A stretch of 64,000 nucleotides of DNA from Sediminitomix flava (GTDB lineage Bacteria > Bacteroidota > Bacteroidia > Cytophagales > Flammeovirgaceae), in NCBI RefSeq assembly GCF_003149185.1, contig NZ_QGDO01000002.1, positions 62,001 through 126,000 on the forward strand, given 5' to 3'. A program made the translations under genes and the position numbers. Each line of letters opens with the position of its first letter. The first letter of the stretch is position 1. This document shows, piece by piece, positions 1 to 64,000 of the stretch. Under the pieces are notes generated by a model. It was not told the origin of the DNA, searched no databases, and worked only from the letters and a program-made list of their open reading frames with translations.

Positions 1-60
1 TTATCATAGATGAAAGCGATTCGATCGTATTCATTAAGCATGAATTAACAATTTGATTAT

Positions 61-98
61 AAAAAAAGAGTCACCTTAAAACGCATTAAGATGACTCT
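61..98 (-). terminator. Rho-independent terminator of menB
   Basis: A 13-base arm at 67-79 pairs with 86-98 with one G-U, around a six-base loop. The A-run at 61-67 becomes a U-run on the minus transcript. It lies just downstream of the menB stop codon. Confidence 0.8.
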
Positions 99-119
99 AT
101 TCTTTTTATTTAAAAAAAC

Positions 120-962
120 CTATGGAATCCATTTGATTTCATTGAATTTCGGTTTTCTCTTTTCAAGGAAAGCATCTCTACCTTCTTTCGCTTCATCAGT
201 CATATAAGCCAAACGAGTTGCTTCTCCTGCAAACACTTGCTGACCAACCATACCATCATCTGTAGCGTTGAATGCAAACTTCAACATTTTGATAGCTGTT
301 GGGGACTTCATCAAGATTTCTTGCGCCCACTCATAAGCGGTATCTTCAAGTTCTTCGTGTGGAATAACAGCATTTACCATACCCATTTCGTAAGCCTCTT
401 GAGCAGAGTAATTTCTACCTAAGAAGAAAATTTCACGAGCACGCTTCTGACCAACCATTTTAGCCAAATATGCAGAACCATAACCACCATCGAAACTTGC
501 TACATCAGCATCTGTCTGCTTAAAGATTGCATGTTCTTTACTCGCCAAAGTCATATCACATACTACATGCAAACTATGACCACCACCTACTGCCCAACCA
601 GGAACAACAGCAATAACTACTTTAGGCATAAAACGAATCAGACGTTGTACCTCAAGAATGTTAAGACGAGGCATTCCGTCATCATCAACATAACCTTGGT
701 GTCCTCTTGCATTTTGATCTCCACCACTACAGAATGAATATCCACCATCTTTTGTAGAAGGGCCTTCTGCTGAAAGCAAAACTACACCAATAGAAGTATC
801 TTCTCTAGCATCTAGAAAAGCTTGATAAAGTTCTGCTACTGTTTTAGGACGGAATGCATTACGCACGTTCGGACGGTTAAAAGCAATACGAGCTACCCCG
901 TTTGCTTTCTTATAGGTAATATCTTCGAATTCCTTTACGGTTTTCCAATCTATCTTGCTCAT
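120..962 (-). CDS. menB: 1,4-dihydroxy-2-naphthoyl-CoA synthase
   Basis: Crotonase-fold enzyme that closes the second ring of the menaquinone precursor, converting o-succinylbenzoyl-CoA to 1,4-dihydroxy-2-naphthoyl-CoA in the cytoplasm. Family features are clear: an early VARIAFNRPNVRNAF segment, the oxyanion-hole FCSGGDQ segment, VPGWAVGGGHSLH, the QTDADVASFDGGYGS stretch typical of MenB, and a C-terminal FLEKRKPKF tail. The reading frame stays open to 1061, but the first 33 residues of that longer form do not resemble the family. I therefore start at the ATG at 962 (MSKIDWKTV), giving about 280 residues, close to the usual MenB length. It stands alone here; no other men gene is adjacent. 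Presence implies menaquinone-based respiration. Confidence 0.95.
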   Translation of the reverse strand: MSKIDWKTVKEFEDITYKKANGVARIAFNRPNVRNAFRPKTVAELYQAFLDAREDTSIGVVLLSAEGPSTKDGGYSFCSGGDQNARGHQGYVDDDGMPRLNILEVQRLIRFMPKVVIAVVPGWAVGGGHSLHVVCDMTLASKEHAIFKQTDADVASFDGGYGSAYLAKMVGQKRAREIFFLGRNYSAQEAYEMGMVNAVIPHEELEDTAYEWAQEILMKSPTAIKMLKFAFNATDDGMVGQQVFAGEATRLAYMTDEAKEGRDAFLEKRKPKFNEIKWIP

Positions 963-1139
963 CTTTTTATCATTAAAGTAATACAGTTTCAAAACTACAT
1001 TTCTCATTGAAAAAGATGATACAAATTGAGAAATATTTTTCAGATCAAATACAAACTTCACTTCATCAATTAGAAAATGAAGACACTGATTAAAATTTAT
1101 TAAAATCTGAAACGGTTGTTTTCACAAACAATTACAAAG

Positions 1140-1171
1140 AAAAAAAGACCAACACAAAGTGTCAGCCTTTT
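1140..1171 (-). terminator. Terminator of an orphan minus-strand unit
   Basis: On the minus strand 1167-1159 pairs with 1155-1147 (nine pairs, three of them G-U) around a three-base loop, followed by a U-run from the A-tract at 1140-1146. No minus-strand protein gene lies between this site and the purL terminator, so it should end a short untranslated transcript. Confidence 0.5.
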
Positions 1172-1273
1172 CTCATTTAACCTAATTTATTAACCCATTA
1201 TCAATCAAAAAATTCTTGCGCAACGAATCGTTGCATATATATCTTTATTGTATTATTCTTTCTCGTTTTTGTA
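1140..1273 (-). ncRNA. Candidate small RNA, about 130 nt
   Basis: The unit has its own promoter match just upstream (1279-1311) and ends in a terminator hairpin. Inside it, 1220-1226 pairs perfectly with 1228-1234, giving a 7-bp stem. Reading frames inside are only a few codons long. The start is inferred as roughly 7 bases after the -7 box. No known RNA family was recognised. It could also be the remnant of a small gene. Seen: promoter, hairpin, terminator. Inferred: that it is transcribed and functional. Confidence 0.4.
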
Positions 1274-1278
1274 CATTA

Positions 1279-1311
1279 CAAATATATAGAATTCGAGTTA
1301 ATAAAGTCAAA
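1279..1311 (-). promoter_or_regulatory. Promoter match, TTTG-N21-TATATTTG
   Basis: Read on the minus strand, a TTTG at 1311-1308 is followed after 21 bases by TATATTTG at 1286-1279. This fits the Bacteroidota consensus TTG-N(about 19-21)-TAnnTTTG. It points into the gap upstream of menB, toward the terminator at 1140-1171. Confidence 0.5.
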
Positions 1312-1534
1312 TATTCTACAAATATTATTTACATTTTTTTGAATATTTTAAACACACTAAGTTTAAAAAACTACTAATCAACATTTTAACCGATAAAAAA
1401 TCCTTAAAAAGGTTAATAACACAACACTAGTAGATCAAAGTAAAGATGAACGTAGTTCATTCTATTTCAAAGACAAAAATACTGAAAATGAACTCATTAC
1501 TAGTTTTCATTACAGCTTATTATGTATAATTCAC

Positions 1535-1566
1535 AAAAAAGGCAAGTCAATAAAAATTGACTTGCC
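1535..1566 (-). terminator. Rho-independent terminator of purL
   Basis: A perfect 10-bp stem (1541-1550 with 1557-1566) has a six-base loop. The A-run at 1535-1540 gives a U-run on the minus strand, 25 bases past the purL stop. Confidence 0.85.
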
Positions 1567-1590
1567 TTAAGACTCAAAGAGAATCTAAAT

Positions 1591-4500
1591 TTATTTTTGA
1601 GCTTCCACCCATTTACGAGCATTTACGAATGCTTCGATCCATGGAGAAACTTCATCTTGTCTATCTGATGGATAATGTGCCCAGTTCCAAGGGAAGATTG
1701 CTCTTTCCAAGTGTGGCATCATTACCAAGTGACGTCCGTCTGCCGAACAAAGAGCTGCTGCATTGTAGTCAGAACCGTTAGGGTTTGCAGGATATGCTTC
1801 ATAACCATAAGTACCAACAATGTTGTATTCGCTAGCCTCTTTTGGCAATTGGAATTTACCTTCACCGTGTGCAATCCAAACACCTAGACGAGTACCACTC
1901 AATGAATTGAACATCACAGAATTATTTTCTGGGATTTCCATGTTCAAGAAATTAGACTCGAATTTGTACGATTCGTTATGTAACATCTTAGGCTTCTCAT
2001 CATGGTCTGGCGTTACCAAACCAAGCTCTACCATAACTTGACAACCGTTACATACACCCAAACTCAATGTATCAGGACGAGCATAGAAGTTGTCTAGTGC
2101 TGCTTTAGCTTTCTCATTGAACAAGAAGGCTCCAGCCCAACCTTTTGCTGAACCAAGAACATCTGAGTTCGAGAATCCACCTACAAAGACAATCATGTTT
2201 ACATCTGACAAGTCTTCTCTACCAGAGATCAAATCTGTCATATGAACGTCTTTTACATCAAATCCTGCAAGGTGTAAAGAGTAAGCCATCTCACGATCAC
2301 CATTTACTCCTTTTTCACGAATAATAGCTGCTTTAGCACCTGTTTTCGTTTTACGATCAGGATCAATGCCCAAATCTTTCAACTTACCAGAGAATCCTTC
2401 TGGGAAAGTATAGTGAAGTGCTTGGTGCTTGTAGTTATCAAAACGCTCTCTTGCTTTCTCTTCACCTGATTGTTGTTGGTCAAGGAAATAAGATGTTTTG
2501 AACCAAGTATCACGAAGCATTGGGATGTTGAAGTCAAGCGTCTCACCATTCAATGCAATTTTCACATCGTCAGAAGCAACAGCTTTACCAATTACTGTAA
2601 AGTCAACGCCATTTGCAGAAAGAGCCGCTTCAGTAGCTTTCACATCATTCACTTGAAGTACGATACCCGCTTTTTCAGCAAATAACAATTTGATGATATC
2701 AGCTTCTCCCATTTCTGAAAGATCAAGCTCCATACCTACGTTTGTAGATGGGAAACACATTTCCAACAAAGCAGTAATCAAACCACCTGCTGAGATATCG
2801 TGACCAGCCACTACATTTCCTTCCTCGATCAAAGCTTGAACAGTATTGAATGCCGATTTGAAATAAGCAGCACTATTTACTGTCGGAACTTCTTGACCAA
2901 TTTTATTTACAACTTGAGCGAATGAAGAACCGCCAAGTTTAAATCCGTCTTGTGAGAAATCTACATAAACTAATGTAGCTCCTTCTTTTGCATCTGGAGT
3001 AACGATTTTCTTAAGGTCAGTTACTTCACCTACTGATGAAATGATCACTGTACCCGGAGAATAAACCGTATCACCTTCATATTTCTGAGTCATTGAAAGT
3101 GAATCTTTACCCGTTGGGATATTGATTCCTAATTCACATGCAAAATCAGAAACAGCTTCAACAGCTTTATACAAACGCGCATCTTCGCCTTCGTTTTTAC
3201 AAGGCCACATCCAGTTTGCTGAAAGTGAAACCCCTGCCAATTTATCATCGATTGGAGCAAAAACAAGGTTAGTCAATGCTTCAGCGATAGCCATTCTTGA
3301 ACCTGCAGCAGGATCAATCATAGCCGCAACAGGTGCATGACCAACAGAAGTTGCAATACCACCAGTTCCTCTGTAATCGATAGCCATTGCAGAAACATCT
3401 GAAAGTGGCAATTGAAGCTCACCCACACATTGTTGCTGTGCTACACGACCAGTTACCGAACGGTCAACTTTGTTTGTCAACCAATCTTTTGAAGCTACAG
3501 CTTCTAACTGAAGAACATCTTCTAGGTATTCGTAGATTTTAGCTTTATCATATGCTACTTCTTCGAATTTTTCATCTTTAGAAGCATCATTCATGATCGT
3601 TTTAGGAGGATTACCGAACATATCTGACAGTTTCCAGTCGATAGGGTTTTGCGCTCCTGTTTTATCTTCAAATTTGAAATGCATATCACCAGTCACCTCT
3701 CCTACTACATACATAGGAGCACGCTCACGCTCTGCGATTGCTTTCAATTTGTCTACATTCTCAGCTTTCATTACCAATCCCATACGCTCTTGAGATTCGT
3801 TACCTACGATTTCTTTTCCAGAAAGTGTAGGATCTCCCACTGGTAATGATCTTAAATCAATTGTTCCTCCTGTATCTTCTACAAGCTCAGAAAGACAGTT
3901 CAAGTGTCCACCTGCACCGTGATCGTGGATAGAAACAATTAGGTTTTCATCTGCTTCAGCCATTGCACGAACAGCGTTGCTAACTCTCTTTTGCATTTCT
4001 GGGTTAGAACGTTGAACTGCATTCAATTCTACAGCAGACTCAAACTCGCCTGTATCTACTGAAGAAACGGCTCCACCGCCCATACCAATACGATAGTTAT
4101 CACCACCCATTACCACGATTTTATCTCCTGGTTCTGGCGTGTTTTTCAAAGCGTCAGATTTCTTACCGAAACCAACACCACCTGCCATCATAATCACTTT
4201 GTCAAAACCGTACTTCTTCGCATTTTCCATATGCTCAAAAGTAAGAACTGAACCACAGATCAAAGGCTGACCAAATTTGTTACCGAAATCTGATGCACCA
4301 TTTGATGCTTTGATCAAGATTTCCATTGGTGTTTGGTATAACCATGGTCTTTCTTCCATGTTGTTTTCCCAACGACGACCTTCTTCCAAACGAGAATACG
4401 AAGTCATATAAACTGCAGTACCTGCCAAAGGAACAGAAGCTTTACCACCAGCCATACGATCACGGATTTCTCCACCCGAACCAGTTGCTGCTCCGTTGAA

Positions 4501-5271
4501 AGGTTCTACTGTTGTAGGGAAGTTATGTGTTTCAGCTTTCAAAGAAATTACGGTTTCAATTTCTTTAGTCTCAAAGAAATCAGCTTTATCGTGGGAAGCT
4601 GGAGCAAATTGCTCTGCTTTTGGTCCTTCGATAAATGCTACGTTATCTTTATAAGCAGAAACTAGACGATTAGGATTCGTCTCAGAAGTTTTACGGATTA
4701 GTTTGAAAAGAGAAGTTGGTTTTTCCTCTCCATCAATTACGAATACTCCGTTGAAGATTTTGTGACGACAGTGTTCAGAGTTTACTTGAGAGAAACCGAA
4801 CACCTCAGAGTCTGTTAGTTTTCGTCCGATACGCTCAGCTACGCTATCCAAATAAGTGATTTCCTCATCACTAAGGGCTAAGCCTTCTTTTTTGTTGTAT
4901 GAGGCAATGTCTTCAATAGCTAGAACTGGCTCTGGCTCTTTTTCAATTAAAAAAACCGTCTGATCCAAGCCTTCATACATTGCTTGAAGCATAGGATCAA
5001 AGTCTGTTTTATCCGAGTCTACTTTTGTAAACTCTTCAATTCTAACAATCCCTTCAAGTCCCATGTTTTGCGTGATCTCCACTGCATTTGTACTCCAAGG
5101 AGTCAACATTTCTTTTCTTGGACCGATGAAAAATCCATCGATACTTTCAGCTGAAACTTGCTCTGCTTCACCAAAAAGCCATTTTAGCTTCAACAATTCC
5201 TGATCCTTCAACTCTTTGTGTGCATCTACAACAAAGAAGTTTTCATGAGTGCCTTGATAGAATAAAATCAT
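1591..5271 (-). CDS. purL: Phosphoribosylformylglycinamidine synthase, large single-chain form
   Basis: Fourth step of purine synthesis: FGAR + glutamine + ATP to FGAM. At 1226 residues this is the large type that joins the synthetase and glutaminase parts in one chain, as in gammaproteobacteria. The central synthetase region carries the conserved NSEHCRH, AETHNFPT and GGxxRD-type segments. The C-terminal class I glutaminase domain begins near residue 950, with nucleophile Cys1074 in GVCNGCQ and the His1187/Glu1189 pair in MPHLER. The start at MILFYQGTHENFF matches the usual short N-terminal strand. A -7 box match lies about 75 bases upstream (5346-5353) and a terminator follows the stop. It is monocistronic here; no other pur gene is adjacent. 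Confidence 0.95.
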   Translation of the reverse strand: MILFYQGTHENFFVVDAHKELKDQELLKLKWLFGEAEQVSAESIDGFFIGPRKEMLTPWSTNAVEITQNMGLEGIVRIEEFTKVDSDKTDFDPMLQAMYEGLDQTVFLIEKEPEPVLAIEDIASYNKKEGLALSDEEITYLDSVAERIGRKLTDSEVFGFSQVNSEHCRHKIFNGVFVIDGEEKPTSLFKLIRKTSETNPNRLVSAYKDNVAFIEGPKAEQFAPASHDKADFFETKEIETVISLKAETHNFPTTVEPFNGAATGSGGEIRDRMAGGKASVPLAGTAVYMTSYSRLEEGRRWENNMEERPWLYQTPMEILIKASNGASDFGNKFGQPLICGSVLTFEHMENAKKYGFDKVIMMAGGVGFGKKSDALKNTPEPGDKIVVMGGDNYRIGMGGGAVSSVDTGEFESAVELNAVQRSNPEMQKRVSNAVRAMAEADENLIVSIHDHGAGGHLNCLSELVEDTGGTIDLRSLPVGDPTLSGKEIVGNESQERMGLVMKAENVDKLKAIAERERAPMYVVGEVTGDMHFKFEDKTGAQNPIDWKLSDMFGNPPKTIMNDASKDEKFEEVAYDKAKIYEYLEDVLQLEAVASKDWLTNKVDRSVTGRVAQQQCVGELQLPLSDVSAMAIDYRGTGGIATSVGHAPVAAMIDPAAGSRMAIAEALTNLVFAPIDDKLAGVSLSANWMWPCKNEGEDARLYKAVEAVSDFACELGINIPTGKDSLSMTQKYEGDTVYSPGTVIISSVGEVTDLKKIVTPDAKEGATLVYVDFSQDGFKLGGSSFAQVVNKIGQEVPTVNSAAYFKSAFNTVQALIEEGNVVAGHDISAGGLITALLEMCFPSTNVGMELDLSEMGEADIIKLLFAEKAGIVLQVNDVKATEAALSANGVDFTVIGKAVASDDVKIALNGETLDFNIPMLRDTWFKTSYFLDQQQSGEEKARERFDNYKHQALHYTFPEGFSGKLKDLGIDPDRKTKTGAKAAIIREKGVNGDREMAYSLHLAGFDVKDVHMTDLISGREDLSDVNMIVFVGGFSNSDVLGSAKGWAGAFLFNEKAKAALDNFYARPDTLSLGVCNGCQVMVELGLVTPDHDEKPKMLHNESYKFESNFLNMEIPENNSVMFNSLSGTRLGVWIAHGEGKFQLPKEASEYNIVGTYGYEAYPANPNGSDYNAAALCSADGRHLVMMPHLERAIFPWNWAHYPSDRQDEVSPWIEAFVNARKWVEAQK

Positions 5272-5345
5272 TGTGATTTCTTGAAAAGATTAAATAAATG
5301 TGTAGCCAGAAGTTTTAGAAATGCTACAACATAAACTTTGCGCTG

Positions 5346-5353
5346 CAAATCTA
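5346..5353 (-). promoter_or_regulatory. Probable -7 box of purL
   Basis: The minus strand reads TAGATTTG, an exact match to TAnnTTTG. I do not see a clear TTG 19-21 bases further upstream. The implied transcript start is near 5339, giving a leader of about 68 bases. Confidence 0.35.
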
Positions 5354-5531
5354 TGATTTTATTCGAACCATCACCTAATAAAATGCACAAAAAATCGAAT
5401 ATTATGGGCTTATTTTAATGCCTTATTTCACTTTTATAAAAAAAAAAGTTTTATCCGACTATTTTTTCAACCCCTATTGAGATAAAATTTTATTTTCCCA
5501 AGCAATTCCACCTCAAAATTAAACAAAGGCT

Positions 5532-6176
5532 ATGATTAATATTGCACTAATAGATGATCATCGGATAGTGAGAGACGGTATAAAACTTTATTTATCTGAC
5601 GCTGAAGGCATCAATGTTATCGGAGAGGCTTCTGATGGGATTCAGGGTTTCTTGTTACTCGAAAAAGAAGTGGTTGATATCGTTTTATTAGATGTAAATA
5701 TGAAAAATATGGACGGTATAACGACCATGAAGAAAATTGCAGAGAGTAAAATAGACACAAAAGTAATAGCCCTTTCTATGCTAAACGACAGCCAGACCGT
5801 AAAGCAAATGATTGAAGCCGGTGTACACGGGTACATTTTAAAGAATTGTAGCAGAAACGAATTGATTAAAGCGATCCAAACTGTTTATGAAGGTGATAAC
5901 TATTATACCCCTGAAATTACTCAAATTGTTATTCAGAGTTTAAAACAAAAAAAATCTAGTCAAGCTACAGAAATTGACATCACTCAAAGAGAAATGGAAA
6001 TTCTTAGACTGATTTTAGAAGAAAAGACAAATAAAGAAATTGCTGAAGAGTTATTTATCAGTCCTCGTACCGTAGATGCCCACAAACGAAATCTGTTAGA
6101 AAAGACGCAATCTAAAAATGTTGCGGGCTTAGTCTTATTTGCTATCCGAAATGGTATTTTTCAAGACCTCTTTTAA
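5532..6176 (+). CDS. NarL/FixJ-family response regulator
   Basis: Two-component DNA-binding regulator of 214 residues. The receiver domain (about 1-120) has acidic residues Asp8/Asp9, phosphoacceptor Asp54 in VLLDVNM, Ser82 and Lys104 in YILKN. A LuxR-type helix-turn-helix follows (about 145-210), with the ITQREMEILRLI start and the recognition segment NKEIAEELFISPRTVDAHK. No histidine kinase gene is adjacent, so the partner is encoded elsewhere. In Bacteroidota such regulators often pair with 7TMR-DISM or TPR-containing kinases; that is family knowledge, not visible here. It is transcribed away from purL, and a short hairpin (6212-6229) without a good U-run follows the stop. Confidence 0.9.
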   Translation: MINIALIDDHRIVRDGIKLYLSDAEGINVIGEASDGIQGFLLLEKEVVDIVLLDVNMKNMDGITTMKKIAESKIDTKVIALSMLNDSQTVKQMIEAGVHGYILKNCSRNELIKAIQTVYEGDNYYTPEITQIVIQSLKQKKSSQATEIDITQREMEILRLILEEKTNKEIAEELFISPRTVDAHKRNLLEKTQSKNVAGLVLFAIRNGIFQDLF

Positions 6177-6262
6177 CACTATTCCGAGTTTTTCAACTTC
6201 TAGGTAAAATACCTATTTCTGAAAATAGGCATAATACGCATATATCCTCAGCTCCTATCCCC

Positions 6263-6270
6263 TACTTTTG
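6263..6270 (+). promoter_or_regulatory. -7 box match upstream of candidate ncRNA
   Basis: TACTTTTG matches TAnnTTTG exactly. No TTG was found at the expected -33 distance, so this is a half-match. It would start a transcript near 6277 that ends at the terminator at 6491-6520. Confidence 0.35.
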
Positions 6271-6276
6271 TAATAG

Positions 6277-6520
6277 CTAAAAAGCTAAAACCACTTTCAA
6301 AACCTAAAACCAATTAAAAAAACCTTTCTCTACAGGAAAGAAGTCTTGATTTAGCCTTAGATAGTTAACCTATTTTACTTTCGAATACTCTTAAATGTGT
6401 CTCAAGAGTGTCTTCAACAGAAAGTGGTTGGGAGATAGGAACTGAATTATAACTGGATGCCAGAACAGTTTCATACTCAGAATAACAAATACCACACCCG
6501 ATGGGTGTGGTTTTTCTTTT
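6277..6520 (+). ncRNA. Candidate structured non-coding RNA, about 245 nt
   Basis: Several nested pairings are visible. A 10-bp long-range stem joins 6289-6298 (AACCACTTTC) to 6420-6429 (GAAAGTGGTT). Inside it are a hairpin ACTCTT/AAGAGT (6387-6392 with 6404-6409) and a CTTTC/GAAAG hairpin near 6325-6340. Downstream, AACTG/CAGTT enclose a perfect CTGG-ATG-CCAG hairpin (about 6440-6471). The unit ends in a strong terminator. There is no open reading frame of useful size. I compared it by eye with tmRNA, RNase P, SRP and 6S RNA and could not assign it. It might instead be a leader of the downstream receptor gene, but the terminator argues for a separate transcript. Confidence 0.45.
6491..6520 (+). 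terminator. Strong Rho-independent terminator
   Basis: A perfect 9-bp GC-rich stem ACCACACCC/GGGTGTGGT with loop GAT (6491-6511) is followed by a T-rich run to 6520. It lies 315 bases after the response regulator stop and 100 bases before the receptor start. Confidence 0.85.
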
Positions 6521-6586
6521 TGCAATCATTCACAAGCCTCTCTGAAAAAAAATAAAAATTATTTCACGCACGACTAAACATTTAAA

Positions 6587-6594
6587 TACATTTG
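6587..6594 (+). promoter_or_regulatory. Probable -7 box of the TonB-dependent receptor gene
   Basis: TACATTTG matches TAnnTTTG. A TTTC at 6562-6565, 21 bases upstream, could serve as a degenerate -33 element. The transcript would begin near 6601. Confidence 0.4.
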
Positions 6595-6620
6595 CAGTTT
6601 AAAGTTGTAATGTTTAATAA

Positions 6621-9056
6621 ATGCAAACAAAATCTAAACAAGTAATAAACATGAAGAATCAGTTTTTTGTGCTTTTTCTTTTCTCTGTATTTTTAACACC
6701 AATCACATCTTTTGCTCAAAACGGTATCATAAAGGGTACTGTAAGTGATAAAAGCTCAAATGAAAAACTTCCTTTCGTGAATGTAGTCATTCAAGGAGAA
6801 ACGAGAGGAGCTTCAACAAACATGGACGGGTATTATGAAATTAAAAACCTAAAACCCGGACTTTACAATATTGAAGTGTCATATGTTGGATATGATCCTA
6901 TCACAATTTTCGAGATTGAAGTAACCAATGCTCGTTCTGCTATTGCAGACATACAACTTAAACCAAGTATTAGTGAATTAGAAGAGGTTGAAGTTAGAGC
7001 TACAGGCTTCCTAAAAACCGAAGAAAGCCCTGTTTCTGTAAGAACAATCGGAGCTAGTGAAGTAAAAAAGAATCCTGGAGGTAACCGAGATATATCAAGA
7101 GTGATTCGATCACTACCTGGTGTGGCTTCTACAGCAGCATTTAGAAATGACATTTTGATCCGTGGTGGATCTCCTAATGAAAACCGTTTTTACCTAGACG
7201 GAATTGAAGTTCCCAATATCAATCACTTTGCCACTCAAGGAGCTTCGGGTGGACCTGTAGGAATGATCAACGTTGATTTTATCCAAAATGTAGACTTTTA
7301 CTCTGGAGCATTCCCAGTATCAAGAGGAAATGCACTTTCTTCCGTAATGGAATTCAAACAAAAAGAAGGTAGATCAGACAACTGGGCTACAAACCTTGTA
7401 TTAGGAACATCGGACTTTGGCGTTACGCTAGATGGTCCTATTTCTCAAAATTCATCATTAATTTTCTCTGCGAGACGTTCTTATCTACAATTCTTATTTA
7501 GTGCACTTGGACTGCCATTCCTTCCTACTTACAACGACTTCCAGTTTAAGTACACACACAAGATTAATAAGAAAAACAAAATCTCAATCATTGGTCTTGG
7601 TGCTATTGACGACTTTAGTCTAAATGAGGATGCTGTTAGTGATCCTACAGCTGAAGATTACGAGAGCAATAAATATATCTTAGACTACATTCCTGTTCAG
7701 ACTCAGTGGAACTATACTATTGGAGCTAAGTGGGAACACTTTGGCGAAAACACTACTCATACCTTTGTAGTAAGTAGAAATATGCTTAACAATGATCAGT
7801 TCAAGCATGAAAACAACGATGAGAGTTTACCAAAAACTTTAGATTATACCTCTCAAGAAATAGAAAACAAACTACGTTGGGAAGCGATCACTTACCTTCC
7901 TAAGAATTTCAACTTGAGTTATGGTGTAAATTACGAGTTAGCAAAATATACAAATGCTACAGATACAAGAATCTACAATCCTGAGCTTGGAGAAGTAGTT
8001 CCTACGCAATTCTCTAGTGAGTTAGATCTTAATAAATGGGGTGTATTTGCCAATATTGGTAAGAAATTCTTCAATAAATTAAGCTTATCTGTAGGTTTCA
8101 GGGCTGATGGTAACGACTACTCTTCTTCAATGGAGAACATGTTCGACCAATTCTCTCCAAGATTCTCAGCTTCTTATGATTTACATCCGAGATGGAGTTT
8201 GAACTTCAATACAGGTATTTACTACCAATTACCACCTTATACGGTATTGGGATACAAAGCTGATGGAGAATTTGTAAATAGAGAAAATGACCTTACTTAC
8301 ATCAAAAACAGACATGTTGTCGGTGGAATTGAATACAAAGTAGATTCTAAAAACTTCAGAGCATCTCTTGAAGGTTTCCATAAAAAATATGACAACTATC
8401 CATTCTCAGTTGCAAATCAGGTTTCATTGGCAAACCTTGGTGGAGACTTTGGTGTGATTGGAAATGAAGAAGTTCTTTCAGCTTCTGAAGGAAGAAGTTA
8501 TGGTCTTGAATTCTTAGTACAACAAAAGTTCTTCAGAGGCTTCTACGGAATCTTGGCTTATACTTATGTTAGAAGTGAGTTTACCGATGCTGATGGCAAC
8601 TTTGCGCCATCTTCTTGGGATAACAGACACATCGTAAGTATTACTTCTGGTAAAAAACTTGGTAAAGGATGGGAAATTGGAGGTAGATGGCTATACTCTG
8701 GTGGAAACCCTTACACACCATACGATGAGCAAGCATCAATCAATCCTGAAATTTGGAACACACAGAAAAGAGCAATTCTAGATTATTCAAGAGTAAACTC
8801 TGAGCGTTTAGATGCTTACCACCAATTGGACATCCGTGTAGATAAAAAATACTTCTTTGACAAATGGAGTTTGAGCATGTTCTTAGACATTCAGAACATC
8901 TACAACTTCAAGTCAAAAGGACAACCTACTTTAATTATGGCAACAGATGAGAATGGCAACAATCTCGTTGACGGCAATGGAAATTATGTACCAAAATATT
9001 TAGAAAATGAGAACGGTTTACTTCAACCATCTATTGGAGTAATTATCGAACTCTAA
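6621..9056 (+). CDS. TonB-dependent outer membrane receptor with carboxypeptidase-D-like N-terminal domain
   Basis: Outer membrane active transporter of 811 residues; substrate unknown. A signal peptide ends at SFAQ (about residue 33). A carboxypeptidase regulatory-like beta-sandwich follows (about 35-115, GIIKGTVSDKSSNEKLPFVN). Then come a plug domain (about 125-235, with RSLPGVAS and NRFYLDGIEVPNINHF) and a 22-strand barrel ending in the aromatic/hydrophobic tail VIIEL. At about 800 residues it is shorter than SusC proteins and has no SusD partner next to it. The internal ATG at 6651 (MKNQFF) gives a more standard signal peptide and is an alternative start. The gene after the terminator encodes another barrel protein. 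Confidence 0.9.
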   Translation: MQTKSKQVINMKNQFFVLFLFSVFLTPITSFAQNGIIKGTVSDKSSNEKLPFVNVVIQGETRGASTNMDGYYEIKNLKPGLYNIEVSYVGYDPITIFEIEVTNARSAIADIQLKPSISELEEVEVRATGFLKTEESPVSVRTIGASEVKKNPGGNRDISRVIRSLPGVASTAAFRNDILIRGGSPNENRFYLDGIEVPNINHFATQGASGGPVGMINVDFIQNVDFYSGAFPVSRGNALSSVMEFKQKEGRSDNWATNLVLGTSDFGVTLDGPISQNSSLIFSARRSYLQFLFSALGLPFLPTYNDFQFKYTHKINKKNKISIIGLGAIDDFSLNEDAVSDPTAEDYESNKYILDYIPVQTQWNYTIGAKWEHFGENTTHTFVVSRNMLNNDQFKHENNDESLPKTLDYTSQEIENKLRWEAITYLPKNFNLSYGVNYELAKYTNATDTRIYNPELGEVVPTQFSSELDLNKWGVFANIGKKFFNKLSLSVGFRADGNDYSSSMENMFDQFSPRFSASYDLHPRWSLNFNTGIYYQLPPYTVLGYKADGEFVNRENDLTYIKNRHVVGGIEYKVDSKNFRASLEGFHKKYDNYPFSVANQVSLANLGGDFGVIGNEEVLSASEGRSYGLEFLVQQKFFRGFYGILAYTYVRSEFTDADGNFAPSSWDNRHIVSITSGKKLGKGWEIGGRWLYSGGNPYTPYDEQASINPEIWNTQKRAILDYSRVNSERLDAYHQLDIRVDKKYFFDKWSLSMFLDIQNIYNFKSKGQPTLIMATDENGNNLVDGNGNYVPKYLENENGLLQPSIGVIIEL

Positions 9057-9092
9057 ACCCATTCGAGCTTCATAATGTAATATGTTATATGT

Positions 9093-9126
9093 ACACCCTT
9101 GCCTTCTTAGGCTTGGGTGTTTTTTT
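9093..9126 (+). terminator. Terminator after the TonB-dependent receptor
   Basis: ACACCC (9093-9098) pairs with GGGTGT (9115-9120); after a two-base internal mismatch GCC pairs with GGC. Six T residues follow. Confidence 0.75.
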
Positions 9127-9281
9127 ATAATCGAATACTCTATTTACAAGAAAAAGCTTTCTGATTGTAACATTTAATGTTTTAGAATTGAGTTTGAACT
9201 AAATATCCCAATACAGAAGAAATAACTATTAGAATTGTAATGACAGTTTTCACTTAAAAAGCCTGTTTTTAAGACACAACC

Positions 9282-10124
9282 ATGATTAAATTCCGCTCAA
9301 ATAGTTTCTTCCAAATTTGTTTCATCACAACACTCACATTTCTTTTCTTTCAAACCGAAGTATTTGCTCAAGATGATAAAACTGAAGCAGAAAAAGCCGC
9401 ACTCAAAAAGGCTCAAGCAAATAACCCTTTGGCTGATGTAAGAGCATTAAATTTGCAGAATAATTATATCTCAAGATTATATGGCTTACCTGATCCATCT
9501 CAAGCAAACTCATTTGTAGTTAGAGCTGCAATGCCTACAGGTAGAGTTCTATGGAGAGCAAGTTTCCCTTTCACTTCAATCTCTAATTATAATTCATCTA
9601 GTGTAGGTGATGGAATAACACGATCAGGGTTTGGTGAAATCGATTTATTTGCAGCTTACTTAGCTGTGAGTAAACCAGACTTAACTATTGGTATTGGTCC
9701 TTCAGTTTTATTCCCTACTGCATCTTCAGATAAACTAGCACCAGACGAGTGGCAACTAGGAGCAGCATTTGTTGTATTTAAGGTAATAAGTGCACAACTT
9801 CAGACAGGTGGATTAATCATTTGGAGAACAGAGGTGGGAGACAACAATCCGAATCAAGATGTAAACTTCTTAGCTGTTCAGCCCTTTACTTTTCTGCAAT
9901 TAGGACAAGGTAACTATATAAGAGGAGCACCCATTTGGCAATTTAACCTTGAGACTAATGACTTTAGTGTACCATTAGGAATTGGAGCTGGAAAAGTTGT
10001 AAAAATGGGAAAAACAGTATTCAATATTTTTATTGAACCTCAGTACACAATTTTACATGACGGAGTTGGACAACCTGCCTTTCAGATCTTCTCTTCTATA
10101 AATATGCAGTTTTATAGCAACTAA
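9282..10124 (+). CDS. Outer membrane beta-barrel protein (family often mislabelled 'neuromedin U')
   Basis: Secreted protein of 280 residues with a signal peptide ending at VFAQ (about residue 30). A low-complexity charged stretch (DDKTEAEKAALKKAQ) follows, then repeated amphipathic strands and an aromatic C-terminus (MQFYSN). The NNPLADVRALNLQNNYISRLYGLPD start and the GKVVKMGKTVFNIFIEPQYTILHDGVGQPAFQ segment match my recollection of a widespread porin-like family that databases often label neuromedin U by mistake, related to the Phenol_MetA_deg-type barrels. The function is not established; a passive outer membrane channel is the best guess. It has its own gap from the receptor gene (225 bases with a terminator), so co-transcription is doubtful. 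Confidence 0.7.
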   Translation: MIKFRSNSFFQICFITTLTFLFFQTEVFAQDDKTEAEKAALKKAQANNPLADVRALNLQNNYISRLYGLPDPSQANSFVVRAAMPTGRVLWRASFPFTSISNYNSSSVGDGITRSGFGEIDLFAAYLAVSKPDLTIGIGPSVLFPTASSDKLAPDEWQLGAAFVVFKVISAQLQTGGLIIWRTEVGDNNPNQDVNFLAVQPFTFLQLGQGNYIRGAPIWQFNLETNDFSVPLGIGAGKVVKMGKTVFNIFIEPQYTILHDGVGQPAFQIFSSINMQFYSN

Positions 10125-10136
10125 ATTCTTTACAAG

Positions 10137-10170
10137 AAAAAAGCCTCAAACTAAAAATAGTCTGAGGCTT
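10137..10170. terminator. Bidirectional terminator between convergent genes
   Basis: AAGCCTCA (10141-10148) pairs with TGAGGCTT (10163-10170), with further weak pairing inside. The A-tract before it gives a U-run on the minus strand and T-rich sequence follows on the plus strand. It serves the barrel gene (plus) and the FAD oxidoreductase gene (minus). Confidence 0.75.
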
Positions 10171-10192
10171 ATATATTTTTCATATAATCATT

Positions 10193-11770
10193 TTATACAT
10201 AAAACTGCTCGAACGCTTTTTCTGCACATTTTTCACCATCCATTGCAGCTGAAGCAATACCACCAGCATAACCAGCACCTTCACCACAAGGAAATAGTCC
10301 TTTAATTTGTGTATGCTGATAGCTTTCCCTATCTCTTGGAATACGAACAGGAGATGATGTCCTACTCTCGATACCAATCAGTTGAGCTTCATTTGTAAGA
10401 TAACCCTTCATTTTTCTACCAAATGATTTGAATCCGTATTTCAAACGGTGTGCTACCTGTGGAGGTAAAACTTCTCTCATATCAATAGAATTCAAACCTG
10501 GTTGATATGAAGTTTCATTTAGAGAATTGGAAACTTTATCATTTACAAAATCAGCTAAACGTTGTGCAGGAGCTACTTGAGTTTTGTCTGAACTCAACCA
10601 CGCTTTATGCTCAATCGCTCTTTGGAAAGCCATCCCTGCCAAAACTCCATGTTCTTTTACATAGGGTTTGAAGTCTTCATGATCTACGGAAACTACAATA
10701 CCTGAATTGGCATATTTAGAATCTCGTCTTGAAGGAGACATACCGTTTACTACAATCTCATCTTGAGCTGTAGCAGAAGGAACAATAAACCCTCCTGGGC
10801 ACATACAGAAAGAAAATACACCTTTTTCCTTTCCTTCAAATCTAACTTGACTTACTAAAGAATAAGCAGCTGCTGGCAAATATGGTCCTCTATCTCTTCC
10901 TCCATGGTACTGAATGCTATCAATAAGTGGTTGAGGATGCTCAATACGAACACCAAGAGCAAAAGGCTTCGTTTCTATTTCAATTTTCTTTTCTGCCAAA
11001 AGCTCAAAAATATCTCTAGCAGAGTGTCCTGTTGCTAAAATAATTGTATCACCTTCATAGGTAAATCCATTTTGCGTACGCACACCCTTTACTTGGTCTT
11101 TCTCTAGTAGAATATCAACTACTCTTGAATCGAAATGAATTTCACCACCCGCTTCAATGATACTCTCTCTGATTTCAGCAATTACTTTCGGTAGCTTATT
11201 TGTTCCGATATGTGGATGTGCATCAACCAAGATTTTTTCATCTGCTCCATGAGCTACAAAAATCTCAAGAATACGTCTGAAGTCACCTCTTTTTTTCGAA
11301 CGCGTATAAAGTTTACCATCTGAATACGTACCTGCCCCACCTTCTCCAAAACAATAATTCGAATCTGGGTTTACTACATTATCCTTATTTATGGCTGCCA
11401 AATCTCTTCTTCGAGCTCTCACATCCTTACCACGTTCCAAGATAATTGGCTTGACTCCCAATTCTAAAAATCTTAAAGCAGCAAATAATCCTCCAGGTCC
11501 CGCTCCAACAATGATAGCTCTTTTGCTATCTCTGACATCTTTATATGCTTTATCGTAGCTTAACGGATTACTTGGCTCTTCGTTAATAAAAACCTCAGCG
11601 GCTGTATTAACCTTAATATTCTTAGTTCTGGCATCGACAGATCGCCTTGTCATACGAACATATACTTCCTCAGAATCTGTCAGTTTTAATTTCTTGAGTG
11701 TAAACTCTCGAAACTTCTGCTCATCAAAAGCAATGTTAGGAGATACTGTACAATTTATATTCTTTTTCAT
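10193..11770 (-). CDS. FAD-dependent dehydrogenase of the COG2509 type
   Basis: Flavoprotein of 525 residues. The dinucleotide-binding motif GAGPGGLFAALRFLELG lies near residue 92, with the second-strand acidic residue in ILERG. The GEGGAGTYSDGKLYTRSKKRG stretch, HPHIGTNKLP, ILATGHSARDIFELL and the C-terminal GLFPCGEGAGYAGGIASAAMDG are family hallmarks. These proteins are widespread and uncharacterised; an electron-transfer or dehydrogenase reaction is inferred from the fold only. The short N-terminal part (1-85) is a separate small domain seen in the family. It is monocistronic on the minus strand and shares a bidirectional terminator with the barrel gene. Confidence 0.85.
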   Translation of the reverse strand: MKKNINCTVSPNIAFDEQKFREFTLKKLKLTDSEEVYVRMTRRSVDARTKNIKVNTAAEVFINEEPSNPLSYDKAYKDVRDSKRAIIVGAGPGGLFAALRFLELGVKPIILERGKDVRARRRDLAAINKDNVVNPDSNYCFGEGGAGTYSDGKLYTRSKKRGDFRRILEIFVAHGADEKILVDAHPHIGTNKLPKVIAEIRESIIEAGGEIHFDSRVVDILLEKDQVKGVRTQNGFTYEGDTIILATGHSARDIFELLAEKKIEIETKPFALGVRIEHPQPLIDSIQYHGGRDRGPYLPAAAYSLVSQVRFEGKEKGVFSFCMCPGGFIVPSATAQDEIVVNGMSPSRRDSKYANSGIVVSVDHEDFKPYVKEHGVLAGMAFQRAIEHKAWLSSDKTQVAPAQRLADFVNDKVSNSLNETSYQPGLNSIDMREVLPPQVAHRLKYGFKSFGRKMKGYLTNEAQLIGIESRTSSPVRIPRDRESYQHTQIKGLFPCGEGAGYAGGIASAAMDGEKCAEKAFEQFYV

Positions 11771-12063
11771 TGTTCTTTAATCCTTCTGTATCTGTGCTCC
11801 TTAGTGTCTCTCATCACCTTAAAGACCTAAAGAATATGCAAAGTTAAGAAAAGCCTTTGAACCTATTGCCTTTTCTGTCTTTCTACTTAGGAATTCTTGA
11901 TAAATAAGTACGAAGTAATCAATAAGTATCAGCACTTTACACAAATACTTTTTGTCACAAGAAAAATTGATTTATTCTATTTTTAATTTATCTTTAAACT
12001 TAGACAATTAACTTTATTTGAAACTATATTTAGTGTCATTCAGAAACTCAAATTTTTAATCTT

Positions 12064-12771
12064 ATGAAACTACTATTTACTATTACACTCTCTCTACTAA
12101 GTAGCTATGTCTTTTCCCAAACGACTCTTTACAAAGTGCCTAGCTCTAAAGAACTACTAAAAAAAGAACAATTAGAATTTCATCGTGACGAAGTCGAAGA
12201 TCGGTTTGGGATGAGAATGAACTACAAAGCTGTAGAAGAAAAAGTCACAGGTGACACGACCATTTTAAGTTTATCATATAATTTCTCGGGACTATGGCGC
12301 TTGAAAGATGACTTTGAAGTTGATTATTCACAAGACAATTTAATTGGACAAACTATTCCTTTCACTTCTTTAAAGCGTTTAGATGGTTCTGAGCTAAAAC
12401 TGGAAGACTTGAAAGGGAAACCAACTGTTATGAATTTTTGGTTCACAAGCTGCGCTCCATGTATTCAAGAAATGCCTGCTCTAAACAGAATCAAAAATCA
12501 GTTCAAAGATCAAGTAAACTTTATTGCTGTCACCCACAACAGTTCAAAAAAGGTAAGAGAATTCTTAAAGAAAAGAGAGTTCAACTTTGATCATGTGGTT
12601 GATGCTAGAAAATTCATTACAAAAGGACTATTTATAGATGGCATGCCTGAAATTATTTTCCTTGATAAAGACGGTGAAATAATCGCATTTAAAGGTGGTA
12701 TCCATGGAGAAAAAGCTGAAAAAAGGATGATCAATGAAATACAAAATTTGATTGATCAAGCAACACTTTAA
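12064..12771 (+). CDS. Periplasmic TlpA-like thioredoxin-fold protein
   Basis: Exported thiol-disulfide protein of 235 residues. The signal peptide ends near residue 19 (YVFSQ). The region from about 30 to 85 is unassigned. The thioredoxin-like domain (about 95-230) has the catalytic pair Cys130/Cys133 in WFTSCAPC and the cis-proline segment DGMPEIIFLD. Such proteins reduce or maintain disulfides, often for cytochrome or lipoprotein maturation; no such partner is adjacent, so the target is unknown. It is single, flanked upstream by a 290-base gap with no clear promoter match and downstream by a very strong hairpin. Confidence 0.85.
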   Translation: MKLLFTITLSLLSSYVFSQTTLYKVPSSKELLKKEQLEFHRDEVEDRFGMRMNYKAVEEKVTGDTTILSLSYNFSGLWRLKDDFEVDYSQDNLIGQTIPFTSLKRLDGSELKLEDLKGKPTVMNFWFTSCAPCIQEMPALNRIKNQFKDQVNFIAVTHNSSKKVREFLKKREFNFDHVVDARKFITKGLFIDGMPEIIFLDKDGEIIAFKGGIHGEKAEKRMINEIQNLIDQATL

Positions 12772-12790
12772 GTCACACAATAAACATTAA

Positions 12791-12830
12791 ATTTAACCCT
12801 AGTTTCTAATAATAGAAACTAGGGTTAAAT
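12791..12830. terminator. Strong bidirectional terminator
   Basis: A perfect 17-bp stem (12791-12807 with 12814-12830) with a six-base loop sits between the convergent TlpA-like gene and the histidine-rich lipoprotein gene. Confidence 0.8.
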
Positions 12831-12862
12831 TTAAAAATTACCTTATTCAGTTTTTAATCTTA

Positions 12863-13375
12863 CTACTTCTCTTCTTCAGCATGATCTTCTAGCATTTGTT
12901 TATGATCTTCAATAATCATTTCATGCTCTTTTTCAGATTGTTGATGTTCTTGATTCATCCGATCATGATCCGTTTTCATCTTTTCATGTTCTGTTTTCAT
13001 AGTTTCATCATCAATCTCACCCGATGCATGCTGATCAGCTAACTTTTGATGCTTTGCAATTAACTCATCATGAGCTTTCATCACATCTTTATGCTCATTG
13101 ATTGTTTCATCATGCTGAGCCTCCATTTGAACATGTTCCTCATTCACAGGTTTTGCAACAGCTTCATGCTCTTCTTTCATAGCATCATGTTGTTTAATCA
13201 TATCTTTATGACTCTGCACCATATCAGCATGAGCTTTGATCATTTTCTGATGATAAGCCATCATCTCATTGTGTGCATTAGCCTCACTAGATTGATTTGT
13301 ACCACTACTACATGAAGCTAATATTAATGCTACAAAAAAACTTGCTAGAAAAGATAAGTTGATATATTTCTTCAT
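12863..13375 (-). CDS. Lipoprotein with heptad-spaced histidines, predicted metal-binding coiled coil
   Basis: Predicted lipoprotein of 170 residues. The lipobox LASC puts the lipidated cysteine at 22. The mature part is one long charged helix with histidine at 35, 42, 49, 56, 63, 70; then 81, 88, 95, 102, 109, 116; then 130, 137, 144, 151, 158, 165. Thus there are three blocks of six histidines, each spaced exactly seven apart, joined by gaps of 11 and 14 that keep coiled-coil phase. Position d of the heptad (three after His) is mostly Met, Leu, Ile or Val. The pattern suggests a parallel coiled coil with a stripe of His for metals such as Cu, Zn or Ni; that function is inference. No family was recognised. 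A terminator-like hairpin lies about 100 bases upstream (13471-13506). Confidence 0.75.
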   Translation of the reverse strand: MKKYINLSFLASFFVALILASCSSGTNQSSEANAHNEMMAYHQKMIKAHADMVQSHKDMIKQHDAMKEEHEAVAKPVNEEHVQMEAQHDETINEHKDVMKAHDELIAKHQKLADQHASGEIDDETMKTEHEKMKTDHDRMNQEHQQSEKEHEMIIEDHKQMLEDHAEEEK

Positions 13376-13696
13376 AATATCTTGGGTTTATTACTACTTG
13401 AGAATCAAAATCAATAGAGATAGATACTCCTACATTTTTAAATCATTCATATGAACACCTTATAAACAATAAAAAAGCCCAAACAGATCAATATCATGTT
13501 TGAGCTAATTGTGTTCAAAAGGAATGAACTATTTGAAGCATAAACTTAAATGTTACTTTGAGAGTCAATCATTTAAGGTTTCTCCTCCGAAATGAAGGTT
13601 TGAAATATTTTTATGACAAAAATCATCTTGTTTTAAAACAAATATCAACAGTACTCGTTTAAACTAGTAAACTATTACCAATAAATAACTATAGAT
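13376..13696. other. Divergent intergenic region with leader terminator
   Basis: About 320 bases between the histidine-rich lipoprotein gene (minus) and a small plus-strand gene. It has a minus-strand terminator hairpin (13471-13506) and a perfect palindrome TTGTTTTAAAACAA near 13631-13644. Minus-strand reading frames of 17 and 8 codons near 13550-13640, the second preceded by GGAGGAG, are too short to call. Confidence 0.5.
13471..13506 (-). terminator. Terminator hairpin upstream of the histidine-rich lipoprotein gene
   Basis: 13476-13485 pairs with 13497-13506 with one mismatch, and GAT/ATC extend the stem inside the loop. The A-run 13471-13476 becomes six U on the minus strand. There is no recognisable minus-strand gene upstream, so it is either an attenuator in the lipoprotein leader or the end of a short RNA. 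Confidence 0.6.
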
Positions 13697-13906
13697 ATGT
13701 TCAAAGTAGGAGATAAAATCAAAGTACATTCACAAGACGATCGTCTTGGACAAGTAAAAGTCGTTTACGGAAAAGAGCTTGTTGACATTTTCTCTCACCA
13801 ATTCAACAAGTATATCAAAGTAAGTAAGTTTGGTCGCATCAATGTTACATTTGACGATGATGCTACAAATGCAGACTTCTATCCTTCTCAATTAGAAAAA
13901 GTCTAA
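13697..13906 (+). CDS. Small SH3-like protein of unknown function
   Basis: A 69-residue cytoplasmic protein without signal peptide or membrane segment. The opening MFKVGDKIKVHSQDDRLGQVKVV and the ending YPSQLEKV look like a small SH3-type beta-barrel, similar in style to KOW or hypothetical 'VGDxVKV' proteins. The good start context and a dedicated, very strong terminator right after the stop support a real gene. I do not recognise a characterised family. It sits between the histidine-rich lipoprotein (divergent) and the hom gene (convergent). Confidence 0.7.
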   Translation: MFKVGDKIKVHSQDDRLGQVKVVYGKELVDIFSHQFNKYIKVSKFGRINVTFDDDATNADFYPSQLEKV

Positions 13907-13907
13907 T

Positions 13908-13948
13908 AAAAAAGGGACAAAGATCACTAAAATCTTTGTCCCTTTTTT
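13908..13948. terminator. Strong bidirectional terminator
   Basis: A 17-bp stem (13908-13924 with 13932-13948) with A-tract and T-tract ends. It serves the small SH3-like gene (plus) and the metY-metX-hom operon (minus). Confidence 0.9.
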
Positions 13949-13961
13949 CGATTAAAAGCTA

Positions 13962-15149
13962 CTATTCAACTGGTAGCTCTATTGCAAATGTTCCTTTCTG
14001 ATGGAAGTATTCGTCTTCTTTAAAATCAGCTAAGTTTACTTTACCAATAACAAAAGCATTCTCAGCTCCTTGGTATCGCTCATTTATTTCTATGAACTTA
14101 CTTTCATCTAAAGCAACTCCTTTATCATATCTAAAATACACATCCAAAGTAGCATCATTTGTAAAACGCATAAATGCATCCGTTTTACGTTTTCGGTATT
14201 CGTATTTGTAATCATAACGATTTGCAGAAATATCTGAAAGTACCGCTGAACCTGTTGGGTGTCCTCCTGCTCCTTTTCCTTTGAAAAATTGCTTATCAGA
14301 GAAAGCCGCTTCAACTACTACACCATTGTATTCGTTATCTACTTTATAGAGGTCATCTGTTGGTTTCACAAATTGAGGCATTACGTATCCAACAACTTCG
14401 TCTTCTGGTGTTTTATATACTCTCGCAATTTGCTTGATTTTCAAACCTTTCTCTTTTGCATATTGCATATCAAAAGCAGTCAGATTTTGAATACCATAAT
14501 TGAAAATCTCCTTAGGATCAACAAACAAACCGTATGAGTGACAGATGATGATTACTAGTTTGTATTTTGCATCAAAACCTCCTACATCTAATGTTGGATC
14601 AGTTTCAGCAAAACCTAAATCTTGCGCTTCTTTCAACACATCTTGGTACTCCAATCCTTCATTAAACATCTTTGATAAGATGAAATTAGAGGAACCATTA
14701 AAAATACCTCTTACACTATAAAGAAGCTCATTATCATAATACTCCTCCAGTGTACGGATGATTGGAATACTTGCACAAGCTGAAGCTTCATATAGAAGAG
14801 AAGTATCATATTCTTTTTGAAGGCTGACTAACTCTTCCAAGTTTTCTGCGATCATCTTTTTATTCGCACTTACTACATTTTTCCCATTCTTAAGGGCATT
14901 CGTTACAATGTCGTAAGCTTGATCAACATCATCAATCAACTCTGTAATAAGGTTGATTTCAGGGTTTTTGAGTACCTCATCTTTATCAAATGAGAAATAT
15001 TTTGAAGGTAAAGGACGTTCTTTGTCTTTATTCTTTACCACAATTTTACTGATGTCGGCACGGAAGTTCTTACTGTTATTTAATACATCATAAAGTCCTT
15101 GCCCTACGCATCCAAAACCAAAAAGTCCTATTTTAACATCCCGTGTCAT
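13962..15149 (-). CDS. hom: Homoserine dehydrogenase
   Basis: Reduces aspartate semialdehyde to homoserine, the branch point to threonine and methionine. The NAD(P) motif GFGCVGQGL is at residues 10-18. VSANKKMIAEN holds the conserved Asn-Lys, and the substrate region reads ASACASIPIIRTL...FNGSSNFILSKM...LGFAETDPTLDVGGFDAKYK, as in the family. At 395 residues it is a monofunctional enzyme, without an aspartate kinase domain. It is the last gene of the metY-metX-hom operon and its start overlaps the metX end by 17 bases, which suggests translational coupling. Placing it behind a SAM riboswitch would let methionine status set homoserine supply. Confidence 0.93.
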   Translation of the reverse strand: MTRDVKIGLFGFGCVGQGLYDVLNNSKNFRADISKIVVKNKDKERPLPSKYFSFDKDEVLKNPEINLITELIDDVDQAYDIVTNALKNGKNVVSANKKMIAENLEELVSLQKEYDTSLLYEASACASIPIIRTLEEYYDNELLYSVRGIFNGSSNFILSKMFNEGLEYQDVLKEAQDLGFAETDPTLDVGGFDAKYKLVIIICHSYGLFVDPKEIFNYGIQNLTAFDMQYAKEKGLKIKQIARVYKTPEDEVVGYVMPQFVKPTDDLYKVDNEYNGVVVEAAFSDKQFFKGKGAGGHPTGSAVLSDISANRYDYKYEYRKRKTDAFMRFTNDATLDVYFRYDKGVALDESKFIEINERYQGAENAFVIGKVNLADFKEDEYFHQKGTFAIELPVE

Positions 15150-16185
15150 AAATCAATTTCTTTCTATTCTTTTGTTTAAAGAAGGCATCGATCGCCTTTG
15201 CTAGTTTATTAAATTCGACCAAGAAGCCATCGTGCCCATAAGTGGAATTGATTTCTTCATAGGTTACATTTTCGACATATCTTGCGATAAATCGTTGCTC
15301 GGAAACTGGGAATAATACATCTGTATTTACCCCTATTACTTGCGTATATGATTTGATAAGTTTCAATGCTTCTTTCAATCCTCCTCTGTTTCTTCCTAAG
15401 TTATGACTATCCATTGCCTTAGAGAGAGTCCAGTAAGAATAGGCATTAAAACGTTTTGTCAATTTTTCTCCTTGATATTGCTGATAGCTAGAAGCTCTAA
15501 AGTTATTAACCTTATCTTCATCATCATCCATTTGTGTAGTTTCATAAGTCTCATAATTTCTATATGAAAGCATCGCAATTGAACGTGCGGCTATCAAGCC
15601 ATTAATCCCTGCATCATCTCTTTCTTCTTTCCAAGTTGGGTCTGCATTAATGGCTATTCTTTGTGTTTCATTAAATGCAATTCCCCAAGGAGAATGTTTT
15701 GCATTTGAAGCTACGATGATCAGATTCTCAGCTAAAGTAGGGTGTTTTACTGCCCACTCTAAAGCTTGTTGTCCTCCTAAAGAACCACCTATTAAAGTAT
15801 GAATCTTTGAAATCCCCAAATCTACTCTCAGGAGATCTAGCGCATTGACCATATCACGAATTGTGATACTTGGAAAAGAATGATAATAAGGTTTATTAGT
15901 TCTAGGATTTACTGAAAGTGGTCCTGTAGAACCGTAACAAGAACCCAACACATTTGCACAAATAATGAAATGTTCGTCTGGATTAAAGATTTTATTATCC
16001 CCAAACAAACCACTCCACCAGTCCATGACATCGGCATTTCCAGTTAAAGCATGACAAGCCCAAATAATATTTGAGCCATCTTCATTGATTTTACCTGCGG
16101 TTTGGTATTCCAATTGAAATTCAGGAAGTATTTCTCCCGACTCCAGTTCAAATTCCTGCTGATATGTAAAGACTTGTGTGTGCAT
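15133..16185 (-). CDS. metX: Homoserine O-acetyltransferase
   Basis: Alpha/beta-hydrolase-fold acyltransferase that activates homoserine with acetyl-CoA. It has the nucleophile Ser135 in GGSLGGQQALEWA, the ANVLGSCYGSTGP loop of the MetX family, and the late Asp (NTDVLFPV) and His (YGHDGFLVE) of the triad. The 350-residue length is normal. Whether it uses acetyl- or succinyl-CoA cannot be settled by eye; acetyl is usual for MetX paired with MetY. It is the middle gene of the operon, 51 bases after metY and overlapping hom by 17 bases. Confidence 0.93.
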   Translation of the reverse strand: MHTQVFTYQQEFELESGEILPEFQLEYQTAGKINEDGSNIIWACHALTGNADVMDWWSGLFGDNKIFNPDEHFIICANVLGSCYGSTGPLSVNPRTNKPYYHSFPSITIRDMVNALDLLRVDLGISKIHTLIGGSLGGQQALEWAVKHPTLAENLIIVASNAKHSPWGIAFNETQRIAINADPTWKEERDDAGINGLIAARSIAMLSYRNYETYETTQMDDDEDKVNNFRASSYQQYQGEKLTKRFNAYSYWTLSKAMDSHNLGRNRGGLKEALKLIKSYTQVIGVNTDVLFPVSEQRFIARYVENVTYEEINSTYGHDGFLVEFNKLAKAIDAFFKQKNRKKLIYDTGC

Positions 16186-16236
16186 AATTCTGTGTAAATG
16201 TTGAAAAGCAGTCCCGAAGGACTGCCTTGGTTTTGT

Positions 16237-17670
<1,434 letters not shown>

Positions 17671-17850
17671 TTATTCTAGCTATTAATCGAATAGAATAGG
17701 GAATTTTAGAAAGGGTATGTATGTGACTAGCACATTCGCATTCGCAAGCGCATTCGGTACTTTGTAGAAATAAAAATTGTACCTATCAGATGATGATGTG
17801 ATCCCGCAAGAACGGAAGTTTTTGTTGTAGTTGTTTTCATTATTGTTTCG

Positions 17851-17969
17851 ATTTATATATCCTAAAACTTGATTTAGGCAAGGATTTAGCACCTTATCGT
17901 TTCTTCACTTTGGAAGGACAGGTTGCTAGAGGGTCATTGAGCCTTGTCTCTCGCCTCTTCCCTATAAAC
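17851..17969 (-). promoter_or_regulatory. SAM-I (S-box) riboswitch upstream of metY-metX-hom
   Basis: On the minus strand the core reads GGCTCAATGACCCTCTAGCAACC, split by the usual spacing from AAGGTGCTAAATCC, both S-box signatures. P1 forms between 17963-17969 and 17851-17857 (seven pairs, one G-U). P2 uses GAGAG with CTCT, and P3 a CTTC/GAAG hairpin. P4 is CCTAAA/TTTAGG just after the AAATCC segment. It precedes three methionine/homoserine genes, which fits repression by S-adenosylmethionine. Confidence 0.88.
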
Positions 17970-17976
17970 CCAGACA

Positions 17977-18034
17977 CTAAAAAAGTGCGGTTGATCGAGA
18001 ATTGATACCTCAAAACAACGGCACTTTTTTTTAG
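17977..18034 (-). terminator. Long hairpin terminator after dacB
   Basis: The arms CTAAAAAAGTGC (17977-17988) and GCACTTTTTTTTAG (18021-18034) pair, extended inward by GTTG/CAAC after one mismatch and by GAG/CTC. The run of T on either strand allows termination. On the minus strand it follows dacB and precedes the riboswitch. Confidence 0.6.
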
Positions 18035-18155
18035 TATCCAAATAATCATTCGATTTTTTTCAAATAATCTAAATAAATCACTGAAAACATTTAAACATTT
18101 TCAATTCCATCAACTATTTAAAAAGCAAAATCAAACAAACTGAAAATCAACAACT

Positions 18156-19589
18156 TTAGTCAACCAAAGAAACTTGAACTAATTGATCAAAGAATTTTTC
18201 GATGAGAGGACGAATAGTTTTAGAATCGTCATAATTATTTATGATAATAGCAAAAGCAAACTCTTCCGAATCCATATTTTCAGCATAACCAGAATAAGCT
18301 AAAACGCGCTTCATACTTCCACTCTTTGCATGGATTTTTCCATTTGCAATAGAAGACCTACACATGTATTTCACCGTCCCTGACTTCCCTACAATCGGGA
18401 TTGATTTTTTGAATGAATTAAAGACATTCGTACGGGTCATTTTAGATAACATCAAAGTCATTTGACGACTAGTAACACTGTTAAATCTTGATAGACCACT
18501 ACCATCCTCCATATTAAATCCTGACATTGGCAAACCTCGATTCTCCCATTCATTACGAATCCTTTCAATCCCTTTTTCAGTACTCCCCTTTACTCCAAGT
18601 TTTTGATGAGAAATTGCTTTAGCCAGACATTCAGCATACAAATTATTACTCTTATGGTTGACCTCTGTAATCAAATTTGACAATGTCTCTGATTGAATTA
18701 CACTTATAAGATTAAGATTCTTCTCTTCAAGATTAGATACTAATGTTTCTCCTTGAATTTCAACCCCTAAACCTTTCATATAATCCACCATAGAATGAGT
18801 TGTCTGAAGACTTGGAAAAGGTAATGCACCCTTGATTTTAAAACGATTTCGATGGGGAGGAATTGACCCTCTTATAAACCTTTGATTACTTCGAGGGCTT
18901 CCAAAAATATAAGCCTGATCACCAGAACCTTTTGCGCCAGATACAACTTCATTATTGAAATTAACTAGAGAACTTAAGTCAGGAGAAGAGCCTAAAAATT
19001 TAGTTTCCTTTCCTTCTTCAAAGCTTTGAAAATAAAGCTCATACTTATTCTGATTTATATTCAAACTTGAAATTGGTGCAGCATAATAATTTCCAATATC
19101 TTCCCAAATCCATCCTCTAGGAATAAGCTGAGAATCAAAAGCGGCATCAACTCCAATCACATTTCCAGTAATTCGATTAAGAGGTTTCTCTAATTTTATT
19201 TTAGAAAAATCATCAGTGGTAAGTGATGGGTCGCCCGAACCGATTAAATACAAATCCCCATTTAGAACGCCATCACGCCAAGTTCCTGAGTACTTCAGTT
19301 GAGTTGAAAAAGTGAAATTTTCACCTAAAAGTAACAAGGCTGAAGAAGTTGTAAATAATTTCATTGTAGATGCTGGACAGAGTGTTTTATTCTCTTCATA
19401 ACTAAAAACTTCTTCATTGTTTTCCGTCTTAATGACATGAATAGATACACTTGCATTAGATAATTGAGGGTGATTTAAGATCTTTTTGACACTTTCTGAG
19501 AAAGCACTTTTTGAAATACTTTGACTCCATCCACTTGAATAATAAAACACTGTAAGCCAAAAAAATAGGACAACTTTAATAAACCTCAT
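18156..19589 (-). CDS. dacB: D-alanyl-D-alanine carboxypeptidase/endopeptidase (PBP4 type, S13)
   Basis: Periplasmic peptidoglycan hydrolase that trims or cuts D-Ala cross-links. Active-site motifs of the S13 family are all present: SxxK in PASTMKLFTT, SxN in KSNNLYAE, and KSG in VGKSGTVKYM. A second KSG in HAKSGSMKRVLAYSGYAE is usual for PBP4. The frame opens at 19640, but the ATG at 19589 (MRFIKVVLFFW) directly begins a good signal peptide ending at GWSQ, so I use it (about 477 residues). It is monocistronic, with a long hairpin terminator between it and the met riboswitch, and divergent from the DcaP-like porin gene 115 bases away. Confidence 0.9.
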   Translation of the reverse strand: MRFIKVVLFFWLTVFYYSSGWSQSISKSAFSESVKKILNHPQLSNASVSIHVIKTENNEEVFSYEENKTLCPASTMKLFTTSSALLLLGENFTFSTQLKYSGTWRDGVLNGDLYLIGSGDPSLTTDDFSKIKLEKPLNRITGNVIGVDAAFDSQLIPRGWIWEDIGNYYAAPISSLNINQNKYELYFQSFEEGKETKFLGSSPDLSSLVNFNNEVVSGAKGSGDQAYIFGSPRSNQRFIRGSIPPHRNRFKIKGALPFPSLQTTHSMVDYMKGLGVEIQGETLVSNLEEKNLNLISVIQSETLSNLITEVNHKSNNLYAECLAKAISHQKLGVKGSTEKGIERIRNEWENRGLPMSGFNMEDGSGLSRFNSVTSRQMTLMLSKMTRTNVFNSFKKSIPIVGKSGTVKYMCRSSIANGKIHAKSGSMKRVLAYSGYAENMDSEEFAFAIIINNYDDSKTIRPLIEKFFDQLVQVSLVD

Positions 19590-19704
19590 TTCAATATGAT
19601 TAGAATTGATTAAAATCTTACGTGAAACTCTTCTCATCAAAAATAAGAATTTTGATTTTTGACACTAGTCCGAATTAACTTAAGTACTAAGTAATCGGAT
19701 ATTT

Positions 19705-20955
19705 ATGGCAAAACAATTACTCATACTCCTAATCATCTCATTAGGTAGCTTACAGATAAGCTATGCTCAAATAGAAGATGAAGTCACCCAAGAAGAAACT
19801 GATCAAGCTGTTGACTCTCTTGAGTTTGAAGGACCTTACCAAAAAACGCACCCTCAAAGTATAAATGCAGAATCTACTGTTTTAAGACTTCAAAAAGGGA
19901 ATTACAGATTCGGATTAGGTGGTTATGCCAGAATACAACCTATTTACGATTTCGAAGGCTCACAACAAAATGACAACTTTGTAGTCATTGATATTCCTGT
20001 TGAACAAAAAGCAAAGGAAGATCGATTTGGGATTTTATCTAATGCATCTCGTCTTGCTTTTGAAGTACTAGGAAAAGGAAAAGTCTCTGGACCTCTAAGA
20101 ATATATATAGAAGGCGATTTTAGTAGTGCGGATGGAAATGACAATTTCAGGCTTCGTCATGCATACGGACAAGCATTAGGCTTTACGATTGGTCAAACAT
20201 GGACAACATTCTCTGATGTAGAAGTTTATCCTAACAACGTAGACTTTGAAGGACCAAATGGAATTGTTTGGCTTAGACCTGCTCAAATTAGATACGAGAA
20301 AAAGGTTAAGAATTGGATTTTTGGTGCGGCCGTAGAAAACCCAACAGATAATATTTTCCCTGGAATTTTAGCTGAAGACAGTTTGAGCTTTGTTCCTCAG
20401 CGAGTTCCTGATTTGGTAGCAAAAACTCAATATTCTTTTGGGATTGATGATAGAAGCCATTTACGAGTAGCATATGTCTATAGAAAACTCTACTACGAAC
20501 AAAATGATGTCATCAGAGATGCTTCTGGTTGGGGTGTAGCCTTATCTGGCCATATCTTCTTTAGAAGTAACTTCAGGTTTATGTTTCAGGCCACTGTCGG
20601 TGAAGGAATCTCAAAATACTTGAATGGGGTTACTGGACGTGATGCAGACCTTGTACCAACTTCTGCCGGAGATCTCAGAGGATTATTCTCATTAAGTGGT
20701 ATGGGAGCATTCGAATATAATTTCAGTAAAAAACACCAAGCAACATTCACCTTCAGTAGATATCAATTAAACCCTACAGATGCCTTTGGTCCTCAAGACC
20801 TTGACCATAGTGAATACTATGCCCTCACCTACTTCTTCTTTCCTTCCAAAATTGTAGACTTTGGTATGGAAGGTCTTTACGGAAGAAGAGTAAATAATAA
20901 TGATCGTACAGGAGATGCATTCAGACTTTCTTGTGTGTTCGTTTTTCGAATTTAG
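19705..20955 (+). CDS. DcaP-like outer membrane porin
   Basis: Outer membrane barrel of 416 residues. The signal peptide ends at ISYAQ (about residue 22). A short acidic linker leads to the barrel, which opens with YRFGLGGYARIQPIYDFEG and contains RLAFEV...IYIEGDFSS...FRLRHAYGQALGFTIGQTWTTFSDVEVYPNNVDFEGPNG, the arrangement seen in the DcaP trimeric porin family. The chain ends in CVFVFRI. DcaP-type porins pass small dicarboxylic or aromatic acids; the substrate here is unknown. Its stop lies only 9 bases before the start of the OmpA/PD40 gene, so the two are likely one operon. Confidence 0.8.
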   Translation: MAKQLLILLIISLGSLQISYAQIEDEVTQEETDQAVDSLEFEGPYQKTHPQSINAESTVLRLQKGNYRFGLGGYARIQPIYDFEGSQQNDNFVVIDIPVEQKAKEDRFGILSNASRLAFEVLGKGKVSGPLRIYIEGDFSSADGNDNFRLRHAYGQALGFTIGQTWTTFSDVEVYPNNVDFEGPNGIVWLRPAQIRYEKKVKNWIFGAAVENPTDNIFPGILAEDSLSFVPQRVPDLVAKTQYSFGIDDRSHLRVAYVYRKLYYEQNDVIRDASGWGVALSGHIFFRSNFRFMFQATVGEGISKYLNGVTGRDADLVPTSAGDLRGLFSLSGMGAFEYNFSKKHQATFTFSRYQLNPTDAFGPQDLDHSEYYALTYFFFPSKIVDFGMEGLYGRRVNNNDRTGDAFRLSCVFVFRI

Positions 20956-20964
20956 AATCATGTC

Positions 20965-23160
20965 ATGATGTACCAACTTTTCAAAAAGTATATATTATTC
21001 GCATTAGTTCTAATCTGTACTCAAACCGAATTATTTGCTCAGCAGATACTTTGGGCTAATAAAATCTTGGAAAAATCTTCAGAAATGAAAGACCATCCTG
21101 TAAGTGCTATTCTAAAGGCGCCAGATGCTTTCCAAGAAGATTTATCGAGAGGGAATATGTGGATGCCTAGCCCTTCAGATGAAAACCCTAGTGTAAAAAT
21201 TGAGTTCTCAGAGGAATTTGATATCAATCAACTTATTGTATCCCCTAACCTTCCTCCCGGAGCTATATCGAACATCACGATCTATAATAAAGACGGAAAT
21301 GGTACTGATGTTTCTTCTTTCGATTACAAATCTTTAGCTGAAAAAGGTTTTGGCTCTGTTGTTTTCAATACTGAAACTCAAAATGTAAAGGCTGTAAAAG
21401 TTGAATTCCTTCAAGAAAAGAAGAAATTAATCTATATAGATGCAATTGGTATTACCAATTTTAAAAATGAACCTATATTTTCTTCAACTCAATATATTCC
21501 TACAAGCGCAGATATTACTTTAACAAAGTTAGACCACATGGTCAACAGTAATAGTCACGAAGTACAATCATTTGTAAGCCAAGATGGAAATCATATTTAT
21601 TTTTTAAGAAGAAATCATCCATTGAACACAGGAGGAGTAACAGACAAAGGAGATATTTGGGAAAGTTATAAAGATCCTGATACTGGTTTATGGGGAAGTT
21701 CTTCCAAATTACCAGAACCTATTAATACCAGAGGAATAAATATCTTAAGTGGTGTAAGTGAAAAAGATGGAGAAAGAGCATTATTACTTGGAAATCATTA
21801 TGGTAAACTAAACAGTCATGAAGGATTTTCAATAGCAAAAAATGTAGATGACAAATGGGAAGAACCATTACCTATCAAAATTAAAGATTACTATAACTAC
21901 GCTGAACACGCCAATTTCTTTATGTCATTCGATCAACAAATATTGATCATGTCTATAGAAACTGATTTCAGCAAAGGTAAAAGTGATCTGTACGTCAGTT
22001 TCAGAACTAAAAAAGGTTGGAGCAAACCCAAAAACTTAGGGAGAGAAATCAATTCAAAAGAAGAAGAAATTACTCCTTTCCTTTTAGCAGATAATAAAAC
22101 ATTATTTTTCTCATCCGATGGTCATGAAGGATTAGGAGGAAAAGATATTTTCGTGAGTTATCGACTTGACGACAAATGGGGCCGATGGACCAAACCCAAG
22201 AACCTCGGAGATATCATTAATTCAGAACTTGATGAATCAGACTTTTCAATGTCTCTTGATAAAGAACAAATGCTATTCACGAGAAGTGAAGAACAAGAAA
22301 AGGGAGATTTATTTGAAGCACGTTTGTCAACCCATATTTTCCATCATAAAATTCCTTTACAATTAAGTGATACACTTTTCTATGACAGCACTCAGACCAT
22401 TTATTATGTCTACGAACAAGAAATCACAAAAGAAAAAACGATTATCACTCCAATTATTAATCCAGATGTATTTCCCGAAATGCCATCAGCTATCGAATTA
22501 TTTGAAGGGAAAGTTTTTGTTAAAGGAAGCTCGAAGCCTTTAGATATGGTTTTGGTAAACTCCAAAGGTGTAAATGGTATTCATACTATCCCAGACCCTA
22601 GCAAGAGGAATAATACCAATACTGTAGAAAATCATATCGCAGCAAAAAAAGAAGAAGTTAAAGAGGAATTTCAAAACATAGAAATTGAAGAAAATACTTC
22701 TGAGATTAAAGAGTCCATTAAACATGAAGAACAAAAGATGGACGAATTAGCATCTAATGAAGTCTCCACTGAACCTTCTAGCGTTGACTTGGAGGAAAAT
22801 AAAAAGTCTTTAACTCCTGATGAACTTCTCCATAACTTATATTTTTCAATTAATGATGTAGCTCTAGATAATGAGAGTATTACCGAGTTATTGAAAATGA
22901 TTAATTTCCTTAAAAAGCATCAAGACGTCACATTGGAAATAGCAGGACATACTGATAATTTAGAATATAAGAAGAAAGGATTTTCTCTTTCTCAAAAAAG
23001 GGCTAAAACAGTAGCCAATTACCTTAAAGAAAATGGAATATCTGAAGAACGAATAATTAGTAAAGGATATGGAGCCAAACTACCTATTGCATCCAACGAT
23101 GACGAAGAGGGAGGAAGAGAAGTAAACAGAAGAGTCGAATTTTATATCACAAACAAATAA
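20965..23160 (+). CDS. OmpA-family protein with PD40 repeats
   Basis: Envelope protein of 731 residues. A signal peptide ends at LFAQ (about residue 26). An N-terminal beta-rich domain (about 30-170) is unassigned. A PD40/WD40-like propeller follows (about 190-460), with repeats of the type 'DGxxIYF', 'LLADNKTLFFSSDGHEGLGGKDIFVSYR' and 'SLDKEQMLFTRS'. Next is a long Glu/Lys-rich linker (about 550-610). The C-terminal OmpA peptidoglycan-binding domain (about 625-731) has LEIAGHTDN, LSQKRAKTVANYL and NRRVEFYI. Similar proteins occur next to porins and in type IX secretion/gliding loci of Bacteroidota; no such locus is here. It is likely co-transcribed with the upstream porin. Confidence 0.85.
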   Translation: MMYQLFKKYILFALVLICTQTELFAQQILWANKILEKSSEMKDHPVSAILKAPDAFQEDLSRGNMWMPSPSDENPSVKIEFSEEFDINQLIVSPNLPPGAISNITIYNKDGNGTDVSSFDYKSLAEKGFGSVVFNTETQNVKAVKVEFLQEKKKLIYIDAIGITNFKNEPIFSSTQYIPTSADITLTKLDHMVNSNSHEVQSFVSQDGNHIYFLRRNHPLNTGGVTDKGDIWESYKDPDTGLWGSSSKLPEPINTRGINILSGVSEKDGERALLLGNHYGKLNSHEGFSIAKNVDDKWEEPLPIKIKDYYNYAEHANFFMSFDQQILIMSIETDFSKGKSDLYVSFRTKKGWSKPKNLGREINSKEEEITPFLLADNKTLFFSSDGHEGLGGKDIFVSYRLDDKWGRWTKPKNLGDIINSELDESDFSMSLDKEQMLFTRSEEQEKGDLFEARLSTHIFHHKIPLQLSDTLFYDSTQTIYYVYEQEITKEKTIITPIINPDVFPEMPSAIELFEGKVFVKGSSKPLDMVLVNSKGVNGIHTIPDPSKRNNTNTVENHIAAKKEEVKEEFQNIEIEENTSEIKESIKHEEQKMDELASNEVSTEPSSVDLEENKKSLTPDELLHNLYFSINDVALDNESITELLKMINFLKKHQDVTLEIAGHTDNLEYKKKGFSLSQKRAKTVANYLKENGISEERIISKGYGAKLPIASNDDEEGGREVNRRVEFYITNK

Positions 23161-23324
23161 TGTTTCTGATTCAAGAATGTCGATTAATTCAATGAAAGAA
23201 TATGGAATAGCGAAAGATTTGAATACTTTTTTTGACGAAAAATATTACTTTGCGTATAATGTAAGTAGAGTGATTTACTCACAGATATTCGAACTATATT
23301 CTGAATTAATAAAACAATTGGCAT

Positions 23325-24305
23325 TTGATAGAAAAAGTAATCAGCCTTGAAGGAGTTTCCCTTATAGATTTCTTGGGTGTAGAGAATGCAAACATTAAAG
23401 AAATCTCTACAGCTTTCCCTAAAAGTAAGATTATTTCAAGAGGAAACGAGATTAGAATCCAGGGTACTGGACCGGAAATCATTAAAATTAATAAAGCATT
23501 CAATGAACTTCTGGCACATTACCGTAAATATGGAAAAGTAACGAAGGAAAACGTTCAGAGTTATATAGAAGCAGAAGGACAAAAAGATCAATTAGATTCC
23601 GAGGAAGAAGTATTGGTTTATGGTGCAAAAGGAGTTGCCATCAGACCTAAAACGCCTAATCAGAAAAAACTTGTCACTTCAGTTAATAAAAATGACTTGG
23701 TCTTCGCTATTGGTCCTGCAGGAACAGGTAAAACCTATGTTGCTGTAGCAATGGCTGTAAGAGCTTTAAAAAATAAACAAGTTAAAAGAATCATTATCAC
23801 AAGACCGGCTGTAGAAGCAGGAGAAAATTTGGGATTCCTACCCGGAGATTTGAAAGAAAAGGTAGACCCATATTTACGTCCGATCTATGATGCGCTAGAT
23901 GATATGGTTCCTTCTGAAAAACTAAAATTTTATCTAGAAAATAGAATTATAGAAATTGCTCCATTGGCATATATGCGTGGTAGAACCTTAAATAACGCTT
24001 TCATTCTTTTAGATGAAGCTCAAAATACCACTCAAATGCAAATGAAAATGTTTTTGACTCGTATGGGACCTGATTCTAAAATGATTATTACAGGTGACCA
24101 TTCACAAATTGATTTACCAAGAGGGCAAAAATCGGGTCTGAAAGATGCTATAAATATTCTTGATAACGTATCAGGAATAGGTATCATTAGACTTGAAGGG
24201 AAAGATGTAATCAGACATAAGCTTGTGAAAAGTATAATCGCTGCTTATGACAAAGATGAGGTAAACAAGACCAAAGCGGCATCCGCTGCTAACAAGGACA
24301 AATAA
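23325..24305 (+). CDS. phoH: PhoH-family ATPase
   Basis: Cytoplasmic P-loop protein of 326 residues, linked to RNA metabolism. The N-terminal region (1-90) is KH-like. The ATPase core has Walker A GPAGTGKTY (about 129-137), the RPAVEAGENLGFLPGDLKEK segment, PLAYMRGRTL and Walker B FILLDEAQN, then ITGDHSQIDLPRGQKSGL. All are standard for PhoH. The only start that fits is TTG at 23325: upstream in frame a stop occurs four codons earlier and no ATG or GTG lies between. A 13-bp terminator stem follows. It is probably monocistronic; ybeY is not adjacent. Confidence 0.93.
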   Translation: MIEKVISLEGVSLIDFLGVENANIKEISTAFPKSKIISRGNEIRIQGTGPEIIKINKAFNELLAHYRKYGKVTKENVQSYIEAEGQKDQLDSEEEVLVYGAKGVAIRPKTPNQKKLVTSVNKNDLVFAIGPAGTGKTYVAVAMAVRALKNKQVKRIIITRPAVEAGENLGFLPGDLKEKVDPYLRPIYDALDDMVPSEKLKFYLENRIIEIAPLAYMRGRTLNNAFILLDEAQNTTQMQMKMFLTRMGPDSKMIITGDHSQIDLPRGQKSGLKDAINILDNVSGIGIIRLEGKDVIRHKLVKSIIAAYDKDEVNKTKAASAANKDK

Positions 24306-24316
24306 TTCCTAATATC

Positions 24317-24367
24317 AAGGAGAAGAACTACAAAACAGACGTTTACCAAAAAGTTCTTCTCCTTTCT
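24317..24367 (+). terminator. Terminator after phoH
   Basis: A perfect 13-bp stem (24317-24329 with 24352-24364) has a 22-base loop, followed by a short pyrimidine-rich tail. Confidence 0.7.
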
Positions 24368-24382
24368 TATATCATATAAATT

Positions 24383-25102
24383 ATGAGTATAGGTCAGAGT
24401 ATAAAATACCCTTTGTTGTTTATTGGCTTTCTTTGGTGTATTGAGTTTCTAGAATATTTCACTGGAATCAATCTCAATTTCCTTGGTATTATGCCAAGAC
24501 AAGCTACAGGATTGTCTGGAATTTTATTCCACCCATTCCTACATGGAAGCTTCAAACATCTTATGTCAAATTCTGTATCATTGGTTATTTTATCTGCCTC
24601 TATCTTATTCCTATACCCTAAAATTGGAAAAAATATAATTTTCATAATTTATATCCTTACAGGGATTGGGGTATGGTTATTGGCTAGGAGAGCCTATCAC
24701 ATTGGAGCAAGTGGATTAATTTACGGCTTCGCTTCATTTCTATTCTTTACAGGGATATTCCGAAAAAATCCAGAGACTTTAACCATTTCATTGGTTGTTG
24801 CCATTCTCTACAACGGAATGCTATATGGATTGATCCCTAATCAAGTCGGTGTATCTTGGGAGTCACACTTACTTGGTGCTATCATGGGTGCTGGAGTAGC
24901 CTTCTATTATCGAAAGTTTACTTTCGAATCGGAAAAATCTAACACTAAGGTTGAAGCGTTTCAACAATTTGAAGGATATCAGCCTTTAGAAAACAAGAAC
25001 TTCAAATACCAACTCGGAAAAGAGGATAAAGCGGGACAAAATACTGAAAAGGAAGTATATCGTTACCCGATCAAAAAAGATGCTATAAATAAATTCCAAT
25101 AG
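24383..25102 (+). CDS. Rhomboid-family intramembrane serine protease
   Basis: Polytopic membrane protein of 239 residues with about six helices in residues 8-175 and a soluble, charged C-terminal tail (about 178-239). The catalytic serine is Ser110 in GASGLIYG, the catalytic histidine is His162 in ESHLLGA, and Asn63 follows HLMSN in helix 2, as in rhomboids. FLHGSFKHLMSN is the L1/TM2 hallmark. Substrates are unknown. It lies between phoH and an MBOAT acyltransferase, 34 bases before the latter, so it may be co-transcribed with it. Confidence 0.88.
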   Translation: MSIGQSIKYPLLFIGFLWCIEFLEYFTGINLNFLGIMPRQATGLSGILFHPFLHGSFKHLMSNSVSLVILSASILFLYPKIGKNIIFIIYILTGIGVWLLARRAYHIGASGLIYGFASFLFFTGIFRKNPETLTISLVVAILYNGMLYGLIPNQVGVSWESHLLGAIMGAGVAFYYRKFTFESEKSNTKVEAFQQFEGYQPLENKNFKYQLGKEDKAGQNTEKEVYRYPIKKDAINKFQ

Positions 25103-25136
25103 GAATAATACAAATTGACAAACAGTAGCGAGCGGA

Positions 25137-26642
25137 ATGGTGGATTGGTTTATTTATTCAGAGAACGAGCCTTTATTATTTACTCAAAGTTTCTTTTGGG
25201 TGCTTTTTGGCTTTGTAATTTTATTTTATCAGAGACTTTACAAGCATATCAATGCTCGAAATTTATTTCTCTGTATTTTTAGTCTATATTTTTACTACCT
25301 GTCTAGTGGGTTTTATTTCCTTCTCCTGCTCTTCTCTACCTTTGTAGATTATCATATTGGAAATAGGGTATTCGAATCCGACAATCAAAAAGAACGGAAA
25401 TGGCTTGTAGCGCTTAGTGTCGTTATAAATCTAGGATTACTGGGATATTTCAAATATGCATATTTCATTGTTTCTGCTGTAAATGACTTCTTTGGAACCT
25501 CATTTGAAGCCACAAACTATGTCGCCTCATTCATGCATTTATTCAATGCTGATGTAGAAATTGGTAAAATTATTTTACCTGTAGGTATTTCATTTTATAC
25601 CTTCCAAACTATTAGTTATACGGTAGATATATATAGGCGAAAGCTAGAACCTGTTAAGAGCATTTGGGACTTTGCTTTCTTTGTGAGCTTCTTCCCTCAA
25701 CTGGTAGCAGGCCCTATTGTCAGAGCCTCTGATTTTGTACCTCAGATTTATCAAAAATACAGACTTACAAATGATGAATTTGGTAAAGCTATTTTCATGA
25801 TAATGGGTGGTCTTGTAAAAAAGATATTTATTTCAGATTACATCTCAATAAACTTTGTTGATCGAGTTTTTACTAGTCCAGAAGCTTACACTGGTTTTGA
25901 AAACCTAATGGCTACTTATGGTTATGGTTTACAGATTTATTGTGATTTCTCTGGATACACAGATATAGCTATAGGTATTGCTTTACTCCTAGGATTCAGA
26001 CTTCCTCTAAACTTCAATTCGCCTTATAAATCTCAAAATATCACAGACTTTTGGCGTAGGTGGCATATATCACTTTCTTCTTGGCTTAGAGATTACCTCT
26101 ATATTTCTATGGGAGGAAATCGTAAAGGAAGAATCAGAACGTACTTACATTTAGCCATTACAATGCTTTTAGGTGGACTTTGGCATGGAGCACATTGGCG
26201 TTTTATAATCTGGGGAGCATTACATGGTGTAGCGCTTGCTATTCATAAAATGTGGATGGAAATGTTTGGAAAAAGTAGTCAGAGACAAAATGGTGTATAT
26301 CGATTCTTTGCTTGGTTATTCACTTTTCACTTTGTCATGTTCTGTTGGATTTTCTTTAGGGCAGATAACTTGGAAGTTGTTTGGACTATGCTAGATCAAA
26401 TTGTTTTTGCCTTTGATTTTGCTTCAATCACAGATGTAATAGTAGGTTATCATAAAGTATTCTTAGTTATTCTTATTGGATATATACTTCACTTTAGGCC
26501 TACAAGCTGGAAAGAAAAACTAGAAAAGAACTTTATCTATTTACCTGATATCAGTAAAGCATTTATCATTCTATTACTAATTATTTTTCTCTTCCAAAGT
26601 AAATCATCAGAAATACAGCCTTTTATTTATTTCCAATTTTAA
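25137..26642 (+). CDS. MBOAT-family O-acyltransferase (AlgI/DltB-like)
   Basis: Membrane-bound O-acyltransferase of 501 residues with about ten helices. The family core is plain: ILPVGISFYTFQTISYTVDIYR, PQLVAGPIVRASDFVPQ, YCDFSGYTDIAIGIALLLGF, NITDFWRRWHISLSSWLRDYLYI with the first conserved His, and GGLWHGAHWRFIIWGALHG with the second. AlgI-like members move acyl groups across the membrane to acetylate exopolysaccharide. The usual partner (AlgJ/AlgX or SGNH hydrolase) is not adjacent, so the acceptor is unknown. It is likely in one unit with the rhomboid gene and ends at a good terminator. Confidence 0.92.
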   Translation: MVDWFIYSENEPLLFTQSFFWVLFGFVILFYQRLYKHINARNLFLCIFSLYFYYLSSGFYFLLLLFSTFVDYHIGNRVFESDNQKERKWLVALSVVINLGLLGYFKYAYFIVSAVNDFFGTSFEATNYVASFMHLFNADVEIGKIILPVGISFYTFQTISYTVDIYRRKLEPVKSIWDFAFFVSFFPQLVAGPIVRASDFVPQIYQKYRLTNDEFGKAIFMIMGGLVKKIFISDYISINFVDRVFTSPEAYTGFENLMATYGYGLQIYCDFSGYTDIAIGIALLLGFRLPLNFNSPYKSQNITDFWRRWHISLSSWLRDYLYISMGGNRKGRIRTYLHLAITMLLGGLWHGAHWRFIIWGALHGVALAIHKMWMEMFGKSSQRQNGVYRFFAWLFTFHFVMFCWIFFRADNLEVVWTMLDQIVFAFDFASITDVIVGYHKVFLVILIGYILHFRPTSWKEKLEKNFIYLPDISKAFIILLLIIFLFQSKSSEIQPFIYFQF

Positions 26643-26673
26643 TGAAAATAATAAAAACCTAAACAAAAAAATA

Positions 26674-26707
26674 AATTAGTACACAATCGTACTAATTCAT
26701 TTTTTTT
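26674..26707 (+). terminator. Terminator after the MBOAT gene
   Basis: A perfect 9-bp stem AATTAGTAC/GTACTAATT (26674-26682 with 26689-26697) with a six-base loop, followed by eight T. Confidence 0.85.
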
Positions 26708-26770
26708 ACCTAATCAGAAATACAACCTTCAATTATTATTGAAAAAATTCAATTATTTCTTCATATAATT

Positions 26771-26800
26771 TTGAAAGTAAAAATATTGATCATACTTTTG
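26771..26800 (+). promoter_or_regulatory. Consensus promoter of tRNA-Leu
   Basis: TTG at 26771-26773, 19 bases, then TACTTTTG at 26793-26800: a full match to the Bacteroidota consensus. The tRNA starts 28 bases further on. This is the clearest promoter in the window. Confidence 0.8.
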
Positions 26801-26828
26801 CATCGCTTTTCGGCAAATGAGCCGTTTT

Positions 26829-26910
26829 GCGGATGTGGCGAAATTGGTAGACGCACTAGACTTAGGATCTAGCGCCGCAAGGCGTGGGGGTTCGACTCCC
26901 TCCATCCGCA
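26829..26910 (+). tRNA. tRNA-Leu (anticodon UAG)
   Basis: Full cloverleaf of 82 bases. The acceptor stem is GCGGATG/CATCCGC with discriminator A at 26910. The anticodon stem is CTAGA/TCTAG with loop CTTAGGA (anticodon TAG). It has a long class II variable arm (GCGCC GCAA GGCGT) and a T arm with GTTCGAC. CCA is not encoded. Confidence 0.97.
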
Positions 26911-26960
26911 CGAGTTCATCTGATAAATGAACTTTGTTTATGTGTTGTGAAAAAAGCTAA

Positions 26961-27002
26961 AAAATAAGCCTTATGATTGATTTCATAAGGCTTATTTTTT
27001 TT
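26961..27002. terminator. Strong bidirectional terminator
   Basis: A perfect 16-bp stem (26961-26976 with 26983-26998) with a six-base loop and flanking A and T runs. It ends the tRNA-Leu unit (plus) and the exchanger gene (minus). Confidence 0.9.
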
Positions 27003-27016
27003 GAGGTATTTTTACT

Positions 27017-28174
27017 TTAGATCAATTGGGCAAACCAATGACTTATAATCACAAACTGATCCGCTAAAGTCTTAGCTATTACATTTCCAGTAGCAGTTCC
27101 TAAAATGTACACTATAAATAATACATAGAGCGTAAGTAGCGCATAAGCTTTTAACCTACCCATGTACTGACCAATATAGAAAATTAGGAAAGCACCAATT
27201 GTCATAAATAAAAGCATTACTCTTAACTCCCCAATTCCATCATTTATTTCCACGTTAGGAATATGAATTGGTCCATTTACGAGCGTAAAGAAGAATAATG
27301 GCATTCCTAGTGCGAAACAAATATCAAAAATGTTACTTCCTAGTGCATTTGCCAAAGCATCATCATAATTCCCCTTCATTGCATCTTTGTAAGACATAAT
27401 AGTATCAGGAACACTTGTAGCTGCTGATGCGATGATAACTGAGACAAAATAGATAGGCCAATCAAGTCCATCACCAAGTTCAATACATGCCTCTACCAAT
27501 AAGTAACAAGAAGCCCCTACAAAAGCCGTAGAAACTAATAATAAAGCCCAAGCTCTAGCTGTATTGATTTTCCCATCGCCTAAGAATAATACTTCAAGGT
27601 CAAGTGTAATAATAGCTTTCAATACACCAGTAACAGTTCCCGCGCCTTCATGTGGTTCTAACTCATGTTGAAAACCAGCAGCTTCATTACTACTGTTTCT
27701 CATATTGTAAAGCATATACACCAAATAAAAGAAGTACAAACTCATCAAAAGCAAACCATGTTGCCAATTTAATTCTGTACCACTTACAAAAATCAATAGA
27801 ATTAGCTCAGCTAAAATCAAAGATATTCCATCTCTTGCAATCACATTTTTAGAAACAGAAATTCGTGTAGCAAGCCCAGCGCCTAATACTCCTAAAATAG
27901 AAACAGCAGGAATGACCATACTATTGAAAATTGCACTACCAGCTGTTGTCCCTAGTCCACTAGCAAATCCTTCAGCGTCTTTGAGTACTAATAGAAAAAA
28001 TAATGTTGTGAATAATTCTGGAATAGAACTCGCTATTGCGTTGATCGTACCTCCTTTCACACCATCACTCATGTTTCTTCCTAAATAATCGGAAGCAATT
28101 TCAAAACCATCACAGGCTCTCCAAATAATTACACAACAAAATGTGATTAATAAAATCGGAATAAGAATTGTCAT
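27017..28174 (-). CDS. Cation (Na+/Ca2+-type) exchanger, CaCA superfamily
   Basis: Inner membrane antiporter of 385 residues with about ten helices. The two alpha-repeats carry the cation site: GGTINAIASSIPELFTTLFF (about 40-60) and IIASAATSVPDTIMSYKDAMKGNYDDALANALGSN (about 245-280), followed by IFD. A hydrophilic loop (about 160-190) separates the halves. The first repeat has Glu in SSIPEL as usual; the second has Asp (SVPD), a known variant. The ion pair (Na+, K+ or H+ with Ca2+) cannot be told from sequence alone. It stands alone on the minus strand. Confidence 0.85.
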   Translation of the reverse strand: MTILIPILLITFCCVIIWRACDGFEIASDYLGRNMSDGVKGGTINAIASSIPELFTTLFFLLVLKDAEGFASGLGTTAGSAIFNSMVIPAVSILGVLGAGLATRISVSKNVIARDGISLILAELILLIFVSGTELNWQHGLLLMSLYFFYLVYMLYNMRNSSNEAAGFQHELEPHEGAGTVTGVLKAIITLDLEVLFLGDGKINTARAWALLLVSTAFVGASCYLLVEACIELGDGLDWPIYFVSVIIASAATSVPDTIMSYKDAMKGNYDDALANALGSNIFDICFALGMPLFFFTLVNGPIHIPNVEINDGIGELRVMLLFMTIGAFLIFYIGQYMGRLKAYALLTLYVLFIVYILGTATGNVIAKTLADQFVIISHWFAQLI

Positions 28175-28503
28175 CTTAAAAGTAAGTTTTTACCCATTCA
28201 GCATATGTACAAATGAGTAACGTAATAAAAAGCAGTCAATTATAAAACATAGCTTACAAAATTAAAAAATTCCAATCTGATATTTTAAGATTTTAAGCTG
28301 TTCCTATACGAAAGTTGTCTTTTTTGAGTTAGACTTTGTAGTGTTTTAAAGTGACTATTAAAGGAAAAATAAAATTTAAAATAATCATCGTAAGATTTTA
28401 TAGAAGTATTACTTTTGTTAGCTTACATTTTGCACAAAATTTGTCATTTTACTCCTTTGTAATTATACCAAACATCTAAGGCATCAAAGAAAGAGATGTT
28501 TTT
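28175..28503. other. Divergent intergenic region
   Basis: About 330 AT-rich bases between the exchanger gene (minus) and a lipoprotein-like gene (plus). It holds a TAnnTTTG box (28410-28417) and an 8-bp hairpin ending next to the start codon of the plus gene (28470-28501). No gene was seen. Confidence 0.5.
28410..28417 (+). promoter_or_regulatory. -7 box match
   Basis: TACTTTTG fits TAnnTTTG; no clear -33 TTG. The implied transcript start is near 28424, about 80 bases before the start codon at 28504. Confidence 0.35.
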
Positions 28504-29361
28504 ATGGTTAAAAAAATGAATTTAGATCGGACTTTTATACTCAACTTGATTTTCCTACTCACCTCTATAGGTATATGTGGATGTACACAATATGTGTGCC
28601 CTGCTTATCAGAGTGCATTTTTAGCTACACAAGAAGATGCTGATTACTTCTTTAGCTATTATCAAGATGATAGTATATTATTTCAGAACGATTTAATGGC
28701 TAGTAGAGATAAATCATGGAATGGGCTTGTACAGGCAAGGCCGTATGCTATTGGTCTACCACCCGTGAGACCATCTCGAAATCAGAACTACCCAAAAGTT
28801 ATTTTACAGAAAAAACTAAGGATTATACCTGACACAGCACTAGAAGTGATAAAAGATAGTACCTTTTATCTGAACTCTAGTAGTGAAGGTGATGATGTAA
28901 CAATAGATGAGCTTCCTTTGGATGACTTCGTATCTGAAGAAGAAAGCAAAGAAATCGCTACTGATGAGGATGAATCAAATAGCATTATTGTAGAAAATGC
29001 AGATTCATTAGATATTAATTCTGGTCCTCCAATGCGATATGACCAATATTATTACATGAAAAACTATGGCTTAGCATTACTTGAAGCTGATTCTTTAAGA
29101 CAAGCCGCTAAAGCCGATAGTTTGGCCGCTAAGAATAATACATCTCCAGATTCATTAATACTTAATCCAAATCGTAAAAAATGGCAATTCTGGAAACCAA
29201 AATATATTCAACCAGACAGTATTTCAAATACAAACTTATCAGATAGTATCACTACCGAAGGTGTTGATGAAAACAAATTTGGCTCTGGTCTATTCAATAA
29301 CTCTGGTGAAGAAGAAGAACCCGTAAAAGTTCCTTCTTCAGAAAATGAAGAAGACTGGTAG
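28504..29361 (+). CDS. Conserved hypothetical lipoprotein-like protein
   Basis: Protein of 285 residues with an N-terminal hydrophobic segment (about 10-26). It ends in GICGCTQYVCPAY, where Cys27 could be lipidated, although the lipobox is not ideal. The CPAY segment after the cysteine recurs in Bacteroidota lipoproteins. The middle and end are low-complexity, rich in Asp, Glu and Ser, with AxADSLxAK-type short repeats (about 195-210) and a WQFWKPKY motif near 225. No catalytic motif is visible. It precedes an M23 peptidase gene, separated by a terminator, so a cell-wall link is possible but unproven. An 8-bp hairpin sits right in front of its start codon. Confidence 0.6.
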   Translation: MVKKMNLDRTFILNLIFLLTSIGICGCTQYVCPAYQSAFLATQEDADYFFSYYQDDSILFQNDLMASRDKSWNGLVQARPYAIGLPPVRPSRNQNYPKVILQKKLRIIPDTALEVIKDSTFYLNSSSEGDDVTIDELPLDDFVSEEESKEIATDEDESNSIIVENADSLDINSGPPMRYDQYYYMKNYGLALLEADSLRQAAKADSLAAKNNTSPDSLILNPNRKKWQFWKPKYIQPDSISNTNLSDSITTEGVDENKFGSGLFNNSGEEEEPVKVPSSENEEDW

Positions 29362-29406
29362 TTAATACTTATGATAAAGTTTAATATTTATTAAAACTCA
29401 TTTAAG

Positions 29407-29468
29407 AATCCATGTTAAAAGTACTTTTGTAAGGCTAAACTATTATCCCAACATGGATTATTTTTTTT
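29407..29468 (+). terminator. Terminator with a long loop after the lipoprotein gene
   Basis: AATCCATGTT (29407-29416) pairs with AACATGGATT (29450-29459), followed by A and eight T. The 33-base loop contains a TAnnTTTG promoter box. Confidence 0.65.
29422..29429 (+). promoter_or_regulatory. -7 box inside the terminator loop
   Basis: TACTTTTG at 29422-29429 matches TAnnTTTG. A transcript from here (about 29436) would carry only the right arm of the hairpin, so it would pass the terminator and reach the M23 gene. The -33 element is poor. Confidence 0.3.
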
Positions 29469-29570
29469 ATTTCTGTAGATTTATATTAAAATTATGATTC
29501 GTTCGTTACTTCATTGTAATAAGATCCTTTTTATATAGATTAGGACGGATAGGAATAGGGCTCGTTTGAA

Positions 29571-30548
29571 ATGGCAAAGATTAAATATTATTACGATACT
29601 GAAACTTGTAGATATGAGAGAGTAAAAACATCTACAGGTGACATTGTTCTCAACACGATAGGAATTTTATTCCTGTGTTCATTATTTGGTATTCTCTTTT
29701 CTGCAATACACTCTTCATATTTCCCTTCTGCTAAAGAAGTTCAGCTTATAAAAGAAAATGAGGAGATGGCATACCATTACGAACGTATGCACAAAGATCT
29801 TGAAGGGGCTCTAAACATGATGAATACATTACAAGATCGTGATGATAATATTTATAGAGTTATTTTTGAGGCAGAACCAATCCCTTCAAACATTCGCAAA
29901 GGTGGTACAGGAGGAAGTGAGAAATATAAAAACCTGCTAAAAAATGAATCAGGCAGAGAAGATCTTATAATAGATGCACAGAAAAAACTAGACGATCTTA
30001 AAAAACAAATGTATGGGCAAACTAAGTCCTACGATGAAATCGCTAAGTTAGCAGCTAACAAATCTAAAATGCTAGCATCTATCCCTGCTATTCAACCTGT
30101 TTCCAACAAAGACCTTAAAAGACTCTCATCTGGCTTTGGTAGAAGACTTCACCCAATTCTTAAAACATGGAAAAAGCATGAAGGTGTTGACTTCTCAGCA
30201 GAAAGAGGTACTCCTATTTATTCAACAGGTGATGGCGTTGTAAAAACTGCTAGAAAATCTTCTGGAGGATATGGTTGGCTTATTGAAATAGATCATGGAT
30301 TTGGCTACAGAACTAGATATGCTCACATGTCTCGTTTTGATGTGAAGAAAGGTGATAAAATTAAACGTGGCCAAAGAATTGGTGCTGTGGGTAACACAGG
30401 ACGCTCAACTGCTCCTCACCTTCATTATGAAGTGATTTACAAAAACAAGAAGATCGATCCAGTAAACTTCTTTACAAAAGATCTTACTCCTGAACAATAC
30501 GATGAGCTTAGAAAAATGGCTGCTGTAGAAAACCAATCTCTAGAATAG
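29571..30548 (+). CDS. M23-family (LytM) peptidoglycan endopeptidase, membrane-anchored
   Basis: Protein of 325 residues: a short cytoplasmic N-terminus, one membrane helix (about 27-47), a coiled coil (about 55-165), then a LytM domain (about 185-300). Zinc and catalytic residues are intact: His203 and Asp207 in HEGVDF, His252 in YAHMS, and His283/His285 in HLHYEV. It should cut peptide cross-links in the periplasm. Because all catalytic residues are present it is an enzyme rather than an EnvC/NlpD-type activator. In Bacteroidota such genes lie near cell-shape or division loci; here the next gene is a DUF6089 barrel. Confidence 0.92.
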   Translation: MAKIKYYYDTETCRYERVKTSTGDIVLNTIGILFLCSLFGILFSAIHSSYFPSAKEVQLIKENEEMAYHYERMHKDLEGALNMMNTLQDRDDNIYRVIFEAEPIPSNIRKGGTGGSEKYKNLLKNESGREDLIIDAQKKLDDLKKQMYGQTKSYDEIAKLAANKSKMLASIPAIQPVSNKDLKRLSSGFGRRLHPILKTWKKHEGVDFSAERGTPIYSTGDGVVKTARKSSGGYGWLIEIDHGFGYRTRYAHMSRFDVKKGDKIKRGQRIGAVGNTGRSTAPHLHYEVIYKNKKIDPVNFFTKDLTPEQYDELRKMAAVENQSLE

Positions 30549-30634
30549 CCAATATTCATACACCTTAAATATCTTGTTTAATACTTACAGATGCCTATGA
30601 TAGCTTTCTACTTTATCTAAACTATCTTTTTTAC

Positions 30635-31363
30635 ATGTCTATCAAACTATTAAGATATACTTCTATTTTAACTGTAATATTACTTTGCAGTAGCTTTTAT
30701 CATTCAAATGCTCAAAATAGATGGGAAGTAGGAGGAGGACTAGGCGCTACAAACTACACAGGAGACCTTGCCCCAACCTTTGACTTTGGTAATACTCGAT
30801 TTGGTGGTACTTTCTATGGAAGGTATTATTTGAACAAATACACCAATCTCAGAAATACATTTGGTATCAATTGGATTCATGGAGATGAATCAGGAATTGA
30901 TGATCCTATAAGTCAAATTCGTCAAGCGTCTTTCGATAACCTTTCTATTGACTTAAGCTCCGCTATAGAATATCATTTCCTACCCTTTAGAACTACTCGA
31001 AAAAAAAGAGATATGACGACACCCTATGCTTTTCTAGGTTTGGGTTTTAGTTATGTTTGGCCTTTAAATCAAAGCAGCGCCACGGGAGATGTACCTTTTG
31101 AAGGAAATGCTTTTGTTCCTTATATCCCATTAGGTTTTGGAGTAAAACGAAAACTGAACACTCATTGGGATTTTGGTGTAGAAATCATGACTCATCTAAT
31201 TATGAGTGATAGAAGTGATGGAATCAATGGTTCTTCAACACCCGATACTCCTTTATTAAACTTCCAATCTAATAGAAATGATAAGAACATGTATTTAGGT
31301 TTCTATTTTTCTTACCATTTCTATGAGGTCATCTGCCCATCTCCTACGCTAAAAGTATTCTAG
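30635..31363 (+). CDS. DUF6089-type outer membrane beta-barrel protein
   Basis: Secreted barrel of 242 residues. The signal peptide ends at SNAQ (about residue 27). WEVGGGLGATNYTGDL, FGGTFYGRYYLNKYTNLRNTFG, a PYAFLGLGFSYVWPLN strand and an aromatic-rich end fit the DUF6089 family common in Bacteroidota. The role is unknown; such proteins often lie beside peptidoglycan or undecaprenyl-metabolism genes, which fits the M23 peptidase just upstream. Its TAG stop overlaps that of copA on the other strand: the two stops share the palindrome CTAG at 31360-31363. Confidence 0.8.
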   Translation: MSIKLLRYTSILTVILLCSSFYHSNAQNRWEVGGGLGATNYTGDLAPTFDFGNTRFGGTFYGRYYLNKYTNLRNTFGINWIHGDESGIDDPISQIRQASFDNLSIDLSSAIEYHFLPFRTTRKKRDMTTPYAFLGLGFSYVWPLNQSSATGDVPFEGNAFVPYIPLGFGVKRKLNTHWDFGVEIMTHLIMSDRSDGINGSSTPDTPLLNFQSNRNDKNMYLGFYFSYHFYEVICPSPTLKVF

Positions 31364-33525
31364 TTTTGTTTTAATTTATATTTAAACCTCAAACTATTAC
31401 TTACAACTGAGATTGAACTAAGAGACATTGCTAAAGCGCCAATCATTGGGCTTATGATATAACCAATTGGGAGATATAATAAGCCCATTGCTATTGGAAT
31501 TGCAATGCTATTATACAAAAAGGCAAAAAAGAGGTTTTGTTTTACAGTACTCATACTTTCCTCCGAGATTCTGAAAGCATAAGGTAATTTTGAAATATCA
31601 CCGTGCATCATTGAAATTGATGCAGTTTCAATAGCAATATCAGTTCCTGAAGAAAGAGATATTCCGACATCTGCTTGAGCTAAAGACGGTGCATCATTTA
31701 AACCATCCCCCACCATAGCAACAACTTTTTTTTGTTCTTGCAATTTCTCTATAAAAGAAAGTTTTTCCTGTGGTAGCACTTCTGCTACAATCTGATCGAG
31801 ACCAATTTTATTTGCAATAATTTCAGCATTTTGACGACTATCCCCTGTCAGCATCCATTGAGCTTTATCTAAGCTTTTTAATTCTGACACTAGAACTTTA
31901 CTCTCCTGCCTAATTTCATCTTCAACACTTACAGTACCTATAATATGATCATTCTTAGCTATAAAAATAGAGGCACTATCATAATTAGCATATGAGATTC
32001 TATATTCTTCAAATAAACGCTTATTCCCGATTAGATAATAATCACCTTTATACTCAGCCTTAACGCCTTTCCCTACTACTACTTTAAACTGATCTAATAT
32101 TAGTTCATTAGATTTCCCTTCCAAAAAAGAAACAATGGCCTTTCCGTAAGGATGTTCAGATTGCTTTTCAATACTAAAAATAACATCTAATAGAGTTGAA
32201 ATATCATCAGACTTAATATTGGATTCCCAATCAATACTTTTAACAACTGGAACACCTTTTGTCAAAGTCCCTGTTTTGTCAAAAACAATCGAATCGACTT
32301 CTCTTAATTTCTGAAGACTTTCTGCATCCTTAAAAAGAATTCCGTTTTCAGCACCTAAACCAATCCCCACAGAAACAGCTGTAGGAGTTGCTAACCCTAA
32401 AGCACATGGACATGATATAATCAAAGTTGTCACAAATGTTGAGAGCGCAAAAGCAAAGCTTTCTCCCATGATGAAGAACCAGATTACAAATGCTAATGTG
32501 GCAAGACTAATTACAGTTGGTACAAAAACACTCGATATTCTATCAGCTAATTTTTGAATAGGAGCTTTACTTCCTTGTGCATTTTTCACCATTTCGATAA
32601 TACTAGATAGAAAAGTATCTTTACCAACTTTATCAGCAATCATCATAAAGGCTCCTTCTTGATTTAAGGTACCTGCAAACAGAACCTCTCCTCGTTCTTT
32701 ATAAACAGGCACAGGCTCACCTGTAAGCATACTTTCATCAATTGTACTTTCTCCTCTGACCACTCTCCCATCAACAGGAATCTTCTCACCAGGTCTAATC
32801 TGTATTCTGTATCCTTTCTGAATATCTTCAATCGCCATTTCAACTTCTTCTCCATTTAGTATTACAGTTGTTGTACTAGGGTTGAGTTGAAGTAATTTCT
32901 GGATAGCATTTGAAGTTTTCGTCTTTGCTCGTTTTTCTAAATACTTTCCAACTAAGATCAAACTGATGATCATTGCTGAGGCTTCGTAATAATAGCCATT
33001 ATTTACCTCTTGAAAGTAGGTCGGGAAAACTGTCAGTAAAAGACTGTAGAAAAATGCAGTGAAAGCACCTAAAGCGACTAAAGTATCCATATTGGTACTT
33101 AAGTTCTTGGCTTGCTTTATTGCTCTGCTAAAAAATCCTCTACCGGCTCCAAATACAATTGGAGCACTCATAACAAGTAAAATATATTCTTTATGGGGAA
33201 TAGAAATTGGCCCCATACTGATAAACATCATAAGAAGAGAGGAGAAAAGTGAAAGTATGAGTACCATCTCATCAGATAAAATCTGATCTTTTTTTGTATT
33301 TTTTTTCCCCTCCCCAATTACATAACCTAAACCTTGAATGCTGCGTTCTATTTTCTCTACAGGAAAGATATTTTCATCAAACTCAACATAAACTGAATCA
33401 GTAGCAAAACTTGCCTGTACACTTTTTACTCCTAACTCCTTTTTCAAATTCTTCTCAATCGTATTAGCGCAAGCTGCACAAGTCATTCCGCTAACTGAAA
33501 TCGTTTGTTTAGTCATCTTTTTCAT
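31360..33525 (-). CDS. copA: Copper-type P1B ATPase
   Basis: Heavy-metal-pumping ATPase of 721 residues. One N-terminal heavy-metal domain carries Cys16 and Cys19 in GMTCAACAN. The chain then has the eight-helix membrane part with the CPC metal site (ISCPCALGLATP, about residue 370), the phosphorylation motif DKTGTLTKG (about 415), SEHPYGKAI in the nucleotide domain, and GDGLNDAPSLAQADVG (about 610). CPC with downstream YN (FAFLYNSIAIP) and MxxSS (AMSLSS) points to Cu(I). It could export copper for detoxification or supply the periplasm for oxidase assembly. It is 23 bases after the copZ-like gene, in one unit. Confidence 0.92.
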   Translation of the reverse strand: MKKMTKQTISVSGMTCAACANTIEKNLKKELGVKSVQASFATDSVYVEFDENIFPVEKIERSIQGLGYVIGEGKKNTKKDQILSDEMVLILSLFSSLLMMFISMGPISIPHKEYILLVMSAPIVFGAGRGFFSRAIKQAKNLSTNMDTLVALGAFTAFFYSLLLTVFPTYFQEVNNGYYYEASAMIISLILVGKYLEKRAKTKTSNAIQKLLQLNPSTTTVILNGEEVEMAIEDIQKGYRIQIRPGEKIPVDGRVVRGESTIDESMLTGEPVPVYKERGEVLFAGTLNQEGAFMMIADKVGKDTFLSSIIEMVKNAQGSKAPIQKLADRISSVFVPTVISLATLAFVIWFFIMGESFAFALSTFVTTLIISCPCALGLATPTAVSVGIGLGAENGILFKDAESLQKLREVDSIVFDKTGTLTKGVPVVKSIDWESNIKSDDISTLLDVIFSIEKQSEHPYGKAIVSFLEGKSNELILDQFKVVVGKGVKAEYKGDYYLIGNKRLFEEYRISYANYDSASIFIAKNDHIIGTVSVEDEIRQESKVLVSELKSLDKAQWMLTGDSRQNAEIIANKIGLDQIVAEVLPQEKLSFIEKLQEQKKVVAMVGDGLNDAPSLAQADVGISLSSGTDIAIETASISMMHGDISKLPYAFRISEESMSTVKQNLFFAFLYNSIAIPIAMGLLYLPIGYIISPMIGALAMSLSSISVVSNSLRFKYKLKQN

Positions 33526-33548
33526 TCTCGGTTTAGAGTTATTACAGC

Positions 33549-33770
33549 TTAGAGTTCTGCCACAAAAGAGGCTTTGAATCCTGCATTTTCCAATATAGAA
33601 AGTACACCTTCTATATTTAGATCATCTTCTACAGTTACATCTAATAATTTATCGTCAACGTCTGTATTTACTTTCCATTCTACTATACTAAACTCTTCAT
33701 TTAGGAATGGACTAACTTTCTTAATACAGTTTCCACAGTTAATATTCGTCTTAAATTGGTATGTTTTCAT
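33549..33770 (-). CDS. Small heavy-metal-associated (CopZ-like) protein
   Basis: A 73-residue single heavy-metal-associated domain, a cytoplasmic metal chaperone by family. The metal-binding cysteines lie in NINCGNCIKKV (about residues 12 and 15). The domain has the usual beta-alpha-beta order, ending GFKASFVAEL. The C-x-x-C lacks the Met-Thr seen in classical copper chaperones (MTC), so metal preference is less certain, but the copA gene 23 bases downstream argues for copper. First gene of the unit; a TTG-N19-CAACTTTG promoter match lies 34 bases upstream. Confidence 0.85.
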   Translation of the reverse strand: MKTYQFKTNINCGNCIKKVSPFLNEEFSIVEWKVNTDVDDKLLDVTVEDDLNIEGVLSILENAGFKASFVAEL

Positions 33771-33803
33771 ATCAAATTCATTTTAATAATATCTATAATG
33801 CTA

Positions 33804-33833
33804 CAAAGTTGAGGATATTTTGACATACTTCAA
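33804..33833 (-). promoter_or_regulatory. Promoter match for copZ-copA
   Basis: On the minus strand TTG (33833-33831), 19 bases, then CAACTTTG (33811-33804), one mismatch from TAnnTTTG. TTGA and TCAA flank the spacer just after the -33 element, a possible short dyad for a metal-responsive regulator. Confidence 0.5.
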
Positions 33834-33882
33834 TTATAGAATTTACACTTTGAGGTATAAGATTTTGATCTAGAATCGAAAT

Positions 33883-33915
33883 AAAAAAGGCTTCCAGTCA
33901 CTAAGACTGAAAGCC
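33883..33915 (-). terminator. Terminator of the oxidase assembly operon
   Basis: 33889-33899 pairs with 33905-33915 with one mismatch. The A-run 33883-33888 gives a U-run on the minus strand, just after the last gene of the cluster. Confidence 0.75.
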
Positions 33916-33942
33916 AATTATATGTTTGATGTATTCTCTGAG

Positions 33943-34218
33943 TTATACGGAAGGATTTAGCATATCATTAATTTGAGATGTACGCTTCTTATTTTTTTGG
34001 TAGCTCTTATACCAAAACCATGCGATGGTAGCAATCAAAATGTAAGGCATCATCATTAGATAAAGAATACCAGTATTTAATCCTGCACCTACAGAGCTTT
34101 CTCCTGAGCTTAAATTAGTTTCTACTGTTGCTCTACACATTGCACATTGTGCAAAAGTCTGAGCTTGCCCAAAGAGAAATAAAATAGTTAATGCGATTAA
34201 TCTGTATAATGTTTTCAT
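33943..34218 (-). CDS. Small membrane protein with exported CxxC, oxidase cluster
   Basis: A 91-residue protein. A cleavable signal peptide (or first helix) ends at TFAQ (about residue 24). Cys25 and Cys28 in CAMCR follow at once, then a Gly/Ser stretch, a membrane helix (about 48-70) and a basic cytoplasmic tail. The Cys-Ala-Met-Cys at the mature N-terminus on the periplasmic side could bind copper or act as a thiol pair. I do not know a named family. As last gene after SCO and DUF420 it is a candidate factor for cytochrome oxidase assembly; that is inference from position. Confidence 0.7.
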   Translation of the reverse strand: MKTLYRLIALTILFLFGQAQTFAQCAMCRATVETNLSSGESSVGAGLNTGILYLMMMPYILIATIAWFWYKSYQKNKKRTSQINDMLNPSV

Positions 34219-34231
34219 AGTAAACTTGGGC

Positions 34232-34816
34232 TTAATGGTAATAAGGACTAATCATCAAGTAAACAACCACCCCTGTAATAGCAACATATAACCAAATTGG
34301 AAAAGTCCACTTTACTATTTTGGTATGTCTTTTTAATTGATTAGTGAAAGCGAAATATATAGCTAAAAGAACTAATGGCACTACAACTGTAGAAAGCAGA
34401 ATATGTGATAGAAGAATTACTAAATAAACTACTCTCATCGTTCCTACTTGAGCCTTTTCAGCATCTGTAACTACACCATTATGGTCAATGTCACCAAATA
34501 ATGTAGGAGCTCCTTGAAAGTGAAATACAACATAAGATATCAAGAAAATTGAACTAAGGACAAAAGCCGACATCATCATGATTCTGTGCAAATCTTGCTT
34601 CCCTGTCTTTATCGCCCAAAAACCTACCATCAATGAGATCGCACAACCTGTGTTCATCATTGCATTCAGTCTTGGTAGAAAAGACACATCCAAATCTCCT
34701 AATTTACCTGTTTGAGGTATAAATAATAGAAATGCTACAGCCAGTGGAATTGCTACCGAAAGAACTCCGATAATCCAAAGGTATTTCTTTTCCTGTGTTG
34801 CGTTTATCGTACTCAT
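34232..34816 (-). CDS. DUF420 membrane protein with EF-hand-like loop
   Basis: A 194-residue protein with about five helices, of the DUF420 family found in cytochrome oxidase clusters. Members are linked to caa3/aa3 oxidase assembly (CtaM-like). Between helices 3 and 4 the loop at residues 109-120 reads DIDHNGVVTDAE, with D1, D3, N5, G6, V8 and E12 as in a canonical calcium-binding EF-hand. Conserved histidines are near helix ends (LHRIMMM, VVFHFQG, LLSHILLS, YYH). The start is 12 bases after the SCO stop and its own stop is 13 bases before the CxxC gene, so all three are co-transcribed. Confidence 0.85.
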   Translation of the reverse strand: MSTINATQEKKYLWIIGVLSVAIPLAVAFLLFIPQTGKLGDLDVSFLPRLNAMMNTGCAISLMVGFWAIKTGKQDLHRIMMMSAFVLSSIFLISYVVFHFQGAPTLFGDIDHNGVVTDAEKAQVGTMRVVYLVILLSHILLSTVVVPLVLLAIYFAFTNQLKRHTKIVKWTFPIWLYVAITGVVVYLMISPYYH

Positions 34817-34827
34817 CGTCTTGTTAA

Positions 34828-35490
34828 TTATTTGTATTCTAACATCAGAATTTGAATCTCATTAATTAAGCGGTCTACATCCTCTCTATCTGTTCCGCTA
34901 TAAATACCTCTTATTCTCTTCTCTTTATCCACCAAGACAAAGGTGTCTTTATGAATAAATGCATTTGGGTCTTCTTTGACATTCTGTGCTGAGATGAAAT
35001 ATCCACAGCTTGCCAAATCATAAAGGTCTTCTTTTGTTCCGGTCAGGAAAGTCCACATATCGGTATCAGCTCCTATACGTTCAGCATAAGCTTTCATCGC
35101 TTCTGGTGTATCTCGTTTAGGGTCTACTGTATGTGAAATAATTTTGACATCAGGGTTATTTTTGAATTTATCCTGAATTCGCAACATCTCAGACGACATA
35201 GCAATACAAATGTCTGGACAGTTTGCGAAAAAGAAATCTGCCACATAGATTTTCCCTTCAGTGATAGCTTGGGTAACAGTATCTCCTTCTTGATTGATCA
35301 ATTTGTAATTAGGAATTCTTGGAACTCCATCAATCTCATTTGGCTCACAATTCACGCTTTTCATTTTGTAAACCTGCAACTCAGCAGGATTCTGTAAACG
35401 AAATTCACTCTCGCCAAATTGATTCAAGAATAAAAAAATCAAAGCGGGTAAACCCAGCAATATGAATAAGAAAATCCACTTATTTTTCAT
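34828..35490 (-). CDS. SCO1/SenC/PrrC-family copper chaperone
   Basis: Membrane-anchored thioredoxin-fold protein of 220 residues that helps load the CuA site of cytochrome oxidase. One N-terminal helix (about 5-24) is followed by the periplasmic domain, with CxxxC in FFANCPDICIAMS, the conserved PKRDTPE segment and the third copper ligand His in AFIHKDTFVLVD. An extra pair of cysteines (NCEP near 48; SCGYF near 160) is not part of the site. It follows subunit IV after a terminator-like hairpin (35594-35630) and leads the SCO-DUF420-CxxC trio. Confidence 0.92.
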   Translation of the reverse strand: MKNKWIFLFILLGLPALIFLFLNQFGESEFRLQNPAELQVYKMKSVNCEPNEIDGVPRIPNYKLINQEGDTVTQAITEGKIYVADFFFANCPDICIAMSSEMLRIQDKFKNNPDVKIISHTVDPKRDTPEAMKAYAERIGADTDMWTFLTGTKEDLYDLASCGYFISAQNVKEDPNAFIHKDTFVLVDKEKRIRGIYSGTDREDVDRLINEIQILMLEYK

Positions 35491-35593
35491 AAGACAGTTT
35501 TAATCAGTTCAGTTTATACAGTATGTTTGAAATTCTCTCTTAAATACAACTCAAAAAAAAGAAAACCTTCCCTAAAATTCTGTATTTTTTCAC

Positions 35594-35630
35594 AAAAAAA
35601 GGTTTAGCTACAGACAATGCAACTAAACCT
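35594..35630 (-). terminator. Terminator after oxidase subunit IV gene
   Basis: AGGTTTAG (35600-35607) pairs with CTAAACCT (35623-35630). The A-run 35594-35600 gives a U-run on the minus strand. It may lower transcription of the SCO trio relative to the subunit genes. Confidence 0.65.
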
Positions 35631-35653
35631 AATCTTTTTATCTTTTCATTTGC

Positions 35654-35998
35654 TTATCCCCAGATAGAAGCAATTGCTTTTAGTACTGCACCACCTTCCA
35701 AGAAAAGAGCTACAAGTAACCAAATCAAAAATGCTAAAGGATAAACAACTGTTCTTTGCAAGAATTTAACTTCATGACCTAAGTGCATGAACTCACTCAT
35801 GATATAGTAAGCTTTCACCAATGTCATAATCACAAAAGTGATGTTTAAGAACAATCTATCCCAAGAATCAGGATATATAAAAGCGAACAAGAATTCGATA
35901 GCTGTGATTACGGCTAGATAACCAGCTACTTTCCAAATTTTACGTACGTTTGCTTTCTTTTGCTCTTCCATTGAAAGCGTAGAATCAACATTTGCCAT
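35654..35998 (-). CDS. Cytochrome c oxidase subunit IV (caa3 type)
   Basis: A 114-residue small membrane subunit with about three helices (about 25-45, 52-72, 85-108). The YIMSEFMHLGHEVKFL segment between helices 2 and 3 is characteristic of bacterial COX4 proteins, as is a final GG...W end. It stabilises the heme-copper oxidase and has no redox centre. It follows the subunit III gene by 22 bases. Confidence 0.85.
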   Translation of the reverse strand: MANVDSTLSMEEQKKANVRKIWKVAGYLAVITAIEFLFAFIYPDSWDRLFLNITFVIMTLVKAYYIMSEFMHLGHEVKFLQRTVVYPLAFLIWLLVALFLEGGAVLKAIASIWG

Positions 35999-36020
35999 AA
36001 TATAAGGTGCGTTAGTTTTG

Positions 36021-36776
36021 TTAGACTAAGTAGAAGAATGTAAATACGAATACCCAAACAAGGTCTACAAAGTGCCAGTAAAGACCTACTTTCTCAACCA
36101 TTTCGTAATGACCTCTTCTCTTGTAAGTACCCACTACTACATTATAGAAAATAATGATATTGATGATCACACCAGAAGTAACGTGCAATCCGTGGAATCC
36201 TGTAATGAAGAAGAATAAATCAGCGAAAAGCTGTGGTCCATATTGGTTTTCTAAAAGGTTTGCTCCAAAAATTTGGATACCATCACGCATTACACCTGCA
36301 TCAGAACCATGAATGAAGTGAGACCACTCCCAAGCCTGACATCCTAAGAATGTAGCACCACCTACGATAGTCCAAAGCATCCATTTCTCAACTTCTTTAT
36401 GAGCGTTTCTGTTACCAGCCTCTACAGCCAATACCATAGTCACACTACTAAGAATCAAGATAAAGGTCATTAAACCTACAAATACCAATGGCATATCTAC
36501 TCCATGGAAGAATGGAAATGCGTTAAATACCTTTTCAGGAATTGGCCAGTATAAGTCTTGTGAAGAAGTCGCAAATTCAAAAGCAGAATAAGCACCTTCA
36601 TAAGCTGGATGCATATAACGGATAATTCCGTACGTAATCAAAAGTGCAGAAAACGTAAAAGCATCCGATACTAGAAACCACCACATCATCAATTTTCCGT
36701 AGCTTGCCTTAAATGGCTCAGCCGCACCATCCCAATGTGTCACTTTAGGCTTCTTTCCAACAGTAACCGTCGACAT
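36021..36776 (-). CDS. Cytochrome c oxidase subunit III
   Basis: A 251-residue subunit III with about six to seven helices. WEWSHFIHGSD, the ADLFFFITGFHGLHVTSGVIIN segment with the conserved His pair, and VGLYWHFVDLVWVFVFTFFYL are diagnostic. It belongs to the aa3/caa3 heme-copper oxidase. A second, shorter subunit III gene (36930-37520) precedes it, a duplication common in Bacteroidota oxidase clusters. The 153-base gap between the two holds a possible internal promoter (36850-36880). Confidence 0.92.
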   Translation of the reverse strand: MSTVTVGKKPKVTHWDGAAEPFKASYGKLMMWWFLVSDAFTFSALLITYGIIRYMHPAYEGAYSAFEFATSSQDLYWPIPEKVFNAFPFFHGVDMPLVFVGLMTFILILSSVTMVLAVEAGNRNAHKEVEKWMLWTIVGGATFLGCQAWEWSHFIHGSDAGVMRDGIQIFGANLLENQYGPQLFADLFFFITGFHGLHVTSGVIINIIIFYNVVVGTYKRRGHYEMVEKVGLYWHFVDLVWVFVFTFFYLV

Positions 36777-36849
36777 ATAAAAAAAAGTTTTAGAGTTATG
36801 AGAATTAGAGATATCTATTGGTTTTAACTAAAAGCTTATCTCAATGCTA

Positions 36850-36880
36850 CAAAAGAACGAGGCTTTTAGGTAATTGTCAA
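36850..36880 (-). promoter_or_regulatory. Possible internal promoter in the oxidase cluster
   Basis: On the minus strand TTG (36880-36878), 20 bases, then TTCTTTTG (36857-36850), one mismatch from TAnnTTTG. It would drive the second subunit III and subunit IV genes. Confidence 0.4.
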
Positions 36881-36929
36881 TATTTTTTAATGACTTTTAT
36901 TATCTTTTTTTCGATTTGGCCCAAAAAAA

Positions 36930-37520
36930 TTATCGTTTGAGCAACAAAAAGACATATAAAAGCACCCAAAGTCCACCCAAGAAATGCCAGTAAGTTGCAC
37001 ACATCTCGATGTTTAGGATTCTTTTGGCATTAACATTATTAGATTTTACTACTGATCTTACCTGGAAGAAGACAATTAACAAATAAATCAGTCCAGTGAT
37101 CAAGTGAAAAGCATGAACGCCTGTAAGAACATAAACAAACGATCCTGCTGGATTGGCAAATGAGAAGTGAACTTCAATATTTACTAGATCAGTCCAACCC
37201 ATCCATTGAAGAGCAAGGAACAATGCCCCAAGTAAGAAAGTAACACCAACTCCTAAAGCTGTTTTCTTTGCATCATTTTTCTTTGCTTGTGCAACACTCC
37301 ATTGCATGGAAAGACTACTCAATGCAATTACAGCTGTACTAGCGTATAATATATTTGGTAAATCAAAAACTAACCATTCACCTTCTGCCTGTCTCACGAT
37401 ATACGCTGAAATAAAGGCGGCAAAAAGCATCACGATACTTACAATAAGAAGCCATAGTACAAACTTTTTAGGATGTACTCCTTGAGATGTTGTCGTTGCA
37501 GTCATATTATCAGTTGTCAT
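36930..37520 (-). CDS. Cytochrome c oxidase subunit III, short paralogue
   Basis: A 196-residue heme-copper oxidase subunit III with five helices. GSFVYVLTGVHAFHLITGLIYLL holds the conserved His-containing segment, and CATYWHFLGGLWVLLYVFLLL is the usual C-terminal helix. It is shorter than its neighbour, which suggests the two may belong to different parts of one oxidase or to different oxidases. It lies 17 bases after the heme O synthase gene, in the same unit. Confidence 0.9.
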   Translation of the reverse strand: MTTDNMTATTTSQGVHPKKFVLWLLIVSIVMLFAAFISAYIVRQAEGEWLVFDLPNILYASTAVIALSSLSMQWSVAQAKKNDAKKTALGVGVTFLLGALFLALQWMGWTDLVNIEVHFSFANPAGSFVYVLTGVHAFHLITGLIYLLIVFFQVRSVVKSNNVNAKRILNIEMCATYWHFLGGLWVLLYVFLLLKR

Positions 37521-37537
37521 TGTGATTTCTTTTTTGT

Positions 37538-38458
37538 TTATACTTTATCAAGTACATAAATAATTTGTACGAGTGGCAGGTAAAATACCGATGCCAACAT
37601 AATATTTCGAGCATCTTTGAAGCCTTGCTTCAACATCAGCTTTATATCAAAATAAAGGATTCCGAATACGCCAACGGCAGCAACTAAAGCCGAAATTGGG
37701 CCACTGATACCAATCGTATATGGCATGATAGCCAAAGGAATAAGTACCATGGTGTAAATCGTGATGTAAAAGGCTACATTAAAACCTTTTTTACCATCGT
37801 AAGGAAGCATTTGAATTCCCACTCTTTTGTAATCGTCATCTCCCATCCAAGCGATAGCCCAGAAATGAGGAAACTGCCAGATAAATTGGAAGCCAAACAG
37901 AATCCAAGCTGCAGCAGTAATTTCATTTGAATACGCTACCCATCCGATCATAGGTGGTAATGCACCCGGAAATGCACCAATCAATACACAGAAAGGAGAA
38001 ACTCTTTTCATAGGTGTATAGACAAATGAATAAAGGATATGCGATAATACTGATAGTTGCATAGTCAGAGGGTTTGTCAAAAACCACAACACCGCAGAAC
38101 CCACAACCAATAATAAAACAGCATAAATACGAGCCTGATTAGCACTCATTTTACCTGAAGGAATCGGACGATCTTTGGTTCTCTTCATCAAAGCGTCTGT
38201 ATCTTTCTCATAAACTTGATTAAAGATATTCGCGCTTGATACAACTAAGAAACTACCAATGATAAGCCCTAAAAATGCTGTCAAGGAAAAATCACCACTT
38301 TGGTAGGCAAACAAGTAGCCGAAAGCACCCGAAAACACTACCGTAGTTGTCAGTCTAAATTTTAAGATTTGCCAATACGCTTTCCACACACCTGAAGATG
38401 AAGATGTGTCTTTTACGATTTGCTCCTCTATAATATGTTCTTCATTTAACGTTACCAT
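37538..38458 (-). CDS. ctaB: Protoheme IX farnesyltransferase (heme O synthase)
   Basis: Polytopic prenyltransferase of 306 residues (UbiA superfamily) that adds farnesyl to heme B, giving heme O. The diphosphate-binding motif NIFNQVYEKDTDALMKRTKDRPIPSG is complete. The second motif region reads WMGDDDYKRVGIQMLP. Together with the adjacent heme A synthase it makes heme A for the oxidase. It is 117 bases after the ctaA gene. Confidence 0.94.
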   Translation of the reverse strand: MVTLNEEHIIEEQIVKDTSSSSGVWKAYWQILKFRLTTTVVFSGAFGYLFAYQSGDFSLTAFLGLIIGSFLVVSSANIFNQVYEKDTDALMKRTKDRPIPSGKMSANQARIYAVLLLVVGSAVLWFLTNPLTMQLSVLSHILYSFVYTPMKRVSPFCVLIGAFPGALPPMIGWVAYSNEITAAAWILFGFQFIWQFPHFWAIAWMGDDDYKRVGIQMLPYDGKKGFNVAFYITIYTMVLIPLAIMPYTIGISGPISALVAAVGVFGILYFDIKLMLKQGFKDARNIMLASVFYLPLVQIIYVLDKV

Positions 38459-38575
38459 ATAAATGTTCTTTCAGTCTCAGCTATGACTTTCAAATTCCCA
38501 TCGACATTTATTAGAAATAACTGATTAAAGCTCTTTTGGTTAACAAATAACTTCTGATTGAATAGTTGAATTGGC

Positions 38576-39583
38576 TTATACCGTTTCAGCTACTCGATTT
38601 GAAACTTGACTCACTTTCTGTTGAGAGAAATTGAATAGCAGTTTCATATAGAATTGTGCACTTAAAATCATTACAGCCATCAAAAGGTGTAATGGTTGTG
38701 CAAATTTTGGCATTCCTAAATATGTAAGTGCAACACCTGTCGCGATCTCTAAAAAGAGCAATACACCAATAGCCTTAGCGACAACTAAGATTCTTTGATC
38801 ATTTGTATTCTTAAAAAGACCTCTGATCAACAATACATTTACAATTAGTAATAGAATACTGAAAGACCTATGAATATAGAATGGAACACCAAGCTCTTCT
38901 ATCCACATATTTCTGTTTTCAGTTCCCATATTCTCAGCTACTACATCTACTAGCTCTCGAACTTCAATACCTAATGAAATTTGAATTGCAGACAATACAC
39001 CCGCTACAAGTAAGAATGAGTTTAGCTTCTTGTATCCTTTCAATTCCTCTGCTTTCCAATTTGGTTTGTAAGATCTGTAAAGCGCATAGATCAAAGATAG
39101 TACTACACCTATTGCTCCAATCATGTGTCCACTTATGATGACAGGCTTTAGATTGTTTGCCACAACCACTGAACCTAACCAAGCATTGAATCCAATCAAA
39201 AAGAAAGCTAATAGTGTAAAGAAGAATACTACCTTATCTTTTTTGAGGTAAGAAGTTGAGAAAATAAGTGTGATGAATATTAAGATTCCGATAGTAGCAC
39301 CTACTAATCGGTTAATAAACTCTGTCCAAGTTTTAAATGCTGAGAAGTCTGCGATCTCTTTTCCTTGTACTGCAAACTTTGTTTTATAATCGGATGGTAA
39401 TTGGCTAATATCTGTTGGTGGAATGTATTCGCCAAAACACTTTGGCCAATCAGGACAGCCCATACCAGAACCCGTTGTTCTAACTATACTCCCTACCAAA
39501 AACAGGAAGAAAACTGCGCCTAATGTTATTAAAGCCATTCTCCTAAAACGTCTCCCTTTTGGATCTGAATTGACTTCTCTCAT
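38576..39583 (-). CDS. ctaA: Heme A synthase (COX15/CtaA)
   Basis: Eight-helix membrane oxidase of 335 residues that converts heme O to heme A. It has GSIVRTTGSGMGCPDWPKCFGEYIPP at the N-terminus with the Cys pair of the extracytoplasmic loop, WTEFINRLVGATIGI with the conserved Glu and His-region, SGHMIGAIGVVLSL, FYIHRSFSILLL and FAQPLHLLMAVMI with heme-ligand histidines. It is the first gene of the cluster on the minus strand. The usual subunit I/II genes and alternative complex III genes are not next to it. Confidence 0.93.
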   Translation of the reverse strand: MREVNSDPKGRRFRRMALITLGAVFFLFLVGSIVRTTGSGMGCPDWPKCFGEYIPPTDISQLPSDYKTKFAVQGKEIADFSAFKTWTEFINRLVGATIGILIFITLIFSTSYLKKDKVVFFFTLLAFFLIGFNAWLGSVVVANNLKPVIISGHMIGAIGVVLSLIYALYRSYKPNWKAEELKGYKKLNSFLLVAGVLSAIQISLGIEVRELVDVVAENMGTENRNMWIEELGVPFYIHRSFSILLLIVNVLLIRGLFKNTNDQRILVVAKAIGVLLFLEIATGVALTYLGMPKFAQPLHLLMAVMILSAQFYMKLLFNFSQQKVSQVSNRVAETV

Positions 39584-39809
39584 GTTTGAAAATGTTTGTT
39601 ATGTTGTAAAATTAGAGAAGGGTATTGTAAAAAGCGAGGAAACTTATTGAAAAGAATGACAAAAGTTTCCTTTTTATTCAAAACCCTCATTTTCGCTTTC
39701 ATTAATGTTGATAAAAATAGAATTGAAAAAGAGACGAATTGTTTAACGAAAGCGGTGTATTTCTTACTACTTTTTTAGTTTTTGGAAAGCATAAAGTGCC
39801 ATAAAGCAC

Positions 39810-39847
39810 AAAAAACTCTTTTCAGTCTGAATCTAACTGAAAAGAGT
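39810..39847 (-). terminator. Terminator of the tilS unit
   Basis: A perfect 12-bp stem ACTCTTTTCAGT/ACTGAAAAGAGT (39815-39826 with 39836-39847) with an A-run at 39810-39815, giving a U-run on the minus strand. Confidence 0.85.
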
Positions 39848-39880
39848 CCTTTATTTTATATTGAAATTAATATGCTACAA

Positions 39881-40408
39881 TTACTGATTGGTTGCATTGA
39901 AAGCCATTCCCAAATCGAAAAACCCATAAGCATCTTGATATGACCTAAACAAATTACTCATGTAACGATCATAATTCTCAGCCATTGAAGTCATCACCTT
40001 TGCTCTGATCTTGGCATTATGCTCAAAAATATCATAGATATTCACTGTTGGGATCACATACAACTCACATTGATCTGAAAAACAAATAGCATTGTAAACT
40101 CTTTTTTTATCTTCCAACAACGCATTATCACCGAAAGCATCTGCTGTTTTCAAACGAGTCAACTCTTCAAACTTATCAGAAACATCCAAATTGAGGGCTA
40201 CTACGCCCTTGTTCACTAAATACAATGCTTGGCTCGGGTCATTTCTAAAGAAAATCACTTCTCCCTTTTCATAATGTCTCGGGTACATGTATGGAAGAAA
40301 CTCCGCAAGTTCATTTTCATTCAACTTCCTGAACAAGTAGTTCTTCTGAAGAAATCTGAACAAACGACGTTCATGTTTTGAATATGTTTTCTTAAAAGGG
40401 AATAGCAT
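39881..40408 (-). CDS. Cyclic-nucleotide-binding domain protein without DNA-binding domain
   Basis: A 175-residue cytoplasmic protein with a cNMP-binding (Crp-like) beta-barrel at about 22-125, including KGEVIFFRNDPSQALYLVNKGVVAL and ADAFGDNALLEDKKRVYNAICF in place of the phosphate-binding cassette. The cassette lacks the classical RxA arginine-serine pair, so nucleotide binding is uncertain. The remainder is helical (about 130-170) with no helix-turn-helix, unlike Crp/Fnr regulators. It lies 15 bases after tilS and is surely co-transcribed. Its role is unknown. Confidence 0.8.
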   Translation of the reverse strand: MLFPFKKTYSKHERRLFRFLQKNYLFRKLNENELAEFLPYMYPRHYEKGEVIFFRNDPSQALYLVNKGVVALNLDVSDKFEELTRLKTADAFGDNALLEDKKRVYNAICFSDQCELYVIPTVNIYDIFEHNAKIRAKVMTSMAENYDRYMSNLFRSYQDAYGFFDLGMAFNATNQ

Positions 40409-40423
40409 CTTATTGATTTATCT

Positions 40424-41758
40424 TTATTGCTTTTTCAAGCGAATCTGCAAAACAGTTTTGGTCTCACTTTTTACTTTAAAACGATCATCCATTCGGTGAC
40501 CGATCACCCAACAAATATCTCCCCCACTTTCCAAAACCTTCACTTTTTGTTTTAAATTTCTCGGAACCTTCAAATCTGTAAGTACATCACTTACTTTCTT
40601 TCGATTCTTAAAGCCTAGAGGTTTCATTTTTTCTCCAGCTTGCCAATTTCGAATTCGCAGAGGGAAAGTGAGACGATCATAGTCTAAAGCCGCAATATAA
40701 GGAGATGTATCTAATTTCCATCTTTCTTTTGGTAAGACTTCAAATGTTAATTCCTCATCTGAAAGTTTCACATTTTGTAGTTCTTTACTGATTTCCAATT
40801 CAAAATCATTCCCTAACTCTTTTGGAGTCATCACCAAAAAGTCTCGGTCTTTTACTAGTGAATACTTTTCATTAAAAAACTCTTTACCAGAATGTTTTTC
40901 AAGAACAGATACCACCTGTTTTATTTGAGCATAGCTAAAACCATACTCTCTCAAAATATAATAGAGAAATGTTTCTTGTTCTTCGGTATCATAGTCTACC
41001 AAAGTTCTGAGAGAAAAGAAAAACGTTTCTCCTTGCCACCTGATTCCTTGAGACTTTACTCTTTCAACTTCTCTAAAGAAAATTTTCTCAACGCCTCTAA
41101 TCCTATCTGCCGTTTCTTTTATTCCTAAAGTGACTGTCGGGTTTATTTTCTGGAGCAGTGGCGTCACTTGATTTCTGATCATATTACGAGCATATTTATT
41201 CGATGCATTCGACTGATCTTCTCTCCATTTCCAATTATTCTGAATTGCGAAAGCGGTCAAGCTATCTTTATCCGTAAATAAAAGTGGACGAATCAGCTTG
41301 TCTTTCTGAGGCAATATTCCATGTAACCCCTCAATTCCAGTACCTTTAGTCAAATTAAAAATCATGGTTTCCAGAACATCTGATGTATGGTGAGCTGTCA
41401 ACAGAAAATCAAACTGATGTTCTTCCACTAACTTATCAAACCAATCGTACCTCAAATCACGGGCTGCCATCTGAATCGATTTTTGATGCTTTTCTGCGTA
41501 AGAATTTGTATCGAAACGAATGGAATGAAAAGGAACATTTAATTCTTCGGCTAAAGATTCTACAAACTTTTCATCTTTATCAGACTCCTCTGCTCTCAAA
41601 GAAAAATTACAATGGGCTATCGAAAAGTTGAAGTTTGCCATTTGTAGTAAATGGACCAATACGACAGAATCTACCCCTCCACTTACAGCTACAAGTAGCC
41701 TATGCTCCTGTGAAAAGAGTTTTTTTAAATTAATAAACGTTAAAAAGTCTTGTAGCAT
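40424..41758 (-). CDS. tilS: tRNA(Ile)-lysidine synthase
   Basis: Modifies C34 of the CAU-anticodon tRNA-Ile to lysidine so that it reads AUA. The PP-loop SGGVDS is at 26-31. HCNFSLRAEESDKDEKFV, LLTAHHTSDVLETMIFNLTKGTGIEGLHGI and RPLL are family hallmarks. The C-terminal TilS domain (about 360-444) has GEKMKPLGFKNRKKVSDVLTDLKVPR. The 444-residue length is normal. It is essential in most bacteria. Followed by the cNMP-domain gene. Confidence 0.95.
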   Translation of the reverse strand: MLQDFLTFINLKKLFSQEHRLLVAVSGGVDSVVLVHLLQMANFNFSIAHCNFSLRAEESDKDEKFVESLAEELNVPFHSIRFDTNSYAEKHQKSIQMAARDLRYDWFDKLVEEHQFDFLLTAHHTSDVLETMIFNLTKGTGIEGLHGILPQKDKLIRPLLFTDKDSLTAFAIQNNWKWREDQSNASNKYARNMIRNQVTPLLQKINPTVTLGIKETADRIRGVEKIFFREVERVKSQGIRWQGETFFFSLRTLVDYDTEEQETFLYYILREYGFSYAQIKQVVSVLEKHSGKEFFNEKYSLVKDRDFLVMTPKELGNDFELEISKELQNVKLSDEELTFEVLPKERWKLDTSPYIAALDYDRLTFPLRIRNWQAGEKMKPLGFKNRKKVSDVLTDLKVPRNLKQKVKVLESGGDICWVIGHRMDDRFKVKSETKTVLQIRLKKQ

Positions 41759-41914
41759 CTTTTTGTTATTATCATATGGAAAAGATTTCTGACTTATACT
41801 TCCTATTATTGCATTTGGACTGTCAATAAACCCTAAGCTTTTTTACATTCTAGTACTTATGGGTGTTTGGAAAATAGGCGTAAATTTAGGCCTTGGAAAA
41901 TTGAATTCTTGAAA

Positions 41915-43600
41915 ATGACGAAGAAACTTCTCAAAATATTGATTTTTTTACTGCTTTCATTCTGCGTGACTAGCACATATGCACAGAAGAAAAAGGGAAG
42001 TAAAGCTAGAATCTCGGCAGGTTCTGCAAAGGGTACTAAGATTAACGGAGAATCTTACACTCTGTTCAATTCCAAAAACGGGAAACGTGTAAAGATTAAA
42101 CAGGGAACAAGTACAATTTGGTGTGATAGAGCTCGTCAGCACCGTAAAACAAACGAAGTTGTAGCTTGGGGAAATATCATTATTATCGATAAAACTACTA
42201 AAATTACTGGTGGCGACAGACTTGATTATGACCAAGAAGATGACGAAGTAATCATTACAGGTGATGAAGTTGTTTTGCTTGATGGTGACTCAAAACTTGT
42301 TACAGATAAATTATACTACTACGCAGAAACAAAAACTGCAAAATACCTTACAGGAGGTACTATTTACGATCTTGAAAAAAATCAGACACTAAAAAGTAGA
42401 GAAGGCTTTTTGAAAGGCGATGTCATGGAATTCTACTATGATGTAGAAATGGATGATGAAGAAAAGGATGAACACCTTCGTACAGAAAAGTTGATCTATA
42501 ATAAAGTAACTGAGCTTGCCTCTTTTGACACAGAAACATTCATTCTATCTCCTGATGGAAAAGTTGCTGCAACAGAAGGAACCTACAATGCTGCTGATGG
42601 AAAAGTAAACTTTACAAGCAGTGCTCTCATTGAAAACGAAGATTATATCTTATCAGGAGATCATATCATAAGTAATAAAGAAACAGCTGAAAGTTATGCC
42701 GATGGTGATGTTATTTTCTTTAGTAAGAAAGATTCAGTTATCATCTATGCAGATTATCTAGAAAATGTAGACAACCAAACTCTTGCCTACGGAGATGCTT
42801 TGATGAGTAAACCTGTTGATGGAGATTGGAATAATATGTTCTATTTAGCTGCAGATACGCTATTTTCAGAAGAAGATACATTAGCTGAAGAAAGAACAAT
42901 GCATGCATATCACAAAGTGAAATTCACTTCAGAAGATATGCAGGGAAAGTGTGATTCTTTGGTTTATTACATGACAGATTCATTAATGTACTTCTTCACA
43001 GACCCTATCATTTGGGCACAAGAAAGTCAAATGACTGCGGAAGTCATTCACACAAGAATGAAAGATGGCGGTATGGATCAGATGGTTTTAAATAAAAAAG
43101 CATTTGTAATTCAAGCCGACTCGATGGGTAACTACAACCAAACCTCGGGTAAAGTCATCACTTCTTATCTTGACGGGCAACGCATGGAGAAAATTGACAT
43201 TAAAGGTAATGGAACAATCCTCTACTATGCCTATGATCAAGAAACAGGAAACCTTGATGGTTTGAACAGAAGTGCCTGTCCTGATATGTCCGTTTTTTTC
43301 AATGATGAAAATAAACTTCAGTATGTATCTCATAATACAAAACACAACTCGGTTTTCTTAAACCCAAGTAGTATTCGTAAACCAGACCGTTTCTTACCTG
43401 GTTACGATAACCGTTTTGATGAAATCCCTGAAAAAAAGGATATTGTAGACAGAGTTCGTGTTCGAAAAGAGTTGGATACAGACAAAGGGAAAGAGCCGCA
43501 GATTAATATCAAATTCCCAATGCAAGAGGAGAAAAAACCTATGTTAGATGCTCCAATTCCAATAGACTTAGAAATTAATACAGCTCTAGATAATAGATAA
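41915..43600 (+). CDS. OstA/LptA-like LPS-transport family protein
   Basis: Exported protein of about 561 residues; the signal peptide ends at STYAQ. The mature chain is a long run of beta repeats of OstA/LptA type: NEVVAWGNIIIIDKTTKITGGDRLDYDQED, ITGDEVVLLDGDSKLVTDKLYYY, and AEGTYNAADGKVNF-like turns recur to about residue 440. This suggests a beta-jellyroll filament that bridges inner and outer membranes for lipopolysaccharide. The acidic/basic C-terminal 100 residues are not part of the repeats. The frame opens earlier at a TTG (41867), but the ATG at 41915 begins the signal peptide directly. The exonuclease gene follows after 17 bases. Confidence 0.85.
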   Translation: MTKKLLKILIFLLLSFCVTSTYAQKKKGSKARISAGSAKGTKINGESYTLFNSKNGKRVKIKQGTSTIWCDRARQHRKTNEVVAWGNIIIIDKTTKITGGDRLDYDQEDDEVIITGDEVVLLDGDSKLVTDKLYYYAETKTAKYLTGGTIYDLEKNQTLKSREGFLKGDVMEFYYDVEMDDEEKDEHLRTEKLIYNKVTELASFDTETFILSPDGKVAATEGTYNAADGKVNFTSSALIENEDYILSGDHIISNKETAESYADGDVIFFSKKDSVIIYADYLENVDNQTLAYGDALMSKPVDGDWNNMFYLAADTLFSEEDTLAEERTMHAYHKVKFTSEDMQGKCDSLVYYMTDSLMYFFTDPIIWAQESQMTAEVIHTRMKDGGMDQMVLNKKAFVIQADSMGNYNQTSGKVITSYLDGQRMEKIDIKGNGTILYYAYDQETGNLDGLNRSACPDMSVFFNDENKLQYVSHNTKHNSVFLNPSSIRKPDRFLPGYDNRFDEIPEKKDIVDRVRVRKELDTDKGKEPQINIKFPMQEEKKPMLDAPIPIDLEINTALDNR

Positions 43601-43617
43601 TTATTTTAATTGATCAG

Positions 43618-44235
43618 ATGAATTTTACAGCTATCGATTTTGAGACGGCTAACGCTCAAAGAAACAGTGTTTGTGCAGTTGGTATCACTAGAGTAGAAAA
43701 TGGAAATATCACAGATTCTTTCAGTCAGCTCATTCGACCTGAACCCTGTAAATTTGATCTGATCAATATCACAGTTCATGGCATAAAGCCAGAAATGGTA
43801 GCAGAAGCACCAACTTTTGCTGAATATTGGGAAACAATGCTTCCTTACCTAAATAATCAACTACTGATTGCTCACAATGCACCATTTGACATGAGTGTAC
43901 TAAGGGCTTCTATGAAACAATACGGTATTGTAAGCCCAGATATGTCTTATGCTTGTACAGTAAGATTGGCTAAGTTCTCCTATCCTACTTTAATAAACCA
44001 TAAGTTAAATACTTTAGCTCATCATCTAGAGATTCCGCTGAATCATCACGACGCTGGTAGTGATGCTTATGCTTGTGCTGTTTTGGCACTTAGAATGGCT
44101 GAAAAAAGAGGTGTTGATAACCTACAGAAATTAGTAGCTAAAGAAGGAATGTACTTGGGTAAAATCTTCAGTAATGGTTATACACCATTTAGTAACAGGC
44201 CACAAAAACCTAAATTCGACAACACTTTATTCTAA
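43618..44235 (+). CDS. DEDDh-family 3'-5' exonuclease (DNA polymerase III epsilon-like)
   Basis: A 205-residue exonuclease domain protein. Exo I is FTAIDFETANAQRNSVCAVG (Asp7/Glu9), Exo II is LLIAHNAPFDMSVL and Exo III is HHDAGSDAYACA, with the DEDDh histidine. It lacks polymerase-binding or BRCT regions, so it could be a stand-alone proofreading or repair nuclease, or an RNase T-like enzyme. It is tightly linked to the OstA-like gene upstream, though functionally unrelated. Confidence 0.88.
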   Translation: MNFTAIDFETANAQRNSVCAVGITRVENGNITDSFSQLIRPEPCKFDLINITVHGIKPEMVAEAPTFAEYWETMLPYLNNQLLIAHNAPFDMSVLRASMKQYGIVSPDMSYACTVRLAKFSYPTLINHKLNTLAHHLEIPLNHHDAGSDAYACAVLALRMAEKRGVDNLQKLVAKEGMYLGKIFSNGYTPFSNRPQKPKFDNTLF

Positions 44236-44435
44236 AATTCACAATAAAGCGCCACAAGCAATTACAGTTGTTAACACACTGAAAAACGCTCCATTTGACC
44301 TTAATTCACTGGTTTACATCCTTAGATGTTATTATTTCGTGAATGCTAGGCACATATTGACTTTCTTCTTTTTATAAATGTAATTAAATAACTATTTTGT
44401 TGAACTTTTTTAGGAGGACAAAAAATTAATTGACC

Positions 44436-45407
44436 ATGTTAGAGGCATTGAAGGCGTTGGATTTTATTCGACTAAACTTTTCTCAAGACACGCTATTCAT
44501 ACTGAATATTGCTTTGGCATTTATCATGTTTGGTGTAGCTCTTGAGATCAAAACAGAGCATTTTAAAGAATTATCGAAACGACCAAAATCGGTATTAACA
44601 GGAATACTTTCGCAATTTATATTGCTACCATCTTTGACATTTTTGATCACCATTGCCCTGCATGAATACATCACTCCATCAATTGCATTGGGGATGATTC
44701 TTGTAGCTTCTTGCCCTGGGGGAAATATATCAAACTTTATGTCAAATATGGCTAAAGGAAATGTAGCTTTATCAGTTAGTTTAACTGCATTTGCTACTTT
44801 TACTGCTACAGTTTTTACTCCTTTCAACTTTGCATTTTGGGGTAAATTATATATCCAATTCATCCAAAGTCAAGATGCAAATACGCTGTTAAGACCTTTG
44901 GAAATTAGTACATTTGATGTATTCCAAACAGTAGCTATCATTTTGGGTATTCCATTAGTTTTAGGAATGTTCATTTCATACAAATACCCTAAGCTGACAC
45001 AAAAAATCATTAAGCCAATCAAACAACTTTCAGTAGTAATTTTTGCTGTTATTGTTCTGATTGCGTTCAAAAATAACTACCAACATTTCTTAGATCATAT
45101 TCATTATGTATTCTTGTTAGTTCTCCTACATAATCTTGTGGCTTTGTTCTCAGGATTCTCAGTGAGTACTTTGTTCAAAGTACCAAGACACGACCGTAGA
45201 ACGATCACGATCGAAACAGGAATTCAAAACTCAGGTCTAGGACTTGTTCTTCTATTCAACCCTAATATTTTCCCAGCTGATCTTCCACTTGGCGGAATGG
45301 CAACAATTACTGCTTGGTGGGGAATTTGGCATATCATTTCAGGATTAACAATTGCCTGGTTCTGGTCAAACAATCAAAAACTACAATCACTTATCACTGC
45401 AAAATGA
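44436..45407 (+). CDS. Bile acid:sodium symporter (BASS) family transporter
   Basis: Membrane carrier of about 323 residues with about ten helices. ALGMILVASCPGGNISNFMSNMAKGNVALSVSLTAF is the Na+-binding crossing region, and ETGIQNSGLGLVLLFNP the second signature. Bacterial members carry organic anions such as bile acids, pantoate or keto acids with Na+; the substrate here is unknown. The ATG at 44436 is used; a TTG at 44430 is also possible. A clear TAGGAGG at 44411-44417 lies upstream, 12 bases before the TTG and 18 before the ATG, so the choice of start is open. The stop overlaps the next gene's start as ATGA. Confidence 0.87.
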   Translation: MLEALKALDFIRLNFSQDTLFILNIALAFIMFGVALEIKTEHFKELSKRPKSVLTGILSQFILLPSLTFLITIALHEYITPSIALGMILVASCPGGNISNFMSNMAKGNVALSVSLTAFATFTATVFTPFNFAFWGKLYIQFIQSQDANTLLRPLEISTFDVFQTVAIILGIPLVLGMFISYKYPKLTQKIIKPIKQLSVVIFAVIVLIAFKNNYQHFLDHIHYVFLLVLLHNLVALFSGFSVSTLFKVPRHDRRTITIETGIQNSGLGLVLLFNPNIFPADLPLGGMATITAWWGIWHIISGLTIAWFWSNNQKLQSLITAK

Positions 45408-46690
45408 TCGAAAAGCTTATAAAATTTTCTTGGGGGTATGCGGTATTCAAAGCTTATGTAAATTTTATTCATAAGTATGTTCACTACCGTAAGATTGAGA
45501 TTATTGGAGAAGAAAATTTGCCAAAAGATGGACCGATGATTTTCGTTTCTAACCATCAAAATGCTCTCATGGATCCTTTAGCTGTTGTACTGACAGCACC
45601 AGGACAACCTGTGAGTTTGGCTAGAGCTGATATATTTAAAAAGCCTTTATTTAGAAAACTACTCAATACATTAAAGATTCTTCCAATTTACCGTCAGAGA
45701 GACAAGGTAAATACTAAGGAAAAAAACGAAGAGATATTTGAGCTTTTGAGTCAAGTACTTTCTGCTGGTAAATCTATGGTCATTATGCCCGAGGGGAATA
45801 ATGCAGCTGTAAGAAAGCTTAGACCTCTAAAAAAAGGATTTGCTAGAATTGCATTTAAAGCTGAATCGGAAAATAATTTTGATCTAAATATCAAAGTCAT
45901 CCCAATGGGACTAGAGTACAGTTCATATACAAAAACTCGTTCCAAGCTTTACATCAAATACGGAAAACCATTATCTGTTAGTGAGTACGAGAATATTTGG
46001 GAAGAAAGTCCTGATAAAGCTACAACTAAATTGACATCCGATTTGAGTGATCGACTAAAATCAGTCATCATTAACCTTCCAAATCAAGAGGTACACAGAG
46101 TTTCATCTTTAGAAGTAGACCTAAAGTATGCTCCGAATAAACTGAACTTAGCACAACGTGAAGCCGCTTTTGAAGAGGCTGTAGAAAGATATTCTTCAGT
46201 ACTTGAAAAGAATGAAGATGATCAACTCCAACAAAAAGTAAAAGAGATTGAAAACTCATTCAAAAAACTTGGAGAAATTCCTCAGCATTGGAATATGTTC
46301 AATACAAAGATTGGTTTTGGAGATATTCTCCTAACGGTTCTTTCTCTTCCTATTGCGGTATGGGGTTATCTTCATCATTCACCTTTAGTCCTTGTACACA
46401 ACTGGTTAAATACGAAAGTCAAAGACAAAGAGTTTACGAGTACGTTTAAGCTCGCTGCAGCGGTATTCGTTTTGCCTATAGTCTACCTCATATTTTTAGG
46501 AGTTTCGTTTATTATTCCAGATTCAACACTTCAGCTGGCATACTTGATCAGTATTCCTCTAAGTGGAATCATTACATTTTCATTAGAAGAAAAGTATCTA
46601 CATCTACTACTAAGAATTAAATCCATTTGGATGAGTAAAAACCCGAATTGGAAAAAAATAAAAGAACTAGAAGATCACTTATTTAATTAA
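45404..46690 (+). CDS. PlsC-like glycerol-phosphate acyltransferase family protein
   Basis: Membrane-associated acyltransferase of about 428 residues. The catalytic motif is VSNHQNALMDPLAVVL (His-x5-Asp type), then LARADIFKKPLFRKLL, LPIYRQRD and the MPEGNN (Glu-Gly) motif. This HxxxxxD spacing is typical of the GPAT-like 'NHPNxLxDP' subgroup. A helical region (about 220-300) is followed by paired C-terminal membrane helices (about 310-400). It likely acylates lysophosphatidate or glycerol-3-phosphate. I choose the ATG at 45404, whose first codon overlaps the BASS stop (ATGA, coupling), instead of the earlier in-frame start at 45314. Confidence 0.87.
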   Translation: MIEKLIKFSWGYAVFKAYVNFIHKYVHYRKIEIIGEENLPKDGPMIFVSNHQNALMDPLAVVLTAPGQPVSLARADIFKKPLFRKLLNTLKILPIYRQRDKVNTKEKNEEIFELLSQVLSAGKSMVIMPEGNNAAVRKLRPLKKGFARIAFKAESENNFDLNIKVIPMGLEYSSYTKTRSKLYIKYGKPLSVSEYENIWEESPDKATTKLTSDLSDRLKSVIINLPNQEVHRVSSLEVDLKYAPNKLNLAQREAAFEEAVERYSSVLEKNEDDQLQQKVKEIENSFKKLGEIPQHWNMFNTKIGFGDILLTVLSLPIAVWGYLHHSPLVLVHNWLNTKVKDKEFTSTFKLAAAVFVLPIVYLIFLGVSFIIPDSTLQLAYLISIPLSGIITFSLEEKYLHLLLRIKSIWMSKNPNWKKIKELEDHLFN

Positions 46691-46699
46691 GATAAAGAG

Positions 46700-46729
46700 A
46701 AGGCTATCACATTTTGATAGCCTTTTTTT
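46700..46729 (+). terminator. Terminator after the acyltransferase gene
   Basis: AAGGCTATCA pairs perfectly with TGATAGCCTT around a five-base loop, followed by a run of T to 46729. Confidence 0.9.
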
Positions 46730-46843
46730 GTAACAAATTGTACTTTAAAAACCTAGACAACCTAATTCTGCTAAAAGCATTCGAAAGTTTTTCATCCCCA
46801 TCAAAAAGCTTCTACTTTTAAGACTTAACAAGAGAATAAACCC

Positions 46844-48316
46844 ATGTACAAAGCTGATAAAGTGCTCTATGAAGCTCTCACCTATGATGATGTTTTACTT
46901 AGACCTGCTTTCTCTGGTATCTTACCAAGAGAGACAGATACAAGTAGTCTACTTACCCAAAATATAAAACTGAATATCCCATTTATTTCAGCAGCAATGG
47001 ACACTGTTACGGAAGCAGAACTTGCTATTGCAATGGCCAATGAAGGAGGAATTGGTTTCATTCATAAAAATATGAGTATTGCTGAGCAAGCCAAACAGGT
47101 AAGAAAAGTGAAACGCTCTCAAAGTGGGATGATCTTAGACCCGATTACTTTATCTCCGAATAAATCACTTGCTGAAGCCAATCATCTTATGCAAGAATTC
47201 AATATTGGAGGTATTCCTATTGTAAATAAAAAAGGACTTTTAGTGGGAATATTGACAAATAGAGATATGCGTTTTCAGCACGATCTTGATTTAAAGATAA
47301 AAGATGTGATGACTAAAGAGCAACTGATCACTGCTGACGATGGAATTACACTTGAAGTAGCTGAAGGAATACTGAAAGAACATAAAATTGAAAAGCTCCC
47401 AATCGTTAGTAAAGACAATAAACTTATTGGTCTAATTACATATAAAGATATCTTAAAGAATCAGAACCGTCCGAATGCTTGTAAAGATGAATATGGGAGA
47501 TTAAGGGTCGGAGCTGCGGTAGGAGTTACTTATGATGTCATAGATCGGATTGATGAATTAAAAGCTGCTGGTGTTGATGTAATCACAATAGATACTGCCC
47601 ATGGACATTCAAAGGGAGTTATTGATACACTCAAAAAAGTGAAGAAGAAATATCCAGAGCTAGATACGATTGTTGGAAACATAGCTACTTCTGAAGCAGC
47701 CAAAGCCTTAGCAAAAGCAGGTGCTGATGCTGTAAAAGTTGGTGTTGGGCCTGGCTCAATTTGTACAACAAGGGTGATTGCTGGAGTTGGCGTCCCTCAA
47801 TTATCAGCTGTATTTGAAACTGCTAAAGGATTAAAAGGCTCAAAAATACCATTTATAGCAGATGGAGGTATTCGTTTCTCTGGAGACGCTGTAAAAGCAA
47901 TTGCGGGTGGTGCAAATACAGTAATGATCGGATCTATTTTAGCAGGCACAGAAGAAGCCCCAGGAGAAGTAATTATTTATGAAGGAAGAAAATTCAAAAG
48001 TTACCGAGGAATGGGCTCTTTAGAAGCAATGGATAAAGGCTCTAAAGATCGATACTTTCAAGATGTAGAAGATGATATAAAAAAGCTTGTTCCAGAAGGG
48101 ATTTCGGGAAGAGTTCCTTACAAAGGAAAAGTACATGAAGTTATCTATCAGCTTACTGGAGGACTAAAAGCAGGGATGGGCTATTGCGGTTCGAGAACAA
48201 TTAAAGATTTGCAACAAGCTAAGTTTGTGAAAATAACATCTGCTGGAGTGAAGGAGTCTCACCCGCATGATATCATGATTACTCGAGAAGCGCCAAATTA
48301 TTCTGCCAAAAGATAA
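46844..48316 (+). CDS. guaB: Inosine-5'-monophosphate dehydrogenase
   Basis: Oxidises IMP to XMP, the first step toward GMP. TIM-barrel enzyme of 490 residues with the paired CBS domains inserted at about 96-205. The catalytic Cys307 lies in GPGSICTTR, followed by the flap ([10 protein letters not shown]) and GVPYKG-like ending segments ([10 protein letters not shown]). The start [21 protein letters not shown] is typical. It is monocistronic between two terminators. A TACTTTTA box (one mismatch) near 46812 may be its -7 element. Confidence 0.95.
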
Positions 48317-48407
48317 TTTGTTAAAAAAAGCTCTATTTGTAACCTAATATTTTATAATCAGTATAGTACAATAAAGGATCACAACATTGCATATACTCTT
48401 TAAAAAG

Positions 48408-48434
48408 ATAAGGCTACCATTTTGGTAGCCTTAT
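48408..48434. terminator. Bidirectional terminator between guaB and dapA
   Basis: A 12-bp stem ATAAGGCTACCA/TGGTAGCCTTAT (48408-48419 with 48423-48434) with a three-base loop and A-rich and T-rich flanks, between convergent genes. Confidence 0.85.
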
Positions 48435-48458
48435 TCATTTACAATCAATTCTTTATAT

Positions 48459-49394
48459 CTATATCGCTAAGTTCTTTTTAGCTTCTGTAGCTTGTCTTGC
48501 AACTTGCCCGATTTCAAAGTTTTTTACAGCATCTTCATACAATGAATTCAGTCTGTTCTGTAAAGTTTCTGAACCTGCTACCAATGGTAATCTCACATCT
48601 TTACGACAAAGTCCAATGTTAGCTAAAGCTGTTTTAACTCCTACAGGGTTACCTTCAGCAAATAATGCTTCATTGAAATCTAACAGTGGATACATAGAAG
48701 CTGAAGCTTCTTTATACCTACCTTCCAATGCACTATTAATAACTCTAGAGTATTGTTCTGGCATTACATTTCCGATTACAGAGATCACACCATCACCACC
48801 TACTGAGATAATTGGAACTGTAAGCGTATCTTCACCCGAAAGGAAAATAAAGCTCTCATGTGTACCATGAATAATTCGCATTGCTTGGGTAAGATCACCT
48901 GCTGCATCTTTAATTCCTATAATATTTGGATGAGAAGATAGATCAATAACAGTTTCAGCTTCCATATTCACACCTGTACGGCTAGGTACATTGTACAACA
49001 TAATCGGAAGTTCTGAAGCATCTGCAATAGCTCTATAATGTGCTTTAATTCCTTCTTGAGTAGGTCTCACATAATACGGACAAACAGATAAGATACCATC
49101 AACTCCTTCTAGGTCAAATTTTTCAATTCTTTCGATAACAGAATTGGTATCATTACCTCCTACCCCAAACATGATTGGTCTGTTATGAGGATTGTTATTG
49201 ACAACATATTTAAGAACTGCTTGTTTCTCCTCAAATGAAAGAGTAGCACTTTCAGCAGTAGTTCCACTAACTACTAGAAAGTCTAAGTGAGAAGATGTAT
49301 GTTCTAATAAGCCACCCAATGCATCAAAGTCAACTTGACCATTCTCTGTAAAAGGTGTTACTAAAGCAGCGGCAGTTCCTGTAAATGTTCTCAT
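48459..49394 (-). CDS. dapA: 4-hydroxy-tetrahydrodipicolinate synthase
   Basis: Condenses aspartate semialdehyde with pyruvate, the first committed step to lysine and diaminopimelate. TIM barrel of 311 residues. The Schiff-base Lys162 is in IIGIKDAAGDL, Tyr134 in LYNVPSRTG, and VSGTTAESATLS carries the Thr pair of the proton relay. The frame opens at 49478, but the first 28 residues are not family-like; the ATG at 49394 gives MRTFTGTAAALVTPF, the standard start. A minus-strand TAnnTTTG box lies at 49532-49539. It is divergent from the ACT-domain gene. Confidence 0.95.
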   Translation of the reverse strand: MRTFTGTAAALVTPFTENGQVDFDALGGLLEHTSSHLDFLVVSGTTAESATLSFEEKQAVLKYVVNNNPHNRPIMFGVGGNDTNSVIERIEKFDLEGVDGILSVCPYYVRPTQEGIKAHYRAIADASELPIMLYNVPSRTGVNMEAETVIDLSSHPNIIGIKDAAGDLTQAMRIIHGTHESFIFLSGEDTLTVPIISVGGDGVISVIGNVMPEQYSRVINSALEGRYKEASASMYPLLDFNEALFAEGNPVGVKTALANIGLCRKDVRLPLVAGSETLQNRLNSLYEDAVKNFEIGQVARQATEAKKNLAI

Positions 49395-49507
49395 TTTATA
49401 ATTGTTTATCTCTTGTATTACTGTGGTAAAAGTATTTGAATCAGTCTTCCTCTTCAAGTTTTCAGAGAAAGAAAACACAAATACAACATTTTGTTATATT
49501 TATAACT

Positions 49508-49515
49508 TATATTTG
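49508..49515 (+). promoter_or_regulatory. -7 box of the ACT-domain gene
   Basis: TATATTTG matches TAnnTTTG, 54 bases before the start codon. A TTTTG at 49489-49493 is only 14 bases upstream, shorter than usual spacing. Confidence 0.4.
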
Positions 49516-49531
49516 TTTATACGTAGTAATA

Positions 49532-49539
49532 CAAAAGTA
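49532..49539 (-). promoter_or_regulatory. -7 box of dapA
   Basis: The minus strand reads TACTTTTG. A TTG equivalent (CAA at 49562-49564) lies 22 bases upstream. The implied dapA leader is about 130 bases and overlaps the opposite promoter at 49508-49515. Confidence 0.4.
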
Positions 49540-49569
49540 AGAATAATTATAACGCTATAATCAAATAAA

Positions 49570-50232
49570 ATGATAACAGTCTCAGAAGCAGTCGAAAATT
49601 ACATTCATCAATCCCCTTATTTGCTAGAGGCTATAACTGATGATATCATCAACTATACAGCCCTTGCTCGTAAAATAAAAGATGAAATTGAAGAAGAATT
49701 ACATAAGGATATTCAAGTTGGTGCAATTGTGATGGCTCTAAAACGACTTAAGCCAAAACTCAATCGCCTTAATATACAAGATGAGGTTTTATCTTATGTA
49801 AATAAGATGGGAGAAATTATTGTCCGTTCAGACCTCATTGACTTTACTTTTAAAAATTCTGTAACACTTATACAGAAACAGCAAAAGCTACTTCGTGAGA
49901 TTGAAAATATGAAGGATATTTTCCATGCTTCATCTAAAGGAGTTTATGAAACGAATATAGTTAGCTCTAAAAAGATAGAAGATATTGTTGAAAATATTTT
50001 TGGAAGTGAAGAACTCCTCCATAAAACAGAAAAGCTAGGAGCGATAACCATGCGCTTGCCTGCAGATAACATTACTGTACCGGGTATTTATTACTATATC
50101 TTAAAGAAGATTGCTTGGGAAGGAATAAACATTTCTGAAGTTGTATCGACAACAAATGAGTTCACGCTAATCATAGATCAGAAAGATGTAAACAGAACTT
50201 TTAGTTTACTTCATAATATGACTCAGCAATAA
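49570..50232 (+). CDS. ACT-domain protein, possible amino-acid sensor
   Basis: A 220-residue cytoplasmic protein. The N-terminal half (about 1-75) is helical and resembles a small winged-helix or DNA-binding-like fold (YTALARKIKDEIEEELHKDIQVGAIVMALKRL). The C-terminal region (about 155-218) fits an ACT domain (AITMRLPADNITVPGIYYYILKKIAWEGINISEVVSTTNEFTLIIDQKDV), similar to the regulatory ACT of aspartate kinases. There is no kinase domain. The head-to-head position with dapA suggests a link to aspartate-family amino acids, but the role is unproven. Such genes are sometimes labelled aspartate kinase by mistake. Confidence 0.7.
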   Translation: MITVSEAVENYIHQSPYLLEAITDDIINYTALARKIKDEIEEELHKDIQVGAIVMALKRLKPKLNRLNIQDEVLSYVNKMGEIIVRSDLIDFTFKNSVTLIQKQQKLLREIENMKDIFHASSKGVYETNIVSSKKIEDIVENIFGSEELLHKTEKLGAITMRLPADNITVPGIYYYILKKIAWEGINISEVVSTTNEFTLIIDQKDVNRTFSLLHNMTQQ

Positions 50233-50240
50233 AAAATAGC

Positions 50241-50266
50241 TTAGGCTACAGATTATTTGTAGCCTA
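50241..50266 (+). terminator. Hairpin after the ACT-domain gene
   Basis: TAGGCTACA pairs with TGTAGCCTA around a seven-base loop. The following sequence is only moderately T-rich, so termination is likely but not certain. Confidence 0.55.
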
Positions 50267-50442
50267 TTAACAATTTATTTTAAATGAAATAAAATTCTGT
50301 TTTTTAACTAAATATCCTCATTCATTAAAGAAGAGTGAAACATACCCATAACATTATTCACTCATTTAGAATATTCCAAATTTTATTTTAATCGTAGATC
50401 AACGCACACACTGTTAATACATACAAATAATCCTATTTATTA

Positions 50443-50518
50443 GGAGAATTGGTCAAAATGATCATGGTTTTTGCATAATAACAAAGTATAAAACTATACC
50501 AATTAGACCAATTAAATT
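50443..50518 (+). promoter_or_regulatory. Folded leader with a tiny upstream ORF
   Basis: AATTGGTC (50447-50454) pairs with GACCAATT (50506-50513), six bases before the start codon at 50519. Between them lie GTATA/TATAC (50486-50499) and a TTTG/CAAA hairpin, so the leader may fold as a multi-way junction. A six-codon frame (ATG at 50458, reading MIMVFA, stop by 50478) follows an AGGAG at 50443-50447. Confidence 0.35.
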
Positions 50519-50716
50519 ATGAATTCTCTAAGACCTATTTCGAAATTTACCGTAACAGCTTTTTTCCTTATTTTCTCTTTATTTCTTTCATCATGTACGA
50601 TTACAAAACCAGGTAAAGAGTTTTATGATATCAATACTAGAGATCGAGCGATGAAAAAGCACTCAAAACTACTCGTAAAAAAGAAGAAGATAGCAAAGAA
50701 AAAGAGGGGATATTAA
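50519..50716 (+). CDS. Small cationic lipoprotein
   Basis: A 65-residue predicted lipoprotein. The hydrophobic segment (about 9-25) ends in the lipobox LSSC, with Cys26 to be lipidated. The mature peptide of 40 residues is strongly basic, with KKHSKLLVKKKKIAKKKRGY at the end. A lysine-rich tail anchored to a membrane could contact peptidoglycan, LPS or nucleic acid; nothing is known. A strong terminator (50765-50808) follows, and the leader shows ordered structure. I do not recognise the family. Confidence 0.7.
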   Translation: MNSLRPISKFTVTAFFLIFSLFLSSCTITKPGKEFYDINTRDRAMKKHSKLLVKKKKIAKKKRGY

Positions 50717-50764
50717 TTCAACTCTTTTAAAACATAATCCTTACTATCAAACTTTCTAACCACT

Positions 50765-50808
50765 AAAAGTCTCAGTGTATTTTTATTAAAAGATCACTGA
50801 GACTTTTT
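50765..50808 (+). terminator. Terminator after the cationic lipoprotein gene
   Basis: A 13-bp stem AAAAGTCTCAGTG/CACTGAGACTTTT (50765-50777 with 50795-50807) with a 17-base loop and T-run. Confidence 0.85.
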
Positions 50809-50971
50809 CTATAAATCCAAAACCAAGCTCCTCTCGAACAATGCTTGATTCTTCACTAGAGTCACATTTTACTTCTACCCTAATTTATTTTGAATTTCAC
50901 TTGAAAAAAGACATCTGTTATACTTTTCAGTGAGTATTAATTACTTTAAACTAAACTTAGCACAAACGACA

Positions 50972-53143
50972 ATGAGAGTAAAAATTAGAATATACTTTCT
51001 GTATTTCATCATATCAATCGCCTTATTTAGCTGCCATACCAAAAGCTTAAAAGAGCAATTTGGTGTAAAGACAGATTACACACAATTTGTCAACCCATTT
51101 ATTGGAACTGATGGTACTGGCCATACTTTCCCAGGCCCTACTATGCCTTTTGGGATGGTTCAACCTGGACCTGACAACGTAAATACGGGTTGGGATTATA
51201 CATCTGGTTATCAATTAAAGGATTCTACAATCCTAGGGTTTTCTCAAACAAGAGCTAGTGGCACAGGCATTAGTGAATTTGGAGATATCCTCTTGCTACC
51301 TTTTGTAGGTGATAAAAAAGAGTTGAAATCTAAAAAAATTAAAGAAGAAGCTGAAGTTGGCTTTTATTCTGTTTTACTTGACGACTCTACACAAGTTGAG
51401 CTTACAGCAACCAACCGAGTTGCTCTGCATCGATATACATTCCCCTCAAACAATAACACTAAAGTATTAGTAGACCTACAACATGGTCTTCGTTTTATCA
51501 CAGACTCATTAGTGCTAGAAAATGAAACAAATGTAGAGAACAACCATACAATTTCAGGCTACACACATACTAAAAATTGGGTGGAAAGAAAGTACTTCTT
51601 TGTCATTGAGTTTGATAGAGACTTTAATGAATACACCAAATTACCAAAACAACCAAAAGAAGCTGCACCAAGATTTATCCTCAACTTTGAATTGGGGGAG
51701 GCAAAACAACTTAGAGCACGTATTGCCTTATCTACCGTAAGCGTTGAAGGAGCAAAACGAAATTTGGAGGCTGAACTAAACCATTGGGATTTTGAACTTG
51801 TACACCAAGATACTAAAAAAGAGTGGAATAAATACCTCAGTACAATTGATATAGAAGCAGGCCAAGAACAAAAAGAGATATTCTACACAGGCATGTATCA
51901 TCTTTTCACTCAGCCTAACAATATTGTTGATATAGATAGTAAATATAGAGGGGCCAATGACTCCATCGCGATTGCTCAAAACGGGGAGTATTTTTCAACC
52001 TTATCCCTTTGGGATACTTATAGAGCTGCACATCCGCTATACACAATTATCACACCTCAAAAAGTTGATGGATTTGTACAAACTATGCTTGCCCATCACA
52101 AGGCAAAAGGCTTTTTACCAATCTGGACAGCTTGGGGACAAGAAAACTTTTGTATGATCGGAAATCATGCTATACCAGTAATTACCGATGCATACATAAA
52201 AGGGTTTAAAGGATTTGACCCAAATGAAGCTCTAGATGCTATGGTTAAATCTACATCTGAAAACCACCTCAACTCAGATTGGCAGATGTATAACAAATAT
52301 GGATATTATCCTTATGATCTCATCGATAACGAATCTGTTTCAAGAACGCTAGAAAGTGGCTTTGATGACTATTGTGTTGGACTTTTGGCTGAAGAGCTTG
52401 GTGAAAAGGCACTTGCTCAGACGTATTATACCCGTGCTAGTTATTACAAAAATCTGTTTGATCCGTCTACAAACCTGATGAGAGGAAAAAGCACCAAAGG
52501 AAAGTTTCGCGTTCCTTTTGACCCAATCATGCCGACTTCACCAATGAATAACCCTGGAGACTATACCGAGGCTAACGCTTGGCAATACTCTTTTGCCTCT
52601 ACTCAATTCGATCCAGAAGGATTAGTAGACTTGGTTGGTGGAAAAGAAAAATTCACAAAACATTTAGATAAATTCTTCACTATTCAAGGAGAAGGAGTTA
52701 GTAAACACCTAGGGCAAGAAGCCCTGATCGGTCAATATGCACATGGCAACGAACCAAGTCATCATATCGCCTATCTCTACGCTTACTCAAGCGAACCTCA
52801 CAAATCGCAAGATTACATCAGACAAATCTATTCTCAGTTTTATGACAACACACCAACAGGTATCACAGGAAATGATGATTGTGGTCAAATGAGTGCTTGG
52901 TATATTTTCAGTACATTAGGCTTCTACCCTGTTAACCCAGCCAATGGTGAATTTATTTTTGGGGTTCCACAAGTAGAAAAAGCTACAATTAACTTACCTG
53001 AGGGGAAAACCTTCATAATCGAAAATAATAAGTTGCAAGAAGGCGAGTATAGCTCAAAGATCACACTCAATGATAGCATTCTTGATCAAATATTTATTGA
53101 CTATAAAGATATCATGAAAGGTGGTACTTTAAAGTTTGAATAG
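50972..53143 (+). CDS. Glycoside hydrolase family 92 alpha-mannosidase-type lipoprotein
   Basis: Exported GH92 enzyme of about 723 residues. The lipobox ALFSC ends the signal segment. DYTQFVNPFIGTDGTGHTFPGPTMPFGMVQPGPDN is the family opening. WDTYRAAHPLYTI, QENFCMIGNHA, EANAWQYSFAS, GNEPSHHIAYLYAY (catalytic acid/metal region) and GITGNDDCGQMSAWYIFSTLGFYPVNP are all conserved. GH92 enzymes are calcium-dependent exo-acting alpha-mannosidases, some acting on mannose-phosphate or N-glycans. No SusC/SusD pair or other glycosidase is next to it, so it is not part of a visible polysaccharide locus. The ATG at 50972 is preferred to the GTG at 50930 because it starts the signal peptide. Confidence 0.92.
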   Translation: MRVKIRIYFLYFIISIALFSCHTKSLKEQFGVKTDYTQFVNPFIGTDGTGHTFPGPTMPFGMVQPGPDNVNTGWDYTSGYQLKDSTILGFSQTRASGTGISEFGDILLLPFVGDKKELKSKKIKEEAEVGFYSVLLDDSTQVELTATNRVALHRYTFPSNNNTKVLVDLQHGLRFITDSLVLENETNVENNHTISGYTHTKNWVERKYFFVIEFDRDFNEYTKLPKQPKEAAPRFILNFELGEAKQLRARIALSTVSVEGAKRNLEAELNHWDFELVHQDTKKEWNKYLSTIDIEAGQEQKEIFYTGMYHLFTQPNNIVDIDSKYRGANDSIAIAQNGEYFSTLSLWDTYRAAHPLYTIITPQKVDGFVQTMLAHHKAKGFLPIWTAWGQENFCMIGNHAIPVITDAYIKGFKGFDPNEALDAMVKSTSENHLNSDWQMYNKYGYYPYDLIDNESVSRTLESGFDDYCVGLLAEELGEKALAQTYYTRASYYKNLFDPSTNLMRGKSTKGKFRVPFDPIMPTSPMNNPGDYTEANAWQYSFASTQFDPEGLVDLVGGKEKFTKHLDKFFTIQGEGVSKHLGQEALIGQYAHGNEPSHHIAYLYAYSSEPHKSQDYIRQIYSQFYDNTPTGITGNDDCGQMSAWYIFSTLGFYPVNPANGEFIFGVPQVEKATINLPEGKTFIIENNKLQEGEYSSKITLNDSILDQIFIDYKDIMKGGTLKFE

Positions 53144-53162
53144 TCAGAATAAAATCCATTAG

Positions 53163-53205
53163 AAAAAAATCATCCTACTATTTATATAGTAGGATGATTT
53201 TTTTT
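53163..53205. terminator. Strong bidirectional terminator
   Basis: A stem of about 19 bp (53163-53181 with 53186-53204) with a four-base loop, flanked by A and T runs, between the GH92 gene and the convergent MtfA-like gene. Confidence 0.9.
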
Positions 53206-54115
53206 AAGCCCCTTTTTTCATACAGCAAGCCTTATACTTTTTCCCACTACCACAAATACAAGGGTCATTTCTACCGACCTTCTTACTCGAACCTTTTGCT
53301 TTTCGTTTTTTATAACGCGTAGAAAGTCTCTGATTGAAAATTTGCTCCATTCGCTGATATAACTTCGGGTGTTTTTTCTCTAAAAGCATCGGACGTTCAA
53401 AGAAATATTCTGAAGCAACGGTCAAAAACTCAATTTGACTAGTCCCTCCGTATGGATTTATATCAGATTCATTAGAATGAATTTCACTAGTTTTCTGATG
53501 CATCAAATTGACCCAAGGTATAGCGTAAGATTTTTGTAGAAAAACTTCTGGCACTCCATCTGTATTTCCATCAGCCATATCTATTAAATGTACAAACTCA
53601 TGGATACCGACATTCTTTTTATCTCTATCGTTTCTGAAACCTTCTCTTAATGCACCTTTAGAAAGTAGCATCTTATTTTTCAACTTACCAGTTCCCACCA
53701 TACCTAAAACATGTCCATCTATATCTCCGACAAACTCTGTCTCATTCAAAGCAGATTCATGAATTAAAACCTCTTTTAGGTTAGGGTATTGCCAATCTGG
53801 ATAACCAAAAATTGGGATTACTGCACTAGAAGCGACTAACATTCTGTCTAAGTCTTCAACAGTAGTATCTACTCCTTTTATTTTTACATGGCTTAGAAAG
53901 TATTTTACTTCTTGCTCAAATCTTTTCTTTTCCTCCTCTGTCAATTCTTGATAATATGATACTTCAGCTAATAGAATTTTTCTCCAATCTGATCGAAATG
54001 GAGCGCTTGTATCTAATTTCTTTTCTGTCTTTCCTAAAAGTTTTGAATAAATAAGATAAGCTAATCCTAAAAAAATAGCTGAGAAAAGAAGTAAGTAAAG
54101 TTCGTTTGTTTCCAT
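53204..54115 (-). CDS. MtfA-like zinc metallopeptidase with SEC-C tail
   Basis: A 303-residue protein. An N-terminal membrane helix (about 5-24) precedes an MtfA (M90) domain with the zinc motif HEFVHLIDM (His172, Glu173, His176) and the conserved Glu236 in LTVASEYFFERP. The last 25 residues form a SEC-C zinc motif (GRNDPCICGSGKKYKACC; Cys286, Cys288, Cys297, Cys298) like the SecA C-terminus. E. coli MtfA is soluble, binds Mlc and acts as an aminopeptidase; here the membrane anchor and SEC-C tail are additions. Mlc/PTS targets are not visible in the window. It is monocistronic. Confidence 0.87.
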   Translation of the reverse strand: METNELYLLLFSAIFLGLAYLIYSKLLGKTEKKLDTSAPFRSDWRKILLAEVSYYQELTEEEKKRFEQEVKYFLSHVKIKGVDTTVEDLDRMLVASSAVIPIFGYPDWQYPNLKEVLIHESALNETEFVGDIDGHVLGMVGTGKLKNKMLLSKGALREGFRNDRDKKNVGIHEFVHLIDMADGNTDGVPEVFLQKSYAIPWVNLMHQKTSEIHSNESDINPYGGTSQIEFLTVASEYFFERPMLLEKKHPKLYQRMEQIFNQRLSTRYKKRKAKGSSKKVGRNDPCICGSGKKYKACCMKKGA

Positions 54116-54442
54116 TTAGACTAAAAGTTACGCTCTTAAAAAATAAATATGCCTCAAATTTAATTTAACTGACAACAAAAGTGAAATGTAAGTAGACTTC
54201 GCTAAAAAGATTATCATCAGACTAAAAAACGTAATACAAACCCTTAAAAAATATTAGTTAAGAAAAAATTAATCAATATTTTTTAAGGTAAAACACGCCT
54301 ATACGGGCTAAATAAGCATGTTATGAAGAAAAACACATGTATTAATCTTTATTAAGGGAACTTTACAACCATTTCTAATTTTTCAGTGTCTTTATATTGA
54401 AATAATCATTAATACTAACTTCAATTAACTAACAAACGTACA
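54116..54442. other. Divergent intergenic region with a large AT-rich inverted repeat
   Basis: About 325 bases between the MtfA-like gene (minus) and a small lipoprotein gene (plus). The main feature is a perfect 14-bp inverted repeat (54242-54255 with 54275-54288) with a TTAA/TTAA pair inside its 19-base loop. No gene was seen. Confidence 0.55.
54242..54288. repeat. Perfect 14-bp inverted repeat
   Basis: CCTTAAAAAATATT at 54242-54255 is the exact reverse complement of 54275-54288. It lies between divergent genes, so it is not a normal gene terminator; it may be an operator, a cruciform or the end of a short RNA. Confidence 0.6.
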
Positions 54443-54829
54443 ATGAAAAAGCTATTATATCTCTTGTTATCTATTTTCATATTCGCTAGTTGTCAGAACG
54501 ATAGCAAGCTCTCACTTATGAACAATATAGATGGTATTTATATAGGAACTTATCAATCAAAAAAAGAAAACTCCGAAATATCATTGACTCTTAAGGATGG
54601 GAGTTTTACTGAAAATTCGATTCAACGCTCTGAATTATCTACATCACGAGGTGAATTCCGATTGAATAAAAATCAGATGGAGTTTCATGTCCATTCATAT
54701 TTATCCAATAATGAAAGTAATCCTAAGTTGGCATTGGAAGGTGCATGGAAAGCTGAATTAAGAAAAGGAAAGCTAGTCTTATCGAATGAACAAGGAGAAA
54801 AATACAAACTCTATAAGCAAATACAATAG
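54443..54829 (+). CDS. Small lipoprotein of unknown function
   Basis: A 128-residue predicted lipoprotein. The signal segment ends in the lipobox FASC (Cys17). The mature part is beta-rich with alternating charged and hydrophobic residues: GIYIGTYQSKKENSEISLTLKDGSF, EFRLNKNQMEFHVH and KLVLSNEQGEKYKLYK. It looks like a small lipocalin-like or NlpE-like barrel, but that is only a visual impression. The next gene, 106 bases on, also encodes a small exported protein; the two could be co-transcribed. Confidence 0.65.
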   Translation: MKKLLYLLLSIFIFASCQNDSKLSLMNNIDGIYIGTYQSKKENSEISLTLKDGSFTENSIQRSELSTSRGEFRLNKNQMEFHVHSYLSNNESNPKLALEGAWKAELRKGKLVLSNEQGEKYKLYKQIQ

Positions 54830-54935
54830 CCTATAAGTTATTTCTATAGAAAAAATCCTAAACACACATTAACTTTCATTTGAAATTTCAGATATTGCAG
54901 TACTAGATAAGGGGTACTAGAACCAGTATTTGAAT

Positions 54936-55442
54936 ATGACAAACCAACGAACCTTCCTTTTACTTATTACTCTAATAGGACTAACGCTTGCAAATTGTGA
55001 TGTAAAACCAAGTGAATCAAATATTGAAAACACTGTAAGAGACTATATTAAAACCTATCAAGAGCGTAAAAACTATAAAAAGTTCTTAAGTTTTTACTCA
55101 GACGAAATTGTATTTGAAGATATCCTAAATGGAAACAGAGCTATCGGGAAAGATAACTTCAAGCTGAATTTTGATTGGGAAAATCCTCACTTGGTACTCT
55201 TAACTTCTAAACCATATGAAGTGGAAGATTTGATCATTCAAAACAATCAGGCAACTATCACAGGGTATTTTAATCCATTTAAGTGGCATGACCAAAATAT
55301 AGAAGCGATGTACTTTACTACAATTTTGACTTTTGATGAAGATCAAAAAATTGTAAAGCACGTAAATTGGGTAAATTACCCTCCTAGTCTTCTAAACTTA
55401 ATTTCGAAGGGAAATGCTAACCTTTGGATTAACCAAAACTAA
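54936..55442 (+). CDS. SnoaL/NTF2-like exported protein
   Basis: A protein of 168 residues with a signal segment (about 5-20) ending LTLANC; the Asn before Cys is unusual for a lipobox, so lipidation is uncertain. The mature part fits an NTF2-like fold: an N-terminal helix (IENTVRDYIKTYQERKNYKKFLSFYSDEIVFEDI), then strands with the IGKDNFK turn and a MYFTTILTFDEDQKIVKHVNWVNYP end. This fold is used by many small-ligand binding proteins; no function can be named. A TTG two codons earlier (54930) is an alternative start. A strong terminator follows. Confidence 0.65.
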   Translation: MTNQRTFLLLITLIGLTLANCDVKPSESNIENTVRDYIKTYQERKNYKKFLSFYSDEIVFEDILNGNRAIGKDNFKLNFDWENPHLVLLTSKPYEVEDLIIQNNQATITGYFNPFKWHDQNIEAMYFTTILTFDEDQKIVKHVNWVNYPPSLLNLISKGNANLWINQN

Positions 55443-55464
55443 GATACCATTACTCAAAGAATTG

Positions 55465-55505
55465 AAAGGTATTGGAAGATGAAAGTTCTTCCAATACCTT
55501 TTTTT
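55465..55505 (+). terminator. Terminator after the NTF2-like gene
   Basis: A 15-bp stem (55465-55479 with 55487-55501) with a seven-base loop and a T-run. An ATG in the loop opens the next frame but is inside this terminator, so it is not the true start of the next gene. Confidence 0.88.
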
Positions 55506-55634
55506 ATTAAAATACCCTGCCTGTTACATATACAAAACACAAATTCTACAATTTTGGACCTTGTTTACAACCATTCACAACCTAATATTGTCTTAAGGAT
55601 ATACACTTACTCTTCATTTCAAATCAAAACTCAA

Positions 55635-56135
55635 ATGCAAAAGCGCTTTCAAATTGTTTCTCTACTATTCTGCATTAGTTTATTTGCTTGTGACTTAGAT
55701 GACGATGACAACGAGATTGAATTGTTTGGTCCTTCAGAAGAAGGAAGTACTCTCATCTTCGGACATTTCTTTGGTTTCTGTATTGGTGAATCTTGTATTG
55801 AAATTTTCAAACTTCAAAACGGATTATTGTTTGAAGATTCTTTAGACCTTTATCCAAACTCTAGTTCTCCATATGACGGTGAATACACTGTCCTAAGCAA
55901 TGAAAAGTACCAAATTGCAAATGATTTATTCTTATCTTTTCCAACCGAATTACTCGATGAAACCGATACAATAATTGGAGCACCAGATGCTGCCGATGGA
56001 GGAGGTATTTATATTGAAGTCATTCAAGGCGGTAAAAGACGTTATTGGTTAATAGATCAAATGAAAAATAACATCCCCGAGTATCTACACCCTTTTATAG
56101 ATGATGTAAACAATACAATCCAACAATTGCAATAA
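55635..56135 (+). CDS. Conserved hypothetical lipoprotein
   Basis: A 166-residue predicted lipoprotein with the lipobox SLFAC followed by an acidic stretch (DLDDDDNEIE). The mature part has a Cys pair (FGFCIGESCIEIFKL), a variable middle and a basic end (GGKRRYWLIDQMKNNIP). The HFFGFCIGESCIEIFKLQNGLLFEDS segment looks conserved among Bacteroidota lipoproteins as I recall, but no function is known. The longer frame from 55479 begins inside the previous terminator, so the ATG at 55635 is chosen. Confidence 0.65.
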   Translation: MQKRFQIVSLLFCISLFACDLDDDDNEIELFGPSEEGSTLIFGHFFGFCIGESCIEIFKLQNGLLFEDSLDLYPNSSSPYDGEYTVLSNEKYQIANDLFLSFPTELLDETDTIIGAPDAADGGGIYIEVIQGGKRRYWLIDQMKNNIPEYLHPFIDDVNNTIQQLQ

Positions 56136-56156
56136 CAAGGTTAAATCATAGATAAA

Positions 56157-56200
56157 GAAAAAGCCATTTCCGTTTTTGACAGAAATGGCTTCTTTATTTT
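56157..56200. terminator. Bidirectional terminator
   Basis: AAGCCATTTC (56161-56170) pairs with GAAATGGCTT (56182-56191), with A-rich and T-rich flanks, between the lipoprotein gene and the convergent YebC-type gene. Confidence 0.8.
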
Positions 56201-56214
56201 AGATACAAAAAGTA

Positions 56215-56928
56215 CTATTCAATGTTTGTAAACACGTTTTGTACATCTTCATCATCCTCAATTTTGTCAAGCATTTTCTCAATATCAACCAATTGCTCTT
56301 CAGTGAAAGAAACTGGTGAAGTTGGAATTCTTTGAAGGTTAGCTTTCTTTACCTCGATACTTAACTCTTCCAATGCTTTCTGAAGGTTATTGAAGTTTGT
56401 ATAATCACCATAGATAATCACCAAACCTTCTTCTCCCTCTTCAATCTCGTCAAGACCTGCGTCGATAAGCTCAAGCTCTAATTCTTCAAGGTCCATTTCT
56501 TCTGTTTTTTCAAATTCAAAAACAGCTTTTCTAGAGAACATAAACTCTAGAGAACCCGAAGGAACCAATCCGCCTCCAGCTTTATTGAAGTAAGATTTTA
56601 CGTTTGCTACAGTTCTATTCGAGTTGTCAGTAGCACACTCTACAAATACCAAAACACCATGAGGGCCTTTTCCTTCATAGTTCAACTCTACGAAGTTAGC
56701 GGCATCCTTTCCTGAAGCTCTCTTGATTGCTGCCTCAATCTTGTCTTTAGGCATGTTTTCAGCCTTCGCATTTTGGATTGCCGTACGAAGTTTCGAGTTC
56801 ATGTCAGGATCTTCACCACCTTCTTTAGCAGCTACAGTAATGGCGTGTCCTAACTTAGGAAACAACTTAGACATCTTATCCCAGCGTTTCTCCTTTGCTG
56901 CACGACGATATTCAAATGCTCTTCCCAT
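56215..56928 (-). CDS. YebC/PmpR (TACO1) family protein
   Basis: A 237-residue cytoplasmic protein. The opening [38 protein letters not shown] replaces the usual MAGHSKW start but keeps the family pattern. [28 protein letters not shown] and [36 protein letters not shown] are diagnostic. Family members act as transcription regulators (PmpR) or help ribosomes translate proline-rich stretches (YebC, TACO1); which applies here is open. The slightly changed N-terminus is common in Bacteroidota. It is monocistronic; ruvC is not adjacent. Confidence 0.9.
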
Positions 56929-57118
56929 TATTTTTAACTTATATGTTTAGAATCTTATTGACTAAATTTTAAAAGATCAAATTTCTACATTTTTCCTAAA
57001 AATGACAATCTACTTGCTTTCTAAATGCCGTTTTTTCCTTCAATTCAAAAACAAAAATTTCTTAAGATCTGCTTTAAAGGCTTCAAATTCGTGTTAAGCG
57101 TATTTCAATTGAGATGAT

Positions 57119-57126
57119 TATCTTTG
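57119..57126 (+). promoter_or_regulatory. -7 box of the SCP2 gene
   Basis: TATCTTTG matches TAnnTTTG. No good -33 TTG. The leader would be only about 10 bases, which some Bacteroidota genes have. Confidence 0.35.
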
Positions 57127-57142
57127 CTTAAAATTATAAAAG

Positions 57143-57496
57143 ATGGAAAACGTAACGGTAGAAGAAATCATGAAATCGTACCAAGTACGATTCCTAAAAG
57201 ATAAAGCGGAAGGAAAAACGCTTTGCATTCAATTTGATATTAGTGGCGAAGGTGGAAAGGCTTTTACCTTACAAATTCAGAATGGTACTTTAGAAACAAT
57301 TGAAGGACTAGAAGGGAACGCTGACTGTGTAATGTCTGCTACTGCTGAAAACTATATTCAACTCGAAACAGGTGTTCTTAACCCTGTCACGGCTATGTTT
57401 ACAGGTAAAGTAAAGGCAAGCAATATGCTTAAAGTCACAGAATTCACCTCCCTCTTCAGAGGATTTGTTTCTGTAAAAAATGAAGGATTAATCTAA
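57143..57496 (+). CDS. SCP2 sterol-transfer family protein
   Basis: A 117-residue single-domain protein of the SCP2 family. It begins VEEIMKSYQVRFLKDKAEGKTLCIQFDISGEGG and has FTLQIQNGTLETIEG, DCVMSATAENYIQLETGVLNPVTAMFTGKVKASN, all usual SCP2 features. The fold forms a hydrophobic tunnel for lipids or acyl-CoA. No partner (such as acyl-CoA ligase or UbiJ-like context) is adjacent, so the ligand is unknown. It is flanked by the YebC-type gene (divergent) and a very strong terminator. Confidence 0.87.
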   Translation: MENVTVEEIMKSYQVRFLKDKAEGKTLCIQFDISGEGGKAFTLQIQNGTLETIEGLEGNADCVMSATAENYIQLETGVLNPVTAMFTGKVKASNMLKVTEFTSLFRGFVSVKNEGLI

Positions 57497-57539
57497 AAAT
57501 AAAGCTCTTCAATTCGATTAATTGAAGAGCTTTATTTTT
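57495..57539. terminator. Strong bidirectional terminator
   Basis: A perfect 20-bp stem (57495-57514 with 57520-57539) with a five-base loop, between the SCP2 gene and the convergent DUF4105 gene. Confidence 0.92.
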
Positions 57540-57557
57540 ATAATTTATGATAGTATG

Positions 57558-58745
57558 TTATCTCAGTCTTTGTCCTTGATAAGCAATTCTTAAATTACAT
57601 ACAGCCAACAAAATGATAATCGGGATACATGCTATGTGTAATGCCTGAGGCAAGAATATAAAAGAAATAAGAACCAGAGCCTCAGAGACTGCTAAACCTG
57701 CAAAGAATTTTGGTTTTGATTTTCCCTTGAAAGCCCAAAATGCAGCTAAAAGATAAAGAGGATTTGCCCAAAGTAAATTCCAGTTTGTAACGGTAATATT
57801 GTGATCTGTGGCAAACCATAAAAGAGTTAATATTAACCCCACTATTCCAATTACCAAGAATAAAGTACCTTCTAGAATATATCTTTGACTTCCTTTTTTG
57901 AACAACAAAGCTTCAATCGATACTAAAACCAAACACAACAACCCAATCAATCTAAAAGGATAAGCTATAATTCCTGTAGGCTTTTTTAAGGGAGAAGCTT
58001 CATATAAGACTTTCTTAGACTTCACAAATGGTATTGTACCATTCTCGTCATTAGACAAGGTTGCCATACCAAATGCCTTTTCCATGTATTCTGGTAAAAA
58101 CATAAAATCATCCAATTGAACGATATCATCAGTCTTTGAACCCAATGCTAAATCTATCCCGAAATCAGCCCAAGGAGAGTAAATGAGGTATTCATCTATT
58201 AAGTTTCTAAACGTTTTGCCTTCATCAGCAGGATCTTCATAAAACTTTAGCTTATCACCCAACACATCTTGAAATATATCTCTGATTTTAGTTGCACAAT
58301 TGTCAAAAAAGAAATCATACTGATAGTATCTGTTTTCGGGCTTCAAATTGTTTTCTAAATACTCAAAAACAGCCTGCTTTTCTTCTTGACTAAGATTCAA
58401 TTCTTGCTCAGAAACAGAACGGTCTCTTCTTATATAAGCTTTAACAAACCTTGAGTAATGATTTGGAGCAACTTTATAAGGTAGTTTTCCTGCAGTAAAT
58501 TTCAAGTAGAAATTAGGTGTATCAAAATCAAAAACACCATAATTATAAACTATATCAAACTTACGTTCGGGGTCATAAACTCGCACTGCACTGTGCCCGA
58601 AAAGCGCATATAAATCTTCCCCACTCCCACAGGTGACCAAACTTATTTGTGCTTTTTCTGATAGCTGAATATAATTTGAAGCCTGTCCATTACTCATGAA
58701 TGGAAAGACTAATAATGTCAGAATAAAAAGTATTCTCATTGCCAT
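57558..58745 (-). CDS. DUF4105 (Lnb N-terminal-like) membrane protein
   Basis: A 395-residue protein. A signal peptide ends at SNGQ (about residue 21). The periplasmic domain (about 25-250) is DUF4105, with the conserved ALFGHSAVRVYD and FFDNCATKIRD segments; His and Cys there look like a papain-like or amidase active pair. The rest holds four to five C-terminal membrane helices (about 260-390). Related domains occur in Lnb-type lipoprotein N-acyltransferases, so an acyl- or peptidase-type reaction is possible; that is inference from family relation. The start could also be MRILFI, two codons later. Confidence 0.82.
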   Translation of the reverse strand: MAMRILFILTLLVFPFMSNGQASNYIQLSEKAQISLVTCGSGEDLYALFGHSAVRVYDPERKFDIVYNYGVFDFDTPNFYLKFTAGKLPYKVAPNHYSRFVKAYIRRDRSVSEQELNLSQEEKQAVFEYLENNLKPENRYYQYDFFFDNCATKIRDIFQDVLGDKLKFYEDPADEGKTFRNLIDEYLIYSPWADFGIDLALGSKTDDIVQLDDFMFLPEYMEKAFGMATLSNDENGTIPFVKSKKVLYEASPLKKPTGIIAYPFRLIGLLCLVLVSIEALLFKKGSQRYILEGTLFLVIGIVGLILTLLWFATDHNITVTNWNLLWANPLYLLAAFWAFKGKSKPKFFAGLAVSEALVLISFIFLPQALHIACIPIIILLAVCNLRIAYQGQRLR

Positions 58746-58842
58746 TGAATTCTAAAATTGAGGATTTCAGAAAGCAATATCACAAAAAATTGAAGGCTAA
58801 ACAAAGTGAAAACTTTATAGCATTATCAATTAACATCTTATA

Positions 58843-59829
58843 TCATTTATATTCATCTTGATACTGGACTTTATCAAGGAGTAGCTTAAACTCTTCAATC
58901 ATCTTAAATTTAGTATGTTTTTCATAGGATGCATGACCACCCTTTTCTATCCAAACTAACTTAGATGCTGTCATTTTTTGATGTAGATCAAATGCATATC
59001 TTGGAGGGCATACCAAATCATAACGACCTTGCACTATAGTTGTAGGAACTTCTTTCAAATCAGAAAGCGATAAGCGTTCTAAAATGTAATTCTGATATGG
59101 GAAAAAACAAGAATGATAAAAGTAATGGACTTCCAATTGTGCAAAAGCCAAGAGTTCATCAGTAATAATCCATTCCTCTTTGGCACATTCAGAGCCTTCA
59201 AACATTGCTAAACGTACTTCCCAAAATATCCACCTTCTTGCAATTTCTTTTTTCTCATAGATGGGTTTATCACTCAAGCACAAATCATAATAATATTGTG
59301 AAATTAAATTGCTCGAAGAGTTAATAGCTTCCTCACTCCTGATATCGAAATATTTCCATTCTTCTGGATAAAATAGATTGGCGCCTTTATGGTAAAACCA
59401 TTGGATTTCTTTATTGGTACCAAGGAATACTCCTCTTAGAAATAGCCCCCTTACATTCTCTGGATATTTTAATGCATAAGCAAGTGCTAAAGTACACCCC
59501 CAACTTCCTCCAAATAACACCCAATCTGTCAACCCTAAATATTCACGCAAGACATTGATATCTTCTACCAAATGCTGAATTGTATTTTCCTCCAAACAAC
59601 CTAAAGGCTCACTTCTACCCGAACCCCGTTGATCCATCCCTATAACTCTGCACCTTTTCAGATCGAAATAACTATGGTAATTGTTGGGTAATCCCGCCCC
59701 CGGACCTCCATGCAAATACAGTACTGGTGTGCCTAATGGATTACCTACTTCTTCAAAATAAATTTGGTGTGTTGATGAAACTTTTAAGTAGCCTGATTCA
59801 AAACTAGCTGCCTTAACCATATTCTTCAC
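58843..59829 (-). CDS. pip: Proline iminopeptidase (alpha/beta hydrolase, S33)
   Basis: A 328-residue cytoplasmic peptidase that removes N-terminal proline. LHGGPGAGLPNNY forms the oxyanion region, MDQRGSGRSEP is the family signature, Ser109 in FGGSWGCTLALAYA is the nucleophile, and the late YDLVCP Asp and KGGHASYE His complete the triad. Helical cap residues lie between about 140 and 250. The frame starts at MKNMVKAASFESGYL; the Met at residue 4 is also possible. It is monocistronic on the minus strand, next to the divergent ars operon. Confidence 0.93.
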   Translation of the reverse strand: MKNMVKAASFESGYLKVSSTHQIYFEEVGNPLGTPVLYLHGGPGAGLPNNYHSYFDLKRCRVIGMDQRGSGRSEPLGCLEENTIQHLVEDINVLREYLGLTDWVLFGGSWGCTLALAYALKYPENVRGLFLRGVFLGTNKEIQWFYHKGANLFYPEEWKYFDIRSEEAINSSSNLISQYYYDLCLSDKPIYEKKEIARRWIFWEVRLAMFEGSECAKEEWIITDELLAFAQLEVHYFYHSCFFPYQNYILERLSLSDLKEVPTTIVQGRYDLVCPPRYAFDLHQKMTASKLVWIEKGGHASYEKHTKFKMIEEFKLLLDKVQYQDEYK

Positions 59830-59967
59830 GTTAAATGAGTCAGAATATAACTAACACAGACTAAGTCTGATAATCCTTGTAAGGAATCCCATCCTTTTAC
59901 TTATTGAGTCCCCAACATTCGTTAATAAATCATGAATAAATAAAACTTCCTTGTTATTCTAATTGAG

Positions 59968-59987
59968 TTATCGCAATATTGCAATAA
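59968..59987 (+). promoter_or_regulatory. Palindromic operator of the ars operon
   Basis: TTATCGCAAT then ATTGCAATAA form a 20-base palindrome with one mismatch, ending 14 bases before the arsR start codon. Its place and shape fit an ArsR-family dimer site that blocks transcription until arsenite binds. The promoter itself is not clear by eye. Confidence 0.65.
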
Positions 59988-60001
59988 GAAAATGATCAGA
60001 T

Positions 60002-60340
60002 ATGGGAATTACGAAGAGCGAATATTTTACAGACAAGCAGAATGAGCTTGCTTCAGTTTTGAAAGTTTTAGGACATCCTGCTCGAATAGCAATATTGGAA
60101 CACCTTATAACTTCAAAACAATGTATTTGTGGAGACTTGGTCGAAACAATGCCATTAGCTCAACCTACTATTTCTCAGCATTTGAAAGAATTGAAAAATG
60201 CAGGAATTATTCAAAGCAAGCTAAACGGTGGATCTGCTTATTACTGTATTAATGAAGAAAAATGGGATGAGATAAAATCGGTATTTAACCTCTTCATGGA
60301 TCAGTATAATGATTGTAATTGTGAACTACCTAACAAATAA
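60002..60340 (+). CDS. arsR: ArsR-family repressor
   Basis: A 112-residue winged-helix metalloregulator. LKVLGHPARIAILEHLI opens the HTH. The recognition part reads QCICGDLVETMPLAQPTISQHLKELKNAGII, where Cys-Ile-Cys sits at the helix-3 metal site seen in arsenite-sensing ArsR proteins. Extra cysteines lie at the C-terminus (CNCELP). It should repress the operon through the palindrome at 59968-59987 and let go when arsenite binds. First gene of the unit; arsC starts six bases after its stop. Confidence 0.92.
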   Translation: MGITKSEYFTDKQNELASVLKVLGHPARIAILEHLITSKQCICGDLVETMPLAQPTISQHLKELKNAGIIQSKLNGGSAYYCINEEKWDEIKSVFNLFMDQYNDCNCELPNK

Positions 60341-60345
60341 TATAT

Positions 60346-60966
60346 ATGTACACCTCTATTAAAAACTACATCCAAGAGACTGAAAAGAATTTCGATTCAA
60401 TCTCTGATGAAAGAAAAGGAATGCTTCTTCAAATCAGCGAGTATATCAAAGGAAGAGTAGCAGAAAATAAGACCACAAATTTGATCTATATCTGTACACA
60501 CAACTCAAGAAGAAGTCACTTTGGGCAAATATGGGCACAAACAATGGCTGACTTCTACGGTGTTCCAAACGTAAAATCATTTTCTGGAGGTACAGAAGCT
60601 ACAGCTTTCAATCCTAATGCAATTGCCGCTGTAAAAGAAGTTGGATTCAAAGTTGAAGCAACTACGGAAGGTGATAATCCAATCTACCATGTTTCATTTG
60701 ATGATGAAGTAACTCCTATTGTTGCTTTTTCAAAAGTATATGATTCAGAACATAACCCAAATAAAGAGTTTGTCGCGATAATGACTTGTTCTTCAGCCGA
60801 TCAAGGATGTCCAATAGTCTTTGGTTCGGATCTAAGAATGGCAACAACTTATGATGACCCAAAAGCATTTGACAATACACCTCAACAAGCAGAAAAATAT
60901 GCGGAGAGATGTTTTCAAATCGCCACTGAAATCGCATTTGTATTTAAAAACGTAGCAAACAACTAA
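60346..60966 (+). CDS. arsC: Arsenate reductase-like low-molecular-weight phosphatase
   Basis: A 206-residue protein with an LMW-PTPase-like active loop CTHNSRRS (Cys50-x5-Arg56), a later Cys pair region (MTCSSADQGCP) and the aspartate loop DDPKAFDNTP. Together these fit a thioredoxin-coupled arsenate reductase, longer than Bacillus ArsC (about 140) through an N-terminal helix and an insert at about 95-135. It would turn arsenate into arsenite for export by the next gene. It starts six bases after arsR and ends four bases before acr3. Confidence 0.88.
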   Translation: MYTSIKNYIQETEKNFDSISDERKGMLLQISEYIKGRVAENKTTNLIYICTHNSRRSHFGQIWAQTMADFYGVPNVKSFSGGTEATAFNPNAIAAVKEVGFKVEATTEGDNPIYHVSFDDEVTPIVAFSKVYDSEHNPNKEFVAIMTCSSADQGCPIVFGSDLRMATTYDDPKAFDNTPQQAEKYAERCFQIATEIAFVFKNVANN

Positions 60967-60970
60967 AAAT

Positions 60971-62023
60971 ATGAGAACTACAAAATCTGTAGCAGCCCCT
61001 GCCAAAAAGAAGATGGCATTTTTCGAAAGATACCTTAGTATATGGGTAGCTTTGGGCATTATTGGAGGTATTTTGATTGGAGAAGTAGCAGGTGACTCTA
61101 TCCAAGTATTAAGTGATCTCAACTTATTCGGAATTAACTTGCCTGTAGCCATCCTTGTTTGGTTGATGATTTACCCAATGATGGTACAAATCGACTTTGA
61201 CAGTGTGAAAAATCTTGGAGAATTCAAGAAAGGTTTAGCGCTAACATTGATCGTAAACTGGGTAATTAAGCCATTTAGTATGGCATTCTTTGCATGGATA
61301 TTCTTTGACAACTTATATAGTGCATGGATTACTCCTGCTGATGCAGAACAATATATTGCGGGTGCAATTTTGCTAGGTGCAGCACCTTGTACAGCTATGG
61401 TATTTGTTTGGTCTTACCTTACTGATGGTAACCCAGCATATACCTTGGTTCAAGTTTCTATAAACGACTTATTGATTTTGATTCTATTTATTCCAATCGT
61501 CGGCTTGTTGTTAGGCGTATCAGGAATAGAAATCCCTTACAATACATTATTTACTTCTGTTGCTTTATTTGTAGTAATCCCTCTTATCGCAGGATATATC
61601 TCAAATAAAGTCTTGATCAAGAAACATGGAGAAACATGGTTTAAAGAAGTTTTCCTTCCAAAACTAAAACCTTTCTCTATCATCGCTTTGCTTTCAACTT
61701 TGGTATTACTTTTTGCATTCCAAGGTAAAACAATCTTAGCAAACCCAATGGTCATTTTATTGATTGCTGTACCATTGACAATTCAAACGTACTTTATCTT
61801 CTTCTTGAGTTGGTTTGCAGGTAAGAAAGCAAATTTATCACATGAGCTTTTAGCACCATCAACTATGATTGGAGCAAGTAACTTCTTTGAGTTAGCCGTG
61901 GCTGTTGCTATTGCATTGTTTGGCTTAAACTCAGGAGCGGCTCTAACAACAGTAGTCGGAGTACTTACAGAAGTTCCAGTAATGCTTTCGCTAGTATACT
62001 TAGCGAATAAATGGAGAAAGTAA
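60971..62023 (+). CDS. acr3: ACR3-family arsenite efflux permease
   Basis: Ten-helix membrane carrier of 350 residues. The arsenite-binding Cys140 is in LGAAPCTAMVFVWSYLTDGNP, the family hallmark. FAWIFF, the VSINDLLILILFIPIVGLLLG segment and the late ASNFFELAVAVAIALFGLNSGAALTTVVGVLTEVPVML are standard. It exports arsenite. Last gene of the arsR-arsC-acr3 unit, followed by a terminator. Confidence 0.95.
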   Translation: MRTTKSVAAPAKKKMAFFERYLSIWVALGIIGGILIGEVAGDSIQVLSDLNLFGINLPVAILVWLMIYPMMVQIDFDSVKNLGEFKKGLALTLIVNWVIKPFSMAFFAWIFFDNLYSAWITPADAEQYIAGAILLGAAPCTAMVFVWSYLTDGNPAYTLVQVSINDLLILILFIPIVGLLLGVSGIEIPYNTLFTSVALFVVIPLIAGYISNKVLIKKHGETWFKEVFLPKLKPFSIIALLSTLVLLFAFQGKTILANPMVILLIAVPLTIQTYFIFFLSWFAGKKANLSHELLAPSTMIGASNFFELAVAVAIALFGLNSGAALTTVVGVLTEVPVMLSLVYLANKWRK

Positions 62024-62059
62024 GGTCAAAAAAGATTTTATATACAAGCAGTATTTTCG

Positions 62060-62093
62060 AAAGTCCTATCTGTTTTACAGTGGGACTTTTTTT
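62060..62093 (+). terminator. Terminator of the ars operon
   Basis: AAAGTCC (62060-62066) pairs with GGACTTT (62083-62089), with CTG/CAG pairing in the loop, followed by T residues. It ends at the stop codon of the convergent kinase gene. Confidence 0.75.
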
Positions 62094-63477
62094 ATAAACT
62101 CTTCCCTTCTACAATTTTTTCATAGATAGTATAGAAAAGATTACTCGGATCGAATGGTTTCGTGATGTATCCATTCATACCATATTCATATACTTTTTTA
62201 CGAACTTCCAATAATGCAGAAGCAGTCAACGCTAAGACAGGTATCTCTTTGTACTTACCATCCAATCCTCTAATTCTCTGAGTTGCTTCATAGCCATCCA
62301 TTTCTGGCATCTGTAAATCCATCAGTACAATATCGTAAGGTCTCTCTTGAATTCGCTCTACCGCCTGAATACCATTCTCTGCATGAGAAACATTGCAACC
62401 CCAAACTTGAAGAAATTGTGTGGCTATGTCTGTATTGAAAGGATTGTCTTCTACTAACAAAACCTCTGTTCCGTCTAAGCCCTTAAAATCTATACTTTCA
62501 TTATTCTTGAGTTCTTCAACGGTCTTATTACTCTTCTTAAATCTGATCGTAAAATAGAATGTTGATCCTTCTCCTTCGATACTTTCTACATATATCTGAC
62601 TTCCTTGCGCCTTCAAAATGTGCATACAGATAGCCAAACCTAGCCCAGAGCCACCATACTTTCTACTTGTACTACTATCTGCCTGTGAAAAGCTATCAAA
62701 TATTTTCCCCAATTTATTCTCTGGAATTCCAATACCTGTATCTTTCACCCTGAAGTGATAAACTAAGATATTCTCTAAATCTTTTACTTTTTCAATCCCT
62801 AAAGTCACCGTCCCTTTTTCAGTAAACTTGATGGCATTTCCTATCAAGTTATTAAGAACTTGTACAAGCCTTGTGGAATCACCTTTCAAAATCTCCAACT
62901 CATTATCATCTACCTGTAACTCCATATTCACCCCTTTTTCATTGGCTTTTGTCAGCCAAGTATTCATCAGATTGTCAACAACCTCTGCCAAATCAAAATC
63001 AACTTCCTCTAGATCAAGCTTCCCAGCCTCAATTCTATTGTAGTCTAGGATATCATTAATAATCGCCATCAAATTTTCAGAAGAAAACTTCAGGGTTCGA
63101 AGATTTCTCATTTGCCTTTCCAATGGTTCACTCTGAATCAATAGATTCACGATACCTACAACCCCATTTAAAGGAGTTCTAATTTCATGTGACATAGCAG
63201 AAAGAAAGTCTGTTTTAGCACGCATAGCTTTTTCTGCATTGTCTTTAGCTGTCATTAACTGCTGATTGAGAATACGCATTTTACCAAGAGTACTCTCCAA
63301 TTCGTTGGTACGCTCCCTAACTTTCTTCTCAAGGTTTGTATTTGCTTCTACAAGTTCTTGGTTTAACTCATATAGCTCTAATGATTTCATTTCGATGATC
63401 TGTTCGGCTTTCTTACGCGCCAACCGCTCTCTTTTCAAGGTATTTTGTAGTGACTCATACTTTGCTTTCCAGTCCAT
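62092..63477 (-). CDS. Soluble hybrid histidine kinase, probable H-NOX partner
   Basis: A kinase of about 461 residues (from the ATG at 63477; the frame opens at 63522). The N-terminal 75 residues are a coiled coil with no membrane helix or PAS domain, so it is cytoplasmic. HisKA has the phospho-accepting His97 in SHEIRTPLNG, the ATPase domain has GNAIKFTEKG, DTGIGIP and GGSGLGLAI, and the C-terminal receiver has phospho-Asp387 in IVLMDLQMPEMDG with TxS and KPF. The H-NOX gene lies 68 bases upstream, so it should be the NO-regulated kinase of this pair, as in HnoK systems. No HD-GYP or GGDEF partner gene lies in the window. Confidence 0.9.
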   Translation of the reverse strand: MDWKAKYESLQNTLKRERLARKKAEQIIEMKSLELYELNQELVEANTNLEKKVRERTNELESTLGKMRILNQQLMTAKDNAEKAMRAKTDFLSAMSHEIRTPLNGVVGIVNLLIQSEPLERQMRNLRTLKFSSENLMAIINDILDYNRIEAGKLDLEEVDFDLAEVVDNLMNTWLTKANEKGVNMELQVDDNELEILKGDSTRLVQVLNNLIGNAIKFTEKGTVTLGIEKVKDLENILVYHFRVKDTGIGIPENKLGKIFDSFSQADSSTSRKYGGSGLGLAICMHILKAQGSQIYVESIEGEGSTFYFTIRFKKSNKTVEELKNNESIDFKGLDGTEVLLVEDNPFNTDIATQFLQVWGCNVSHAENGIQAVERIQERPYDIVLMDLQMPEMDGYEATQRIRGLDGKYKEIPVLALTASALLEVRKKVYEYGMNGYITKPFDPSNLFYTIYEKIVEGKSL

Positions 63478-63545
63478 CGTGTACAGATTATTTTGGGTTA
63501 ATTTAATTGCAGTGAAAATCAATAAAGTTGACTAATATCTATGTA

Positions 63546-64000
63546 TTAGACCATCTTGATTAAAAATCGCACTCGACTTCCATCTTCAAATACTTCTGTT
63601 TTTAAATCAATTTCAGTATTAAAGAACTCAGATGCCCCAGTGATTAATCCCTCTGCCAATGCTGACATTCTTCGATCTGAAAAATAAACTAATTCAAATG
63701 TGCCATCATCAAGATAATTGGAAGTAAAAGTAGGAAGCTCCGCGTCAGGATATAGCTTTTGTACTTCTCTATGAATGTAGATTTCAATTTGGGTGAGAAA
63801 TGAAAATAGGTTTGTTTCTCCTGTAAAAAAGTGAGGATAGACTTTTGTAAAAACTTCAAACAAATGTCTTCCAAAAATACGAAGCAATTGATCGACCTCC
63901 ATGCCAACTTCTTTACTCAAATTCATCAAAAGGCTAACCATTTCGGCATGAGAATATGTACCCACTGCTGTATAAACTCCATTTGATGGTAATGCAGAGG
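63546..64000 (-). CDS. H-NOX heme nitric-oxide-sensing domain protein (partial)
   Basis: A stand-alone H-NOX protein, cut by the end of the window; about 151 codons are visible. The reading frame stays open past 63965 to the edge, with GVYTAVGTYSHAEMV resembling the H-NOX N-terminal region, so the GTG at 63965 is not the true start. The likely proximal heme His lies in IEIYIHREVQKLYPDAELP, and YFSDRRMSALAEGLITGASEFF matches the YxSxR heme-propionate motif and the GLIxG segment. The first 35-45 residues are missing. H-NOX proteins bind NO through heme and switch off a neighbouring kinase. Confidence 0.87.
   Translation of the reverse strand, partial: SALPSNGVYTAVGTYSHAEMVSLLMNLSKEVGMEVDQLLRIFGRHLFEVFTKVYPHFFTGETNLFSFLTQIEIYIHREVQKLYPDAELPTFTSNYLDDGTFELVYFSDRRMSALAEGLITGASEFFNTEIDLKTEVFEDGSRVRFLIKMV

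Follow-up and report, generated by a model that had tools for sequence, protein, structure and literature searches.

Metal-holding helical bundles, zinc-binding envelope proteins, and designed His3 coiled coils are already known. Among them, the Csp proteins have a core lined by many cysteines, ZrgA is a Zur-regulated periplasmic zinc binder, and SilE carries an HxxM motif. Csp1 is reported to be exported, with 13 Cu(I) ions in its structure, and PcoE and SilE are described as periplasmic proteins with multiple metal-binding sites (PMC7558416). Zur regulons are listed as including zinT, znuABC, and zrg genes (PMC6103462), and the exported zinc-binding protein ZepA is described as Zur-linked (PMC10957091). 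In de novo His3 three-stranded coiled coils of the Pecoraro type, each helix is reported to give one histidine to a Co(II)/Zn(II) layer (PMC13262294). What appears to be new here is a natural lipoprotein family with three predicted, His-lined helices, which we describe from a gene in a 64,000-nucleotide stretch of the Sediminitomix flava genome (the window). We favor, with moderate confidence, the reading that its product is a lipid-anchored, periplasm-facing, His-lined three-helix bundle that acts as an envelope zinc scavenger or buffer.

Repeat architecture of the His lipoprotein

The gene and the parts of its product are as follows:

12863..13375, minus strand: CDS of the 18-His lipoprotein, 170 amino acids (sequence and relatives)
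13313..13375, minus strand: signal peptide, residues 1-21, ending in the lipobox after LAS and before C (sequence by inspection; aligned Cys invariant in alignment A1)
13310..13312, minus strand: Cys22, presumed lipidated (invariant in alignments A1, A2, and A4)
13160..13288, minus strand: predicted helix 1, residues 30-72, His 35-70 (AlphaFold2 model)
13142..13159, minus strand: predicted loop 1, residues 73-78, with Pro76, of varying length in relatives (model and relatives' gaps)
13025..13141, minus strand: predicted helix 2, residues 79-117, His 81-116 (AlphaFold2 model)
13010..13024, minus strand: predicted loop 2, residues 118-122, with Gly119, invariant in alignment A2 and at least 90% conserved in A4 (model and alignments)
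12869..13009, minus strand: predicted helix 3, residues 123-169, His 130-165 (AlphaFold2 model)

By inspection, residues 19 to 22 form the lipobox LASC, and its cysteine, invariant in all three alignments, is the only one in the mature chain, which bears out the description of the protein as a lipoprotein in an earlier note on this DNA. All 18 histidines follow this cysteine, at positions 35, 42, 49, 56, 63, and 70; 81, 88, 95, 102, 109, and 116; and 130, 137, 144, 151, 158, and 165, that is, with five gaps of 7, one of 11, five of 7, one of 14, and five of 7. The note's three blocks of six histidines, each seven residues from the next, are thus exact, and they yield 15 i,i+7 pairs in the mature chain, whereas 100,000 composition shuffles averaged 2.0 pairs and never exceeded 8. 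The residue at +3 from histidine is Met, Leu, Ile, or Val in 14 of 18 cases, in agreement with the note's statement on heptad position d; in 9 of the 18 it is Met, so that the repeated HxxM known from SilE and PcoE is present.

The DNA repeat is not a young one: with the His codon set aside, the 21-base units match one another at 44% of their bases, Tandem Repeats Finder returned only two short overlapping arrays of 2.2 to 2.4 copies, and most relatives tried mix CAT and CAC codons for histidine. These three observations rule out a recent tandem-repeat expansion; because the units have diverged, the pattern must be kept by selection on the protein. The gene is present once in its own genome. 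An open reading frame on the plus strand over the His gene (13070-13315) is best read as an artefact, a shadow in which the repeated CAT codons give ATG on the other strand.

An unnamed family in Bacteroidota

By sequence comparison, the window protein is a member of a real family without a name that is widespread in Bacteroidota. An initial scan of genome contigs for relatives of the window protein was negative; a protein search then gave matches in 19 of 97 genomes, and a profile built from 11 members detected the family, within the order, in 53 of 390 genomes and 31 of 129 genera and also in 25 of 395 genomes of a phylum-wide draw (16 of 171 genera; E ≤ 1e-5), tallies that are upper bounds because of low-complexity matches among the hits and that come from overlapping genome sets, own genome included. 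Matches at the loci of two genomes (G065 and G046) are of low complexity or lie in 7-residue repeats, and those in two more (G506 and G498) are suspected on account of several short matches. Named relatives include Flammeovirga (of genus g3), whose family is also that of the window, Spirosoma, Algoriphagus, Winogradskyella, Cellulophaga, and Kordia, and others occur in Saprospiraceae and Sphingobacteriaceae MAGs.

Database searches agree with the note's remark that no described family has this pattern. For the window protein, Pfam gave only matches below cut-off (SHOCT, 0.028; FAZ1_C, 0.054), and the best NCBIfam match was MreC at 2.9e-5, with 23.4 bits where the cut-off is 332. Across 19 members, Pfam returned seven weak families, each in at most three members, with a best E of 0.0037. 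With matches this weak, assignment to a known family was rejected. Assuming that the libraries include all three models, ZnuA, ZinT, and ZrgA gave no match to the window protein at E ≤ 1 in Pfam or NCBIfam and are absent from the seven weak Pfam families (E ≤ 0.01) of the 19 members; nor was a SilE/PcoE family among the window protein's matches in these libraries, which may lack a SilE model. A PDB sequence search gave three coiled-coil matches at E ≤ 0.1, the best being KIF21A (0.0027). A natural family of His-lined three-helix lipoproteins was found neither in the searched family libraries nor in literature searches in which papers were judged by title and the start of the abstract.

Tandem repeats of seven residues, such as LVPKHRR, mimic the His spacing and give false matches at L016, L020, and L022 (G065) and L017 (G046); they are probably 21-base minisatellites. 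At four loci with His-poor members (L127, L128, L129, and L131), a second, more diverged member adjoins on the same strand, with conserved neighbors on both sides. Two genomes, G070 (L101 and L136) and G108 (L107 and L134), carry an 18-His member together with a 9-His paralogue; the paralogue in L134, like those in L137 and L138, lies 3' of a gene that by eye resembles enoyl-CoA hydratase.

Predicted fold

AlphaFold2, run with 19 sequences (model m444cbb29c920), predicts three helices with a mean pLDDT of 87.5 and a pTM of 0.76, and three helices are also predicted for the relative in L068 (pLDDT 86.2), which keeps 10 of the 18 histidines. In relatives, the gap between the first and second His runs is 10, 11, 12, 13, or 14, and that between the second and third is 14 in the 18-His members listed; from these gap data we read both linkers as loops. 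The note had taken the two linkers, 11 and 14 long, to preserve the phase of a coiled coil, which neither the variable first gap nor the predicted loops at 73-78 and 118-122 allow, and a single continuous coiled-coil rod through all 18 histidines is rejected on the same grounds. Of the coiled coil with a continuous His stripe that the note envisaged, the conserved heptad stripe therefore stands, and the continuous rod gives way to a predicted three-helix bundle.

Helix pairing was examined with a co-substitution test on 65 rows (the 66 of our wider alignment minus L001, which is the window again) and on 39 nonredundant rows, each pairing being ranked among 720. Joint hydrophobic replacement between helices 1 and 2, at residue sum 151, ranked 2nd in the 65 rows and 4th in the nonredundant set, and that between helices 2 and 3, at sum 246, ranked 1st in both, whereas helices 1 and 3 reached only ranks 65 and 140. 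Taking the presence of histidine as the signal gave lower ranks, from 16 to 84, the last being that of helices 1 and 2 in the nonredundant set, and the predicted loop ends favor helix 2-3 sums near 240 as opposed to the 246 from co-substitution. The co-replacement of antiparallel partners, taken with these mixed ranks, supports the bundle and its core but not the exact layer partners.

Fold comparison gave no clue to function: none of 446 Foldseek matches reached E ≤ 0.001, and the best VIA-align match, 6d03_E (Z 13.8, rmsd 4.0, 149 aligned residues), is near the range that the tool describes as frequent among helical bundles. Designed pH-switch bundles use buried His networks, and a bundle of this kind could likewise respond to pH, its buried histidines becoming protonated at acid pH so that it opens or rearranges. 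The de novo bundle 8gl3, whose title refers to pH-controlled membrane lysis, is among the VIA-align matches (rank 35, Z 10.4, rmsd 3.4, 137 aligned residues), at a level that is, by the tool's own scale, common in bundles of helices. We nevertheless think it very improbable that pH response is the main role, as it leaves unexplained the linkage to zinc genes, the Zur-like boxes, and the Asp/Glu replacements described below.

Conservation and replacement of the histidines

Among 11 close members, which share 27 to 40% identity with the window protein, histidine is invariant at 17 of the 18 positions, as are the lipobox Cys, Glu85, Gly119, and Met161. When histidine is lost in the wider alignment (66 rows, with the window counted twice), positions 63, 81, 116, and 130 change mostly to Phe, Tyr, or Leu, position 70 to Tyr, Ala, Ser, or Phe, and position 35 to Asn or Leu, while positions 49, 56, and 137 change mostly to Asp/Glu and positions 144 and 158 to a mixture in which Asp is commonest. 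Overall, distant relatives carry Phe, Tyr, Leu, or Asn at lost positions close to the ends, and often Asp/Glu at those between them. The hydrophobic replacements suggest core positions, and the acidic ones retain the type of a metal ligand. The note had named outward-facing histidines as an outcome that would speak against its proposal; the sequences suggest otherwise, since histidines lost near the bundle ends often give way to Phe, Tyr, or Leu, as in a core.

These patterns bear on two alternatives. The first is a structural spacer lipoprotein in which histidine is a core-packing habit and nothing else. An elongated bundle with a lipid anchor would suit such a role, and relatives with fewer histidines and a more aromatic or aliphatic core do exist, that of L068 keeping the predicted fold. 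Still, invariance at 17 of 18 positions at such low identity exceeds the needs of packing, and we give the spacer little credence.

The second alternative is a copper or silver sponge, in which the HxxM units would bind periplasmic Cu(I)/Ag(I), as proposed for PcoE and SilE. PcoE, 48% identical to SilE, is reported to be a possible sponge for Cu (PMC7558416). Among 25 nonredundant members that have 16 or more histidines, Met occupies the +3 position in 60% of cases in helix 1 and 75% in helix 3, and this richness could point to Cu(I)/Ag(I), but the value is only 18% in helix 2. Moreover, Asp/Glu in place of His fits the chemistry of Zn better than that of Cu(I). We therefore consider the sponge unlikely, and the zinc-holding bundle remains our preferred reading. 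Helix 2 also differs at +4, which is hydrophobic in 65 to 71% of cases compared to 30 to 39% in helices 1 and 3; its +3 position is hydrophobic in 91 to 98%, above its +4 value. A scheme with histidine at heptad position a in helices 1 and 3 and at d in helix 2 is thereby weakly supported from the sequences.

Linkage to cobW/COG0523 genes

COG0523 proteins are not all zinc-specific. The family is reported to include a zinc-linked, Zur-regulated subset (PMC2770081). Our context set comprised 56 of 60 loci: L104 and L109 were removed as duplicates of L069 and L060, and L110 and L120 were left out because they held no ORF passing the profile, though search matches were located in both. Of the 56, 7 have a cobW/COG0523 gene within five ORFs of the His gene (L056, L058, L067, where it occurs twice, L103, L106, L108, and L119), compared to about 0.2 expected from a rough calculation at 0.9 genes per kb. 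These neighbors were grouped by BLAST; PF02492 confirms L058, L103, L106, L108, and L119 through their genomes and also appears in the neighbor tally, and the call in L056 comes from BLAST grouping plus motif. In L103, MerC, cobW, a DUF5916/CBM9 protein, and the His lipoprotein follow one another on one strand, and in L067 the order is cobW, His lipoprotein, NicO, a small ORF, and cobW.

Of 20 chosen genomes, with 0 to 4 cobW copies each, 19 have both genes, and 7 of these have a cobW copy no more than 15 kb from the His gene (0.23 expected); since these genomes were hand-chosen and 5 of the 7 (G062, G273, G132, G381, and G653) were already known to be linked, leaving only G108 and G158 as new, the P value of this test is not independent. 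A Pfam tally of 110 of 123 neighboring ORFs, made after removal of very long ORFs and of close orthologues in Flammeovirga, is headed by cobW and its C-terminal domain with four each, tied with HATPase_c. By contrast, no copper-transport family is among the 25 listed of 144 Pfam families near His-rich genes, a further point against the copper/silver sponge.

Some neighboring ORFs deserve mention in their own right. Two small His/Cys-containing ORFs of like appearance, L161:1616-1861, between a box and a TonB-like gene, and L067:6128-6442, just before cobW, may belong to a small zinc-handling family; Pfam gave no match for the latter. In L108 (6654-11504), lipoprotein-like ORFs stand beside a TonB-like gene that has two boxes, in convergent orientation to the His gene, and DUF4625, found in two members of the neighbor tally, is taken to represent them. 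A guess of DUF3299 near L058 was dropped, as Pfam returned nothing for the tested one of two ORFs.

A putative Zur-like box

The palindrome TTGCAACANTGTTGCAA, with up to three mismatches, occurs in 6 of 20 regions upstream of cobW genes, 43 of which were found in all. A related form, TGCRACNNNGTYGCA, has six sites in the window's own genome, whereas the reversed control has none; one precedes a MerC-FolE-cobW-cobW operon, two precede the adjacent Fur-family gene, and two further ones lie beside ORFs that by eye resemble TonB receptors. A perfect 16-base form occurs in seven of eight other genomes, again with no match for the reversed control. The best-scoring NCBIfam models for the Fur-family gene are PerR and Zur, both far below cut-off. 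We refer to this element as a putative Zur-like box. The stretch in which a box, MerC, GTP cyclohydrolase I, and a pair of cobW/COG0523 genes are found together with the Fur-family gene and its two boxes (L172:522-4561, G000:C2:719021-723060 in the own genome) is probably a Zur island. Its Fur-family gene occupies L172:4052-4462, and its boxes are located at L172:522, 4510, and 4547.

Four of the 56 His genes have a box upstream at p < 0.005, namely, those in L100 (-96), L061 (-59), L060 (-59), and L108 (-36), where p refers to random 250-base segments of the same loci, as opposed to upstream regions; three of the four come from one family (f11/Spirosomataceae). The next best is L119, with p 0.007 at -210. 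The sites used to build the scoring matrix had not been assigned to any His gene, and four of them came from the neighborhoods of L100 and L108. Of 33 loci with 14 or more histidines, 10 show linkage to cobW or to a box, compared to none of 23 others (Fisher p 0.003, only a guide, since the cut at 14 was our own choice, L064, without a His count at a contig end, was counted among the 23, and the loci are related). That zinc linkage is confined to His-rich members also speaks against the spacer.

The window gene itself has no box within 250 bp (p 0.83), and no box stands above chance across the window. The nearest cobW on the same contig of G000 is 645 kb away, and the neighbors are a ResA/TlpA-type thioredoxin-fold protein and methionine-synthesis genes.

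Proposed function

We infer that the histidines face inward and bind metal, that the metal is zinc, that the role is capture or buffering, and on which membrane and side the protein is anchored. The zinc reading gains support from the conservation of histidine while the rest of the sequence diverges, from the three-helix models, from the cobW linkage, and from the Zur-like boxes; it is weakened by the lack of a box or a nearby cobW at the window gene, by linkage in only 10 of the 33 His-rich loci, and by the Met-rich +3 position. Of the unusual metal ladder proposed in the note, the metal role is thus the best reading, given the linkage and boxes in relatives, whereas the rod form is not.

After lipidation of Cys22, the chain would fold into an elongated three-helix bundle with helix 2 antiparallel to helices 1 and 3. 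Each helix would give six histidines, one per heptad, to the core, in alternation with Met/Leu/Ile layers, and the resulting column of His-rich layers would have room for several Zn(II). In the periplasm, the bundle could take zinc delivered by TonB-type receptors, buffer it, and hand it on to downstream carriers. In several lineages the gene would belong to the zinc-starvation (Zur/COG0523) set; in the window's lineage, expression is apparently independent of the box and may be constitutive. Control by a Zur-like box would imply expression in zinc hunger, which fits a scavenger better than a detoxifier. More tentatively, and with some doubt on our part, the bundle might be a natural zinc column, with six stacked layers of three histidines, about six Zn(II) per molecule, and ions passed along the layers.

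Among the titles listed by literature searches, none dealt with how Bacteroidota hold zinc in the envelope after its uptake through the outer membrane and before it reaches the inner one. If the zinc reading is true, this widespread unnamed family would provide an envelope zinc store or relay whose capacity is directly countable. To our knowledge, the metal-site architecture of a His-lined bundle is otherwise known only from designed proteins, and the natural series from 18 to fewer than 10 histidines could serve as a test bed for how ligand layers set metal choice. The zinc column, if true, would be the counterpart in nature of the de novo His3 coiled coils and, with His and Zn in place of Cys and Cu, would parallel the copper storage bundles; it would extend across Bacteroidota, several lineages having drawn it into the Zur regulon.

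Comparison with known systems

Like Csp1 and Csp3, the His lipoprotein is predicted to be a helical bundle, one that may hold many metal ions inside. Yet Csp is a four-helix bundle and our model has three helices, and the His lining, the single, presumably lipidated Cys, and the zinc link set the His lipoprotein apart. It shares with the Zur-regulated periplasmic zinc binders (ZinT and ZnuA/AdcA) the position of an envelope protein tied, in relatives, to zinc starvation, and differs from ZinT and ZnuA/AdcA in its regular His pattern and in that the window member lacks a box. ZepA is a PEP-CTERM protein with three conserved histidines as its main putative zinc site, and no heptad His repeat is mentioned for it (PMC10957091). 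PcoE and SilE have the HxxM spacing in common with the His lipoprotein, but not its strict heptad, three predicted helices, and lipid anchor, nor its neighbors, which, where linked, are zinc and not copper genes. The Pecoraro-type His3 coils come close to the arrangement proposed here, with three helices and His layers. These coils, however, assemble from a designed peptide in triplicate and have a single His3 layer, whereas the His lipoprotein is natural and would form, from one chain with an antiparallel helix 2, up to six such layers.
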